Source of the DNA: Halanaerobium saccharolyticum | GTDB taxonomy: Bacteria > Bacillota > Halanaerobiia > Halanaerobiales > Halanaerobiaceae | Direction: 5' to 3' | DNA length: 47,987 bases | Assembly (NCBI RefSeq): GCF_003053565.1 | Contig: NZ_QAXS01000026.1 | Coordinates: 1 to 47,987, forward strand | Shown: in pieces, positions 1 through 47,987 of the stretch | Position numbering within the stretch: the first letter of the stretch is position 1 | How the letters are laid out: the number at the start of each line of letters is the position of its first letter | Notes under the pieces: model-generated | What the model was told of the DNA's origin: nothing | Seen by the model: the letters and a program-made list of their open reading frames with translations, nothing else | The model's database searches: none | Made by a program: the position numbers and the translations under genes

Positions 1-129
1 TCTATTTTTTTATTCAAAAAAATTTGAACTAGATTTACTGTTTAAAGACTATCATAACTGGATTCGGTATTTTTACTTGCCGAATTCAAGTTAAATTAAA
101 ATTAAACTCAGCAGTTTATTTTTCAGTTT

Positions 130-1173
130 TTAAACGACTGATCTGATAAAAACATTCTGCATAAAAAATAATAAAATAAACGAAATAACTGCCGCTGTAA
201 TCGGGGTTAGTATCCAGCCAACTCCAATTTTACCCAGCAGCTTAAAATTAATATTGCGCCCACCTTTTGCCAGCCCCAGCCCCAGTACTGCGCCCACTAC
301 TGCCTGAGAACTTGATACAGGAACCAGTGGAAAGGAAGGAAGACCAAGCATTATTAAAAAATCTTTGAGACCTGCTGAAGCAAAGACAAAAAGTGTAGTC
401 GAGCTCGCCAGCACAACAATAAAAGCTCCAATTGGAGAAATATCCATAATATTTGAGCCAACAGTAAGCATCACACGTTTAGAATAAGTTACTACCCCAA
501 CGGAAATTGCAATCCCTCCCAGCAGAAAAAGCTGCTGAGCTCCACTGAAGCTAAAAATACTGAGATTATAAGCCGGAATCTCCATAATACCGGTAAAGAC
601 TCCCATTACATTGGCAATATTATTAGCTCCCAGAGAATAGGCTCCAAAAGCACCAACAATCAATAATCCCCAGCGGGTATAAAAATCGAGCTGCAGCAGA
701 TGAACTCTGGCATTATTCAGCCATTTCCTAAAAGCGAAATATAAAACAACAGCAAAAAAAGCCGAAAGAACCGGTGAAAATATCCAGGCTCCTACAATTT
801 CTCTCAGCACACTCAGATCAGTGGCATAACCAGAATAAAGGTTCCAGCCAATTATCCCTCCTACAATCGAGTGTGAAGTAGAAACCGGCAGACTTAATTT
901 TGTCATCCAGGACACTGCAACTGCTGCTGCAAAAGCCACTACAAAAGCTGCCGGCAGTGTGCCTACCTGTCCCAGAGCTCCAAGGGTATGAGATGCTCCT
1001 GCCCCACTAACAACTGAACCCAGAATTACAAAAATTGTCATAATCAGAGCAGCTGTTGAAAATTTGACCATTTTACTGCCAACTGCAGTTCCAAAAATAT
1101 TGGCTGCATCATTGGCACCTAAAGACCAGCCTAAAAAGAGGCCGCTTGACAGATAGATAATAACTTCAATCAT
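130..1173 (-). CDS. pit: PiT-family inorganic phosphate transporter
   Basis: Inner-membrane phosphate permease of the PiT family (low-affinity, cation-coupled; family knowledge). The 347-residue protein is hydrophobic throughout, with about ten membrane segments. The duplicated PiT signature is visible: GANDAANIFG near residue 19 in the first half and GANNIANVMG near residue 183 in the second half. SHSIVGGIIGW and SSSQAVVGAVLG are the matching later motifs. Length is normal for short bacterial PiT proteins. It is the last gene of a HAD-DUF47-pit run and starts 23 nt after the DUF47 stop. PiT plus DUF47 is a very common pair, which supports phosphate as substrate. Cation specificity (H+ or Na+) cannot be read from the sequence. 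Confidence 0.95.
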   Translation of the reverse strand: MIEVIIYLSSGLFLGWSLGANDAANIFGTAVGSKMVKFSTAALIMTIFVILGSVVSGAGASHTLGALGQVGTLPAAFVVAFAAAVAVSWMTKLSLPVSTSHSIVGGIIGWNLYSGYATDLSVLREIVGAWIFSPVLSAFFAVVLYFAFRKWLNNARVHLLQLDFYTRWGLLIVGAFGAYSLGANNIANVMGVFTGIMEIPAYNLSIFSFSGAQQLFLLGGIAISVGVVTYSKRVMLTVGSNIMDISPIGAFIVVLASSTTLFVFASAGLKDFLIMLGLPSFPLVPVSSSQAVVGAVLGLGLAKGGRNINFKLLGKIGVGWILTPITAAVISFILLFFMQNVFIRSVV

Positions 1174-1196
1174 TTTTCACACCACCATTTACTGAT

Positions 1197-1853
1197 TTAA
1201 ATTCTTCTTTTTACAGCTGCTACAGAAACATCCTCACTGACCATTTCGGCCTGATCAGACAAAGCGGCAATCTCCTCAATAAAATATCTGAGCTGAAGCT
1301 TATAGGCAATTTCTATTTCCTCACACTGATCGGAAAATATTTTTCTTTTTAACCTTTCTTCATTTTTATCTGCCTGATGTTCATAAAAATGAACCTTATT
1401 GACATAATCATTAACCTGCGAAATTTCTTCAAAAAATGCCCGCACACATTTAACCAGCATGTCAACTGCCTCTGCGCTATTTTCAACCAGCTCCAAAAAA
1501 TCACTTTCTAATCCCGCTGGAATTACCGGCTTTTCTATCGAAATTTCATAAATCACTTCCTTGGCCAGATCAGTTATCGTATCAATCTCTTCAATAATAT
1601 TTAAAACATCGGCCCTTGATTCCGGAATCAGCATATATTTATACAACTTATATTTAATGTCCTTTTGATGTTCATCAGCATTATTTTCAATTTTTTTAAT
1701 GTCAGTCAGTGATTCTTCAAAAAGCTCAAAATCTTTTTGAACATACCTCTTTAAATCTCTTTTAAATGTCAGGGCCCCCTGGTTAACAAGGTCTAAATAT
1801 TCTGTAATTTCAATCTCCAGTTCTTTGGAACGGCCAAATAATATATGAGGCAT
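1197..1853 (-). CDS. DUF47 (PhoU-like) phosphate transport accessory protein
   Basis: PhoU-like helical protein of the DUF47 family (COG1392), usually paired with PiT transporters and thought to modulate them. The protein is about 218 residues, charged and predicted all-helical. It has the typical opening with FGRSKELE and the acidic IKKIENNADEHQ segment that lies in the metal-binding helices of PhoU-type folds. A GTG start at 1862 would overlap the Shine-Dalgarno AAGGAG, so I chose the ATG at 1853, 8 nt after it. That Shine-Dalgarno sequence lies in the end of the upstream HAD gene, so translation is probably coupled. pit follows directly. The regulatory role is inferred from family and context. 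Confidence 0.9.
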   Translation of the reverse strand: MPHILFGRSKELEIEITEYLDLVNQGALTFKRDLKRYVQKDFELFEESLTDIKKIENNADEHQKDIKYKLYKYMLIPESRADVLNIIEEIDTITDLAKEVIYEISIEKPVIPAGLESDFLELVENSAEAVDMLVKCVRAFFEEISQVNDYVNKVHFYEHQADKNEERLKRKIFSDQCEEIEIAYKLQLRYFIEEIAALSDQAEMVSEDVSVAAVKRRI

Positions 1854-1858
1854 CAGCT

Positions 1859-2461
1859 TCACTCCTTAAGATATAATTTTAACTCCTCATCCAGACTCTC
1901 AGCGTCTTTAAAATGTATTACCCTGATTCCCTTTTTTAAGGCTGCCTCGATATTGGCTTTCGAGTCATCTATAAAAAGAGTTTCTTCAGCTTTTAAATTA
2001 AATTTATTAAGTAAATGATCATAAATCTCTGCTTCTGGTTTGATTAAATTAACATCGGCAGAAATCACCCGACCATCAAAGTATTTAAAGAAATCATATT
2101 TGCTGCTGATATAATCAAATGCCAGCTGATGAAAATTTGATAATATATATAGATTATAATTTTTTTCGGCTGTTGATTTTAAGATTTCCAGGCTGTCTTT
2201 CTTGAGTGTTAAAATCTTTTCCCATTCAGCCATTACCTCTGCAATCTCTTCGGCCAGCTCTGGATTTCGCTGCTGCCATTTTTCTACAGCCTGCTTCTGG
2301 CTGATAGTTCCCCGGTCAAGCTGCAGCCACTCCTCGGTTTCAAAAATTTCGTTTATCAGCTGGGACTTTAAATCATCACTGTAGCCAAGTTCATCCAGAT
2401 AACTTTCCGGATCAAAATCCAGCAGCACATTTCCCAGATCAAATACTATGTTTTTAATCAT
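1859..2461 (-). CDS. HAD-superfamily (subfamily IA) hydrolase
   Basis: Haloacid dehalogenase-type phosphohydrolase of 200 residues. Motif I is FDLGNVLLDFD at residues 7-17 (nucleophile and acid aspartates; the usual DxD is DxG here, as in the YihX/HAD-IA-v3 group). Motif II is the Ser in LYILSNF near residue 109. Motif III is the Lys in NLIKPE near 141. Motif IV is LFIDDS near 163. The helical cap lies between motifs I and II. The YihX-like subgroup often acts on small sugar phosphates such as glucose-1-phosphate, but the substrate here is unknown. It is the first gene of the HAD-DUF47-pit run, with GGAGG before ATG. A long imperfect inverted repeat lies just upstream of its ribosome binding site. 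Confidence 0.85.
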   Translation of the reverse strand: MIKNIVFDLGNVLLDFDPESYLDELGYSDDLKSQLINEIFETEEWLQLDRGTISQKQAVEKWQQRNPELAEEIAEVMAEWEKILTLKKDSLEILKSTAEKNYNLYILSNFHQLAFDYISSKYDFFKYFDGRVISADVNLIKPEAEIYDHLLNKFNLKAEETLFIDDSKANIEAALKKGIRVIHFKDAESLDEELKLYLKE

Positions 2462-2481
2462 TATTTAGCCTCCATCTTGAT

Positions 2482-2556
2482 GGTACCGAGTACTTGTAAA
2501 TATTTTCCTTATTTAAACAACAGCTTTTTGGTAAATATTTACAAGTACCAGGTGCC
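2482..2556. repeat. Long imperfect inverted repeat in the HAD leader
   Basis: The left arm at 2482-2505 (beginning GGTACCGAGTACTTG) and the right arm at 2533-2556 are reverse complements at 21 of 24 positions, separated by 27 nt. The arm cores TACTTGTAAATATTT and its complement match perfectly. The element sits between the terminator of the upstream operon and the Shine-Dalgarno sequence of the HAD gene. It may be a dispersed palindromic repeat or a regulatory hairpin. Confidence 0.75.
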
Positions 2557-2623
2557 TATATTTGTTTCTTAATATATTATTCTAGCTTAATTAATCTTTT
2601 CCTGTTTATTTTTAGCTTTTAAA

Positions 2624-2655
2624 GCAAAAAAACCCGACTCAAAGGCCGGATTTTT
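2624..2655 (-). terminator. Intrinsic terminator of the 2713-4031 operon
   Basis: On the minus strand a 9-bp GC-containing stem (AAATCCGGC with GTCGGGTTT, some G-U pairs) with a 6-nt loop is followed by a run of T. It lies about 60 nt after the stop of the gene ending at 2713. Confidence 0.8.
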
Positions 2656-2712
2656 AAATTTTTATTTAATTTTTAGCTTTATTTTTAAATGATAGTTAAA
2701 TTTTTTCGCCTC

Positions 2713-3291
2713 TTACTCAATTTCAGCTTTCATTTTATCGATTAACTTATTAAAACGCTTATTGTATCCTTCCTGAAACTCTGATACCTTCTGGGCCAGC
2801 TGCTGTCTCATCTGAGCATTCATGCCGTTCTGACCGTCATTACCACCCTGAGCGGCAGCCAGTGGATTCTGCCCCTGTCCCTGAGCCTGTTCTAAGTGCT
2901 GTTTTACCTGCTCATCAAGCTGTTTCTTTTGAGTCTGATACTGCTGCTGCAGGCTCTGTGCCTGGGTAAACTGTTTCTCAAAAAAACTGGTATTTCCACT
3001 TTCTTTAAGTGATTCAACAGCCACTACAGCTTCTTTACGCCTTTTTATCTGTTCAGAAGAGTTGCGGAGCCCAATTGATTCAATCAACATCAGCTGTGCT
3101 TCTTTTAAATAAGCATCCTCTTTATCTTCCAGCTTATGCCATAAACCTTCAGCATCCATCTCTTCTTTAAAAAATGGAGCCATAATTTCTTTCAGTTCTT
3201 CTCTAATTTCTAGAGAATTATGATCCTTATCATTTGTTCCATAAACTTCATCCGCTCTTTCCATTGCAATTTCATAAGCACTTTTCATCAT
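2713..3291 (-). CDS. Hypothetical coiled-coil, Gln-rich protein
   Basis: I do not recognise this 192-residue protein. It is soluble, with no signal peptide or membrane segment. Residues 1-90 are acidic and predicted helical. Residues about 100-135 are very Gln-rich and of coiled-coil character, as in SLQQQYQTQKKQLDEQVKQ. A Gly/Gln/Asn linker (about 136-160, e.g. GQGQNPLAAAQGGNDGQNG) separates this from a C-terminal amphipathic helix. The shape suggests a scaffold or structural partner rather than an enzyme. It starts 2 nt after the stop of the upstream gene, with AGGGAGGA as ribosome binding site, so the two are surely co-expressed and may form a complex. Two consecutive ATG codons occur; spacing favours the first. 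Confidence 0.7.
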   Translation of the reverse strand: MMKSAYEIAMERADEVYGTNDKDHNSLEIREELKEIMAPFFKEEMDAEGLWHKLEDKEDAYLKEAQLMLIESIGLRNSSEQIKRRKEAVVAVESLKESGNTSFFEKQFTQAQSLQQQYQTQKKQLDEQVKQHLEQAQGQGQNPLAAAQGGNDGQNGMNAQMRQQLAQKVSEFQEGYNKRFNKLIDKMKAEIE

Positions 3292-3293
3292 TA

Positions 3294-4031
3294 TCAGTCC
3301 TCCCTAAAAAGATCAAAAAATCTATCCTGATATGCATTAAAAACTCCCCAGCGATCAAGCTCCTTCTTTAATTTTGAAGGATCTTCCTCACCATTTTTAA
3401 CCATCTCAAACATTTTTTCGATCTCTTCACTGGCTGCTATTGGCAGTCCTTCGAGATTTCTGGTAACTACAGAATAGCCTTTATCATCTGTGCTCAAAAA
3501 TCCCTTTTCCTCATAGTCAGGAAGCTGAGATTTATAAGCACTCTTTAACATTAGAGTCTGGATAAATTTCATCAAAGAAACATCCCAGAGCTCATCTACT
3601 CCTTTGATAATTACAGTTAAATTATCATCTTCTTCATCTATATCGTCTCTTATTTCAGCTTCAGCAGCCTCAATTTCTCTGCTGATAGTAAAGGTACTAA
3701 TTGATTGTTTTCTATAATTCATCTTATAAAGCAGTCCGGCCAGATCGGGGTTTTCGCGAGCAATGATCTGCATAGCCTTCTTTGCTTCACCACTAAACCC
3801 ACTCATATTTATCATATAATCCGGAGTTAACAATTTTGGCTTTTCCCAGGTGATTTTTCCTTCTCTCACCTTGGTTTCTGGTCCTTCCTCCGGAAATTCA
3901 TCCAGATAATATGGCTTGCTGAGTACATAATAGTGGAGAGTTGTATCATGTTCTGTAGAAATTAAATCGTCTGGTTCAAGCAGTATTTCAGTATTTTCCA
4001 GCACTTCTTTAATTCTCTGCTTATCTTTCAT
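3294..4031 (-). CDS. Hypothetical acidic protein, first gene of a two-gene operon
   Basis: This acidic, soluble protein of about 245 residues is not one I recognise. It has no membrane segment, signal sequence or clear catalytic motif. A strongly acidic stretch (EAAEAEIRDDIDEEDDN near residues 125-140) precedes a hydrophobic segment, LTVIIKGVDELWDVSLMKF. A TTG start at 4049 lies upstream of the ribosome binding site; GAGGAGG sits 7 nt before the ATG at 4031, which I took. A consensus-like promoter and an inverted repeat (4067-4111) lie just upstream. The next gene follows after 2 nt. Function is unknown; the pair looks like a lineage-specific conserved operon, though conservation cannot be tested here. 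Confidence 0.7.
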   Translation of the reverse strand: MKDKQRIKEVLENTEILLEPDDLISTEHDTTLHYYVLSKPYYLDEFPEEGPETKVREGKITWEKPKLLTPDYMINMSGFSGEAKKAMQIIARENPDLAGLLYKMNYRKQSISTFTISREIEAAEAEIRDDIDEEDDNLTVIIKGVDELWDVSLMKFIQTLMLKSAYKSQLPDYEEKGFLSTDDKGYSVVTRNLEGLPIAASEEIEKMFEMVKNGEEDPSKLKKELDRWGVFNAYQDRFFDLFRED

Positions 4032-4066
4032 TTTAACTCCTCCTCTCAAGCCTAAATCGGAGTTGA

Positions 4067-4119
4067 ATTACTCCTGATCTATATAATATATTATACATTA
4101 TCCGGAGTAATGAAGTCAA
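4067..4119 (-). promoter_or_regulatory. Promoter with flanking inverted repeat (possible operator)
   Basis: On the minus strand TTGACT (4114-4119) and TATAAT (4090-4095) are separated by 18 nt. The inverted repeat ATTACTCC...GGAGTAAT (arms 4104-4111 and 4067-4074) brackets the -10 region. A second GGAGT/ACTCC pair lies at 4059-4074. The arrangement suggests repressor control of the two orphan genes; the regulator is not known. Confidence 0.5.
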
Positions 4120-4149
4120 AAAACAGTTATTTGTGAAATCATTCATTAT

Positions 4150-4183
4150 AACCAGGTCCAAAACGGGCGTTTTGGACCTGGTT
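4150..4183. repeat. Perfect palindromic intergenic repeat, copy 1
   Basis: A perfect 16-bp stem with a 2-nt GG centre; each arm reads AACCAGGTCCAAAACG or its complement. It lies between the terminator of the S-component gene and the promoter of the orphan operon. A second copy in inverse orientation, with matching flanks (TATAACC... and ...GGTTCAATA), is at 47727-47775, which marks a dispersed repeat family. Confidence 0.85.
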
Positions 4184-4198
4184 CAATATATCACGCCG

Positions 4199-4232
4199 CA
4201 AAAAAGACTGAAGCAGCTGCCTCAGTCTTTTT
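4199..4232 (-). terminator. Intrinsic terminator of the ECF S-component gene
   Basis: On the minus strand AAAAGACTGA, a 10-nt loop region and TCAGTCTTTT form a perfect 10-bp stem ending in a T-run, directly after the stop at 4236. Confidence 0.9.
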
Positions 4233-4235
4233 AAC

Positions 4236-4757
4236 TTAACTATTTTTTTGAAAGTTAATCAGTGCCTTACCGATAATCAGTGAAAACACGGCAGCGACTA
4301 TTATCTCCGGAATTCCATTGGTAAAAGCTACTGCCCAGGCGGCACTTGCCGGTAAATAACCTCTAACTACAGCCAAAATTAAGACTCCAGCTGTGTTGAC
4401 AATAGTACCAACTGCTCCTGCCAGAATTAAAGAAGTACTCTGATTGAAATTTTTAGTGGAGCGGTAGGCATAATAAGCTGCTACTCCAATAAAAAGTCTT
4501 GGTAAAACTGCAATCAGTGGGTCGGCAAAAATTGGATTGGTTGCTCTGATAAAACTAAAGATACCAAAGATCAAACCAATCAAAAGGCCGACAATCGGTC
4601 CCTCAATAATCCCACCTAAAATAGCAGGCAGGTGCATTATTGTTGCATGTCCGGCTGCACTCGGCCAGGGGATTAATCCCAGTCCTGTAGCACCTAAAAT
4701 AATAGAAATAGCTCCCAGCATACCAGCAATCACGATCTGTCTTGTTTTGAGTTTTAT
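4236..4757 (-). CDS. ECF transporter S component (probable AUA start)
   Basis: Substrate-binding membrane subunit of an energy-coupling-factor vitamin transporter. It has five or six hydrophobic segments and the S-component hallmark region SAAGHATIMHLPAILGG near residues 34-50, resembling the Pfam ECF-ribofla_trS group. The substrate cannot be read. No ATPase or T subunit is nearby, so it probably shares a group II module encoded elsewhere. Start choice: a GTG at 4733 would cut off the usual positively charged N-terminus and has no ribosome binding site. In frame, 24 nt upstream, GGAGG is followed by 8 nt and then ATA (4755-4757), giving (M)KLKTRQIVIAGMLG, a typical S-component opening. An in-frame stop lies further upstream with no ATG, GTG or TTG between. 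See findings. Confidence 0.75.
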   Translation of the reverse strand: MKLKTRQIVIAGMLGAISIILGATGLGLIPWPSAAGHATIMHLPAILGGIIEGPIVGLLIGLIFGIFSFIRATNPIFADPLIAVLPRLFIGVAAYYAYRSTKNFNQSTSLILAGAVGTIVNTAGVLILAVVRGYLPASAAWAVAFTNGIPEIIVAAVFSLIIGKALINFQKNS

Positions 4758-4902
4758 TTTCTTTTCCTCCCATCCCAGTCCATTGATCCAGGTGGACTAA
4801 ACTTATTGTATTTAACAGCTCTTAATGGGTGCAGCTCTTAAAAATAAGATTCCGCCCCGGCTGTTATAGCTATATTATAATAATTATCTAACTGAATAAC
4901 AA
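4758..4902 (-). promoter_or_regulatory. Promoter and structured leader of the S-component gene
   Basis: TTGTTA (4897-4902), 17 nt and TATAAT (4874-4879) form a good promoter about 110 nt before the coding region. The leader has a 6-bp hairpin, AGTCCA/TGGACT (4777-4798), just before the Shine-Dalgarno sequence. A direct repeat of CAGCTCTTA (plus-strand reading; 4816-4824 and 4832-4840) lies further upstream. I could not match it to the TPP, FMN, THF, preQ1 or cobalamin riboswitch consensus. Confidence 0.5.
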
Positions 4903-4940
4903 GTGTTTTTAAGAATTTTTTCCTAAAGTCCGCTTTCTAT

Positions 4941-6845
4941 TTAATTTCTCTTTTCAGTCAGTTTCTTTAGATAGTTGATAATTACTTCATCAACTTCCAT
5001 TGCCTTAAAGTGTTCAATCAGCTTATCTTCTTTAAAGTAACGCAGCAGTCTGACCAAATAGCTCATCACCTTATTCCGCTTGCTTTCCCGCATTAACTGG
5101 CGGTGGAAGAGCTCGGTTCCCATTTCATAATAGTTGAGTTTTAAAGCTGCAATTAAACGGTAGAAATCCAGATACTCATCATCTAAGAATTTGCCGTGGG
5201 GTATTTCGGTCAGAATTGGTGCCGGATCGCCAAATCTTAAAATGGTCTCATAATAGGCAACTGTATCAAAATAGCTTTCTATCTCAGCTTCTTTAACCCG
5301 GGCCACCAGTTCTTCTTTTCGATCCTCCTGCAGTTCTGACTGATATTTTAAAAGTCTCAATCTGGCATAACTTAAAGCAGGAGTCTCAACACCTGCTGCT
5401 TCGACTTCGGCTATCACAGATTTTAATTCTTCGGTAGTCATTTCCCGCCCCTGGTCATAGATAGTCTCATCTCCATCCAGAGCAGCTAGACTGATAAACA
5501 GGCGGTTATTGTAAATATCTTTTTTGCTGATCTGATCAATCTTAGCAGCATCAATTAAGTTTAACAAACTCTCAAGCAGTGTTTTTTGATAATTTCTGGT
5601 CTCTTCATTTTCAATCAGCATCATTAAACTGGCCAGCAGATTTTTCTCATCATCTATAAGCTCTGCAAATTCACTGACAAAATCAGCCAGGTCCTCCTGC
5701 TCACCGTGATCTACTAAAAATCTCAGGTAGTCAGAGGCAACCTGCCAGTTGTGAAAATGCCCATCTTTTCTACTTTTTTCGATAGTAAAAGCAGTCTTAA
5801 TTTTTTCTTCAGCTGCTTTTAAATTCCCCTGCTGATAATCAGCCAGGAATAGAAGTCGCAGAAAATCCGGGTTCTTCATATGTTCAGCTTCCAGTTCTTC
5901 CGCAAAATCAGCAAAATCCTGATAAAGCTCTGCCGCTAAATAACGGGAGAGGATATCGAGAGCAATCTGGGAATTTTTAGGTGCCAGCTCCTTAATTTCA
6001 GCCAGCAACTTGCGGCCTTCAGTTTCAGCTTTACTCATTTTTAAATTATCAAGCTGCTGAAAGACATTAAAAATTTTCGCTGCCCGGGAGAGAGCCTCTT
6101 TCTGCTTCAGCTTCTTATTTCCCTTAAGGTTAAATCTTTCCTTAATAAAATCATCTAAAAATGAAATTACCCGCATGTGCTTGTATTCTTTGAGCTGATC
6201 ATAATATTTTTCAAAAAGACTCAACGCACTAACTACATCATCTAAATCCATTAAAGTTTCCAGGCGGAAAACAATCAGCTGTAAATTTTCGGCATCAATC
6301 TGCATTGCCCGCTCAATAATGTCATTAACCCGCTGAAAGTTCTGACCCTTTTTGTAAACCTCGGCCAGAGCAATTAAGAGCGGAATGCTTTCTCCCTTAT
6401 CCTCCAGGGCCTGACGCACAAGCGCTTCTGCTTCATCAATTTCTTCCTGATCCAGCATAATGTTTACCAGAGGAGAAATGAAGGCTTCATCCAGATCTGT
6501 TCCCATCAGCTGCCAGGCGTGACGTAAATATCTGCCGGCCTCCTGATAATTATTGCTCTGCAGGCTGTAAACAATCAGGGGCAGTAAAAATCTGTGTTCA
6601 AGCGGATAATTTTTGACCGCATCTTTAAGCAGATTTAGTACCTCTTCCTCATTTTCTGCATTTTTAATTGCCTCAAAATATTCCTCCACACTTTTCTCCG
6701 GATTATTGCGGGCACAGCATTTTTTGAATTTCTTGCCACTGCCGCAGGGACAAGGTTCATTCCGTCCAATACTGTAGGAGCGAACTGTATCTTTTTCTCT
6801 TCTTTTAGCTATACTCTCTTTTAAACCTTTTAGTCTTTTATCCAT
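4941..6845 (-). CDS. SEC-C zinc motif protein with TPR-like helical repeats
   Basis: A 634-residue soluble protein. Near the N-terminus (residues 29-45) it has a complete SEC-C zinc-binding motif, GRNEPCPCGSGKKFKKCC, the metal-binding tail known from SecA and many stand-alone proteins. The remainder is a long series of helical repeats of TPR style with regular Leu/Ala/Tyr spacing, for example LLIALAEVYKKGQNFQRVN and FLLPLIVYSLQSNNYQEAG. There is no signal peptide or membrane segment. SEC-C proteins often bind ribosomes or SecB-like partners; the role here is unknown. It stands alone between two intergenic regions, with AGGTAGGG before the ATG. Low-identity homologues of similar layout are common in Halanaerobiales and Clostridia (from memory). 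Confidence 0.8.
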   Translation of the reverse strand: MDKRLKGLKESIAKRREKDTVRSYSIGRNEPCPCGSGKKFKKCCARNNPEKSVEEYFEAIKNAENEEEVLNLLKDAVKNYPLEHRFLLPLIVYSLQSNNYQEAGRYLRHAWQLMGTDLDEAFISPLVNIMLDQEEIDEAEALVRQALEDKGESIPLLIALAEVYKKGQNFQRVNDIIERAMQIDAENLQLIVFRLETLMDLDDVVSALSLFEKYYDQLKEYKHMRVISFLDDFIKERFNLKGNKKLKQKEALSRAAKIFNVFQQLDNLKMSKAETEGRKLLAEIKELAPKNSQIALDILSRYLAAELYQDFADFAEELEAEHMKNPDFLRLLFLADYQQGNLKAAEEKIKTAFTIEKSRKDGHFHNWQVASDYLRFLVDHGEQEDLADFVSEFAELIDDEKNLLASLMMLIENEETRNYQKTLLESLLNLIDAAKIDQISKKDIYNNRLFISLAALDGDETIYDQGREMTTEELKSVIAEVEAAGVETPALSYARLRLLKYQSELQEDRKEELVARVKEAEIESYFDTVAYYETILRFGDPAPILTEIPHGKFLDDEYLDFYRLIAALKLNYYEMGTELFHRQLMRESKRNKVMSYLVRLLRYFKEDKLIEHFKAMEVDEVIINYLKKLTEKRN

Positions 6846-6899
6846 TTAATTCCCTACCTTTCTCTTATCTTATTCTGAACTAATATTTTTAACATTAAT

Positions 6900-6933
6900 A
6901 GAGCTCCATCAAGCTAAAAAGCTTCTGGAGCTC
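6900..6933. terminator. Hairpin after argD (likely terminator)
   Basis: GAGCTCCA...TGGAGCTC forms an 8-bp outer stem with an inner AAGCT/AGCTT stem and a T-rich loop. It lies about 75 nt downstream of the argD stop and before the SEC-C gene. The flanking T-runs are weak on the minus strand, so termination efficiency is uncertain. Confidence 0.6.
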
Positions 6934-7006
6934 AATCAGTTTTATTTAAATTTATTTCACCTTTAATTATAGCAGATGCTGAATATAATTTAAAGTAAAT
7001 AAATCA

Positions 7007-8203
7007 CTACTCAGCTCTAATTATTTCTTCAATATTTTTAACCAGTAAATCCATATCTTCTTTTTCTACAACCAGTGGTGGTAAAAAACGCAGGGTAGTT
7101 TCTTTAACCGCATTCACTAAAAAGCCACGCTCAAAGAGCTGGTTGGTAATTTCTTTGGCTGATAAACTACCGCCAACTTCTAAAGCCAGCATCAATCCCT
7201 TACCTCTGGTTTCAACTAAATTATCATTTTCAGCCACCAGTTTATCCAGCTCAGATCTGAGATAAGCGCCTTTTTCCTTAACTGAATCTAAAAAGCCGGG
7301 CTCCAGCATAATATCCATTACCTCAGAGGCGGCTCTGGTTGCCAGCGGATTACCGCCAAAGGTTGTGCCGTGGTCACCTGGCTCAAAGGCAGCTGCAACT
7401 TCCTCTTTGGCCATAAAAGCTCCTATCGGAACTCCGCCACCTAAGGCTTTGGCCAGTGAAATAATGTCAGCTTCAACTCCATAGTTCTGGTAGGCAAAAA
7501 GCTCACCGGTTCTGCCCATTCCACACTGGACCTCATCAAAAATCAAAAGGATATCCTCTTGATCACAGAGCTCGCGTACTCCTTCCAAATACTCCTTTGC
7601 AGCCGGGTAGATTCCACCCTCTCCCTGGACTGGCTCCAGCATAATGGCAGCTGTTTTCTCAGTTACTGCCTCTTTTAGAGCTTCCAGGTCATTAAAGGGG
7701 ACAGTCGAAAATCCTTCCGGCAGGGGAGTAAATGGTTTTTTGTATTTATCCTGTCCGGTTGCTGTAACAGTTGACATTGTCCGCCCGTGAAAAGATTTAT
7801 CAGCCGTGATCGTTTCGAACTTATTAGTCCCTTTTTTCTTAAAATACTTGCGGGCCAGTTTTAAAGCACCCTCATTGGCCTCGGAACCACTGTTGGCAAA
7901 AAAGACCCGGTCATAACAGGAATTCTGGCAGAGCTTTTTCTCCAGCTCAGCCTGAGGCTCTATGTAGTAAAGGTTGGAACAGTGAATAATCTTATCAATC
8001 TGATCTTTTAAAGCCTCTTTAAAGCGCTGATTGCTGTAACCTAGAGCATTGACCCCGATTCCTGCCAGAAAATCACGATAAACTTTGCCGTCCTTACTGT
8101 ATAATTTAATTCCCTCAGCCTTTTCCACATAAAGTGGGTATCTGCCGCTGTAAACATTCATAAAATGCTTCTCGTCCATCTCAACAATTTCTTCTATTTC
8201 CAT
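7007..8203 (-). CDS. argD: Acetylornithine aminotransferase
   Basis: PLP-dependent class III aminotransferase that makes N-acetylornithine from N-acetylglutamate semialdehyde in arginine synthesis (cytoplasm). It has 398 residues, the normal ArgD length. Visible motifs: FFANSGSEANEGALKLARKY (PLP phosphate region, about residues 100-118), LLIFDEVQCGMGRTG (about 220, Asp stacking on PLP), SLAKALGGGVPIGAF (Schiff-base Lys, about 250) and TTFGGNPLA (about 281). Class III enzymes can also use ornithine, succinylornithine or GABA. The argC-argB context decides the call. It is the third gene of the argCBD run, about 100 nt after argB, with GGGAG before the ATG. Confidence 0.95.
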   Translation of the reverse strand: MEIEEIVEMDEKHFMNVYSGRYPLYVEKAEGIKLYSKDGKVYRDFLAGIGVNALGYSNQRFKEALKDQIDKIIHCSNLYYIEPQAELEKKLCQNSCYDRVFFANSGSEANEGALKLARKYFKKKGTNKFETITADKSFHGRTMSTVTATGQDKYKKPFTPLPEGFSTVPFNDLEALKEAVTEKTAAIMLEPVQGEGGIYPAAKEYLEGVRELCDQEDILLIFDEVQCGMGRTGELFAYQNYGVEADIISLAKALGGGVPIGAFMAKEEVAAAFEPGDHGTTFGGNPLATRAASEVMDIMLEPGFLDSVKEKGAYLRSELDKLVAENDNLVETRGKGLMLALEVGGSLSAKEITNQLFERGFLVNAVKETTLRFLPPLVVEKEDMDLLVKNIEEIIRAE

Positions 8204-8302
8204 CTTATCAATTCTCCCTTCGCTTAATAGAAATAATCAATTTAAATCAAATTTAATCACTGGAGCTGGCAGTAATTTTCTGAGAAATTCCTGCAGCTCC
8301 TG

Positions 8303-9172
8303 CTAATCCTTTAAAATCATAGTTCCAACACCCTGGTCGGTAAAGATCTCCAATAGCAGCGGATGAGCAACCAGCCCATTTAAAATGTGAGTTCTGATCA
8401 CACCACTTTCCACAGCCTGCATACAGCCTTCAACTTTGGGCAGCATTCCTCCCTGAATTTTACCATCGGCAATCCACTGCTTAATCTCCGAAAATTTAAG
8501 CTGGGAGACTCTGCTCTCCGGATCTTCTGCATCATAGCGAATCCCATTAACATCGGTCAGATAGATTAATTTTTCTGCCTTTAAGGCAGCTGCCAGCTCT
8601 CCTGCCACACTGTCAGCATTGATATTTAATCCTTCACCGGCTTCATTAACTCCGACTGGAGCAATTACCGGAATATAGCCATCTTCAATCAGCTTTTCAA
8701 TCAGTTCTGGATTAATCTCTTCCACTTCACCAACAAAACCTAAATCCTTGGCCGGATCACTGAACTCCTTTTTCTTAGCTTTAATCAAATTGCCATCCTT
8801 ACCGGAAACTCCAACAGCCTTCGCCTGCATTTTATTAATCAGGGCTACTATCTCCTTATTAATCTGGGCTGATAAAACCATCTCTACAATCTCCATTGTT
8901 TCCTTATCAGTTACCCGAAGTCCGTCGATAAAATTGGCTTCAATATTTAAGCGGTCCAGCGTCTTATTAATCGCCGGCCCACCTCCATGCACAATCACCG
9001 GGTTAATCCCCACATATTTTAAAAGGGTAATATCTTCAATTAATTTTTCCTTTAGCTCCGGATCAGCCATAATGCTGCCCCCATACTTTATCACAAAAGT
9101 CTTGCCAAAAAAGTCTTTAAAATAGGGTAAAGCTTCAATTAACACATTTGCCTTTTTAATTAATTCTTCTAT
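8303..9172 (-). CDS. argB: Acetylglutamate kinase (probable AUA start)
   Basis: Phosphorylates N-acetylglutamate, the second step of arginine synthesis, and is usually the arginine-feedback-controlled step in the cyclic pathway. Amino-acid-kinase fold: FVIKYGGSIM near the N-terminus (phosphate-binding Lys and Gly-Gly), VIVHGGGPAINKTLDRL (substrate site), GLNINADSVAGELAAAL and LIYLTDVNGI (nucleotide site). Start: a GTG at 9145 has only a weak AAGG nearby. In frame 27 nt upstream, AAGGAGG is followed by 8 nt and an ATA (9170-9172), adding EELIKKAN before VLIEALPYF. That matches the usual N-terminal helix of the arginine-sensitive family. No ATG, GTG or TTG lies between. If GTG is used the protein is 280 residues. 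It sits between argC and argD. Confidence 0.85.
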   Translation of the reverse strand: MEELIKKANVLIEALPYFKDFFGKTFVIKYGGSIMADPELKEKLIEDITLLKYVGINPVIVHGGGPAINKTLDRLNIEANFIDGLRVTDKETMEIVEMVLSAQINKEIVALINKMQAKAVGVSGKDGNLIKAKKKEFSDPAKDLGFVGEVEEINPELIEKLIEDGYIPVIAPVGVNEAGEGLNINADSVAGELAAALKAEKLIYLTDVNGIRYDAEDPESRVSQLKFSEIKQWIADGKIQGGMLPKVEGCMQAVESGVIRTHILNGLVAHPLLLEIFTDQGVGTMILKD

Positions 9173-9271
9173 TGTACTCTCCTCCTTGCTGCTTTAAAAT
9201 CTAAAATCATCTCCAGCCTCTGCCAGTTGAAAATACTCTGACAATAAAGCCCGTTATCCAGCCAGCTTATT

Positions 9272-10369
9272 TTAAGGGAATAAAGCTGTTGCCTCAAGCC
9301 CTGTAGACTCGGGCAGGTCAAAAACCAAGTTCATATTCTGTACCGCCTGACCGGCTGCTCCTTTGAGCATATTATCTATTGCAGAAACAATAATCAGCCG
9401 CTTTGTCCGCTCATCATATCTAAAGCCAATCTGGGCAAAATTTGAGCCGGCTACATTTTTAATCTCCGGCAGCTCCTCAGCCAGCAGCTGGATAAAGTAT
9501 TCATCCTCATACTGTTTGCGATAGAGCTCTCTGATTTCCGCCTGAGAACTTTCCTCTTTCAGCTCCAGATAAATTGTGGCCAGAATCCCCCGCTTGATTG
9601 GTATTAAATGAGGGGTAAATAAAACTTCAGCCTTAGTTTTTAAAGCTTTCGCTTCAGCTTCAGATTCAGCTGAATTATCACCACTGTATGCTCCCTCCAG
9701 ATACTGGCTCAAAATATATTCAATTTCTGAACCATGGCGGTGAGTTCCAGGGCTGTAGGCCTTCATTGAATTATGGGTCTCAGTAAAAAGTAAATTTTCC
9801 TTCAAACTGCGGCCGGCACCACTGACTCCGGATTTTGCATCAACAATAATTGAAGCTGGATTAATTTTTTTGAAATCAATCAGCGGCAGCAGTCCAAGCA
9901 GAGAGGCGGTTACATAACAGCCCGGATTGGCAACTAAATCTGCCTTTTTAATCTGCTGGCGGTTTAATTCCACCAGCCCGTAAGCTGCTTCAGCTGCCAG
10001 CTCAGGAAACTTGTGCTCAACTCCATACCACTTTTCGTAAATATCTAAATCGTGGTAGCGAAAATCACCACTGAGATCAATTATTTTCGTTCCTTTTCCA
10101 TAAAGCTCTCCCACAATATTCTGCGATACGCCGTGGGGCAGAGCTGTAAAAACTAAATCACTCGCTTCAACCTCAAAGTCAGTCAGGGGAATCAATTTTT
10201 TCTCAGCCAGTTTTGAACCTCTAAACTGAGGATAAATATCAACCAGCATTCGACCGGAACTACTTTTGGAAACTAAATCCTTAATTTCAACTTCTGGATG
10301 CTCGTGCAGCAGCCGCATCAATTCTATGCCCACATAACCTGTTGCACCTACTATACTAACTTTTTTCAT
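9272..10369 (-). CDS. argC: N-acetyl-gamma-glutamyl-phosphate reductase
   Basis: NADPH-dependent reduction of N-acetylglutamyl phosphate to the semialdehyde, the third step of arginine synthesis. It has 365 residues. The Rossmann opening is VSIVGATGYVGIELMRLL. The catalytic Cys is in VANPGCYVTASLLGLLPL (about residue 150). SGVSGAGRSLKE and THRHGSEIEYIL follow, typical of the type 1 AGPR family. An insertion of about 15 small and charged residues (NSAESEAEAKALKTKAE) near residue 233 is unusual but lies where loops vary. It is the first gene of argCBD, with GAGGAG 8 nt before the ATG and a sigma-A promoter at 10468-10496. No argJ follows it, so acetyl-group recycling must be encoded elsewhere. 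Confidence 0.95.
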   Translation of the reverse strand: MKKVSIVGATGYVGIELMRLLHEHPEVEIKDLVSKSSSGRMLVDIYPQFRGSKLAEKKLIPLTDFEVEASDLVFTALPHGVSQNIVGELYGKGTKIIDLSGDFRYHDLDIYEKWYGVEHKFPELAAEAAYGLVELNRQQIKKADLVANPGCYVTASLLGLLPLIDFKKINPASIIVDAKSGVSGAGRSLKENLLFTETHNSMKAYSPGTHRHGSEIEYILSQYLEGAYSGDNSAESEAEAKALKTKAEVLFTPHLIPIKRGILATIYLELKEESSQAEIRELYRKQYEDEYFIQLLAEELPEIKNVAGSNFAQIGFRYDERTKRLIIVSAIDNMLKGAAGQAVQNMNLVFDLPESTGLEATALFP

Positions 10370-10467
10370 CTACTCACTCCTCTACTTCTCAAAATCATCT
10401 TATTTCCATTCTGCGACTTCTATCTTTAACTAAAATAAATACTATAAACAAATGATATCTTTGGCTT

Positions 10468-10496
10468 ATTTTATCGCATTAAAGTATTTGAATCAA
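10468..10496 (-). promoter_or_regulatory. Promoter of argCBD
   Basis: On the minus strand TTGATT (10491-10496), 17 nt and TAAAAT (10468-10473) lie about 100 nt before the argC start. I saw no T-box or clear ARG box in the leader. Confidence 0.6.
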
Positions 10497-10608
10497 GCTA
10501 TTTGTCTAATTAAAGAACAAATTTGATGTTAAACAATTAATAGCCGCACTAATTTAAATATTTTATAATTAATATAACTTGGAAACATAATCAGAAAGGG
10601 TGAGAGAT

Positions 10609-11424
10609 ATGAAAGAATTTGAGCTTAAAAATGGTAACCACATTCCTGCTCTTGGACTCGGAACTTCTGGCCTGCGCGGAAAGCAGTGTACTGAAGTAGT
10701 AAAAAAAGCCCTCGAGCTGGGTTATCGACATATAGACACTGCTGATATGTATGGAAATCACAGGGCTGTTGCTGAGGCACTAAATAAATCTGTTCTCAGC
10801 CGCGACGAGCTATTTATTACTTCTAAAATCCAGAGTGAAGATTTAGAGAATAAGCAGCTGAAAAAGACTGCTGATAGACTGCTTTCAGAGCTGGAGCTGG
10901 AATATTTTGATTTACTCTTAATTCACTGGCCAAGTCCTGAGATTTCAGTTGAAGAATCTCTTAAAGCGATGAAAGAATTAAAAGAAGCCGGCAAAGTTAA
11001 AAATGTTGGGGTCAGCAACTTTACTATTCCCCTGCTGAAAGAGGCCTTAGCTGCTTATCCAGATCTGATAACAGTCAATCAGGTAGAATTTCATCCGACA
11101 CTTTATCAAAAAGATCTTTTGGACTTTGCTTTCAAAAATGATATTATACTCACCGCCTACAGTCCGCTGGCCCAGGGAGAAGTATTTGAAAATAGTGTTT
11201 TAAAATCACTGGGAAAAAAATACGATAAATCTCCTGCACAGCTGGCTTTAAGGTGGCTGATTGAGAAAAATATTGTTGCTATACCAAAAGCAAGTTCTGA
11301 AGCTCATCTTAAAAATAATTTAGAAGTTTTTGACTGGGATTTCCCGGTTGATGCAGCCAGAGAGATGGAGCTTTTGGATCAGAATAACCGCCTGATTGAT
11401 CCCGGCTATCCTGATTTTGATTAA
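10609..11424 (+). CDS. Aldo/keto reductase
   Basis: Cytoplasmic NADPH-dependent carbonyl reductase of the AKR5-like (2,5-diketogluconate/xylose reductase type) group; about 271 residues, the normal length. The tetrad is visible: Asp in HIDTADMYGNH (about residue 45), Tyr in the same motif, Lys in FITSKI (about 73) and His in LLLIHWPSP (about 104). The C-terminal cofactor region is IPKASSEAHLKNN. A GTG at 10600 overlaps the Shine-Dalgarno sequence; AAAGGG is 8 nt before the ATG at 10609, which I took. It is the only confident plus-strand gene, divergent from argC, with TATAAT at 10564-10569. The substrate is unknown and there is no pathway neighbour. Confidence 0.9.
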   Translation: MKEFELKNGNHIPALGLGTSGLRGKQCTEVVKKALELGYRHIDTADMYGNHRAVAEALNKSVLSRDELFITSKIQSEDLENKQLKKTADRLLSELELEYFDLLLIHWPSPEISVEESLKAMKELKEAGKVKNVGVSNFTIPLLKEALAAYPDLITVNQVEFHPTLYQKDLLDFAFKNDIILTAYSPLAQGEVFENSVLKSLGKKYDKSPAQLALRWLIEKNIVAIPKASSEAHLKNNLEVFDWDFPVDAAREMELLDQNNRLIDPGYPDFD

Positions 11425-11438
11425 AAATATAAATTTCA

Positions 11439-11496
11439 ATCCCCACTATTCTGGCTAATAATTTTAGCTTAGCTTTTTTAGTGGGGATTTTTTATT
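11439..11496 (+). terminator. Terminator after the aldo/keto reductase
   Basis: AATCCCCACTA (11439-11449) pairs with TAGTGGGGATT (11479-11489), an 11-bp stem, followed by T6. The loop holds a smaller AGCT-type hairpin. The A-rich left flank may let it also terminate minus-strand transcription from the GH4 gene. Confidence 0.85.
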
Positions 11497-11531
11497 TAAA
11501 AATATTATTCAATTATAATAAGCTGATAAAT

Positions 11532-12878
11532 CTATATCTCAAAATTAGGCAGCCATTCTCTTTGAGCTGCAAACATTTCATCGACCATTTCTCTAATCTG
11601 ATCCATATCTAAAACAGCTGCAGTTAGTGGATCCATCATAACTGCCTGATAGATTTTTTCTTTATCTCCTGTTAGCGCTCCTTCTACTGCCAGTTCCTGA
11701 ACATTAATGTTGGTTCTGTTTAATGCTGCCAGCTGGGTTGGAAGATCACCTACATAAGTTGGCTGGATGCCATTCTTATTAACCAGACAGGGTACTTCAA
11801 CTACTGAACCCTGAGGTAGATTAGTAATCTGTCCGTCATTTTGAATATTACCGTGAATTACAGTTTCTCTCCCTGTCTCCATTGCTTCAATTATGTGGGA
11901 GCCATATTCATTACTGCGCTCCATTTTTATTTCCGAATTAATTAATTCTTCCATATCCTCCAGATAGCTTTCATTCCTCACCTGACAGACATGGAGATAA
12001 GCTCCGGATTCATCTTCTGTAGTCCAGCCAATGTCTCCCCCATAAGAATTTTCGGGCTGTTCTCGCTGCATTCTGTGAATATTACTGATCCAGTCTTTAT
12101 TTTTTCTAAAATAGGGTACATATTCTGACATATGAATAGTTGATTCGGTTACAAAATAACCGAAATGTTTTAGAAACTCAAATTTAGTCACATCATGTTT
12201 ATAAACATCAGGATCATCATATTTTGCTTTAATTTGAGGATAAAGGTCTTTACCGTCTTTTTCAAATTTTAAATACCAGGCCATATGATTAATCCCAGCA
12301 GATAGATAATTGATATCTTCATAAGGAAGATCTATGTATTCACAGATTTCAGCTGCGGTTCCCTGAACACTGTGGCAGAGTCCAACATTTTTAATATCAG
12401 TCGCTTTATTTAAAGCCCAGCAGTTAATGGCCATCGGATTAACATAATTCAAAAATAAAGCCTCCGGACAGAGTTCTTCCATATCTCTGGCAATCTCTAA
12501 ATAAACTGGTATAGTTCTTAAGCCTCTGAAAACTCCCCCAGGCCCTAATGTGTCACCAACTGCCTGATTAACCCCATACTTTCTGGGGATTTCAATATCC
12601 ATTTCATATGCTTCAAGTCCTCCAACCTGAATCATAGAAATTACATAATCAGCATCTTTAAGTGCTTCTCTGCGATCAGTAGTTGCTTCAATCACTGTTG
12701 GAAAATCATTTTCTTCTACAATTCGAGCAGCAAGTTTTTCTGTCATTGCCAGTCTTTCAGGATCAATATCCATCAGTGAAATCTTTGTATCTCTCAGTTC
12801 TGGCACAGATAATATATCTGTTAGTAAGTTTTTTGCAAAGACAATACTTCCTGCACCAATAAATGTTATTTTTCGCAT
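11532..12878 (-). CDS. melA: GH4 alpha-galactosidase (MelA-like)
   Basis: Family 4 glycoside hydrolase that uses NAD+ and a divalent metal for redox-assisted cleavage of alpha-galactosides such as melibiose (family knowledge). It has 448 residues, normal for MelA. The N-terminal Rossmann motif is ITFIGAGSIVFAKNLL. The aspartate for NAD ribose is in SLMDIDPERL. NYVNPMAINCWALN is the substrate/metal region. GLCHSVQGT (about residue 174) carries the CHSV signature that within GH4 marks alpha-galactosidases rather than phospho-glucosidases (CN-type) or glucuronidases. INHMAWYLKF supplies the metal His. It stands alone, with no sugar transporter beside it. Confidence 0.85.
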   Translation of the reverse strand: MRKITFIGAGSIVFAKNLLTDILSVPELRDTKISLMDIDPERLAMTEKLAARIVEENDFPTVIEATTDRREALKDADYVISMIQVGGLEAYEMDIEIPRKYGVNQAVGDTLGPGGVFRGLRTIPVYLEIARDMEELCPEALFLNYVNPMAINCWALNKATDIKNVGLCHSVQGTAAEICEYIDLPYEDINYLSAGINHMAWYLKFEKDGKDLYPQIKAKYDDPDVYKHDVTKFEFLKHFGYFVTESTIHMSEYVPYFRKNKDWISNIHRMQREQPENSYGGDIGWTTEDESGAYLHVCQVRNESYLEDMEELINSEIKMERSNEYGSHIIEAMETGRETVIHGNIQNDGQITNLPQGSVVEVPCLVNKNGIQPTYVGDLPTQLAALNRTNINVQELAVEGALTGDKEKIYQAVMMDPLTAAVLDMDQIREMVDEMFAAQREWLPNFEI

Positions 12879-12977
12879 TTTATCAGTCTCCTTCTAAGAT
12901 TATTATTTAGCTGTCAGATATTAAACTCCTGCTGCCAGATAAATATAATTTAGAAGATTTTAAAATAAAATAAAAAT

Positions 12978-13012
12978 TCCAGTCCCGAGAGCATTAACCA
13001 ATCAGGACTGGA
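12978..13012 (-). terminator. Terminator after the barrel gene
   Basis: On the minus strand TCCAGTCC and GGGACTGGA form an 8-9 bp stem with an 18-nt loop, followed by an AT-rich, T-rich stretch. It lies just after the stop at 13029. Confidence 0.8.
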
Positions 13013-13028
13013 CATAATATTAATTTCA

Positions 13029-14177
13029 TTAAAATGTATATTCTATCTGAGCAAAGATCTCGCTTTTTTCAGGTCCATCAATTACATGATCAAGTCCGGT
13101 AGAAAGAGTCAGCTGATCAGAATAATCATAACTTAAGCGCGGCCGCCAGAGAAGAGTATCTTCCATATTCGGCAGTTCCGGCATTTCTCTATAAATCAGC
13201 CAGTTTTCAAGATTTAAGTTATCCCTCATAAAAGATCTCTGCACCAATAAAGAATATTCACCTTTTGTTTTGTCCCGGACAAGATTATTTGGCTCATCGA
13301 TTAGGATTCCTTCTTTTGCCTGCAGAGCTATTAAATAATCTCCCAGATAATAATCGATGCCCACTAAAAGTTCCAGCTCATTATTTTCTACAATCTGTGG
13401 ACCCTTCTCTGTCTGCTGCAGATAGTCGCGGTTAAAAAAGTAAGCTCCTTCTCCTTTTAAAACAAATTTTCCCAGGTCATTAGAAAAACTGCCGCCGATG
13501 AAATTCTGGTCTCTGTAGAGAGCTTCGCTGCTGCCGGTTACCCGATTATATACTTCCAGCATAGGATTGTACTGGGGAAATGAGCCGGCACTGATTTCAT
13601 AATCAGAACCCATCCCAAGTACTGAATAACGGAGACCAAAGCCTGATTGATCGGCATCTAAATCAGAATCTCGGGGAGGTAGGGATATAACTGCCTCCAG
13701 AGTTCCACTATCAGTATAATAATCTAATTTAAAGGCATCACTGCCGAGAAAGCGATCATCTGGATTAACAAAGGGACGCTGAACTCTGCTCTGATCATTA
13801 ATTAAATTAGTTACTGTCAGGCCATCAGCCTTGCCCCAGCTAATAATCTGGCGTCCGATTCTCAAATCTGCATTGGAAAAATAATAATCTAAATATCCTT
13901 CATAAAGCTCAAGCTCTAATTCTTCTTCAAGTGTATTTATCTGTAATTTTGGATTTAAAACAAACTGTCCCTTCTCCAAACGCTGTTCAAGCTTAAGATC
14001 ATATTCCAAATATGAATATAGTTCAGAACTATTTTCCAGATCATAAGTAGTATAACCCGTTACTTTATGACTGATATAAGCTGCCCCGGCTAAAGAGCTG
14101 CTAAATAGCAGAGCTGCAGCAGCCAGGCATATTATCAGTGTTAAAGAAAATGATCTTTCGCTTTTTAAAAACTTCAT
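13029..14177 (-). CDS. Predicted outer-membrane beta-barrel protein (DUF1302-like)
   Basis: A 382-residue protein with a clear signal peptide (residues 1-32, charged MKFLKSER then a long hydrophobic core ending SSSLAGA-A). The mature part has alternating polar and aromatic strands, and the last residue is Phe in FAQIEYTF. This is the beta-barrel insertion signal used by BAM systems, so the organism has an outer membrane. LRIGRQIISWGKADGL near residue 110 resembles the core motif of DUF1302-type barrels, which in Proteobacteria are found with RND/MMPL permeases and LolA-like carriers. Exactly those genes lie upstream (16.05-19.15 kb), separated only by an IS110 element. I infer it is the outer-membrane exit of that export system. 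The substrate is unknown. Confidence 0.75.
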   Translation of the reverse strand: MKFLKSERSFSLTLIICLAAAALLFSSSLAGAAYISHKVTGYTTYDLENSSELYSYLEYDLKLEQRLEKGQFVLNPKLQINTLEEELELELYEGYLDYYFSNADLRIGRQIISWGKADGLTVTNLINDQSRVQRPFVNPDDRFLGSDAFKLDYYTDSGTLEAVISLPPRDSDLDADQSGFGLRYSVLGMGSDYEISAGSFPQYNPMLEVYNRVTGSSEALYRDQNFIGGSFSNDLGKFVLKGEGAYFFNRDYLQQTEKGPQIVENNELELLVGIDYYLGDYLIALQAKEGILIDEPNNLVRDKTKGEYSLLVQRSFMRDNLNLENWLIYREMPELPNMEDTLLWRPRLSYDYSDQLTLSTGLDHVIDGPEKSEIFAQIEYTF

Positions 14178-14314
14178 AATTAAACCTCCCTCTTTAAATT
14201 AAAGTTATCTCTTTAATACTCGCTTATTCGCAGTTTTTCATATTTCTTTGAATTAGAAAAGTAGAAACTTAAGACATAAATATTAATTTATGGAAATATA
14301 GAGTCGACCTGATT

Positions 14315-14600
14315 AAAAATCTAACTTTTTTCTAAAAAATTCCTCTATGGTCGCTTTGGATCTCCACAAGACCATGGTGGTCTTACCTCCCATATCTCCC
14401 AGGATCTATGTCCCAACATTCCTTCGTTCTACCTTCCCATGGGTGGAGGCCGGCTCTGCTCCTCGACGGGGTCTTAACTTCTGTTAAGCCCTAATGGAAT
14501 AAATAATTTCCGGCTAATCCAGTCTTCCTCTTTCAAAGTTCTATTACTCAACTTTAAATAATCTTTCTTAAATCAATAAACTTATCAACTCATTAAAAAC
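14315..14600 (-). ncRNA. Candidate bridge RNA of the IS110 element
   Basis: Downstream of the transposase stop is a stretch clearly richer in G+C than its surroundings (about 14340-14480) with stable hairpins on the minus strand. One is GGGCTTAAC/GTTAAGACCC with an AGAA loop (about 14468-14491). Another is AAGACCA/TGGTCTT around 14368-14383. IS110/IS1111 recombinases use a structured bridge RNA from a non-coding end to pair donor and target. In the IS1111-type layout it follows the transposase gene, as here. Loop-to-target pairing was not computed. Confidence 0.45.
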
Positions 14601-14614
14601 AATACAATTAATGT

Positions 14615-15904
14615 TTAAGCTACTTCCTGTAAATCTAAATTTCTATCAATATCGTTCATCAACTTTTCACCATCATACATAACATGTTTTTGACCAAGTG
14701 CAAAAAATATTCTAATCAGTTTACAGGCCAGGGCTATCATTGACTGCTTTGGTTTTAAAGGATTATCCCTCTGAGTAGTATAGTATTCATGCAGCTGTCT
14801 AAACTCCTGATTTTTAGCCAGTATCGGCAGCATTACTCTGTACAGTAATGCCCGTAATCTGGGTCTTCCTCTTTTAGTTATCCTGGTTTGACCAAGATGC
14901 TTACCTGAACTGTGTTCTTTTAAGTTTAAACCTGCAAGTTTCTGTATCTGTTTGGGATGATCATAATCATTTATATCCCCAACTTCTGCAATAAAACCAG
15001 CCACTGTAATTATACCTACACCCTTTACTGACTCCATATATTTAGCTTCTTCCATACTGTTAAATAACTTTTCTACTTTTTCTTCAAGCAGTTCTTTCTG
15101 GTCGTTTAAAAGCTCATACTGCTCAAGTAAATTCCTTAATTCATACCGGGTGAATTCTCCACCTTCTTTAATACCAATTGAGTTTAAAGCTGCTTTTTTG
15201 AGCTTTCTGGCTCTTCTAATACCCACACCTCTATTAGCACCTTTTTTGAAAATCCCAACTATTTCTTCATCAGTTTTTTCAAGTATTAAATAAGGTAAAA
15301 AAAGTTCTTTTAAAATTGCAACTGAAGCTTTTCCACTCCATTTTTTAAAAACAGTTTGATATTCAGGAAAATATTTGTCTATCAGCTGCTGAATCTTATT
15401 TGAAAGGTTTATAATATCTTTAACCAGTCTTTCCCTGTGAGTCATTGCTACTCTTAGATCTGCATACTCTTTTTCTGGCATATGTGGCACAGAATATCTG
15501 CCATCTATTACCAGTTTAGCTATGACTTTAGCATCTTTTCTGTCTGTTTTAGTTGGTGAGTTATCATCAAGAGACTTACTCTTTTTAACATGAGCTGGAT
15601 TTACCACTACCCTCAAAAAATCTGTTTTTCTTCTTAGATATTCTTCTAAGGGTAACCAGTAATGTCCTGTAGGCTCCATACCAACTATTACACTAGTTTT
15701 ATTTTCCTTCTCACTTACTTTTGAAATCCAGTTTAGAAGTTTTTTAAAACCTGCTTCATTATTTTCAAAAAAGATTGCCTTATCATATTCTATACCTCTA
15801 AAATCAAAGAATCGAGCAGCATGTTTGTTCTTTGCGATATCCACCCCAACTACCAGTGTTGAAACTTTTACTTGCATAATCTTTTCATTTTGAGTATAAT
15901 TCAT
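14615..15904 (-). CDS. IS110-family transposase (DEDD recombinase)
   Basis: Site-specific recombinase of 429 residues. N-terminal DEDD RuvC-like domain: VVGVDIAKNKHAARF (first Asp, about residue 22), SVIVGMEPTGHYW (Glu, about 96) and TKTDRKDAKVIAKL (Asp pair, about 140). A helical middle leads to the C-terminal Tnp_IS110 (transposase_20) domain: SVKGVGIITVAGFIAEVG (helix-hairpin-helix, about 300) and LKEHSSGKHLGQTRITKRG, whose Ser is the expected nucleophile. Full length, no frameshift, so probably active. AAGGAGG lies 7 nt before the ATG. Its promoter is TCGACA, 17 nt, TATAAT immediately inside the predicted element end. Confidence 0.95.
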   Translation of the reverse strand: MNYTQNEKIMQVKVSTLVVGVDIAKNKHAARFFDFRGIEYDKAIFFENNEAGFKKLLNWISKVSEKENKTSVIVGMEPTGHYWLPLEEYLRRKTDFLRVVVNPAHVKKSKSLDDNSPTKTDRKDAKVIAKLVIDGRYSVPHMPEKEYADLRVAMTHRERLVKDIINLSNKIQQLIDKYFPEYQTVFKKWSGKASVAILKELFLPYLILEKTDEEIVGIFKKGANRGVGIRRARKLKKAALNSIGIKEGGEFTRYELRNLLEQYELLNDQKELLEEKVEKLFNSMEEAKYMESVKGVGIITVAGFIAEVGDINDYDHPKQIQKLAGLNLKEHSSGKHLGQTRITKRGRPRLRALLYRVMLPILAKNQEFRQLHEYYTTQRDNPLKPKQSMIALACKLIRIFFALGQKHVMYDGEKLMNDIDRNLDLQEVA

Positions 15905-15955
15905 ATTAGATACCTCCTTGGTTTTTTAGAGATCAGAATGACCTCTGATACTCCG

Positions 15956-15984
15956 TATTATACCAAGGGGGTATTTTTTTGTCG
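15956..15984 (-). promoter_or_regulatory. Transposase promoter near the IS end
   Basis: On the minus strand TCGACA, 17 nt and TATAAT precede the transposase. The -35 box is at the element boundary, so in a circular intermediate the element end would supply its sequence context, as reported for other IS110-type circle junctions. Confidence 0.5.
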
Positions 15985-16051
15985 ATACTGATTTTTATTC
16001 ATTACAGGAATGCTCCTCTTTAAATCTAAGCTATTACGTATTTATCTATAT

Positions 16052-16834
16052 TTATATCCCGCGCCTCATCATTCTTTCACTAAATAAGTTCTCATCAACT
16101 TCAGTGTTATATTCAACTTCACTGGTTCTTAAAATTGTCCGGTGGTCACTCTGCAGATTATGCATTTCATTATCCACAATGGTTAGAATTCCATCTATTT
16201 CTTCAAGCTGATTAACAGTTAAGACTTTGAGCAGTTCGCCTTCCTGATCATAAAACTCTTTTTTAAGACCAATCCAGTTATCCTGCCAGACATAAGTTAC
16301 TGTTCTGCTGTATAAATCGTCTTCAGCAACCGGAATATTTTCTACCACATAAACTTCTTTACCATCAATTGTATCTTCTCCAATTAAATTGTGCTCATCT
16401 TCGGCTAGTGTTCTATCTCCCAGGTCATCATAGGTAAAATCTGAGCCCATAAAATAATCACTCTTGTTTTCAGAAGAAATTCTCTTTACCTTATTTAAAG
16501 CAGGCAGAAAAATCCACTGGTCATCACTCTGCTCTGAATCATAGCTCCAGTTCATAAAGGAGGTGTTGCGCACATCTGCCGGAGAAATAAAGAACATTAT
16601 TTTCTTTTCAACCTCGCCAAAGTCCTTCTCATACTGTTTAATCTCTCTCACTCGCTCAGCACCACGGCTGTTAATTAAAATCATCTCGAGATTAGAAGTT
16701 CTGCTGTCTCCAGTTTCACGACTATATACTTTTTCCATGATTTCTTCTCCACTTAGCTCAGCAGCCGAAACTGTCCCAAAAACTGCCATTAAAGCTACCA
16801 GTACAGCAACTGTAATTATTATTTTATTCCTCAT
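16052..16834 (-). CDS. LolA-like periplasmic lipid/lipoprotein carrier
   Basis: Outer membrane lipoprotein-sorting-type protein of about 260 residues. The signal peptide is MRNKIIITVAVLVALMAVF...VSAA. ELSGEEIMEKVYSRETGD is the typical opening of this family, followed by a beta-rich LolA-like fold. Recognisable pieces are DVRNTSFMNWSYD, DQWIFLPALNKVKRISSENK and FMGSDFTYDDLGDR near residues 95-135, and ENLFSERMMRRGI at the end. Members are regularly encoded next to RND/MMPL permeases. An ATG at 16885 was rejected: AAAGGA is 8 nt before the ATG at 16834. The start lies inside the end of the RND gene (11-nt overlap), so translation is coupled. Probable role: carrying a lipid between pump and outer membrane. 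Confidence 0.85.
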   Translation of the reverse strand: MRNKIIITVAVLVALMAVFGTVSAAELSGEEIMEKVYSRETGDSRTSNLEMILINSRGAERVREIKQYEKDFGEVEKKIMFFISPADVRNTSFMNWSYDSEQSDDQWIFLPALNKVKRISSENKSDYFMGSDFTYDDLGDRTLAEDEHNLIGEDTIDGKEVYVVENIPVAEDDLYSRTVTYVWQDNWIGLKKEFYDQEGELLKVLTVNQLEEIDGILTIVDNEMHNLQSDHRTILRTSEVEYNTEVDENLFSERMMRRGI

Positions 16835-19154
16835 TTTGATCATCCTTTCTCTTATTGAAAATAAATTTAGGTTCCATGATATCAATTAAAGCAACTGCCA
16901 GAGTCAGGGTTCCAATCAGACTAACAAATAAAGCTGTTGAAACTAACCAGCCGAGTTCTCTATTGGGAGGAAACTCAGAGAAGGTTAAGACCATAAATCC
17001 TGCAATCACAACAACTGCATTAAAGGTAATCGCTCTTCCGGAGAGGTTAATTGCTTTATCTGCAGTTTCCGCCTTATTAAAGCCTCTAATTCCATAATAC
17101 TGATAGCGGGAAAGCAGGTGAATTGCATAGTCAATTCCCATTCCAACTGCGATACTGGAAATTAAGGCTGTAGTTGTGTTTAAAGAAACTCCCAGGCCTC
17201 CCATCAGACCAAAGTTGACGACTGCTGTAACTGCAATTGGCAGCACTCCGATCAAACCGGCTGCAAAACTTTTAAAGAGCAGACTGAGCAGTAAGAAAAC
17301 ACCTACTAAGGAAATTGCCAGACTTAAAACCTGACCTTCTAAAATTAGACCACTAAAAATCATATTTGTATAGGCCGAGCCGGCAAATTCAACTTCAAAT
17401 TCCTTTAAAGATGAATTAGCAGCAAAGTCTTCAATTTCAGCAATAATACTTTTAATCTCCTGAGTCCGATCTGTTTTTAAACTAAGCTGTACATGCAGCT
17501 GCCTGTAGTCATAATCAATCAGCCTGTCTAAATCTTCCGGATCACCTGACATTGAATATAAAAGTAAATACTGAGCAACTAAGTCCCTGGAATCAGGAAC
17601 CCGGTTAAACTCTTCCTGATCTTCGTTCATCACCTTGTTAATCCGGCGGAGATAATCATTTAAACTGTAGGTTGTACCTATTAATTCACGTTCTTCCAGC
17701 TGATTCTGCAGTTCCCAGACATCTTTTAAATATTCTGGTTCTTTAAATGTATCATTCTCTTCTGCTTTAAAGATTAAATTCAGCTGAGTTGTACCGCCAA
17801 AGTTCTGATTGATAAAATTATCTGCCTGTGAGATTTCCTCGTCCTCAGTAAATTTATTCAGCATACTGGAGTCAATCCAAATATTGCTGGCACCATAGGC
17901 CGCTATAATCGTAAGGATGATTGTTATGATTACTACAGCTCTGCGTCTTGTCCGTACAAACTGAGATAACTTGTGAAAAAATTTCCTGTCAGCAGCCTGC
18001 TGCTCTTTCTTTTTTATTTTAAGATTTGGCAGACCCAGCACTTTCAAACCAGCCGGAATCATTATCAGAGAAAAGAACATGGCAGAAATTACACCAACTG
18101 CTGTAAATAAACCAAAATACCTGATCGGCAGAACATCTGAAGTTAATAATGATAGAAATCCTGCTGCAGTAGTAATTGAAGTCATCACCACCGGTTTCCA
18201 GAGCTGCTGCTGCATATCCTTAATTAACTCAAGTTTATCTCTTTCCGGCCGGGCTTTAATTTCCTGATTTAAATGACTTAAAAGATGAATCCCGTCTGCA
18301 ACTCCCAGTGCAATCAGCATTACAGGAATCATGGTCGAAACTGCATAAATTGGAATTCCTAAATAGGACATCAGTCCAAAAGCCCAGATTGTGCTGAATA
18401 AAACCACCAGCATGGTCAGCAGTGTGCTTTTAAAGCTGTGCAGGGTTAAAAATAAGACAAAGAGGATAATAAAGATAACAATTGGAATCATCTTCTGCAT
18501 ATCCTGAGGCATTAGATGAGCTAAAGTTCCTTCAACTACGGGCTGTCCTGCAATATAGATCTTTGCACTGCCGCTTCTGTAGGGCTTAACAATCTCCTGA
18601 ACTTTTTGATAGAGCTCCAGCCTGTCTATTTCTCCAGCTTTTAATTCAGCCATTATTAAGGCAGAACTGCCATCTTCGGCTACAATCCGACCGCCAACCA
18701 TCTTATTGGCTTCTACATCTTCCCGCAGCTGATCTATTTCAGCCTGACTTTTCGGTAACTTTTGATAGAAGGGATCAACTTCCAGACCAAATTCACTTCC
18801 CTTAATGTTATCAGCTGTAGTCAGACTCTTGACATCCCCTTTTGCTACTTCCGGCAATTTTTCCAGTGCTAGAGATATTTGATCAATCATTTTCAATGTC
18901 TCCGCATTATAGACACCATTTGGATTACTATTATTCTCCACCGCTACAATTACTGCATCATTGATCCCAAATAAATCCTCGTACTCTTCGCTGGCCACAA
19001 ATTCTGGATGATCATCCGGCTTATATTTATCCAGGTTCGTCTCTAAGCGAGCATTATCATAGATCTGGAAAGTAAAAAATGCAGTGATTATTAAAATTAT
19101 GATTAAAACTGTTTTTGGAAATTTCAGCACCCAGTCTGTTATTTTATCAATCAT
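16824..19154 (-). CDS. RND-superfamily (MMPL/HpnN-type) export permease
   Basis: Inner-membrane proton-driven exporter of about 776 residues, the two-fold MMPL/HpnN size rather than the 1000+ residue AcrB type. There is an N-terminal membrane helix (about residues 10-27), then a large extracytoplasmic domain. Next come five or six helices including TLTMLVV-like and GVADGIHLLSHL segments (about 280-300). A second extracytoplasmic domain and a second helix bundle follow, with GMGIDYAIHLLSRYQYYG near 690; its GxxxDY is the RND signature for proton relay. Such permeases export lipids or hydrophobic compounds. Start: GAGGGG lies 6 nt before the ATG at 19154; the ATG at 19178 has no such site. A TetR operator (19208-19227) lies in the leader. 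First gene of the RND-LolA-[IS]-barrel operon. Confidence 0.9.
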   Translation of the reverse strand: MIDKITDWVLKFPKTVLIIILIITAFFTFQIYDNARLETNLDKYKPDDHPEFVASEEYEDLFGINDAVIVAVENNSNPNGVYNAETLKMIDQISLALEKLPEVAKGDVKSLTTADNIKGSEFGLEVDPFYQKLPKSQAEIDQLREDVEANKMVGGRIVAEDGSSALIMAELKAGEIDRLELYQKVQEIVKPYRSGSAKIYIAGQPVVEGTLAHLMPQDMQKMIPIVIFIILFVLFLTLHSFKSTLLTMLVVLFSTIWAFGLMSYLGIPIYAVSTMIPVMLIALGVADGIHLLSHLNQEIKARPERDKLELIKDMQQQLWKPVVMTSITTAAGFLSLLTSDVLPIRYFGLFTAVGVISAMFFSLIMIPAGLKVLGLPNLKIKKKEQQAADRKFFHKLSQFVRTRRRAVVIITIILTIIAAYGASNIWIDSSMLNKFTEDEEISQADNFINQNFGGTTQLNLIFKAEENDTFKEPEYLKDVWELQNQLEERELIGTTYSLNDYLRRINKVMNEDQEEFNRVPDSRDLVAQYLLLYSMSGDPEDLDRLIDYDYRQLHVQLSLKTDRTQEIKSIIAEIEDFAANSSLKEFEVEFAGSAYTNMIFSGLILEGQVLSLAISLVGVFLLLSLLFKSFAAGLIGVLPIAVTAVVNFGLMGGLGVSLNTTTALISSIAVGMGIDYAIHLLSRYQYYGIRGFNKAETADKAINLSGRAITFNAVVVIAGFMVLTFSEFPPNRELGWLVSTALFVSLIGTLTLAVALIDIMEPKFIFNKRKDDQNEE

Positions 19155-19207
19155 GATTACCCCTCTTTTCTTAATCATTTCTCTTTATCTAATCTAACAC
19201 TTAATTT

Positions 19208-19227
19208 ATGAATGAGTATTCATTCAT
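19208..19227. promoter_or_regulatory. TetR operator 1 (RND operon)
   Basis: ATGAATGAGTATTCATTCAT is a palindrome with 8-bp half sites and a 4-bp centre. It is shared with the sites at 19651-19670 and 20434-20453, so the three define one regulon. It closely resembles the published consensus of Bacillus subtilis FadR sites. Confidence 0.8.
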
Positions 19228-19243
19228 AAAATTTTATTAAGAA

Positions 19244-19265
19244 ACCAGCTGCTTACACAGCCGGT
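19244..19265 (-). terminator. Terminator after the cupin gene
   Basis: On the minus strand ACCGGCTG and CAGCTGGT form an 8-bp stem with a 6-nt loop and a T-rich tail. It separates the cupin transcript from the RND operon, so operator 1 must serve its own promoter. Confidence 0.75.
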
Positions 19266-19273
19266 ATTATTTT

Positions 19274-19591
19274 TTAAAGTGAAGGTGTTTTTACATTTAA
19301 GACTTCAAATTTTTCACCCTGATCAGCTTTTAATTCCATCTCTGTATTTGGAGGACAGGTCACAACTGTTCCTGCTTCAACTACACTTGCTTCATCTCCA
19401 ATTCTTAAAGTTCCTTTACCCTCTTTAATGTAGAAAAACACATCTACCGGAACCTGATGAGCAGGTACAATATCGCCTTCAGACAAAATTAAGTTCATCA
19501 CCTGAGCATTATCATTTTTTAAAACAGCTTTTGCAATTACTCCTCTTTTGTTCTTTGTCCCCTCTAACTCACTCAACTTAATAATTTCCAC
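19274..19591 (-). CDS. Small cupin-domain protein
   Basis: A 105-residue single-domain cupin. The conserved beta-barrel motifs are HQVPVDVFFYIKEGKGTLRIG (residues about 46-66, motif 1 region) and the later PPNTEMELKAD strand (motif 2 region). One His of a metal site (AHQVPVD) is visible; the second motif lacks His, so metal binding is doubtful. The ATG at 19600 directly abuts the Shine-Dalgarno AAAGGA; the GTG at 19591 has the 9-nt spacing seen across the window and was chosen. It belongs to the TetR regulon (operator at 19651-19670) and has its own terminator. It may bind a small ligand for the export system; the exact function is unknown. Confidence 0.75.
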   Translation of the reverse strand: MEIIKLSELEGTKNKRGVIAKAVLKNDNAQVMNLILSEGDIVPAHQVPVDVFFYIKEGKGTLRIGDEASVVEAGTVVTCPPNTEMELKADQGEKFEVLNVKTPSL

Positions 19592-19650
19592 AAAAATCAT
19601 TCCTTTCGTTTAATAAATAATTTTATTGACATATATTATAAATCTCTAAT

Positions 19651-19670
19651 ATGAATGATTGCTCATTCAC
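19651..19670. promoter_or_regulatory. TetR operator 2 (cupin gene)
   Basis: ATGAATGATTGCTCATTCAC matches operators 1 and 3 in both half sites, with one end base changed. It lies about 60 nt before the cupin start, next to -10-like TATATT and TATAAT hexamers. Confidence 0.75.
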
Positions 19671-19744
19671 TAATATAAGTATAGTACTTTGCTTTATTTA
19701 ATGCAGTGATACAGCTCACACAAAGTTAATTTTTTAAAATTAAC

Positions 19745-19816
19745 TTATTTCTTTTTTCTAACATATAGTGCAACTGCTAAAACAAATAAAACCGCAATAT
19801 AAACTGGAGTGGACAC
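19745..19816 (-). CDS. 23-residue single-span membrane peptide
   Basis: A very short reading frame with GTG start, reading MSTPVYIAVLFVLAVALYV followed by RKKK and a stop. It has one hydrophobic helix of about 16 residues and a positive tail, so it should insert with the C-terminus in the cytoplasm. AAGGGTG lies about 8 nt before the GTG, matching the spacing of other genes here. It begins 34 nt after the TetR stop on the same strand, which places it in the TetR transcript. Small membrane peptides often modulate pumps (AcrZ with AcrB is the known example); that role is only a guess here. I know no family for it. Confidence 0.5.
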   Translation of the reverse strand: MSTPVYIAVLFVLAVALYVRKKK

Positions 19817-19850
19817 CTTTATCACCCTTCTGCTAACTACTTTTCTTAAA

Positions 19851-20420
19851 TCAATTAAAAATATGGTCAATCCGCTCTAAAATAAAGTCAGGCGCCTCCT
19901 CTAAAAGCTGCATCTCCGGTTGAGTTAACGAATATTCGATAACTCCCTGCATCGAGCCAAAGAAATAGACTGCCATTAAATGAGTGTTGATCTCTTTAAC
20001 TTCTCCCTTTTGAACACCAGCCTGAAAAAGTTTTTCCAGCATTTTAATTAAAGAATTCATATGATCTTTTATCTGATCACTTTTTTCGCCCCGGGAAAAG
20101 TCTTTTTCACGAACAAGCACCCTGCCGAGGTGAGGATTCTCAATTAAAACTGAAAAATGTCTATTTAAAAATTCTTTTAAGAATTCTTTGGTTGAAAGCT
20201 TTTTTTCCTTTAGCTCTGACATAATTTCCATTCTTCTTTTCATCTCTGCTTTAAAAATATAGGCCAGAACCTTATCCTTACTGGAAAAATAATTATAAAT
20301 AGTTCCAACTGCCAGACCTGCCTGATCAGCTATATCCTGCATTCTCGTGTTGAAAAAACCTTCCTGAGAAATGATTTCTACTGCTGCCTTTCTAATTCTA
20401 TCTTTAGTTTCCTGAGCCAC
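19851..20420 (-). CDS. TetR-family transcriptional repressor
   Basis: DNA-binding repressor of about 189 residues. The N-terminal helix-turn-helix is DRIRKAAVEIISQEGFFNTRMQDIADQAGLAVGTIYNYFSSKDKVLAYIF (given in parts: RMQDIADQAGLAVGTIYNYF is the core). The C-terminal helical ligand domain has GSMQGVIEYSLTQPEM. Start: an ATG at 20453 lies inside the operator and before the ribosome binding site. AAGGAG followed by 9 nt leads to the GTG at 20420, giving (M)AQETKDRIRKAA. Operator 3 overlaps the transcription start and Shine-Dalgarno sequence, so it is autorepressed. The same palindrome before the cupin gene and the RND operon makes these its targets. The operator resembles that of acyl-CoA-responsive FadR, so a lipid ligand is plausible but unproven. 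Confidence 0.9.
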   Translation of the reverse strand: MAQETKDRIRKAAVEIISQEGFFNTRMQDIADQAGLAVGTIYNYFSSKDKVLAYIFKAEMKRRMEIMSELKEKKLSTKEFLKEFLNRHFSVLIENPHLGRVLVREKDFSRGEKSDQIKDHMNSLIKMLEKLFQAGVQKGEVKEINTHLMAVYFFGSMQGVIEYSLTQPEMQLLEEAPDFILERIDHIFN

Positions 20421-20433
20421 TTTTATCAACTCC

Positions 20434-20482
20434 TTGAATGAGTGTTCATTCATATTATAGCACTATAAAATTTCTTTGTCAA
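20434..20482 (-). promoter_or_regulatory. Autoregulated tetR promoter with operator 3
   Basis: Consensus promoter TTGACA (20477-20482), 17 nt, TATAAT (20454-20459). It is followed at once by the palindrome TTGAATGAGTGTTCATTCAT (plus-strand reading, 20434-20453), which also overlaps the Shine-Dalgarno sequence at 20430-20435. Repressor binding would block both initiation and the ribosome site region. Confidence 0.85.
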
Positions 20483-20511
20483 GCCACTTAATTTAAAATT
20501 ATTCTATGTTA

Positions 20512-20611
20512 CACTGCGAAAAGTCTTAATCATCAATTTCCAAATTGTATAATTCCTATTATGACAGGGGTGTCCTCCTGATAAAATACCCGAAATTGAC
20601 TTTTCGCAGTG
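20512..20611. repeat. 100-bp element with perfect 14-bp terminal inverted repeats
   Basis: CACTGCGAAAAGTC (20512-20525) and its exact complement (20598-20611) bound a 72-nt interior. The interior has further AATTTC/GAAATT pairing and no reading frame. The shape is that of a small non-autonomous insertion (MITE-like) or a strongly folded RNA. No clear target duplication was seen. It separates the tetR promoter from the next gene. Confidence 0.7.
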
Positions 20612-20651
20612 CAGTCTTTTTGTACAATTTCAATAAAAAATCATAAACTAT

Positions 20652-20990
20652 TTACATTGTTTGTGACTTTTTCATAGAATAAAATTCTTTTTCTTCTTCA
20701 CCGTTAATTCGGATAAAGAGCAGTAAACAGTCTTCTTTAGCAGTCAAAGAAACTAGATCATCATTGAAAACAATAATTTGATTTTTCTTCATTATATAAT
20801 CTTTTCTATTAATTTTATAGCTGATTTTTCCTTCCATTAAGAACATAATTGATTCACCTATAAAGGGCCTGGGGGGCATAAAATCACCTTCAAAAAATTG
20901 GACAATTCGCATTGAATGTTTTTCTTCATAACTAAAAATATTACATTTTTCATCCTTTTCTAGATACTCATCTAAATCAAAAAATTTCAA
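20652..20990 (-). CDS. Small cupin-like protein
   Basis: A 112-residue protein of cupin/AraC-N-domain style: alternating beta strands with FIGESIMFLMEGKISYKINRK in the middle (jelly-roll core) and KKNQIIVFNDDLVSLTAKEDC after it. It has no DNA-binding domain, unlike full AraC regulators, and no metal-binding His cluster. Start: ATG (20999) directly follows GGAG; the TTG at 20990 has the normal 8-nt spacing and gives (M)KFFDLDEYLEK. The GlpA-like gene lies downstream after about 100 bases of nothing obvious. Function is unknown; a ligand sensor is possible. Confidence 0.6.
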   Translation of the reverse strand: MKFFDLDEYLEKDEKCNIFSYEEKHSMRIVQFFEGDFMPPRPFIGESIMFLMEGKISYKINRKDYIMKKNQIIVFNDDLVSLTAKEDCLLLFIRINGEEEKEFYSMKKSQTM

Positions 20991-21106
20991 ACTCACCATC
21001 TCCTTTTGTAATATTATTCACATAATATCACAAAATAGAATTTGATTTAACAGTTATTTGTAATTTTTTTATAAATTCTATATATTTTTTTATTTAAAAT
21101 CTGAAG

Positions 21107-22555
21107 CTAAGAATTCAGCTTCTTTTTGAGCTCATAAACATCAAGGCGCTCCGGCACATAATCTTCATCCCGATTTTTCACTTCTTCCACTGGAATATTT
21201 AATTCCCGGCTGATTATCTTTTTAATTCTGCTTTCACAGAAGTTTGCCTGACACTCTCCGGTTTTGGCCCAGGTTCTTCTTTTAACAGCATCAGTTGTTT
21301 TGATTGGAATCGAACGGCTCAAGGCATCCAGGATTTCAGCTTCAGTCACCGTTTCACAGCGGCAGATAATATTCTTTTTCGGCTCCTGATGGTCTATTTC
21401 ACCGGCGAAATCTTCATCTTTTTCCACCACAATGGCTGGTCGCTGGGGATTAAAATCATCTTTCTTATTCAGCTTAAGTCCTGAATCTTTTAAAATATTA
21501 ACTAGCTTTTTTGCAATAGCTGGTGAAGAGGTTAGACCGGGTGAGTCAATTCCTGCTGCCTGAATGAAACCTTTATGCTCTGTCTCTTCGATTATAAAAT
21601 CTCCTCTGGTGCTTTTAGGTCTCAGCCCGGCAAAGGTTCTCAGCATCCTGTTGGTATCAAAATCCGGTACTGAACGGCGGGCCTGGTCAATGATATATTT
21701 AATTTCCTTAAAAGTAGTGCTGACATCATTCTTTTTATCTATTTCTTCCGCATTGGGCCCGATCATAAAATTGCCGTGGGTGGTTGTTGTGGCTACTACT
21801 CCTTTAGTTTTAGGGTTTGGTGCCTGAAAAATAACTGAATTAACTAAGTGAGATTGACTTTTACTAAATACCACATATTCTCCCCGCATTGGATAAATTT
21901 CAAAATCATCAGTATTAAGCATTGATGCAATCCGGTCAGCATAAATTCCAGCTGCATTAATCAGATAGCGGCTTTTAATTTTTTCGTTTACTGTTTCTAC
22001 TTCAAAATATCCGTTATCCTTTTCAATGTTTATAACTTCTGATTCCAGCTTTAAATCGACTCCGTTATCAACAGCATTTTCTGCCAGGGCAATGGTAAAT
22101 TCATAGGGAGAGGTGACTCCAATATTCTTACAATAAAAGGCTGCCTGAACCTGATCACTGACATGAGGCTCAATTTCTTTAATCCGATCACCATCGATAA
22201 TTTCTATCTCCTCTTCCGGCTGGCCGACTTTTAAGGCATTCTGGTAAATTTTTTCCAGTGTTTTTTCATCTTCTTCATCAAAAGCCAGCACCAGACCACC
22301 TGTTTTTTTGTAGCCAAAATTAAGCTCTTCGTTCAGTTTTTGATACATTGAATTTCCCTTTATACAGAGTTCTCCTTTTAAGGTTCCTGCTTTAGCAACA
22401 TAACCGCCGTGGACAATTCCTGTATTGGCCTTGGAAGCACCGGTGGAAACATCCGATTCTTTTTCAATCAGTGTTAGCTCAAGCTGATATTTAGATAACT
22501 CTCTTGCTATTGCCGAACCAACCACACCCGCTCCTATAACAGCAACATCATACAT
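21107..22555 (-). CDS. GlpA-like FAD oxidoreductase with [2Fe-2S] (BFD-like) domain
   Basis: FAD-dependent dehydrogenase of the DAO/GlpA family, 482 residues. The N-terminal FAD motif is VAVIGAGVVGSAIARELS (residues 4-21), then STGASKANTGIVHGGY. The second FAD contact is NAAGIYADRIA (about 200). The C-terminal Fer2_BFD cluster region is CRCETVTEAEI (about 396) and GECQANFCESRI (about 430), four Cys in the CxC...CxxxxC pattern. The closest named family is the large subunit of anaerobic glycerol-3-phosphate dehydrogenase. glpB and glpC are not beside it, so the substrate may be glycerol-3-phosphate or another 2-hydroxyacid. GGAGG before ATG. A hairpin overlapping the stop (about 21098-21124) may end transcription. 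Confidence 0.8.
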   Translation of the reverse strand: MYDVAVIGAGVVGSAIARELSKYQLELTLIEKESDVSTGASKANTGIVHGGYVAKAGTLKGELCIKGNSMYQKLNEELNFGYKKTGGLVLAFDEEDEKTLEKIYQNALKVGQPEEEIEIIDGDRIKEIEPHVSDQVQAAFYCKNIGVTSPYEFTIALAENAVDNGVDLKLESEVINIEKDNGYFEVETVNEKIKSRYLINAAGIYADRIASMLNTDDFEIYPMRGEYVVFSKSQSHLVNSVIFQAPNPKTKGVVATTTTHGNFMIGPNAEEIDKKNDVSTTFKEIKYIIDQARRSVPDFDTNRMLRTFAGLRPKSTRGDFIIEETEHKGFIQAAGIDSPGLTSSPAIAKKLVNILKDSGLKLNKKDDFNPQRPAIVVEKDEDFAGEIDHQEPKKNIICRCETVTEAEILDALSRSIPIKTTDAVKRRTWAKTGECQANFCESRIKKIISRELNIPVEEVKNRDEDYVPERLDVYELKKKLNS

Positions 22556-22634
22556 TTAAGACCCTCCTTAATTTCTGAAACTTTATTTTAAATATTTCGA
22601 AAATTTATGGTCTTAACTGACCGCTATTTAGTCT

Positions 22635-22679
22635 AAAAAGGCTTTTCCCACAATTTTAAAATTCGAGAAAAGCCTTTTC
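22635..22679 (-). terminator. Terminator of the selenium operon
   Basis: On the minus strand AAAAGGCTTTTC and its near-complement GGAAAAGCCTTTT form a 12-bp stem with an inner AATTTTAAAATT palindrome and a T-rich end. It directly follows the DUF3343 stop. Confidence 0.85.
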
Positions 22680-22681
22680 AA

Positions 22682-22954
22682 TTATTTTGCACTGTAAATC
22701 TTTCTATATTTTTTCCCACTTTTATTTTCACTTACTTCATAAACTGCTTCAACTAAAATATCATTCTGCTCAAGCAGTTCTTTCAGTGCTTCCAGTTCAG
22801 CGGGAACAGCTATTGCCGAACCACAGTCGGTAGATATCTCCGGTGGTACAGCTGCCATCCTGTAAAGTAAATCATTATCCATAAAAACTTTTTCAGCCTT
22901 GATTGAATGATGAGTCGACTGAAATAAAATCAACTTATCCTGCTTTACTCCCAT
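22682..22954 (-). CDS. DUF3343 putative Se/S carrier-like protein
   Basis: A 90-residue protein of the DUF3343 family, repeatedly found with selenium genes (selD, yedF, csd-like) and thought to carry or sense Se or S. The family signature is LILFQSTHHSIKAEKVF near residue 8 and VPPEISTDCGSAIAVP near 37, with the conserved Cys of the DCG motif. The start overlaps the selD stop by 10 nt, so the two are translationally coupled. It is the last gene before a strong terminator. The biochemical role is not established; the selenium link rests on context. Confidence 0.85.
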   Translation of the reverse strand: MGVKQDKLILFQSTHHSIKAEKVFMDNDLLYRMAAVPPEISTDCGSAIAVPAELEALKELLEQNDILVEAVYEVSENKSGKKYRKIYSAK

Positions 22955-23985
22955 TCTATTTTAACTCCTTTTTGACCTTTTTTAGCTTTCGCAATCACAG
23001 CAACATCCAGACCTTCTCCGTAGAGATCAATTAAAAGCTCAGCTGCATCTTCTTTGGCAACTGAAATTAAAAGGCCACCTGAGGTCTGCGGATCATACAT
23101 TAATTCATAAAGAGTCTGGTCTCTTTTTCCGCTCTCACTGACAAATCCCTCATAATTATCTCTATTTTTATAGGCACCTGCGGGTAAAAGTCCGGATTCC
23201 GCAAAATCTCTTACTCCTTCAAAAATTGGAATCTCTGGAGCCTCAATTGTGATTTCCAGACTGCTGTTTTCTGACATCTCAAGCAGATGTCCAATCAAAC
23301 CAAAACCGGTTACATCTGTACAGGCATTGATCTGATACTGGTCAAAATATTTTAAAGCAGTATTATTTAATGTTAACATTGATTTTACTGCCGGATTATT
23401 TTCATCACTTTTAGTGAAACCACCCTTAATTGCTGAAACCATAACTCCAGTTCCCAGCGGCTTTGTTAAAAGAATGAGATCACCTTCTTTTATACCGGAG
23501 TTGCTGAGTAAATTATCTGGATGGACAGTCCCGGTTACCGAAAGTCCATATTTGGGCTCTTCATCAACAACGGTGTGACCGCCACATAAGCTGGCACCTG
23601 CTTCTTTAACTTTATCAGCACCTCCCTGCAGAATCTGCGAAAGAATTTCTGCTTCCAGACAGGAAGGAAAACCAACTATATTCATTGCTAAAATAGGCTG
23701 GCCGCCCATTGCATAAACATCACTTAAGGCATTAGCAGCAGCAATCTGTCCAAATAGATAGGGATCATCCACTACCGGGGTAAAGAAATCAAGCGTCTGA
23801 ATCAAAGCTATCTCATCTGTTAGACTGTAGACAGCAGCATCATCAGCCTTATCAAGACCGATTAAAAGTTTTTCCGGATCAGCCGGAAAATTAACGCGAC
23901 GCAGAACCTGCGCCAGAGCCTTAGGGCCCATCTTGGCTGCTCAACCAGAAGTTTTGCTGTAATCAGTTAATTTGATCTGAGACAT
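22945..23985 (-). CDS. selD: Selenophosphate synthetase, selenoprotein form (in-frame UGA = Sec)
   Basis: Makes selenophosphate from selenide and ATP, the Se donor for Sec and selenouridine. The open frame begins at 23931, but that lacks the catalytic N-terminus. Reading back through one TGA (23941-23943) gives (M)SQIKLTDYSKTSG-Sec-AAKMGPKALAQ from an ATG at 23985. This is exactly the SelD active-site context, where Cys or Sec follows TSG and Lys lies three residues on. A hairpin fitting a bacterial SECIS follows (23898-23914). Later motifs: LLIGLDKADDAAVY, TLDFFTPVVDDPY, GGHTVVDEEPKYGLSVTG and TDVTGFGLIGHL. Full length is about 346 residues, normal for SelD. It overlaps DUF3343 by 10 nt and follows yedF. 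The ribosome site (GGTGAT) is weak. Confidence 0.93.
23898..23914 (-). promoter_or_regulatory. SECIS element of selD
   Basis: In the mRNA, GGCGCAG-GUU-CUGCGUC forms a 7-bp stem (one G-U pair) with a GUU apical loop. The stem starts 26 nt after the UGA. Bacterial SECIS hairpins bind SelB through a small loop with conserved G-U placed at about this distance. Confidence 0.7.
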
Positions 23986-24060
23986 AATATCACCAACTTT
24001 CTTTACTATTTCTTTAAATCTACATCTATAAATATATAATTAATGAAAGAAAATAGCAAA

Positions 24061-24660
24061 TTAAACTCTGACAGTACTGCTGCTGTTGAGGCTGTCAACA
24101 ATTTCATACATGTTGCTGACCTCTCCAACTTCAACCTGATCACTTAAATTGTAATAATCCAGGCAGGTTCCACAGAGTAGGATTTTAACCCCTGCTGCTT
24201 CTAAATCAGCTAAAACAGCAGTCACATCCTTTTCTAAAACAGCCAGCTTAACTCCGGCATTTAAGAAAATTACTTTTTTAGGCTGGGGCTTAATATCTAG
24301 TAGAGTTGAAAGAAAACCCTTAATCAAAATTTTACCAAGCTCCTCATCCCCTTCACCTAAGGTATCAGAGGCTACTAAATAAACTTTTCCCTGCTGAGAT
24401 TCAGACTCAGAGCCGACAGCTGCACCAGCTTTATCCTCTACTTTATCAGCGGCAGTTTTTTTAATCATAATTTTAAAGTAATCTTCAGCTTCTTCTACAA
24501 TCGTAACTTCTGCCTTCATTTTACGAGCCAGTTTAGCAACATTTTCCGAAGCAGTTCTATTATCAACTACAGTTAAAATTTCATCATTATCAGCCATCGC
24601 TTTTTTGGTCAGCACAACCGGCTTGGGGCAGGCTAAACCACGTGCATCTATTTCTTTCAT
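24061..24660 (-). CDS. yedF: YedF-type selenium metabolism protein (TusA + DsrE-like domains)
   Basis: A 199-residue two-domain protein. Residues 1-72 are a TusA-like sulfur/selenium carrier domain with the active Cys in ARGLACPKPVVLTKKAM. A charged Ala/Ser/Glu linker lies at about 73-92. Residues 93-199 are a DsrE/F-like domain with VYLVASDTLGEGDEELG and the Cys pair in ILLCGTCLDYYNL. This fusion is the TIGR03527 type (selenium metabolism protein YedF) and occurs with selD and a class V aminotransferase, as here. Probable role: passing persulfide or selenide-level Se from the lyase-like enzyme to SelD. The start is supported by GGAGG and by the usual N-terminus of the family. Confidence 0.9.
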   Translation of the reverse strand: MKEIDARGLACPKPVVLTKKAMADNDEILTVVDNRTASENVAKLARKMKAEVTIVEEAEDYFKIMIKKTAADKVEDKAGAAVGSESESQQGKVYLVASDTLGEGDEELGKILIKGFLSTLLDIKPQPKKVIFLNAGVKLAVLEKDVTAVLADLEAAGVKILLCGTCLDYYNLSDQVEVGEVSNMYEIVDSLNSSSTVRV

Positions 24661-24727
24661 TTTTAATTCCTCCAGTTAGAATTTGGATTTTTAAATTTGA
24701 TCTGTTAATTATTTAAAGTAAATTAAA

Positions 24728-25867
24728 TTACTTAATCGTTTCTATTATATTTAAAAATTTATCTACCTCGGCTTCAGTATTAAAATAACCGGGGCTGAGC
24801 CTCAGCATTCCAGTTTTATCTGTGCCCAGACTCTGATGTAATAAAGGAGCACAGTGCAGGCCGCCCCGCAGCTGAATATCATATTCCTGCTGCAGTTTAA
24901 AGGCCAGTTGGTTGGAGCTCAAACCCTGATGATTAAATGCTGTCACAGCTGTTCTATTTTTAGTCTCTTTTTTTCCGTAAAGTTTTATCTCAGGTAGATC
25001 AGTTAAACCGGCAATCAGCCGCTCAAGCAGAGTCATCTCCCGTTGATGAATCCTGGCAAGGCCTTCATTTTTGATAAACTTAATTCCTGCCGCCAGACCA
25101 ATTATTCCAGGTGTATTAAGGGTTCCTGCCTCCAGATAATCCGGCATTATTTCAGGTTGAGTAATGCTTAAGGAATTTGTTCCGGTTCCACCTTCTTTTA
25201 AAGGCAGCATAGACTTGGGATCTCTAACATATAAAGCACCAACTCCTGGTGGTCCAAATAATGACTTGTGGCCCGGGACTGCTAGAAAATCAATTTTCAG
25301 CTCCTCCACATCAATAGGAATCACTCCCGCTGTCTGGGCTGCATCAACTAAAAACAATATTTTTTCTGCAGCAGCTATTTCTCCAATTTTTTTAAGATCA
25401 TTAACTGTCCCCAGAACATTGGAGGCATGAGAAATTACAATTAAACGGGTATTATCTTTAACAGCATTTATGATTCCCTGATAATCAATTTCTGCACTTT
25501 CCGGGTCTATATCTATGTAATCTACTTCAATTGCTTTCTCAATTTTTAAGCGCTCCAGCGGTCTCAGCACCGAGTTATGTTCCATCTTTGAAGTTATAAC
25601 ATGATCTCCTCTTTTTAAAACACCCTTAATTACAGTATTTAAAGATTCAGTTGCTCCAGAATTGAAAACTATATGAGCAGAATCATTAACTCCAAAAAAA
25701 TCAGCCACTTCTTCCCTGCCTGCAAAAACCTTTCTGGCTGCATCCATACTTTTCCCAGAACCTGAACGACCGGGATTCATGCCTGAGTTTCTAAAAAATG
25801 TGTCCACCGCCTGATAAACAGACTCCGGTTTGGGCCAGCTGGTAGCAGCATTATTAAAATATATCAT
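24728..25867 (-). CDS. Cysteine desulfurase / selenocysteine lyase family enzyme
   Basis: PLP-dependent class V aminotransferase fold of 379 residues. Visible motifs: MIYFNNAATSWPKPESVY opening, FNSGATESLN (PLP phosphate site, about 70), DAAQTAGVIPIDV (Asp stacking on PLP, about 172), VPGHKSLFGPPG (Schiff-base Lys, about 198) and GGLHCAPLLHQ (catalytic Cys loop, about 338). This subgroup (TIGR01977-like) is regularly found with selD and yedF and may supply selenium or sulfur rather than make Fe-S clusters. It is first in the csd-yedF-selD-DUF3343 run, with 67 nt to yedF. Substrate (cysteine or selenocysteine) cannot be told from sequence. Confidence 0.88.
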   Translation of the reverse strand: MIYFNNAATSWPKPESVYQAVDTFFRNSGMNPGRSGSGKSMDAARKVFAGREEVADFFGVNDSAHIVFNSGATESLNTVIKGVLKRGDHVITSKMEHNSVLRPLERLKIEKAIEVDYIDIDPESAEIDYQGIINAVKDNTRLIVISHASNVLGTVNDLKKIGEIAAAEKILFLVDAAQTAGVIPIDVEELKIDFLAVPGHKSLFGPPGVGALYVRDPKSMLPLKEGGTGTNSLSITQPEIMPDYLEAGTLNTPGIIGLAAGIKFIKNEGLARIHQREMTLLERLIAGLTDLPEIKLYGKKETKNRTAVTAFNHQGLSSNQLAFKLQQEYDIQLRGGLHCAPLLHQSLGTDKTGMLRLSPGYFNTEAEVDKFLNIIETIK

Positions 25868-25960
25868 TAAATTTACACCGCCTTTTAAAAACTGTCTTAA
25901 ATAATTAATTCTTTTTATAGCCTGAAAAACCTTTATTTAAATTTAGCTATCTGACTGAAA

Positions 25961-26007
25961 ATGTTCATTTATGTTCACGCACCCGGTGCGTGAACATAAA
26001 TGAACAT
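25961..26007. repeat. Perfect 47-bp palindrome
   Basis: Two 23-bp arms around a single central C (25984). Each arm holds TGTTCA twice in the same direction (TGTTCATTTATGTTCA) and ends in CACGCACC next to the centre. It lies between the flavodiiron terminator and the csd-like gene. It could be a dimeric-repressor site array, a REP-type element or a very strong hairpin. Confidence 0.85.
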
Positions 26008-26009
26008 AA

Positions 26010-26040
26010 AAAAGCCCCTGCGCTAAGACAGGAGCCTTCT
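26010..26040 (-). terminator. Terminator of the flavodiiron gene
   Basis: On the minus strand AAGGCTCCTG and CAGGGGCTT form a 9-bp stem with one bulge and an 8-nt loop, followed by T6. It abuts the 47-bp palindrome. Confidence 0.8.
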
Positions 26041-26081
26041 CTTGGAGATTATTCAATTAAAGCGAACTTTATTTATATTTT

Positions 26082-27254
26082 CTAAAGATTTTCCAGGTCA
26101 GCTTTTACTTCTTCTACCAGACGGTCAATTTCCTGATAATCCTCTTCTGCCCCGTGGCCTTTTGCAACAACTGGATCATAGAGTTCTACCTTTAAGTTAG
26201 GCATTAGCTCTAAGAGCTTATCAGTCATTCTGCCTGCCCAGCCGTAAGAACCAATAATCGAAGCATAACGGGTTTTTGGCTTTAAGACATTGGCCAGATA
26301 AGCTGCATATACTGCAGATGGATGTGGTCCGGTTAAAACGGTTGGAGAACCAAAGATTACAGTTGATGCATCGACAAGTGAAATTGCCAGATCACCTAAA
26401 TCAACATCGGCCAGATTAAAGGGTTTAACTTTAATTCCCTCATCAATCAACCGACTGATAAAGTATTTTATTAAATCATCAGTACTGCCGTGCATTGAAA
26501 CATAGGGCACTACAACTTCTGGCTTAACCTCATCACTAACCCATTCCTGATAGGCTTCTAAAATCATTTCTGGATTATCATAAATAGGACCGTGGCTGGG
26601 AGCAATCATGTCAATCTCATAGTCTTCTAATTTAGCCAGATTCTTTTTGATAATCATTCTAAAAGGCATCATAATCTCAGCATAATATCTTTTGGCAGCC
26701 TTATAAACCTCACTATGATCTTCTACAAATAGATCACTGGTTGCCAGGTGAGAGCCAAAGAAATCACAGGGGAATAAAATATTTTCTTCCTGCAGATAGG
26801 TTGACATGGTTTCAGGCCAGTGAACCCAGGGAGTATCAATAAACTCTAAGGTGCGGCCACCCAAATCAACAGTCTCACCATCTTCAACTACTCTAATCTG
26901 ATCAGAATCAAGATCAAGCAGGTCTAAAAGCATTGGCTTTGCTTTTTTGGAACTTAAAACCTCAGCTTCCGGAAACTTCTCTAATAAATGAGGAATAGAC
27001 CCTGAATGGTCCTGCTCGGCATGGTTGGAAATAATGTAATCTATTTTTTCCACCCCGAGATCATCTAAATTATCTAAAAAGTCTTGAACAAAATCAGGCT
27101 CTACTGTATCAATAATTGCATTCTTTTCTTCACCTTTAACAAAATACGAGTTATAACTTGTACCATCAGGTAGAGGAATCAACTCATCAAACAACTTGCG
27201 GTGCCAGTCAATAATTCCCACACTGTAAATATCATCTTTAACTTTTCTAAACAT
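26082..27254 (-). CDS. fprA: A-type flavodiiron protein (O2/NO reductase)
   Basis: Soluble flavodiiron protein of 390 residues that reduces O2 to water or NO to N2O in anaerobes. The N-terminal metallo-beta-lactamase-like domain carries the diiron ligands: HAEQDHSG (about residue 79), WVHWPETM (about 145), FPCDFFGSH (about 163) and APSHGPIYD (about 222). The C-terminal flavodoxin domain has VVPYVSMHGSTDDL (FMN phosphate loop, about 253) and GSYGWAGRMTDKL (about 345). There is no extra rubredoxin or flavin-reductase domain, so it needs an external electron donor. It stands alone behind a perfect consensus promoter, with GGAGG before the ATG, which fits strong stress-inducible expression. Confidence 0.92.
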   Translation of the reverse strand: MFRKVKDDIYSVGIIDWHRKLFDELIPLPDGTSYNSYFVKGEEKNAIIDTVEPDFVQDFLDNLDDLGVEKIDYIISNHAEQDHSGSIPHLLEKFPEAEVLSSKKAKPMLLDLLDLDSDQIRVVEDGETVDLGGRTLEFIDTPWVHWPETMSTYLQEENILFPCDFFGSHLATSDLFVEDHSEVYKAAKRYYAEIMMPFRMIIKKNLAKLEDYEIDMIAPSHGPIYDNPEMILEAYQEWVSDEVKPEVVVPYVSMHGSTDDLIKYFISRLIDEGIKVKPFNLADVDLGDLAISLVDASTVIFGSPTVLTGPHPSAVYAAYLANVLKPKTRYASIIGSYGWAGRMTDKLLELMPNLKVELYDPVVAKGHGAEEDYQEIDRLVEEVKADLENL

Positions 27255-27320
27255 TTAAAACTCCTCCTTATATTCTTATACTTTTTGAAAGTTATTATAA
27301 TAATTATAAATATGTACAGA

Positions 27321-27371
27321 CAGAATTAGCCTGTCAATACATATTATATTAATTCCGACTTCTTTTGTCAA
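27321..27371 (-). promoter_or_regulatory. Consensus promoter of the flavodiiron gene
   Basis: TTGACA (27366-27371), 17 nt, TATAAT (27343-27348), a perfect sigma-A consensus. Just downstream a short inverted repeat GACAG-N7-CTGTC (27321-27337) lies at the start of the transcript and may be an operator. Confidence 0.75.
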
Positions 27372-27422
27372 GTTTATTATATGCCTTTTATTTTATTAGT
27401 TCTGTGAGCTATGTCACAGAAA

Positions 27423-27458
27423 AAATGCCCTGATTTAAATTCAAATCAAAAGGCATTA
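27423..27458 (-). terminator. Terminator after the 27473 gene
   Basis: On the minus strand AATGCC...TGATTT pairs with AAATCA...GGCATT, followed by T6, 15 nt after the stop. Confidence 0.8.
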
Positions 27459-27472
27459 GAATTATTTTTTAT

Positions 27473-28300
27473 TTATCTATAGGTAACACTATCTAGATTG
27501 GCTTCATATAAAACATATTTATCAAAGTTATTTTCAATTTCCACAGTTATTGAAGCCGGCAGATTATAATTTTGATAATCTATATAATCATCATAATAAG
27601 CTTTGAGGCTAACTCTGTTTCCATCGAAATTAAATTCATCAGTCGTAATAGAAATTAATTTTCCCTGTTCATTAAAATCAAGAACATAATTAAGTTTTCC
27701 AGAAGTAGTATTCAACTCCAGAAGTGTCCGGTTATTGCTCATGTATCTATAATCTATACTGCCGCTTGCTAAATAATAATAAGGAAAATAAACTGCATCA
27801 ATAATCATCCGGCTCTTTAGAAAAGGTAGAGCACTCTGTCCGTAAACTTCCTGATTATTTTTAATTCCCATATATTTGAATTCATAAATCTGTTTATCTC
27901 CAATCGATACCTCTCGCAATTTATTAAAAGTAACCCGATTTTCATCAATAAACCACTCACTGACAAACTCCTCGTTTTTTAAATTGTAAAATGATTTGAC
28001 TTTAAAATCAAACATCTCACCATATTTATCCTTACGGTATTTGCCAGAATAATTGAGATTAACATAAGTTGATAAATTTCTGTGATCCGGAATACTGGCC
28101 TGAATATATCTTCTTAAGGAAGAAGGAATAGAAATACTATTTGGATTTGGAATCGAAAGATTATCACTGAGTGTATATCGTCTCTGCATAGAGCTGACAT
28201 CCTGCTCATACTGGCGGTCAAGATAGAGATTGGCCAATACTGTATATATTGAGAATGAAATTATTATTAAAAGTACTAGAATCAATATTTTTTTTAGCAA
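27473..28300 (-). CDS. Membrane-anchored protein, DUF6544/DUF6920-like
   Basis: A 275-residue protein with one N-terminal membrane segment (about residues 3-22, very Ile/Leu-rich) and a beta-rich extracytoplasmic domain. SIPSSLRRYIQASIP near residue 60 resembles the LPxPVxRYLR opening of the DUF6544/DUF6920 family. Later strands such as FNFDGNRVSLKAYYDDY fit the same fold. This assignment is from memory of the family pattern and is tentative. Start: the GTG at 28309 is part of the Shine-Dalgarno GAGGTG; TTG at 28300 has 8-nt spacing and was chosen. It is last in a run after HD-GYP and the 28.3 kb protein. Function is unknown. Confidence 0.6.
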   Translation of the reverse strand: MLKKILILVLLIIISFSIYTVLANLYLDRQYEQDVSSMQRRYTLSDNLSIPNPNSISIPSSLRRYIQASIPDHRNLSTYVNLNYSGKYRKDKYGEMFDFKVKSFYNLKNEEFVSEWFIDENRVTFNKLREVSIGDKQIYEFKYMGIKNNQEVYGQSALPFLKSRMIIDAVYFPYYYLASGSIDYRYMSNNRTLLELNTTSGKLNYVLDFNEQGKLISITTDEFNFDGNRVSLKAYYDDYIDYQNYNLPASITVEIENNFDKYVLYEANLDSVTYR

Positions 28301-28323
28301 GATAATCACCTCTATTTATTATT

Positions 28324-28944
28324 TTAGATAAAATAACAGATCTTTCTATTAACGGCTTTTAAACAGGCCTTTGCAATTGCTAAGGAAATATTATTATTTA
28401 CATGAACAGCTCCAACTAATTTTTCCTGTTTTAAATTGTTTTCGGGGTTATACATTGAAATTTCAGCAATTACCAGCTCCTCTTTGCCTTTGATCGTAAA
28501 AATATCATCAACAATAAGCTGCAGCTTAAAATCTAAATATTTATTTAAAATAGTTAAAACAGATCTTCCAATCAATTTTTCTATGCTTTCTCCAATTTGA
28601 GCTTCAAAACTTTCTTTGATTTCCTGCCCATTGATTTTCATTTCCACATTACAGCGGGAGCGATTATTTTCAGTATAAATTGAAACCAGTTCTATTCTTT
28701 CGCTGGAAAATGTGTCAGCAGCCTCTGCAAAATTACTGTCGATCCTGGCAATACTGATCTTTTTATGGTCTATTTTAAAATCTTTGTGCACCAGACAGAC
28801 TGTTTCAACATCTCTAACAATCCTTTTAGGATCTCTTTTCTTATCAGCTATAATGTGGATTTCGTCTATCTGATCTGCACCTGTTAAATTACAGGAGACT
28901 ACCCCTTCAAGTTCCTGAATCAATTTTTTTATTTCTGTATTCAT
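28324..28944 (-). CDS. Conserved hypothetical protein
   Basis: A 206-residue soluble protein. The N-terminal 65 residues (IQELEGVVSCNLTGAD, then DEIHIIADKKRDPKRIVRDVE, then DHKKISIARID) match a conserved pattern I recall from clostridial hypothetical proteins of the 'EIHVLA...PKQIVRDIE' type; no function is known to me. The second half is a beta/alpha domain ending AIAKACLKAVNRKICYF. It has no membrane segment. The start at 28944 is set by GGGGAG 9 nt upstream; the ATG at 28986 lies in the end of the HD-GYP gene and lacks such a site. It is co-transcribed with HD-GYP (31-nt gap) and the 27.5 kb gene. Confidence 0.65.
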   Translation of the reverse strand: MNTEIKKLIQELEGVVSCNLTGADQIDEIHIIADKKRDPKRIVRDVETVCLVHKDFKIDHKKISIARIDSNFAEAADTFSSERIELVSIYTENNRSRCNVEMKINGQEIKESFEAQIGESIEKLIGRSVLTILNKYLDFKLQLIVDDIFTIKGKEELVIAEISMYNPENNLKQEKLVGAVHVNNNISLAIAKACLKAVNRKICYFI

Positions 28945-28975
28945 ATTCAGCTCTCCCCTTTTTAACTTTTTCGGT

Positions 28976-30265
28976 TTAATATTCAAGCGACAACTCTAAT
29001 TTCCTGATTTTTTCTTCACTTTTAAATTTATCATCAAAATATCCATCTCTGATTAATTTAATCATTTTCTCGGCAATTTCCGGATCGAACTGTCCCCCGG
29101 CGCATTTTTTAAATTCCTCAATGATTTCTTCTTTGGTCATCGGCGGTTTATATGTTCTGCCGGTAATCATTACATCCAGTGAATCACAGGCCGTTAAAAT
29201 CCTGGCTCCTACCGGGATTTCTTTTCCTTTCAGACCTTCAGGGTATCCTCTACCGTCCCAGCGTTCATGGTGGTATTTAATTACATCTAATTCTTTATTC
29301 AAAATATCTATATCCTTTAAAAGTTGATATCCATATTCTGTATGTCTTTTAATTTCTTGATATTCCTGTTCGCTTAATTTATCTGAACTTCGCAAAATAT
29401 CATCGTCAACATAAATTTTACCTATGTCATGAATTTTAGCAACACTTATTATTTTTTCTGATTTAGCCCATGATAAATCCATTTCATCACATAGATGATA
29501 TGTATATTTAGCCACTCGTTCACAGTGACCTTCAGTATAATGGTCTTTTGAGTCAATTACTTTTAAGAAACTTTCGATTATTTGAGTATAGGAGTTCAGT
29601 TGTTGTAGTCGAGAATAGAAAAAATCTTTAATTATAAATAATAAAATTATTACAAGAGCAAATAATATCTTTCCAAAATAAAAATAAGAGGCTAATAAAA
29701 TAAGACCTACAAAATAAGATGTAATTAAATTTTTCGAAAGTTCTCTAAAATAACTAATTAATGAAAGATTATTTACATCATTTTCTGCAATCCTAATAAC
29801 TATATAAACTAAAGTGTTATTGATTATAAAATAAATAATACTTGCCAGTAAAATTGATAAAAAAGGGAAAGATCCACTATCTAAAAGTGGCCTTGCCAGT
29901 TTAAATGAAAATGCTCCAGAAGCTGCAGCTAAAAATAAAACAAATCTATTAAACAGAAACTTATACCAGACAAAGTTTCTTTTCAACAATCTAAATTCAA
30001 TTGAGCCAATTGCTGACAAAATAGCTGTCCAGAAGGGATTTAAAAACATAAAGCCAATAATTACTATGGGAAGATTCATAGAAGTATTAATTTCTGTTAA
30101 AGAATTAAAAAACATACTCATATTATTAACTACCAGTAAAGAAATAATTAAAAATATAATTTCACCCAAATTGAAATCTTTAATATATATAAATGCTAAA
30201 CTTAATCCAAGTGAGATAGTTATTATAAAAATAAAAGCAAGATAAATTTTTAGTTTTTTCTTCAT
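28976..30265 (-). CDS. Membrane HD-GYP domain protein (putative c-di-GMP phosphodiesterase)
   Basis: A 429-residue protein. Residues 1-215 hold about six hydrophobic segments (a MASE-like sensor module). A short coiled linker (about 215-235) leads to the HD-GYP domain. Metal and catalytic motifs are complete: EGHCERVAKYT (about 247), AKIHDIGKI (HD, about 277), KRHTEYGY (about 307), and YHHERWDGRGYPEGLKGKEIP (about 332 on, HHE plus GYP). ACDSLDVMITGRTYKPP follows. Such proteins hydrolyse c-di-GMP in response to membrane or external cues (family knowledge). A tiny secreted-type peptide gene lies 60 nt upstream in the same direction, so the membrane half might sense that peptide (inference). GAGGG before the ATG. 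Confidence 0.88.
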   Translation of the reverse strand: MKKKLKIYLAFIFIITISLGLSLAFIYIKDFNLGEIIFLIISLLVVNNMSMFFNSLTEINTSMNLPIVIIGFMFLNPFWTAILSAIGSIEFRLLKRNFVWYKFLFNRFVLFLAAASGAFSFKLARPLLDSGSFPFLSILLASIIYFIINNTLVYIVIRIAENDVNNLSLISYFRELSKNLITSYFVGLILLASYFYFGKILFALVIILLFIIKDFFYSRLQQLNSYTQIIESFLKVIDSKDHYTEGHCERVAKYTYHLCDEMDLSWAKSEKIISVAKIHDIGKIYVDDDILRSSDKLSEQEYQEIKRHTEYGYQLLKDIDILNKELDVIKYHHERWDGRGYPEGLKGKEIPVGARILTACDSLDVMITGRTYKPPMTKEEIIEEFKKCAGGQFDPEIAEKMIKLIRDGYFDDKFKSEEKIRKLELSLEY

Positions 30266-30325
30266 TATGAACCCTCACATTCTTTTTAAATATCCGGCAG
30301 CAGAATAAAAATTTTAACCACTATT

Positions 30326-30415
30326 TTATCTCCAGTGACTGGTTTCAGCTAATACAGAAATAGCTGTACCAAATGTAATTAAAGCTGTTGTGATAGCAAC
30401 ATAAAACTTTTTCAT
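30326..30415 (-). CDS. 29-residue secreted-type peptide precursor
   Basis: A small frame with ATG: charged MKKFY, a hydrophobic core VAITTALITFGTAISV, then LA-ETSHWR and a stop. This is a textbook signal peptide with a likely cleavage after VLA, which would release only six residues, ETSHWR. GAAGGGAG lies 9-10 nt before the ATG. It precedes the membrane HD-GYP gene by 60 nt on the same strand. No AgrB-like processing enzyme or ABC exporter is nearby. Candidates are a peptide signal or a small envelope peptide; I know no family. Confidence 0.55.
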   Translation of the reverse strand: MKKFYVAITTALITFGTAISVLAETSHWR

Positions 30416-30428
30416 TAAGATTCAGCTC

Positions 30429-30465
30429 CCTTCGTTATTTGTATTTCTAAGCTCATTTACGAAGG
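30429..30465 (-). promoter_or_regulatory. Hairpin hiding the ribosome binding site of the peptide gene
   Basis: CCTTCGT (minus strand, 30465-30459) is the exact complement of ACGAAGG (30435-30429), which includes the Shine-Dalgarno sequence of the 29-residue peptide. The 23-nt loop is A-rich. The leader upstream runs about 190 nt to a TATAAT at about 30610, long enough for a riboswitch-like or protein-controlled switch. I could not match it to c-di-GMP-I or -II riboswitch motifs. Confidence 0.45.
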
Positions 30466-30632
30466 TAAGCTCGGCTCATTTTATTTAAGCTAGTCTCTCT
30501 CTGCTGCCAGATTACTCTTTAATATAATTCAATATTATTGGCAGAAGTCCTCTTTTTTAGAGCAAAAAAAGTGCTTTAATAGCTTTATTAATAAGGATTA
30601 CCATTAATTTTTATAATATTATAGTATATTCC

Positions 30633-30665
30633 AAAAGAAAAAGTCCTGAGAAAAATTCTCAGAAC
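30633..30665 (-). terminator. Terminator of fumC
   Basis: On the minus strand GTTCTGAGAA and TTCTCAGGAC form a 10-bp stem with a 3-nt loop, followed by TTTTTCTTTT. It lies about 100 nt after the fumC stop. Confidence 0.9.
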
Positions 30666-30761
30666 CTATCAGCTTACTACTTTTATTTTAATAAAAATTA
30701 CTAATTCAGCGCGGGTTACATATTTCGACATAAATCGGGTGGTTCACGGTGCGTGTACGTT

Positions 30762-32153
30762 TTAAAGATTCGGTTCGGTCATCTTTTTAGGATCCACGTG
30801 TTTTTCGAATTCCTCGGCAGTTAAATAGCCAAGACTTACTGCAGCTTCTTTTAGGCTTGAATCCTCTCTAAAGGCCTTCTGAGCAATCTCTGCTGCTTTA
30901 TCATAGCCAATTACCGGGTTCAATGCAGTAACCAGCATTAAACAGCTCTCCAGATAGGACTCGATCTGATCTTTATTGGCTTCAATTCCTTTTAAACAGC
31001 GCTGATTGTAGGAACTGACAGCATCACCGAGCAGTCTGATTGACTGCAGTATATTGTAAATAATTAGAGGTTTAGCAACATTGAGCTGAAAATTGCCGCT
31101 GCCTCCACCAAGATTAACAGCTGTATCATTGGCCATTACCTGAGCTGACGCCTGAAATAAGGCTTCTGCCTGAGTTGGATTTACTTTTCCCGGCATTATT
31201 GAACTGCCGGGCTCATTTTTAGGAATATTAATCTCACCGACACCACAGCGGGGACCGGAGGCCAGCCAGCGGGTATCATTGGCCAGCTTCATTAAAAAAG
31301 AAGCTGCTGTTTTTAAAACCCCACTCAAATTAACAAAACTATCATGAGCTGCAATTCCGGCAGATTTGTTTTCAGCAGCCACATAATTATTTTCTGTTTC
31401 CAGATTAATATACTTAACTGCTTTTTCGGCAAAGCCTGCTTTGGTATTTAAACCCGTACCAACAGCGGTTCCTCCCAGAGGCAGTTTTTTTAAATATTTA
31501 AGACTATCTTTGAGCATCTGAGTAATATCGCTTAGCTGAGAGGCATAAGCTGCAAACTCCTGTCCCAGTGTAATTGGGGTTGCATCCATCAGGTGGGTTC
31601 TCCCCACCTTAACCAAATCGGCATATTTTTCCGCCTTCTCTGCCAGCACTTCCTTCAAATCTTCAAAAATCGGAAGCAAAAAGTCTTCCACTCTGCCGAC
31701 AGCCGCCAGGGCCATCGCAGTTGGAAAAGTATCATTAGATGACTGAGACATATTAACATCATCATTGGGATGAACTGGCTTTTTACTTCCCGGCTCTTCT
31801 CCTGCCAGCTCTGAAATTCTATTTGCCAGCACCTCATTGACATTCATATTGGTCTGAGTACCGGAACCGGTCTGCCAGAGAGAAATGGGAAAATGCTGAT
31901 CCAGTTCCCCAGCTATTAATTCCTCAGCTGCCCTTAAAACATAATCTCTTTTTTCTCTACTGATCAATCCCTGCTCATGGTTGGCCAGCACAGCCGCCTT
32001 TTTGACAATCCCATAAGCTCGAATTATTTCTAGCGGCATTTTTTCTTCACCAATTGGAAAATTCTCTACAGCCCTTGCTGTCTGTGCTCCATAAAGTTTA
32101 TCAGCCGGTACTTTTACTTCCCCCAAACTATCCTTCTCAATTCTGTATTCCAT
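30762..32153 (-). CDS. fumC: Class II fumarate hydratase
   Basis: Reversible hydration of fumarate to malate, iron-independent class II enzyme; about 463 residues, normal for FumC. Motifs: SLWQTGSGTQTNMNVNEVLA (about residue 95), HPNDDVNMSQSSNDTFPTA (about 128, catalytic His), KVGRTHLMDATPITLGQEF (about 178) and the fumarase/aspartase signature GSSIMPGKVNPTQAE (about 314). Long class II members can be confused with aspartase; TGSGTQTNMN and the spacing favour fumarase. Start: GAGGTG lies 5 nt before the ATG at 32153. The activase genes lie upstream in the same direction with about a 38-nt gap, so fumC may be the end of that operon. Confidence 0.93.
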   Translation of the reverse strand: MEYRIEKDSLGEVKVPADKLYGAQTARAVENFPIGEEKMPLEIIRAYGIVKKAAVLANHEQGLISREKRDYVLRAAEELIAGELDQHFPISLWQTGSGTQTNMNVNEVLANRISELAGEEPGSKKPVHPNDDVNMSQSSNDTFPTAMALAAVGRVEDFLLPIFEDLKEVLAEKAEKYADLVKVGRTHLMDATPITLGQEFAAYASQLSDITQMLKDSLKYLKKLPLGGTAVGTGLNTKAGFAEKAVKYINLETENNYVAAENKSAGIAAHDSFVNLSGVLKTAASFLMKLANDTRWLASGPRCGVGEINIPKNEPGSSIMPGKVNPTQAEALFQASAQVMANDTAVNLGGGSGNFQLNVAKPLIIYNILQSIRLLGDAVSSYNQRCLKGIEANKDQIESYLESCLMLVTALNPVIGYDKAAEIAQKAFREDSSLKEAAVSLGYLTAEEFEKHVDPKKMTEPNL

Positions 32154-32191
32154 AAAACACCTCATTTAAATTTTTGACTTAAACATAAGAC

Positions 32192-33403
32192 TTAAACATA
32201 AACATTATCATCTTTTTCGTCACTATCAGCTGCTTCTGATTTCTGAGCAATTTCTGCTTCTTCAGCTGCCTTTTCCTCTTCTTTTTTCTCATCTTCCAGC
32301 TCCAGCTCTTCTAACTCACGCATTACCTGCTTTTCCTTTTCCGGGTCTACCTTATATAAATTTGTTTCTTCTTCAGCTTCGGCTTCCTGCTTTTGAGAAC
32401 TTTCTTTCATATCAGCAGCAGCCGGATTTTGAGCAGTAATTAGAGAAGCTGCCCACTTGCCACAGCGGTCACCAGTTACTGCAATAACCCTTCCATCTGC
32501 AATAACTTTAATCACTTCACAGTTATTTGCACAGTCCTCACATTCAAAACTTATAGTTTCAAATTTTTCCTCAGTTAAATCAAAACCTCTAAAATTTGTT
32601 TTCTCTCCACTACGCTTAATATCTCTTTTAGCCAGCATTGCAATTCCAATCGCACCCATTACATCATGATGTTCAGGAACAATTACTTCAGCTTCAATCT
32701 CTTCTTCAAAAGCAGATTTGATACCGATATTGGCTGCAACTCCGCCCTGAAAAATAAATTTACCCTCTAAGACTCTATTTCTAACCAGGTTATTCATATA
32801 ATTTCTGACCAGTGCTTCCGATAAACCTTTAATAATTTCTGGTTTGGTAAAGCCATACTGCTGTTTTGAAATCATATCAGATTCAGCAAAAACAGTACAG
32901 CGGCCGGCAATCCTAACATCCCGCTCTGCCTCCAGAGCCAGGCTGCCAAATTCTTCAATCTGAATTCCCAGTCTTTCTGCCTGATGGTCCAGAAAAGATC
33001 CGGTTCCAGCTGCACAGACAGTATTCATGGCAAAGTCAACCGCAATTCCATCTTCTACAATTATTAATTTAGAATCCTGACCACCAATTTCAAAAATAGT
33101 TCCGGCATCAGGATAATAATAGGTTGAGGCTCTGGCATGAGCAGTTATTTCATTTTTAACTGTATCAGCTCCGAGAACATAAGCAATTAACTGTCTGCCA
33201 CTCCCGGTAACTCCAACTCCACTGATTTCATAATTAGCTAAATCAACTTCGTCCTTAAAATCTTTAAGTCCTTCTTTAACCAGATCAATTGGACTACCTG
33301 AGTTGCGGGTATAAAGCTTAAAAACAAGCCGGTTATCTTCATCTACTGCAACAATATTTATACTAACTGAACCAATATCTACTCCCAGGTAAAGATTTTG
33401 CAT
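32192..33403 (-). CDS. 2-hydroxyacyl-CoA dehydratase-type activase (BcrAD/BadFG ATPase), long form
   Basis: ASKHA-fold ATPase that, in the known systems, drives an electron into a 2-hydroxyacyl-CoA dehydratase or related radical enzyme. It has 403 residues. LGVDIGSVSINIVAVD (phosphate 1, residues 7-22), EIGGQDSKLIIVEDG (phosphate 2, about 106), and FQGGVAANIGIK (adenosine region, about 219). The Cys of NTVCAAGTGSFL (about 129) and GRCTVFAESDM (about 168) match the [4Fe-4S] ligands at the HgdC dimer interface. Odd: an extra segment with four Cys (FECEDCANNCEVI, then GDRCGKW, about 283-315) and an acidic Glu/Lys-rich tail of about 70 residues. It directly follows the two DUF2229-type genes, ATG adjoining the previous stop. 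Confidence 0.85.
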   Translation of the reverse strand: MQNLYLGVDIGSVSINIVAVDEDNRLVFKLYTRNSGSPIDLVKEGLKDFKDEVDLANYEISGVGVTGSGRQLIAYVLGADTVKNEITAHARASTYYYPDAGTIFEIGGQDSKLIIVEDGIAVDFAMNTVCAAGTGSFLDHQAERLGIQIEEFGSLALEAERDVRIAGRCTVFAESDMISKQQYGFTKPEIIKGLSEALVRNYMNNLVRNRVLEGKFIFQGGVAANIGIKSAFEEEIEAEVIVPEHHDVMGAIGIAMLAKRDIKRSGEKTNFRGFDLTEEKFETISFECEDCANNCEVIKVIADGRVIAVTGDRCGKWAASLITAQNPAAADMKESSQKQEAEAEEETNLYKVDPEKEKQVMRELEELELEDEKKEEEKAAEEAEIAQKSEAADSDEKDDNVYV

Positions 33404-34489
33404 CTACATGACCTCCCTCATATCTTTTTCTTTGATCATATCCAAAAATGCTTCTACTCGGGTTAGTACATTTGCATCAGCGGTCTGCTCATCGATAGAA
33501 ATTGTTAAGACTGGAATCTCATATTTTTCAGAAAGGTCGTCAATTACACTCTGTGAAACAAGCTCCGGCAGACAGCCAAAGGGTTTAAGATGAATAATCC
33601 CATCAAATCCTCTCTCCTTAAAATCAATAGCATGTCCGATATTACCCCGGGCATGACCCCCAATTTCAATCTCTATAAATTCTTCTCCCTTTTTTTCTAT
33701 CTCCTCAAGCTCTTTACCGGTAAAAGGAAAGGCATTTTCTCTAATCCAGTCAGTTAAATACTGGGAGCGCTCAACTTCAAAACCAAAGTAATTGACTTTT
33801 TCCTCAATCTGATTGTTGATTGACTGCTCCAGGACCACATAAATTTCTCCAATAATGCCTATTCGATAGCGATCTTCTTCAGCAGGAATTGAATCTTTAA
33901 ATTCATTTAGTTTAGTTAAATATTTATTTTTAGTTTTTTCAATATCCCTGGCGGATTTAATCTGATAAAATTCTTCCTGAGCATCCAGCCAGATTCTATT
34001 GATAACTCCATTCTCATTATATGCTCTTAAAACTTCTACCTGCTTTTCTACTTCATCTAATGCTTTAGTCAGCTCATAAACAATTTTAATTGTCCGGGCC
34101 ACCTGCAGCCAGGAACTGCTGCCCTTAAGCTTTTTTACAATCTCATAAAAGTAGCGGTAATCATCACGCGGAGAATCAATCACAATAATTTCTACCTGAT
34201 CATAACCTAAATCTCTAAGAATTTTTTTATGTACTTCACCATAATAGCCAGCACGACAGGGACCATGTCCGCCGCTGGTCACCAGAGTATCCACATCTTT
34301 TTCCATCAGCTTTAAATAAATGCCTGTTATCACTTTAAAAGGAAAACAGGCAAACTCAGGGCTGTGTTTTACTCCCAGATCAATAATCTCTTTATTTGGT
34401 TTTGGCGGCATAACAACATCATGACCCAGTAATTCAAAAAGCTTTTTATAGACAATTGTTGGCCCCATATAAGGAAAGGATAATCTCAT
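33404..34489 (-). CDS. Activase-associated protein (COG3581/DUF2229-related), second partner
   Basis: A 361-residue cytoplasmic protein of the acyl-CoA-dehydratase-activase-related group. In many Clostridia this is one part of a giant single polypeptide with the activase; here it is a separate gene. It opens LSFPYMGPTIVYKKLFELL. Conserved Cys motifs are SPEFACFPFKVITG (about residue 47), SGGHGPCRAGYYGEV (about 77) and HLKPFGCLPELVSQ (about 297), probably Fe-S ligands. The C-terminus has VLTISIDEQTADANVLTRVEAFLDMI, nearly the same as in its neighbour, so the two are paralogous. The upstream stop lies in its ribosome site and the next gene starts at its stop, indicating tight coupling. No true dehydratase is seen nearby. 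Confidence 0.8.
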   Translation of the reverse strand: MRLSFPYMGPTIVYKKLFELLGHDVVMPPKPNKEIIDLGVKHSPEFACFPFKVITGIYLKLMEKDVDTLVTSGGHGPCRAGYYGEVHKKILRDLGYDQVEIIVIDSPRDDYRYFYEIVKKLKGSSSWLQVARTIKIVYELTKALDEVEKQVEVLRAYNENGVINRIWLDAQEEFYQIKSARDIEKTKNKYLTKLNEFKDSIPAEEDRYRIGIIGEIYVVLEQSINNQIEEKVNYFGFEVERSQYLTDWIRENAFPFTGKELEEIEKKGEEFIEIEIGGHARGNIGHAIDFKERGFDGIIHLKPFGCLPELVSQSVIDDLSEKYEIPVLTISIDEQTADANVLTRVEAFLDMIKEKDMREVM

Positions 34490-34496
34490 CTTTTTA

Positions 34497-35537
34497 CTAC
34501 TCCTTTTTTAATCTGAGTAAATCAATAAAAGCTTCAATTCTGGTAATAATATGGCTTTCTCCAGTCTGTTCATCAATTCTTAAGGTCATAAAAGCTTTGT
34601 CATAATCTTTAGCATCAATTTCGAGAATCTGCCCCAGCATCGAATCCGGCCCACAACCAAAGGCAGTAAGATGAATCACTCCATCTATTTCCTGCTTCTT
34701 AAAATAATGCTCGGCTGCTCCGTAAAGCTTATTGGTAAATTCCCAGAACATGGGCTTTCTCAGCTCAGCAAGCTCCTTTTCAATAATATCTTCTCTGACC
34801 ATAGAAAAAGTATGAACCCGCACTCCCATTTCCTTAAGTTTATTAGTGATATCCATATTTATGTACTGATCATAAACATCATAGACATAACCAATCAGAG
34901 CAATATCAACAACTTCCTCAGTTGTAGAAGAATTCAGTTCCTCTTTTTGACTCTGAGGCAGTTTTGAACTATTTTCAAATTTTGAAATAAGTTTTTCCAG
35001 CACCTCAATTTTTTCTACTCCTAAAAAATCATCAACTAAATAACCTTTATAAAGTAAATTTCTGTACCGCTGCCAGAACTCTGCTGCTTTTTTGAGAGCA
35101 GTCTCCATCTCTTTTTTAGGAATTTTGAGCTCTTCTGCCAGTTTTTTGTGATTGGAAAATTGAGAAATATCATCACTTTCAGCTTCAATGATATCTGCAA
35201 TCACTTCCGCCTTCAAAGAAGGTAGAGAATGTCTGATCATATCCGGCAGCCCTAAAAACTTGGGGCATAAGACTACATCTTCTCTAATAGTTCTAAATCG
35301 AGGCAGGAAAATGTAATCAACTTCTTTTTTGTCTAAATTTAACACATGACCAATCATCACCTTAATTGGCACACAAATCTCAGATAATGATTTTTTTACC
35401 CCCCTGTCTAACAAATCCCTTGAGGTCTTATCTGAAATTACAACCTTCAGCTTCAGTTCCGAAAAAAGTTTAAGCCAGAAAGGAAAATAATAATAATAAA
35501 GTAGAGCTCTGGGTATTCCTATTTTTATATTTTTCAT
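34497..35537 (-). CDS. Activase-associated protein (COG3580/DUF2229-like), first partner
   Basis: A 346-residue cytoplasmic protein, paralogous to the next gene. It opens KIGIPRALLYYYYFPFWLKLF, the usual DUF2229 start. Conserved Cys sites are SEICVPIKVMIGHV (about residue 54), DVVLCPKFLGLPDM (about 90) and HLTAFGCGPDSMLGQ (about 290). It ends with FMTLRIDEQTGESHIITRIEAFIDLL. The Cys arrangement suggests a bound Fe-S cluster as in the dehydratase subunits. It is the first gene of the three-gene activase set, 124 nt downstream of an IclR gene. The reaction served is not known. Confidence 0.8.
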   Translation of the reverse strand: MKNIKIGIPRALLYYYYFPFWLKLFSELKLKVVISDKTSRDLLDRGVKKSLSEICVPIKVMIGHVLNLDKKEVDYIFLPRFRTIREDVVLCPKFLGLPDMIRHSLPSLKAEVIADIIEAESDDISQFSNHKKLAEELKIPKKEMETALKKAAEFWQRYRNLLYKGYLVDDFLGVEKIEVLEKLISKFENSSKLPQSQKEELNSSTTEEVVDIALIGYVYDVYDQYINMDITNKLKEMGVRVHTFSMVREDIIEKELAELRKPMFWEFTNKLYGAAEHYFKKQEIDGVIHLTAFGCGPDSMLGQILEIDAKDYDKAFMTLRIDEQTGESHIITRIEAFIDLLRLKKE

Positions 35538-35661
35538 ATTTAACCTCCAGAATCTCTGTTGAGAATTATTTATAATTTATAAATATTTTATAGCAATTAT
35601 TAAATAATTTCAAGCCAATTAAATACAATCAGAGCCATCAATTAAAATAGCTCTTTTTAAT

Positions 35662-36438
35662 CTAATTACTATATCCCAGGGATCTGGACATTTTTTGTGA
35701 ATATTCGACCACCAATTTTGCCAGTTCATTCATTCGGCTTTCTGTCATTCTGGTTATTGGCGCTGAAATACTAAAAGCCGCCACAACCTCTCCCCGATGA
35801 TTAAAAATCGGGCCAGCAATACAGCGAATGTCTTCTTCCTGCTCCTCATCATCAACTGCATAACCCTGCTTTTTTACCTTTTTTAAATGGCTTAAAAATT
35901 CTTCAACACTGGTAATAGTATTTTCAGTATTTTTTTCCATTCCTTTTTCCTCTAAGATCTCCCTCACCTTTTTTTCAGGCAGGTGAGCCATAATTGCCTT
36001 ACCCAGACTGGTCGAATGAGCCGGAACTCTTTTTCCAACCTGAGAATACATGCGAATTGTGGCCGTGCTCTCAACCTTATCCAGATAAATAACCTCTCCA
36101 GAATCCAAAATCCCAAGGTGAATGGTTTCTTTAGTTTTCTGCATCAATTCTTCTAAATAGGGGCGCACTCTGATTCTACTGTCAATATCATTTAAAACTT
36201 TGGAACTTAATTCAAATAAATTAATCCCTGCAATATATTTATGGTTATCTTCATTCTTTTCCAGATAACCCCTAAATTTAAGAGTATCCAAAAGCCTGTA
36301 AACTGTGCTCTTGTGAATATCCAGCTCCCGACTGATTTCAGTTACTCCCATTCCATTCTCTTTTCCTACTATTAATTCCAAAATATCAAGTGCTCTATCA
36401 AGCGACTTTATTAACTGGTTTGGTTTTTTAGAAGCCAT
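35662..36438 (-). CDS. IclR-family transcriptional regulator
   Basis: Regulator of 258 residues. The N-terminal winged helix-turn-helix is MGVTEISRELDIHKSTVYRLL with wing GYLEKNEDNHKYIAG (residues about 30-72). The C-terminal IclR effector domain has RVPAHSTSLGKAIMAHLP (about 135), GYAVDDEEQEEDIRCIAGPIF (about 192 on) and VAAFSISAPITRMT. IclR proteins usually control neighbouring catabolic genes and bind small carboxylates or sugar acids such as KDG. The downstream activase set and fumC are the natural targets, but no operator palindrome could be assigned. AAAGGA lies before the ATG. Confidence 0.9.
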   Translation of the reverse strand: MASKKPNQLIKSLDRALDILELIVGKENGMGVTEISRELDIHKSTVYRLLDTLKFRGYLEKNEDNHKYIAGINLFELSSKVLNDIDSRIRVRPYLEELMQKTKETIHLGILDSGEVIYLDKVESTATIRMYSQVGKRVPAHSTSLGKAIMAHLPEKKVREILEEKGMEKNTENTITSVEEFLSHLKKVKKQGYAVDDEEQEEDIRCIAGPIFNHRGEVVAAFSISAPITRMTESRMNELAKLVVEYSQKMSRSLGYSN

Positions 36439-36472
36439 GATTCATTCCTTTCTAATCTCAAAATACAATAGT

Positions 36473-37111
36473 TTATTTTTTGAAAAATTTGCTGTTCTTC
36501 TCTAATACCTCGCTCAAATATCTCTGAAACCGTGACGGCCTTTTAGTTTTAATATAAAAATAGCCAATAGTTGAGGTGATCAAAGCACCAGCACAGTCTT
36601 CCATCAGATCAAACATGGTGTCGACAAGACCTGATTTCTGCATATTTAAGCCAAAAATAGTATCCATCCAGAATTCAAAAATCTCCCAGAAAACACCAAT
36701 AGTTACTGCAAATGAAAAAGCAAAAACTGCTACAAAAATTGGACTTAAAACCACATCAATATTTTCATTTTTATTTAAAACATAGACCATTACAAAGCCA
36801 ATAAAACCCATGCCCATCCCATAAATCAGATGCAGCATACTATCCCACCACCAGAAGCGGTAATAAAACTCTCGCTGTTCCCCCAGATACATTGAAGCAA
36901 ATATGAAAACGATGATAATGAACTGAAGACCGGTAGGAATCTGCAGATAATTCTTATCAGTTAAGTAAGATGGTAGATAGATCAAAATAATTGCCAGTAC
37001 TGAAGTAAAAAGGTTAAGCCAGTTTTCAGCTATAAAATTACCAACTACTGCGGCAAAAAGCAAAAAGAGAAAAAATCGTGTCAGATAAAGCTGTATCTTT
37101 TCCTGATCCAT
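36473..37111 (-). CDS. YjdF/DUF2238-like integral membrane protein
   Basis: About 212 residues with six hydrophobic segments. The family core is visible: WWWDSMLHLIYGMGMGF (about residue 88), FAVTIGVFWEIFEFWMD (about 133) and LVDTMFDLMEDCAGALI (about 162). These conserved acidic and His residues inside the membrane are typical of DUF2238 (YjdF) proteins, whose function is unknown. The start is set by AAAGGA 6 nt before the ATG at 37111. It lies 35 nt upstream of the IclR gene and 68 nt after manA, so it could be read with either. Confidence 0.75.
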   Translation of the reverse strand: MDQEKIQLYLTRFFLFLLFAAVVGNFIAENWLNLFTSVLAIILIYLPSYLTDKNYLQIPTGLQFIIIVFIFASMYLGEQREFYYRFWWWDSMLHLIYGMGMGFIGFVMVYVLNKNENIDVVLSPIFVAVFAFSFAVTIGVFWEIFEFWMDTIFGLNMQKSGLVDTMFDLMEDCAGALITSTIGYFYIKTKRPSRFQRYLSEVLEKNSKFFKK

Positions 37112-37178
37112 AAAATTTCCTTTCATTATTTAGATAAATCTTTTCCTGCTAGAATAAATCAACTTAACAAAATAGCAT

Positions 37179-38162
37179 TTACTCAATAATTGATAAAATC
37201 TGATCCTGGTTTTTTTCTAGATCAGGGACATAACTTTTCATTAATTTTAAATTACCCTCGATTCTAAATTCTTCGGAATAAGCTGGAATCAGCACACTTT
37301 CAATTTCATCTAATTCAAGCTCCTGATCACCATAGATTAGTTTGCCTGATCCTTCGACTACTGTCAGGATATAAAATCTCTGCTGATCACCCTGATCCCG
37401 ATAGGCTTTCTTTACATCGATAATATCAAGGGCAAATTTATCATTCAAACAGAAATAGCTGTAATCATAATCATCACCACAGACTTTAAGACCCTTTCTC
37501 TTTTCTGAACTTAATTTAAAATCAATAACATCCATTGCCTTTGACAGGTGCAGTTCCCTGCCGCGGCCGTAATCATAAACTCTGTAAGTTGTATCACTGC
37601 TCTGCTGAATTTCGGCCAGCATAATTCCAGCTCCTATCGCATGGAGCAGCCCGGCCTTAATAAAAAAGACATCGCCTTTTTCAACTTTAATCTTTTTAAC
37701 ATACTGATTAATCTCATCATTCTGGACTGCTTTTTTGAATTCACTTTCTGAGCAGTCTTCAGTTCCAATTACTAAATAAGAATCTTCATCAGCATCAATT
37801 ACATACCAGGCTTCTGTTTTACCAGCCTCACCCGGGTATTTAGCAGCATACTCATCATCTGGATGAACCTGAATTGAAAGCTGAGCCTGTGCATCAAGGA
37901 TTTTTAATAAAAGCGGAAATTCCTCTGCCTCTATTTCCTCACCCAGAATCTGCTGTGGATACATTGCTGTTAATTCTTTTAGGGTTTTTCCGGCAAGCTT
38001 TCCATTTTGAACAATACTCATTCCTGCTTCCTGAGCAGAAACATCCCAGCTTTCTCCAATCTGACCATCTACCTCTGGCAGATCATCTCTATAATTTTGA
38101 AGTTTCGTTCCTCCCCAGATTTTTTCTATATATTTGTGATCAAATTTTAGCGGATAAAACAT
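37179..38162 (-). CDS. manA: Mannose-6-phosphate isomerase, class I
   Basis: Zinc enzyme interconverting mannose-6-phosphate and fructose-6-phosphate; 327 residues, the short Bacillus-type form. Opening KFDHKYIEKIWGGTKLQNY. Zinc and active-site motifs: LSIQVHPDDEYAAKYPGEAG (Gln and His ligands, about residue 94), GKTEAWYVID (Glu ligand, about 113) and FIKAGLLHAIGAGIMLAEIQ (His ligand, about 168), then YRVYDYGRGRELH. The C-terminal cupin part is present. It follows the FtsA-like gene after about 95 bases. It could serve mannose use or mannosyl donor synthesis; no other mannose gene is near. Confidence 0.92.
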   Translation of the reverse strand: MFYPLKFDHKYIEKIWGGTKLQNYRDDLPEVDGQIGESWDVSAQEAGMSIVQNGKLAGKTLKELTAMYPQQILGEEIEAEEFPLLLKILDAQAQLSIQVHPDDEYAAKYPGEAGKTEAWYVIDADEDSYLVIGTEDCSESEFKKAVQNDEINQYVKKIKVEKGDVFFIKAGLLHAIGAGIMLAEIQQSSDTTYRVYDYGRGRELHLSKAMDVIDFKLSSEKRKGLKVCGDDYDYSYFCLNDKFALDIIDVKKAYRDQGDQQRFYILTVVEGSGKLIYGDQELELDEIESVLIPAYSEEFRIEGNLKLMKSYVPDLEKNQDQILSIIE

Positions 38163-38257
38163 ATATTATTCCTCCCAATCTATATTTAAAAAATATTAAT
38201 GTTTAAGTCTAAAAACATAAATAATTATTATAAACAAACAGTTTAGCCCTGCTTTAT

Positions 38258-40453
38258 TTAAGCATTCAGTTTAACTTTTAATTTATCACCATCATTTATC
38301 TTTGCAGAAAGATTAACAGGTTCACCATTTAAAATCAACTGCATTTTCTGCTGCAGCTGCTTTGAGATCCCATAATTAATATAATCAAATACTCCTTCAA
38401 CAGTTAAAGTGCGCGAAAAAGCTCTGATCTGATCTCCAGCCTGAATTTTGTAAGTTAAATCTACACTTTCTCCATTAACCTCTACTTCCCAGCGCTGGTT
38501 GGGAACACTCAGTTCACTGCCGTTGAAATAAAAATCAATTTCCTGATTACCTTTTTTCCGCAGTAAATTCCTGATAGTCAGACTCTCGTCTTCTTTTTCT
38601 TCAATCTGAAGTTTTAAACCAGCTTCTAAAGGACGATCAAGATCAACTTTTTTGCCTTCAGCTGTAGTCACAGAATAACGAGAGATTACTGCTTCCTCTT
38701 CTCTACCGTTGAAATTATATTTTATGCTTTCATTTTTAAAACTACCAGCAGGTAATTCCAGCAGCTGGGCCAGGGCATCCCTTACAGTCTCTGGAACTGT
38801 ATATTCAATCTCAGCTCCGTCAACTAAATCCTGGTCTAAATTTACCAGACTGCCATTCTGAAAAACTCTGGTCCCAACTTTATTTTTAGTGCCGTTTAAA
38901 TAGATCTGATAGCTGCACAAATCTGCAGCCGGGATAACATCCTTAATCTCTGCTTCAGCATTTTGGCCGGGTCTGCCGGCTTTAAAACTGATTCGGTCAC
39001 CATTTGTTACCCGCTGCTTCAGTTTCGCCTCTTCCTGATTAAGCAGAATCTTAGCCGCAGTTCCCAGCTCACCTTTGACAGTCTTAAGCTCACCATTAAC
39101 TGTCGCAGTAAGTCCCATTCCCGGTCGAGGACTGAGCTGCTCCATTTCGATATCAGCTGCCAGCAGTGTATCGGCAACTGTTGGTTGGGAGAGAGTAAGC
39201 AGATTAATTCGATCTCCATTTACCTCTACCTCAATAAAAACTGCCTTACTCTGTGTTTCCCTGGTGCTGACTGCAATCCCAAGTGGAGTTAAAGTCTGGG
39301 TAGTGTTGATCCCGCTTATCTCTCCTTCAATATTATTTAAGTCTTCTCTTTTTCTGATTCCAATTCTGCTTTCAATTATATCAATTTTTTCAGCAAACTT
39401 TTCCTTCAGCCCTGGTGTCAGACTTCCACCACCAATAAAAATCACAGCCTGTGGAGGTGCAGAATTGATTTCAAGAATACTTTCTGCAATCGAGCTGCTC
39501 AGCTGCTCCAGCTGTTCTTCAACTGCAGCCAGAACCTCATCTTTATTTAATTCCAGACTCTCACCCAAAATAGTTTTGACTGCTAAAACTTCATCTTCTA
39601 AGAGACTGCATTTTACCTTTTCTGCATTATTATAATCAATTAAAAACTTTTCTGAGATAATCTCTGTTATCTCATCACCGGCCACCGGTACCATCGCATA
39701 ACCTGAAATAGAACCACTCCTAGTAATCGCAATATCAGAAGTACCGGCTCCTATATCAACCAGAGCCAGATTGAAATTACTCATCGCCTCTGGAATTACT
39801 ACCTGAGAAGCAGCAATTGGCTCCAGAGTCAGGTGTTCAACTTCCAGACCAACTCTGTTAATTACAGAAAGCAGAGAATCAATAACAATTCTGGGCAAAA
39901 AGGTAGCAACAAGTTCAACTTCCATATTTTTACCCCGCTGTCCTAAAAGATGACCCAGTTCCATTCCGTCCAGCCTGTATTTGCGGACTGTATAGCCAAC
40001 AAAGTGGTAATCTACTGCCTTAATTTTATTTTTCTTAGTTTCCAGCCCCTGACTTTGATAAGCCTGCTCCTGCTGCTGATCGTTTTTGAGCTCAGCCTGA
40101 GCCTTCTGAATAGTTTTTAATTCCAGAGTTTTGAGATCTTCTTCTTCTATATATCTGCTTCTTTCCAGCTCAATATTATGGCTTTTAGTTACTGTTTTTA
40201 GAGCTCTTCCCGCAGCTGCAATGGCCACATTTTTTAAAGTCAGCCCGGATTTTTCTTCCAGTTCCTTTTTTACTTCGGCCACAGCTTCTGCCACCCGGGC
40301 CACATTATGTATTTGACCATCAAGCATTGCTCTGGTCTGATGTTCTCGCACAGCAGAATTAACAATTTGATAGCCAGTTTCAGTTTCTTTTATTAAAATT
40401 CCAACAATTGTTCTGGTGCCAATATCCAGAGCAAAGGTAATCTCACTGGTCAT
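38258..40453 (-). CDS. Long FtsA-like (PilM/FtsA-fold) protein with C-terminal repeat region
   Basis: About 731 residues. Residues 1-370 have the FtsA-type actin fold: TFALDIGTRTIVGIL (phosphate 1), IAAAGRALKTV (about 80), NLALVDIGAGTSDIAI (phosphate 2, about 228), VAGDEITE, and VIFIGGGSLTPGLKEKF (adenosine, about 337). Unlike cell-division FtsA it has no C-terminal membrane-targeting helix. Instead, residues about 380-731 are beta-rich with repeated units of the type 'NG-x-x-v-x-L-x-x-x-i-x-x-GD-x-I', for example LNGEPVNLSAKINDGDKLKV at the end. This architecture occurs in Clostridia under FtsA/PilM names; the role in division, envelope or pilus assembly is unknown. Start: AGGGAGG lies 8 nt before the ATG at 40453. 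Confidence 0.75.
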   Translation of the reverse strand: MTSEITFALDIGTRTIVGILIKETETGYQIVNSAVREHQTRAMLDGQIHNVARVAEAVAEVKKELEEKSGLTLKNVAIAAAGRALKTVTKSHNIELERSRYIEEEDLKTLELKTIQKAQAELKNDQQQEQAYQSQGLETKKNKIKAVDYHFVGYTVRKYRLDGMELGHLLGQRGKNMEVELVATFLPRIVIDSLLSVINRVGLEVEHLTLEPIAASQVVIPEAMSNFNLALVDIGAGTSDIAITRSGSISGYAMVPVAGDEITEIISEKFLIDYNNAEKVKCSLLEDEVLAVKTILGESLELNKDEVLAAVEEQLEQLSSSIAESILEINSAPPQAVIFIGGGSLTPGLKEKFAEKIDIIESRIGIRKREDLNNIEGEISGINTTQTLTPLGIAVSTRETQSKAVFIEVEVNGDRINLLTLSQPTVADTLLAADIEMEQLSPRPGMGLTATVNGELKTVKGELGTAAKILLNQEEAKLKQRVTNGDRISFKAGRPGQNAEAEIKDVIPAADLCSYQIYLNGTKNKVGTRVFQNGSLVNLDQDLVDGAEIEYTVPETVRDALAQLLELPAGSFKNESIKYNFNGREEEAVISRYSVTTAEGKKVDLDRPLEAGLKLQIEEKEDESLTIRNLLRKKGNQEIDFYFNGSELSVPNQRWEVEVNGESVDLTYKIQAGDQIRAFSRTLTVEGVFDYINYGISKQLQQKMQLILNGEPVNLSAKINDGDKLKVKLNA

Positions 40454-40587
40454 AAAGATATTCCTCCCTGTAAACATTTAATAAAAATAAGTAAATTTAA
40501 TTTTCCTACCTGCTAATTATATTCTATATTCAGGTAGATATCCCTTTAAATTAATCGAAGAAAAATCATCTGAAGCTGCTTAAATAA

Positions 40588-40625
40588 AGAAAACTATCTT
40601 CCCAATCAACTTAGAAAGATAGCTT
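40588..40625 (-). terminator. Terminator of the second HD-GYP gene
   Basis: On the minus strand AGCTATCTT and AAGATAGTT form a 9-bp stem with a 15-nt loop, followed by TTTCTTT, about 55 nt after the stop at 40679. Confidence 0.8.
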
Positions 40626-40678
40626 AAAAAATCGGATTAAATTTTTATTTAAACCAAAGTATTTTATTAGAAAATATA

Positions 40679-41734
40679 TTAAACAATCACCTTAGTAATT
40701 ACAATATTCATGTGCTTTAAAAGATCCAGTTCCTTATCCAGCTCATTACCTTCATCATCTTCGATTAATCTGAGAACCGGTCTGGTCGGAAACCCTACAT
40801 TCTGAGTTCTGACTACCGCCCGATGCCCACTGCTTAAAATCACTTCCGAACCATTGGGATAAAAAGAAACCTGAGGCAAAAACTTTTTAACCAGTTGATA
40901 ATCAAAGAGCTGTTCTGTATGGTTCATAATATACTCAGCTGCTTTATAGGTCGGCCATCTATCTCTGTAAACTCGATCACTGGTTAAGGCATCAAAAACA
41001 TCAGCAATAGCAGCTACCCGGGCAAATTCGTGGATCTCATCACCTTTAAGCCCTCTAGGGTAGCCGGAACCGTCAACCCGCTCGTGATGTGAGTAAACAA
41101 CTATTCTTGACAGGGGACTAATTGACTCAATCTGCTGCAGGTAGTTAAATCCTAACTCCGGATGATTTTTTATTATTTCAAACTCATGATCTGTTAATTT
41201 AGCCGGCTTGTTTAAAATTTCCTCAGGAATAAGAGTCTTACCAATATCATGCAGCATCCCTCCCATTCCAAGTTTAAAAAGCTCACTTTTACTGTAACCG
41301 AGCATTTTACCGAGGGCTATACAGACCACACTAACATTTACTGAATGCTCATAAGTATAATCACTGGTGCTTTTTAGACTTACTAGATTTAATAAAACAT
41401 CCTCATTTAGAACCAGCTCATCAGTAATATCTTCAACAACATTCTTTAAGTCATTAGTATTTAAATCTATAAAACCATTTTTGATCCTGTCAAAGGTATT
41501 GGTAACTATTTTCTTTCCGGTGCGCCTGGTGCTGTCTTTAATTGCATCATTGATTTCAATATCATATGAATACCTATCTTCAATGTAAAGATGTTTTATC
41601 CCCAGCTCTAGCAGCTTACTTTTATATTTATATAAATTATTAACACCTTTATTTAGTAGTATATTTCCATTTTCATAAATTGGTTTGGCTAATTCCATAT
41701 CTTCTTTTAGATTTTCTGTTAAGACTAAGCGCAT
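40679..41734 (-). CDS. Cytoplasmic HD-GYP domain protein (putative c-di-GMP phosphodiesterase)
   Basis: A 351-residue soluble protein. The N-terminal 100 residues (LTENLKEDMELAKPIYENG...) match the DUF3391-like lead found before many HD-GYP domains. The HD-GYP core is complete: YEHSVNVSVVCIALG (about residue 129), GMLHDIGKTLIP (HD, about 160), KNHPELGFNYL (about 188), and YSHHERVDGSGYPRGLKGDEI (about 214 on). IADVFDALTSDRVYRDR follows. The C-terminal small beta domain has GHRAVVRTQNVGFPTRP. It is a single-gene unit with its own terminator, so unlike the membrane HD-GYP at 29-30 kb it probably senses a cytoplasmic cue. Confidence 0.88.
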   Translation of the reverse strand: MRLVLTENLKEDMELAKPIYENGNILLNKGVNNLYKYKSKLLELGIKHLYIEDRYSYDIEINDAIKDSTRRTGKKIVTNTFDRIKNGFIDLNTNDLKNVVEDITDELVLNEDVLLNLVSLKSTSDYTYEHSVNVSVVCIALGKMLGYSKSELFKLGMGGMLHDIGKTLIPEEILNKPAKLTDHEFEIIKNHPELGFNYLQQIESISPLSRIVVYSHHERVDGSGYPRGLKGDEIHEFARVAAIADVFDALTSDRVYRDRWPTYKAAEYIMNHTEQLFDYQLVKKFLPQVSFYPNGSEVILSSGHRAVVRTQNVGFPTRPVLRLIEDDEGNELDKELDLLKHMNIVITKVIV

Positions 41735-41866
41735 ATACTATATAATCCTTTCCCCAAAATAGTTAAAATAATTTTCCCTAAAATATATTTTCTATAAAAA
41801 TTGTTTAATCCCTCTTAAATTGCTAAAATAAAGCTTAATTAATTTATTTTAACTATTAAACAGATA

Positions 41867-42715
41867 TTATTTTTTCTGGTGAACATTTTTATGGATTATC
41901 TGCTCCTCTTCTCTCGACTCAGAAACCCCCAGAGCTCCTCTTATTTTACAGTATTTAGCAGCTGTTTTCAATCCTTCAGCCAGAGCTTGATGATAATCTT
42001 TTTCGTTTTTTGCCAGAGAAGTTAAAAAAGCTGCTGTTAAGGCATCACCTGCGCCCAGAGTATCAACTGCTTCAACAGGCAGGGACTTTTCTCTAATTAT
42101 TTCTTCTCCAAGCTGCATCAGAACCCCGTCTTCACCCAGGGTTAAAATAACAGCCTCAAGCTCAAACTGAGAAAGCCAGTCTAAAAAGGCTTCCGGGTCC
42201 TCCTGACTCTTACTTTCTGAGAAAAAAGCAATATCTACTCTGGGGATAATATCCTCAATATATTCCCTGTTTCTGAGGTAAGAAAAATCAAATGACAGTT
42301 TAGTCTTATAGTGCAGCTTTGGTAGGTAATTTTCAAAATAGGAATAAATATTACTGTGGACAATTTTAGAATTTTTGATAATCTCCAGCACATTTTTATT
42401 GATTTTTAAATTTTTATATACTCCCTTGTCAACAGCCTCAATAACCGCTTCCGAACCCTGACGGCGGACAATTGAAAGTGCATTCCTTCCTTTTCTAATA
42501 TCATTAACAGGATAGGCAACCTTTTCTTTTTTTAAAGTTTCATATAAAAATTTAGCATTCTTATCTGTCCCAAAAACTCCATAATAAGCTGCTTTAGCAC
42601 CCAGTCGTTTGGCGATCACAGCCGTATTGTAGGCGCCTCCCCCGGCATAAACTCTCTTTTCCTCCGGGTAATAGTCTGCTATATTATCACCTACAGAAAA
42701 TATATCATACTGCAT
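41867..42715 (-). CDS. PfkB-family kinase, fructoselysine-6-kinase-like
   Basis: Ribokinase-fold sugar kinase of 282 residues. Substrate lid and GG motif: SVGDNIADYYPEEKRVYAGG (residues 7-26), close in style to FrlD, whose opening is GDNCVDIYP...FSGGNAVN. Catalytic and anion-hole motif: VDTLGAGDALTAAFLTSL (about 216-233), with Asp of GAGD as the base. The nucleotide site is VILTLGEDGVLM (about 190). FrlD-like kinases act on fructosamine or related sugars, but specificity in this family changes easily. It follows an ECF S component by 52 nt in one transcript, suggesting uptake and phosphorylation of one small molecule. Confidence 0.85.
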   Translation of the reverse strand: MQYDIFSVGDNIADYYPEEKRVYAGGGAYNTAVIAKRLGAKAAYYGVFGTDKNAKFLYETLKKEKVAYPVNDIRKGRNALSIVRRQGSEAVIEAVDKGVYKNLKINKNVLEIIKNSKIVHSNIYSYFENYLPKLHYKTKLSFDFSYLRNREYIEDIIPRVDIAFFSESKSQEDPEAFLDWLSQFELEAVILTLGEDGVLMQLGEEIIREKSLPVEAVDTLGAGDALTAAFLTSLAKNEKDYHQALAEGLKTAAKYCKIRGALGVSESREEEQIIHKNVHQKK

Positions 42716-42767
42716 AATTATTCCTCCTCAGTTTTGATTGTTTTAGTTGAAATTATTCAGCCTAAAC

Positions 42768-43313
42768 TTATTTAACCTTCCTATTAAACTCTGCAAATTC
42801 CTTAATCGGTTTGATCTTTTCAACAATTAATGGAATAACTACCAGCTGAATAACGATTCCTGGAATTCCAGTTACAAATGCCCCCTGCATAAAAGGAATA
42901 AAAGGCGGATTAAAATCAAAGATTGGTCCAACAGCTATTAACGCCAGTCCATAAACAAAACGTCCCAAAATCATAGCAGCAATTAAACTCAAATACATAT
43001 TTTGAGATTTATTAGAATAAAGATAGCCAGCAACTAAACCAAAGGCTGCCAGTTCAAAAGCCATGAGAAAGGTAATCGGCGGCATCACTGGCGGCATTGC
43101 AAAAAGCAGAGTGCTGAACAGCGGGGTAATAAAACCGATTAAAGTTCCGTAAAAGGGTCCTAAAATTAGAGCTGTTAAAAATACCGGAATATGCATCGGA
43201 GAAATTAAATTTCCCAGAGTTGGACTTCCAGCCAGATTAACCAGCCGCGGTAAAATCAGACCCAGAATTAATAAAAAACTTGCCCAGACTAACTTTCTTG
43301 TTTTATTTTTCAA
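42768..43313 (-). CDS. ECF transporter S component
   Basis: Membrane substrate-binding subunit of an energy-coupling-factor transporter, about 181 residues and five or six hydrophobic segments. The S-component hallmark is SPMHIPVFLTALILGPFYGTL (about residues 38-58), with FELAAFGLVAGYLYS following. The N-terminal KNKTRKLVWASFLLI is the usual charged lead that contacts the T subunit. Start: the GTG at 43322 is inside the Shine-Dalgarno region GGAGTG; TTG at 43313 has 8-nt spacing and was chosen. It lies between an M48 protease (25 nt upstream) and a PfkB kinase (52 nt downstream). The substrate is unknown; the kinase is the best clue. Confidence 0.85.
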   Translation of the reverse strand: MKNKTRKLVWASFLLILGLILPRLVNLAGSPTLGNLISPMHIPVFLTALILGPFYGTLIGFITPLFSTLLFAMPPVMPPITFLMAFELAAFGLVAGYLYSNKSQNMYLSLIAAMILGRFVYGLALIAVGPIFDFNPPFIPFMQGAFVTGIPGIVIQLVVIPLIVEKIKPIKEFAEFNRKVK

Positions 43314-43337
43314 AGTGACCACTCCAAATTTTATATA

Positions 43338-44564
43338 TTATTTAAATTGAATACTTTCAATCAGTTTTTCTATTAGCTGACGCTGTTCAGCCCTATTTTC
43401 AGCACCAGGTTCAAAACTCAATTTTAAAAGCTGCTGCTGATCTTTCTGACTAATAAAATAATCAAGCTTATATTCCTGACTGCGGTTTAACTGCAGCTGA
43501 TAAATATCAAGCTGATCATCTGCAATAGTTCGTTTTTCCACCTGATAGCCATTTTCTTCAGCCTCGATGGCAGCATAATTAAACTGTTTGCGAGCCGTTT
43601 CCATAAAGTTTTTGGCACTCAAATCTTCAAAATAGATTTCTGCATTTAAGTTTTCAGCACTCAGCTGATATTTAAATTTGACCTCCTGTTTTAAAACCCT
43701 CGCTTCATTTAAATTCCAGTTTTTTGGATAGGAAAAGGAAATCAAACTGTTTTCAAAGTGACTAAACTCGTTTCTCTCAGGCATGGTTAAGCCCTGATCA
43801 CTGCCTTCTCGATTATTATCTTCAGCAGCCTTTTTTGACTTCTGCTGAGCAATGTATTCCTTGAGATATTCAATTCTACTTTCCGGAATTGGATGAGTCT
43901 GAGTGAATTCTAAGAGCTTAAAATTATTACTGTTTTCTTTAAAAATCTGCATCAGCTCAATTAATCCCTTGGGATCATAACCACTGCGCATCATTAAGTC
44001 GACCGCATAGATATCTGATTCCTGCTCCTGTTCTCTGGAATAACCATTGGCAATTAAATTTTGAGCAACATTGGTCATTGTCTGGTAATCATTATCTGTA
44101 AAATGATTGAAAAGCAGATTTAATAGTGATAGCCCCAGGTTTCGTTCTAAATCCTCAGTTAGATGTTCTTCTACAGCATGTCCCATCTCATGTGCAATCA
44201 GACCAGCCAGTTGATTTTCGGTGCTTAATTTCTGCAGCAGTCCCTCAAAAAGCATTATATTACCATCACCTATATAATAGGCATTAATCGTCTGATCGTC
44301 AATATGGTGGACCTTAAATTCCTCATCCTTAAATTTATCTGCTACCACATTTGCCTCTAATCTTTTAAGAGTTTCATACTCCAGACTGCCAGCTCTAAAT
44401 TCTGTAATTCTATATTCCTCATCTAAATCTTTATATAATCTCTCAGCTACATCTTTTTCATAATCAGAAAAAGCTGAAACAGTTGAAATACTAATGATAC
44501 TAATTAAAAAGACTGTTAAAATTACTGTCAAAACTTTATCTAAAGCAAAATTTGATTTTCTCAC
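43338..44564 (-). CDS. M48-family metalloprotease (BepA/YfgC-like), exported
   Basis: Zinc protease of about 408 residues. Signal peptide at residues 1-32 (MRKSNFALDK, hydrophobic VLTVILTVFLISIISIS, then VSAFS). The catalytic motif is LAGLIAHEMGHAVEEH (HExxH, about 120). The third ligand is the Glu in REQEQESDIYAVDLMMRSGYDP (about 180). THPIPESRIEYLKEY closes the peptidase unit. The C-terminal 150 residues (LISFSYPKNWNLNEA... onward) form a separate beta-rich domain. BepA-type proteases act on outer-membrane assembly in diderms, which fits this organism. Start: GGAGGG lies 6-7 nt before the GTG at 44564; the ATG at 44624 would place extra charged residues before the signal peptide. First gene of the M48-ECF-PfkB run. 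Confidence 0.88.
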   Translation of the reverse strand: MRKSNFALDKVLTVILTVFLISIISISTVSAFSDYEKDVAERLYKDLDEEYRITEFRAGSLEYETLKRLEANVVADKFKDEEFKVHHIDDQTINAYYIGDGNIMLFEGLLQKLSTENQLAGLIAHEMGHAVEEHLTEDLERNLGLSLLNLLFNHFTDNDYQTMTNVAQNLIANGYSREQEQESDIYAVDLMMRSGYDPKGLIELMQIFKENSNNFKLLEFTQTHPIPESRIEYLKEYIAQQKSKKAAEDNNREGSDQGLTMPERNEFSHFENSLISFSYPKNWNLNEARVLKQEVKFKYQLSAENLNAEIYFEDLSAKNFMETARKQFNYAAIEAEENGYQVEKRTIADDQLDIYQLQLNRSQEYKLDYFISQKDQQQLLKLSFEPGAENRAEQRQLIEKLIESIQFK

Positions 44565-44625
44565 TTTAAACCCTCCAATCTTTAGTAGTTTACTTATATA
44601 TCTATTGTAATACTTTTTCGGCAAA

Positions 44626-44672
44626 AATAAAACCCCTAATTTAGAATTATTTTGCTCACTAAATCAGAGGCT
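44626..44672 (-). terminator. Terminator of argGH
   Basis: On the minus strand CCTCTGATTTAG pairs with CTAAATTAGGGG (12 bp with G-U pairs), loop 14 nt, followed by TTTTATTTTT. It lies about 30 nt after the argH stop. Confidence 0.85.
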
Positions 44673-44702
44673 ATTTTTGAATAATTTTCTATTTAACTAT
44701 TT

Positions 44703-46109
44703 TTATTTCTGAGCTAAAAACTTTCTTTCTTCTTTGATAACTCGTTTACTTTCCTCGAATGCCGGACCACCCTTAGTTGCATGCGAATTAACTGCAGCTT
44801 TGACAGCTAACTTTTCTTTTAATTTATCTGCATCAACCTTAAGGTAGTCTCCTAAAATTTCTTCCCATTCCGGCTGCCCAAGCTGATCGAGCTCTTTCTG
44901 CTTCTGGGAGGCAAATAAAACAGCCTCTCCGACAATTTGATGAGCCTGACGGAAGGGAATACCATTTTCAGCCAGAAAATCAGCCAGCTCGGTTGCATTT
45001 AAAAATCCTGTAGCTGCAGCCTGCTGCATCGCTTCTTTTTTGACTGTCATAGTCTTTAACATTTCCGGATATAATTCTAAAATCACCTGAAGTGTATCAA
45101 CACTATCAAAAAGACCTTCTTTATCTTCCTGGAGGTCCTTATTATAAGCCAGCGGCAGTCCTTTAATGGTCAGCAGCAGCTGATTTAAGCTGCCGATAAC
45201 CCGTCCAGTTTTACCTCTAACCAGTTCGGCCAGATCCGGATTTTTCTTCTGCGGCATAATTGAACTGCCGGTTGTGTACTGGTCGGCAAGCTCGATAAAG
45301 GAAAATTCTTTTGAATTCCAGAGGATCACTTCTTCACTTAAGCGGCTCAAATGCAGCATCAGATTCGAAGCAACAGAAAGAAATTCCAGCACAAAATCCC
45401 GATCACTGACTCCATCCATTGAATTTTCGCAGGCCCGCTCAAAGCCAAGCTCCTGAGCCGTAAAATCACGGTCTAAATTAAATGAGCTGCCGGCCAGAGC
45501 TCCAGAACCCAATGGTGAGACATTGATTCTTTTTAGAGCATCCTGAAAACGCTGATAGTCCCGCTTTAACTTAAAATAATAGGCAAGCAGGTGATGACCA
45601 AAGGTTAAAGCCTGAGCCCGCTGCAGGTGAGTGTAACCGGGCATTACAGTTTCTGCATGCTCTTCTGCCAGCTCAAGCAGCACCTGCATAAACTTAAGAA
45701 TCATTTCCATTATCTGTTCGGTCTGATCTCTTAAGTAAAGCCTCATATCAACTGCAACCTGATCATTCCGGCTGCGGCCAGTATGGAGTTTACCTCCGAC
45801 TGCACCAATTTTAGCAGTCAGTCGGGCTTCCACCAGACTGTGAATATCCTCGGCTTCCTTAAAATCAAAAGTTCCCGCTTCTAATTCAGCTTCAAGATCT
45901 TTTTTGACATCCTTTAAGCCTTCAGTTATTTTTTCCACCTCGGCAGCAGTTAAAATCTCCTGTTTACCCAGCATTTTAACATGGGCTAAGCTGCCCTCTA
46001 TATCATATTCCATTAAATTTATATCAAAAGGAAGAGAAGCATTAAATTGATCCATCAGCTCAGATGTATTTGCCTCAAATCTTCCTCCCCATAATTTACT
46101 TTTTGCCAT
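44703..46109 (-). CDS. argH: Argininosuccinate lyase
   Basis: Last step of arginine synthesis: argininosuccinate to arginine and fumarate. It has 468 residues, normal length. Motifs: KLWGGRFEANTSELMDQFNAS opening; HTGRSRNDQVAVDMRLYLRD (about residue 107); GYTHLQRAQALTFGHHLLAY (catalytic His, about 157); and the superfamily signature TTGSSIMPQKKNPDLAELVRG (catalytic Ser loop, about 277). It starts directly after the argG stop, so the two are coupled and share the upstream T-box. It releases fumarate, which FumC (30.8 kb) can convert to malate, though the genes are not linked. Confidence 0.97.
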   Translation of the reverse strand: MAKSKLWGGRFEANTSELMDQFNASLPFDINLMEYDIEGSLAHVKMLGKQEILTAAEVEKITEGLKDVKKDLEAELEAGTFDFKEAEDIHSLVEARLTAKIGAVGGKLHTGRSRNDQVAVDMRLYLRDQTEQIMEMILKFMQVLLELAEEHAETVMPGYTHLQRAQALTFGHHLLAYYFKLKRDYQRFQDALKRINVSPLGSGALAGSSFNLDRDFTAQELGFERACENSMDGVSDRDFVLEFLSVASNLMLHLSRLSEEVILWNSKEFSFIELADQYTTGSSIMPQKKNPDLAELVRGKTGRVIGSLNQLLLTIKGLPLAYNKDLQEDKEGLFDSVDTLQVILELYPEMLKTMTVKKEAMQQAAATGFLNATELADFLAENGIPFRQAHQIVGEAVLFASQKQKELDQLGQPEWEEILGDYLKVDADKLKEKLAVKAAVNSHATKGGPAFEESKRVIKEERKFLAQK

Positions 46110-47324
46110 CTACTTCTCTTCTCTCTTTTTCTGATTTGCTACCTGTAAGGGTAAAGCCCAGAGGTTGATAAATCCGGGAGCTGATTTATGATCAAAATTA
46201 TCACTTTCATCATAGGTAGCCAGTCCGTGATCATATAATGAATACTCCGATTTTCTACCTGCCAGGGTACAGTTTGCTTTGTAAAGCTTAACTTTAACTG
46301 TTCCGGTTACTGTTTCCTGAGATTTATCAACAAAGGCATCTAAAGCATCTCTTAATGGTGAGAACCAGAGGCCGTTATAAGTTAATTCAGCGTATTTAGC
46401 TGACATTTCAGCTTTGTAATTTTTGGTATCGCGGTCCAAAGTTAAATCTTCTAAAGCTTTGTGAGCAGTAATTAAGATTTCACCGGCTGGTGCTTCATAA
46501 ATCTCTCTGGATTTAATTCCAACCAGTCTGTCTTCTAACATATCGATTCTGCCGACTCCGTATTCAGAACCAACTGCATTCAACTTTTCTACCAGGTCAA
46601 TTGGGGACATTTTTTCTCCGTCAATTGCTACAGGAACACCTTTTTCAAAATCAATTGTAATATATTTCGGCTGATCTGGAGTATCATCTACATCTTTAGT
46701 CCACTGATAGGCATCTGCAGGTGGCTCAGCCCAGGGATCTTCAAGCACTCCACATTCAATACTGATTCCCCATAAGTTCTGGTCGATACTGTAGGGACTG
46801 TCTTTGGTTGCCTTAACCGGAATTCCATTTGCTTCTGCATATTCAATCTCTGCATCTCTGGAAACAAATTCCCAGTCTCTTAAAGGTGCGATAATTTCCA
46901 TTTCTGGAGCCAGAGCTTTAAAGGAAACTTCAAAACGAACCTGGTCATTACCCTTACCTGTACAGCCGTGAGCTAAAGCATCTACTCCCTCTTTTTTTGC
47001 GATTTCTACCATTCTCTTAGAAATCAGCGGCCGAGCCAGTGCTGTTGCCAGGGGATACTTCTCCTGATACATTGCGTTTACTTTAAGTGCAGGGTAAACA
47101 TAATCGGTAATAAACTCTTCTCTAATATCATCAATATAAGCCTTAGAAGCACCTGTTGCCAGAGCCTTCTCCTCAACTGCATCCCAGTCCTGAGGCTGGC
47201 CTAAATGAGCGGTATAAGTAATAATTTCTGCATCATATTTGTCCTGCAGCCACTTAATCGCCACTGAAGTATCAAGTCCACCTGAATACGCCAACAAAAT
47301 TTTCTTAATTTCTTTTTCTGCCAT
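46110..47324 (-). CDS. argG: Argininosuccinate synthase
   Basis: ATP-dependent joining of citrulline and aspartate; 404 residues, normal for type 1 ArgG. Motifs: KILLAYSGGLDTSVAIKWL (P-loop-like ATP site, residues 8-26), ALAHGCTGKGNDQVRFE (citrulline/aspartate site, about 115), DSPYSIDQNLWGISIECG (about 175) and APAGEILITAHKALEDL. AGGAGG lies 8 nt before the ATG. It is the first gene of argGH and is preceded by a complete T-box leader (47431-47655), so expression should rise when uncharged tRNA-Arg accumulates. argF and carbamoyl phosphate genes are not in the window. Confidence 0.97.
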   Translation of the reverse strand: MAEKEIKKILLAYSGGLDTSVAIKWLQDKYDAEIITYTAHLGQPQDWDAVEEKALATGASKAYIDDIREEFITDYVYPALKVNAMYQEKYPLATALARPLISKRMVEIAKKEGVDALAHGCTGKGNDQVRFEVSFKALAPEMEIIAPLRDWEFVSRDAEIEYAEANGIPVKATKDSPYSIDQNLWGISIECGVLEDPWAEPPADAYQWTKDVDDTPDQPKYITIDFEKGVPVAIDGEKMSPIDLVEKLNAVGSEYGVGRIDMLEDRLVGIKSREIYEAPAGEILITAHKALEDLTLDRDTKNYKAEMSAKYAELTYNGLWFSPLRDALDAFVDKSQETVTGTVKVKLYKANCTLAGRKSEYSLYDHGLATYDESDNFDHKSAPGFINLWALPLQVANQKKREEK

Positions 47325-47430
47325 TTTAAATATTCCTCCTTAGATTTTCTGCTCTCTTTTCAATCCTCAACAAATCAGACCAACAATTTTCTTTAAATAT
47401 ATTTTCAGCAAAAAAGCTGCTAAAAACTAC

Positions 47431-47655
47431 AAAAACCCGCCTCCATATAATAGAGACAGGTTAATATCCGTGGTACCACTCTGCTTGATAAAATAATTAT
47501 CCACTTTCAGCTAATTTAACGCAGTTCTACGTTTTTTCCTACTGAGTTCAGAAAAAAACCTCACAGATGCGCTTCAGAACCAGGTTTCGCTCGAGCTCTC
47601 ACCATCCTCGATTCGCTGACTCCACAAAAATTCTTACTCTTCTGCTCACAGGTTT
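47431..47655 (-). ncRNA. T-box leader, arginine specifier, upstream of argGH
   Basis: On the minus strand all T-box parts are present. Stem I begins AACCTGTGAG and includes the AGTA side of the specifier loop, the GGATGGTGAGAG region, and the 3' side GAAGCGCA. There the codon CGC (47571-47569), Arg, sits before the conserved A. The T-box sequence is AGAGTGGTACCACGG (47482-47468). A 10-bp terminator (AACCTGTCTC with GGAGGCGGGTT, 47462-47434) ends in T5. Specifier and gene product agree, so arginine starvation should allow read-through into argG. Confidence 0.92.
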
Positions 47656-47675
47656 ATTTATGTTTATTTTTAAGT

Positions 47676-47704
47676 ATTATATAGTATTTAATTGCTGATT
47701 GCAA
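47676..47704 (-). promoter_or_regulatory. Promoter of the T-box-argGH transcript
   Basis: TTGCAA (47699-47704), 17 nt, TATAAT (47676-47681) on the minus strand, about 20 nt before stem I of the T-box. Confidence 0.8.
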
Positions 47705-47726
47705 GAGATTTTGTGATATTTTATTG

Positions 47727-47775
47727 AACCAGGTCCAAAATCACCTTTTTGGACCTCGTCGTTTTGGACCTGGTT
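47727..47775. repeat. Palindromic intergenic repeat, copy 2
   Basis: AACCAGGTCCAAAA (47727-47740) and its exact complement (47762-47775) frame a 21-nt interior that holds a third TTTTGGACCT unit (47747-47756), so two alternative hairpins are possible. Read on the minus strand it matches copy 1 (4150-4183) in arms and in flanks on both sides, with about 15 extra central bases. Confidence 0.8.
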
Positions 47776-47776
47776 A

Positions 47777-47987
47777 TAGTGAATTATTTATCATAATCTA
47801 ATCTTAATCACTATACTTGGTATTTGAAAATACTATATCTATAAAGCAATAACAATTACTAGTATCATTGTCTCTGGTAATATTTTCTGATAGGCTCTTC
47901 GCTATTTAGTGTGGGTAATACAAATGGCATATATTAACATTAATGGTAATGCAAAATTAAAAATTAGCATGAATGCAGTTTGAAATT
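47777..47987. other. AT-rich end of window without a recognisable gene
   Basis: No reading frame above about 20 codons with a ribosome binding site was seen on either strand, and no RNA motif. A 19-codon frame from the ATG near 47928 on the plus strand has no convincing ribosome site. It may be the intergenic region before a gene beyond the window. Confidence 0.4.

Follow-up and report, generated by a model that had tools for sequence, protein, structure and literature searches.

A small peptide gene paired across a bacterial phylum with membrane HD-GYP proteins of MASE9-related sensor type: a candidate signal for c-di-GMP hydrolysis

Background

To our knowledge, many enzymes of c-di-GMP metabolism carry sensor domains without a known ligand. 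A 2022 review (PMC8846402) names two directly evidenced receptors of quorum signals within c-di-GMP networks, one for a fatty acid and one for AI-2, and none for a peptide. The same source describes in BDSF-RpfR a quorum signal that acts directly on a c-di-GMP-degrading enzyme, as in the circuit considered here; the signal there is, however, a fatty acid and not a gene-encoded peptide, it is perceived by a PAS domain and not by a multi-span membrane domain, and the system is proteobacterial.

Gene arrangements closer to that of our locus are found in peptide signalling. The agr and comQXPA systems comprise a small precursor beside a multi-span receptor, with polymorphic tail and sensor and a conserved output, as seen here; that output is a histidine kinase, whereas here it is an HD-GYP domain. 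The criteria for agr itself are not met, since the precursor contains no Cys and neither AgrB nor a kinase was recognised among the ten proteins scanned in the window (the whole stretch of DNA analysed, 47,987 nucleotides of contig C26 of the 3.2 Mb genome of Halanaerobium saccharolyticum). The RRNPP systems (Phr, PapR, SHP/Rgg) resemble the locus in their short exported linear precursors adjoining a receptor gene, but their receptors are cytoplasmic, while the partner here is a membrane HD-GYP enzyme; membership in RRNPP, which calls for a cytoplasmic helical-repeat receptor, was therefore rejected.

On the side of the sensor, the closest described domain is MASE9 (PF20972): relatives of the window sensor match it and its Pfam model leads to peptide-paired loci, although the window's own domain falls under the cut-off. 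ECF S-components differ in that the window sensor is fused to an HD-GYP output. No description of a MASE9 ligand was found in the literature searched, in which "MASE9" occurs in one unrelated paper, and none of the matches listed in the open literature deals with a peptide that partners either an HD-GYP or a MASE9 protein; an earlier mention in a survey of HD-GYP proteins is not excluded. The original prediction for this locus had known of no described system of such a form, and the literature searched yielded none either. We regard the system as new in kind, since no known peptide system combines a precursor, a sensor and an output of these sorts; the logic of pheromone plus receptor is in general already known.

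Results and discussion

Organization of the locus

Read along the minus strand, a fumarase gene is followed by a terminator-like hairpin, a leader, the 29-codon frame, the HD-GYP gene and a gene designated here X (Table 1). The frame had originally been described as encoding 29 residues, with a ribosome site of its own and 60 nt ahead of the HD-GYP gene; this is exact, the gap measuring 60 nt and GGGAG standing 10 nt upstream of the peptide ATG. A gene for a DUF6544 protein lies directly downstream of gene X (27473-28309, minus), and the window holds a second HD_5 gene (40679-41734, minus).

Table 1. Features of the peptide/HD-GYP locus (positions in the window)
Feature	Position	Strand	Basis or remark
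Terminator-like hairpin	30641-30667	-	between fumarase gene and conserved leader
Conserved leader with three AGCTTA-like repeats and the hairpin inside; without Rfam family	30424..30495	-	
RNA hairpin, CCTTCGT x ribosome site ACGAAGG plus outer AGCY/RGCT helix	30424..30471	-	covariation
Gene of the 29-aa peptide precursor MKKFYVAITTALITFGTAISVLAETSHWR	30326..30415	-	open frame, homologues, pairing
Codons 1-23, hydrophobic signal-sequence-like leader with VLA at its end	30347..30415	-	sequence; little variation in 9 members of the genus
Codons 24-29, tail ETSHWR, variable apart from the fixed Trp; inferred ligand	30329..30346	-	tail variability and coevolution
Membrane HD-GYP protein, 429 aa	28976..30265	-	frame, HD_5 match, predicted structure
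Multi-span sensor domain, residues 1-216; divergent MASE9 relative with S-component-like predicted fold	29618..30265	-	
HD_5 / HD-GYP catalytic-type domain with HDIGK and HHERWDGRGYP	29075..29563	-	
Gene X, conserved neighbour	28324..28944	-	frame open to 28986; ATG start at 28944 is our choice

The HD-GYP protein and its sensor domain

The window protein matches HD_5 with 107.3 bits against a cut-off of 27.2 and retains the HD...HHE...GYP signature, and the corresponding part of its predicted structure aligns to HD-GYP enzymes (4mcw, Z 20.2). By domain, signature and predicted fold it meets the description of an HD-GYP phosphodiesterase, with c-di-GMP hydrolysis itself remaining an inference. 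The genome as a whole contains 27 GGDEF and 19 HD_5 matches.

Against MASE9 the window sensor scores 14.9 bits (E 0.026) where the gathering cut-off is 24.3, and it is therefore regarded as a divergent relative and not as a member; among 25 of its relatives, seven match MASE9 at E<=1, the best with E 7.6e-14, and one matches ECF-ribofla_trS (E 0.0097). An AlphaFold model built from 15 sequences reached a mean pLDDT of 78 and a pTM of 0.54, most of the membrane part lying at 82-97. In this model residues 27-200 superimpose on the ECF S-component 4hzu_S (Z 12.9, rmsd 3.4, 155 residues), and several other S-components match the fold at Z about 10-12. Helical bundles can often reach Z values up to about 13, and the similarity is no proof; the joint appearance of many S-components is nonetheless suggestive. 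Comparison of the sensor profile with the sequences of the PDB gave nothing significant (one weak match, E 0.15). Hydropathy and the helices of the model contradict each other, and we claim no topology. In an AlphaFold read-through pseudo-fusion the peptide obtained pLDDT values of only 27-48 and no confident pose, so that docking is neither supported nor excluded.

The peptide is conserved and its tail is variable

Searched against 101 relatives, the peptide matched in 27 at E<=10, and in 22 of these the match is a homologue of 28-29 aa with start and stop like those of the window. Within the genus these homologues are 79-90% identical to the window peptide, compared with only 52-62% for the sensor domain (complete matches), and their codons show synonymous changes with the residues kept. 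The original prediction was to be abandoned if the small frame proved not to be conserved upstream of orthologous HD-GYP genes; it is conserved.

The amino-acid composition of the precursor (a basic start, a hydrophobic core and an Ala before the tail) leads us to infer a signal peptide, without support from a dedicated predictor; the V-L-A or A-L-A preceding the tail resembles a signal peptidase site. The leader is nearly fixed among nine members of the genus and its core varies freely between families. A conserved tail had also been anticipated, and this holds for the Trp only: otherwise it is in the tail that the most variable positions within a genus lie. In the window's genus the entropy is highest at peptide positions 27 and 29 (1.9 and 1.5 bits), followed by leader position 4 (1.4), and in another class, that of genome G428 (perhaps Thermoanaerobacteria), it peaks beside the fixed Trp (1.9, 2.6 and 1.8 bits) and does not exceed 1.3 in the leader. 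Such variability is as would be expected of a specificity element. Some peptides lack Trp (L109, L113, L172, L178), and the gap to the next gene ranges from 13 to 103 nt among relatives.

No Pfam or NCBIfam family exceeded its curated cut-off with the window peptide and six relatives, and the matches obtained were weak (e.g. pheromone_ipd, 14.3 of 33 bits); a search for copies on plasmids gave no match. Frames of 24-29 codons fall below the common length limits of gene finders, which is probably why these genes have been overlooked.

The peptide accompanies one type of sensor across the phylum

A profile of the sensor domain matched 34 places in 31 of the 59 genomes of the window's own class, 30 of which are informative, the other four being cut at contig ends (G003:C88, G016:C37, G032:C188, G026:C235). 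By inspection, the peptide precedes 27 of the 30, in 20 cases in a close and in seven in a diverged form (six ending in GGD-S/T-x-Q-F/W and the like, and one in G042); the remaining loci are L051, with a remnant-like frame of 13 aa, and L118 and L119, second copies without peptide. The 28 genomes of the class that lack the sensor contain no peptide match at E<1e-5, the best (2.7e-4) lying inside a frame of 403 aa. The sensor relatives to which a name could be attached, 14 in number, comprise seven from Halanaerobium, six from metagenome-assembled genomes of Halanaerobiales/Halanaerobiaceae and one from Candidatus Frackibacter.

In the phylum at large, the Firmicutes, the same profile matched 15 of 398 genomes at E<=1e-15, and each of the nine matches outside the window's class is preceded by a short hydrophobic frame (L109 and L113 being the two without Trp). 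Within the G428 class the sensor is present in 22 of 37 genomes and the peptide, by inspection, at 22/22 loci; within the class of G327 the figures are 9 of 17 genomes and 9/9 loci. The least biased test of the pairing is provided by the Pfam MASE9 model used alone, which found 30 loci in 30 of the 398 phylum genomes, six of them shared with the other sets (L167, L170, L177, L180, L187, L188). Here 28 of the 29 informative loci (L191 begins at a contig end) were judged to have the peptide, 27 clearly and one, L190, in a diverged form, and most of these peptides possess LAGGA and a short tail; the exception, L194, has GGDEF in place of HD-GYP. Beyond the window's phylum, the Pfam MASE9 model also has matches in Thermotoga maritima and Thermus composti.

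These counts by eye are softer than those of a mechanical rule, which found a peptide frame at 20/26 loci of the own class (applied without L057, L118, L119 and a partial gene at G016:C109), 22/22 of the G428 class, 7/9 of the G327 class and 24/29 of the MASE9 set, the last figure including L194, which we judge spurious. On shuffled sequences the rule fired in 12/1040, 11/880, 8/360 and 12/1160 cases, respectively, and in 1/680 for a control of other HD_5 genes, among which no frame was found at any of 17 in the window's order; the control consisted of 30 HD_5 loci from four genomes, less the paired gene itself (L218) and 12 loci too near the locus end. Thirteen sensor loci were missed by the rule: 12 have, by eye, peptides that are Trp-less, longer, overlapping or diverged, and the other is L051.

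In G038 (Candidatus Frackibacter) a second sensor/HD-GYP gene without a peptide of its own stands in tandem about 2.4 kb away (L118; L131:560-1855), and this copy may listen to its neighbour's peptide. The second copy in G012 (L119), likewise without an adjoining peptide, combines the same type of sensor with a histidine-kinase-like output.

Tail and sensor vary together

In each of three genera, identity is lower in the sensor than in the HD-GYP domain of the same protein: 59 vs 74% in the window's genus (9 genomes, 36/36 pairs), 79 vs 92% in g213 (n=9, 36/36 pairs) and 67 vs 97% in g110 (n=8, 28/28 pairs). L136, without a full-length HD-GYP frame, was excluded from these and the following sets, near-identical rows were left out of the alignments (A1, A2, A8), and the difference was not compared with that in other membrane HD-GYP proteins. 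The HD-GYP domain and the leader of the peptide served as internal controls. With the HD-GYP distance held fixed (partial Mantel), the distance between tails correlates with that between sensors in g213 (r 0.57, p 0.0016), g110 (r 0.89, p 0.0006) and the window's genus (r 0.74, p 0.0002). The leader DNA does not track the sensor under the same condition (-0.25, -0.08 and 0.12, in the same order) and correlates with the HD-GYP domain when the sensor is fixed (0.68, 0.81 and 0.37); gene X follows the HD-GYP domain with r 0.98 in g213 and 0.97 in g110, the two genera for which this was calculated. When the G428 class is taken as a whole (20 sequences), tail and sensor show a weaker partial correlation (0.23, p 0.012), and none of the statistics carries a full phylogenetic correction.

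Individual pairs make the pattern visible. L144 and L148 agree in X (98%), leader DNA (100%) and HD-GYP domain (98%), whereas their sensors are 57% identical and their tails read LQWN and YTWG. Among the g110 pairs with X at least 97% identical, the two with the same tail have sensors 93 and 95% alike, and the seven with different tails 57-69%. A counterexample is provided by L148 and L151, both with the tail YTWG, whose sensors are only 77% alike. Since tail and sensor differ where X, leader and HD-GYP domain agree, the stretch from tail to sensor appears to have been replaced or diversified as a unit, as has happened in the agr and comQXPA pheromone loci. Judged from sequence, this is the pherotype pattern of a pheromone and its receptor, and coevolution of specificity tail and sensor, a criterion of peptide pheromones, is met in the three genera.

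A covarying hairpin precedes the peptide, and gene X accompanies the pair

In an alignment of 19 of 22 leaders (A8), 92.3% of the cells of the hairpin are paired and three pairs are changed on both sides, compared with 33-58% when the pairing is slid. The window leader alone folds mildly better than its shuffles (z -1.46, 17/200 as good), and comparable pairing (CCTGAA x TTCAGG) is seen by eye in the G428 class. The hairpin covers the ribosome site, and translation of the peptide therefore seems to be regulated. Around it stand the three AGCTTA-like repeats, nearly invariant within the window's taxonomic order (leaders L001-L022); they could be the binding site of a regulator or part of an alternative fold. 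No credible Rfam match was found (four at chance level for the window leader, none up to E 0.5 for 15 loci), and a search for sigma-70 promoters, with 13 found against 13.9 expected, could not be separated from chance.

A profile of gene X, which is about 207-220 aa long among relatives, matched at 28/29 of the own-class loci given, 20/22 of the G428 class, 9/9 of the G327 class and 27/30 of the MASE9 set; in the control it matched at 1/30 HD_5 loci, namely L218. In the window's order the gene follows the HD-GYP gene; in other classes it precedes the peptide (e.g. L134-L149). No Pfam or NCBIfam family scored over its cut-off (the window copy reaches E 0.19 with LeuA_dimer), and comparison with solved structures revealed no credible relative (one match, E 0.73).

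A putative circuit and its alternatives

The original prediction of a circuit from peptide to c-di-GMP emerges as the likeliest reading, supported without being proved by the pairing over the phylum, the coevolution of tail and sensor, the signature residues and the wealth of GGDEF proteins. We consider it rather probable that the exported tail is the ligand of the divergent MASE9, S-component-like sensor and thereby sets c-di-GMP hydrolysis. The precursor would enter the membrane via its signal sequence, and the tail (here ETSHWR), probably once cleavage has occurred behind VLA, would be displayed on the outside or set free there. It would then bind, as a specific ligand, to the multi-span sensor of the HD-GYP protein encoded alongside, and its binding would change c-di-GMP hydrolysis by the cytoplasmic HD-GYP domain; activation is a guess that draws on the BDSF-RpfR case. 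Were the tail released to other cells, it would be a quorum signal with species-specific pherotypes. Each of these steps is inferred. The reading is weakened by the absence of a confident docking and of any data on export or binding, by the modest correlation over the G428 class, by the mismatch of L148 and L151, by the lack of a peptide at L118, L119 and L194, and by the remnant-like frame of L051.

The main rival, only weakly separated from a released pheromone, is an uncleaved peptide that is never released and functions as a small membrane subunit, its tail regulating the HD-GYP protein of the same cell. Such a subunit would also fit a leader that, within the genus, is conserved beyond the needs of a plain signal sequence; coevolution of tail and sensor would be expected here too, and the scan of ten window proteins recognised neither a processing enzyme nor an exporter. 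We regard this as unlikely, though by no means negligible, given the putative signal peptidase site before the tail and the freedom of the leader core to vary between families. A good deal less credible is the possibility that tail and sensor covary merely as neighbours in one exchanged block of DNA, the peptide having a different role. Tail, gap and sensor gene are indeed contiguous, the signal is strongest in the mosaic-looking g110, and recombination blocks shared through adjacency could by themselves produce part of the correlation; yet the signal recurs in three separate genera, the leader, encoded by the peptide gene just as the tail is, does not follow the sensor, and the pairing is kept over the phylum.

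The remaining explanations concern the nature of the frame itself. As a regulatory leader peptide it would sense tryptophan or translation and attenuate the HD-GYP gene, for which a Trp codon near the stop, a small upstream frame and structured RNA before it could be adduced; the existence of Trp-less peptides, the variable gap to the next gene, the tail that tracks the sensor and the position of the covarying hairpin before and not after the frame make this very improbable. Still harder to uphold is a type I toxin or bacteriocin whose location next to the HD-GYP gene is merely secondary. In size, in hydrophobicity and in its covered ribosome site the gene does resemble those of type I toxins, but throughout the phylum the peptide goes with a single sensor domain, which its tail tracks, and no close copy was found in own-class genomes without the sensor. 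Short frames are common (76 of at least 25 aa over 11 kb), which speaks for a chance open frame; homologues in 22 relatives, synonymous variation and a pairing far above shuffles and control leave it hardly any room.

Implications

Returning to the reading in which the exported tail is the sensor's ligand, a broader version of it would define a phylum-wide class of quorum sensing, in which exported oligopeptides serve MASE9-type sensors as dedicated ligands and thus directly set the breakdown of c-di-GMP, with species-specific pherotypes that are exchanged as tail-plus-sensor cassettes, and with GGAxxxW as the ligand type in many lineages and D/E-S/T-S/T-x-W in Halanaerobiales; taken together with these ligand types, it seems to us evenly poised between right and wrong. 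If true, MASE9 would gain its first ligand, and a c-di-GMP enzyme would for the first time be seen to sense a peptide pheromone directly, in both cases as far as the literature searched goes. For one family of sensors, the likely ligand is thus indicated by the genome, which also provides natural variants suited to work on tail swaps and cross-talk. The system, if confirmed, would make orthogonal, peptide-operated switches of c-di-GMP available for anaerobes, halophilic ones among them. A tail that varies with its sensor domain hints at a signalling language of bacteria that has so far gone undescribed.
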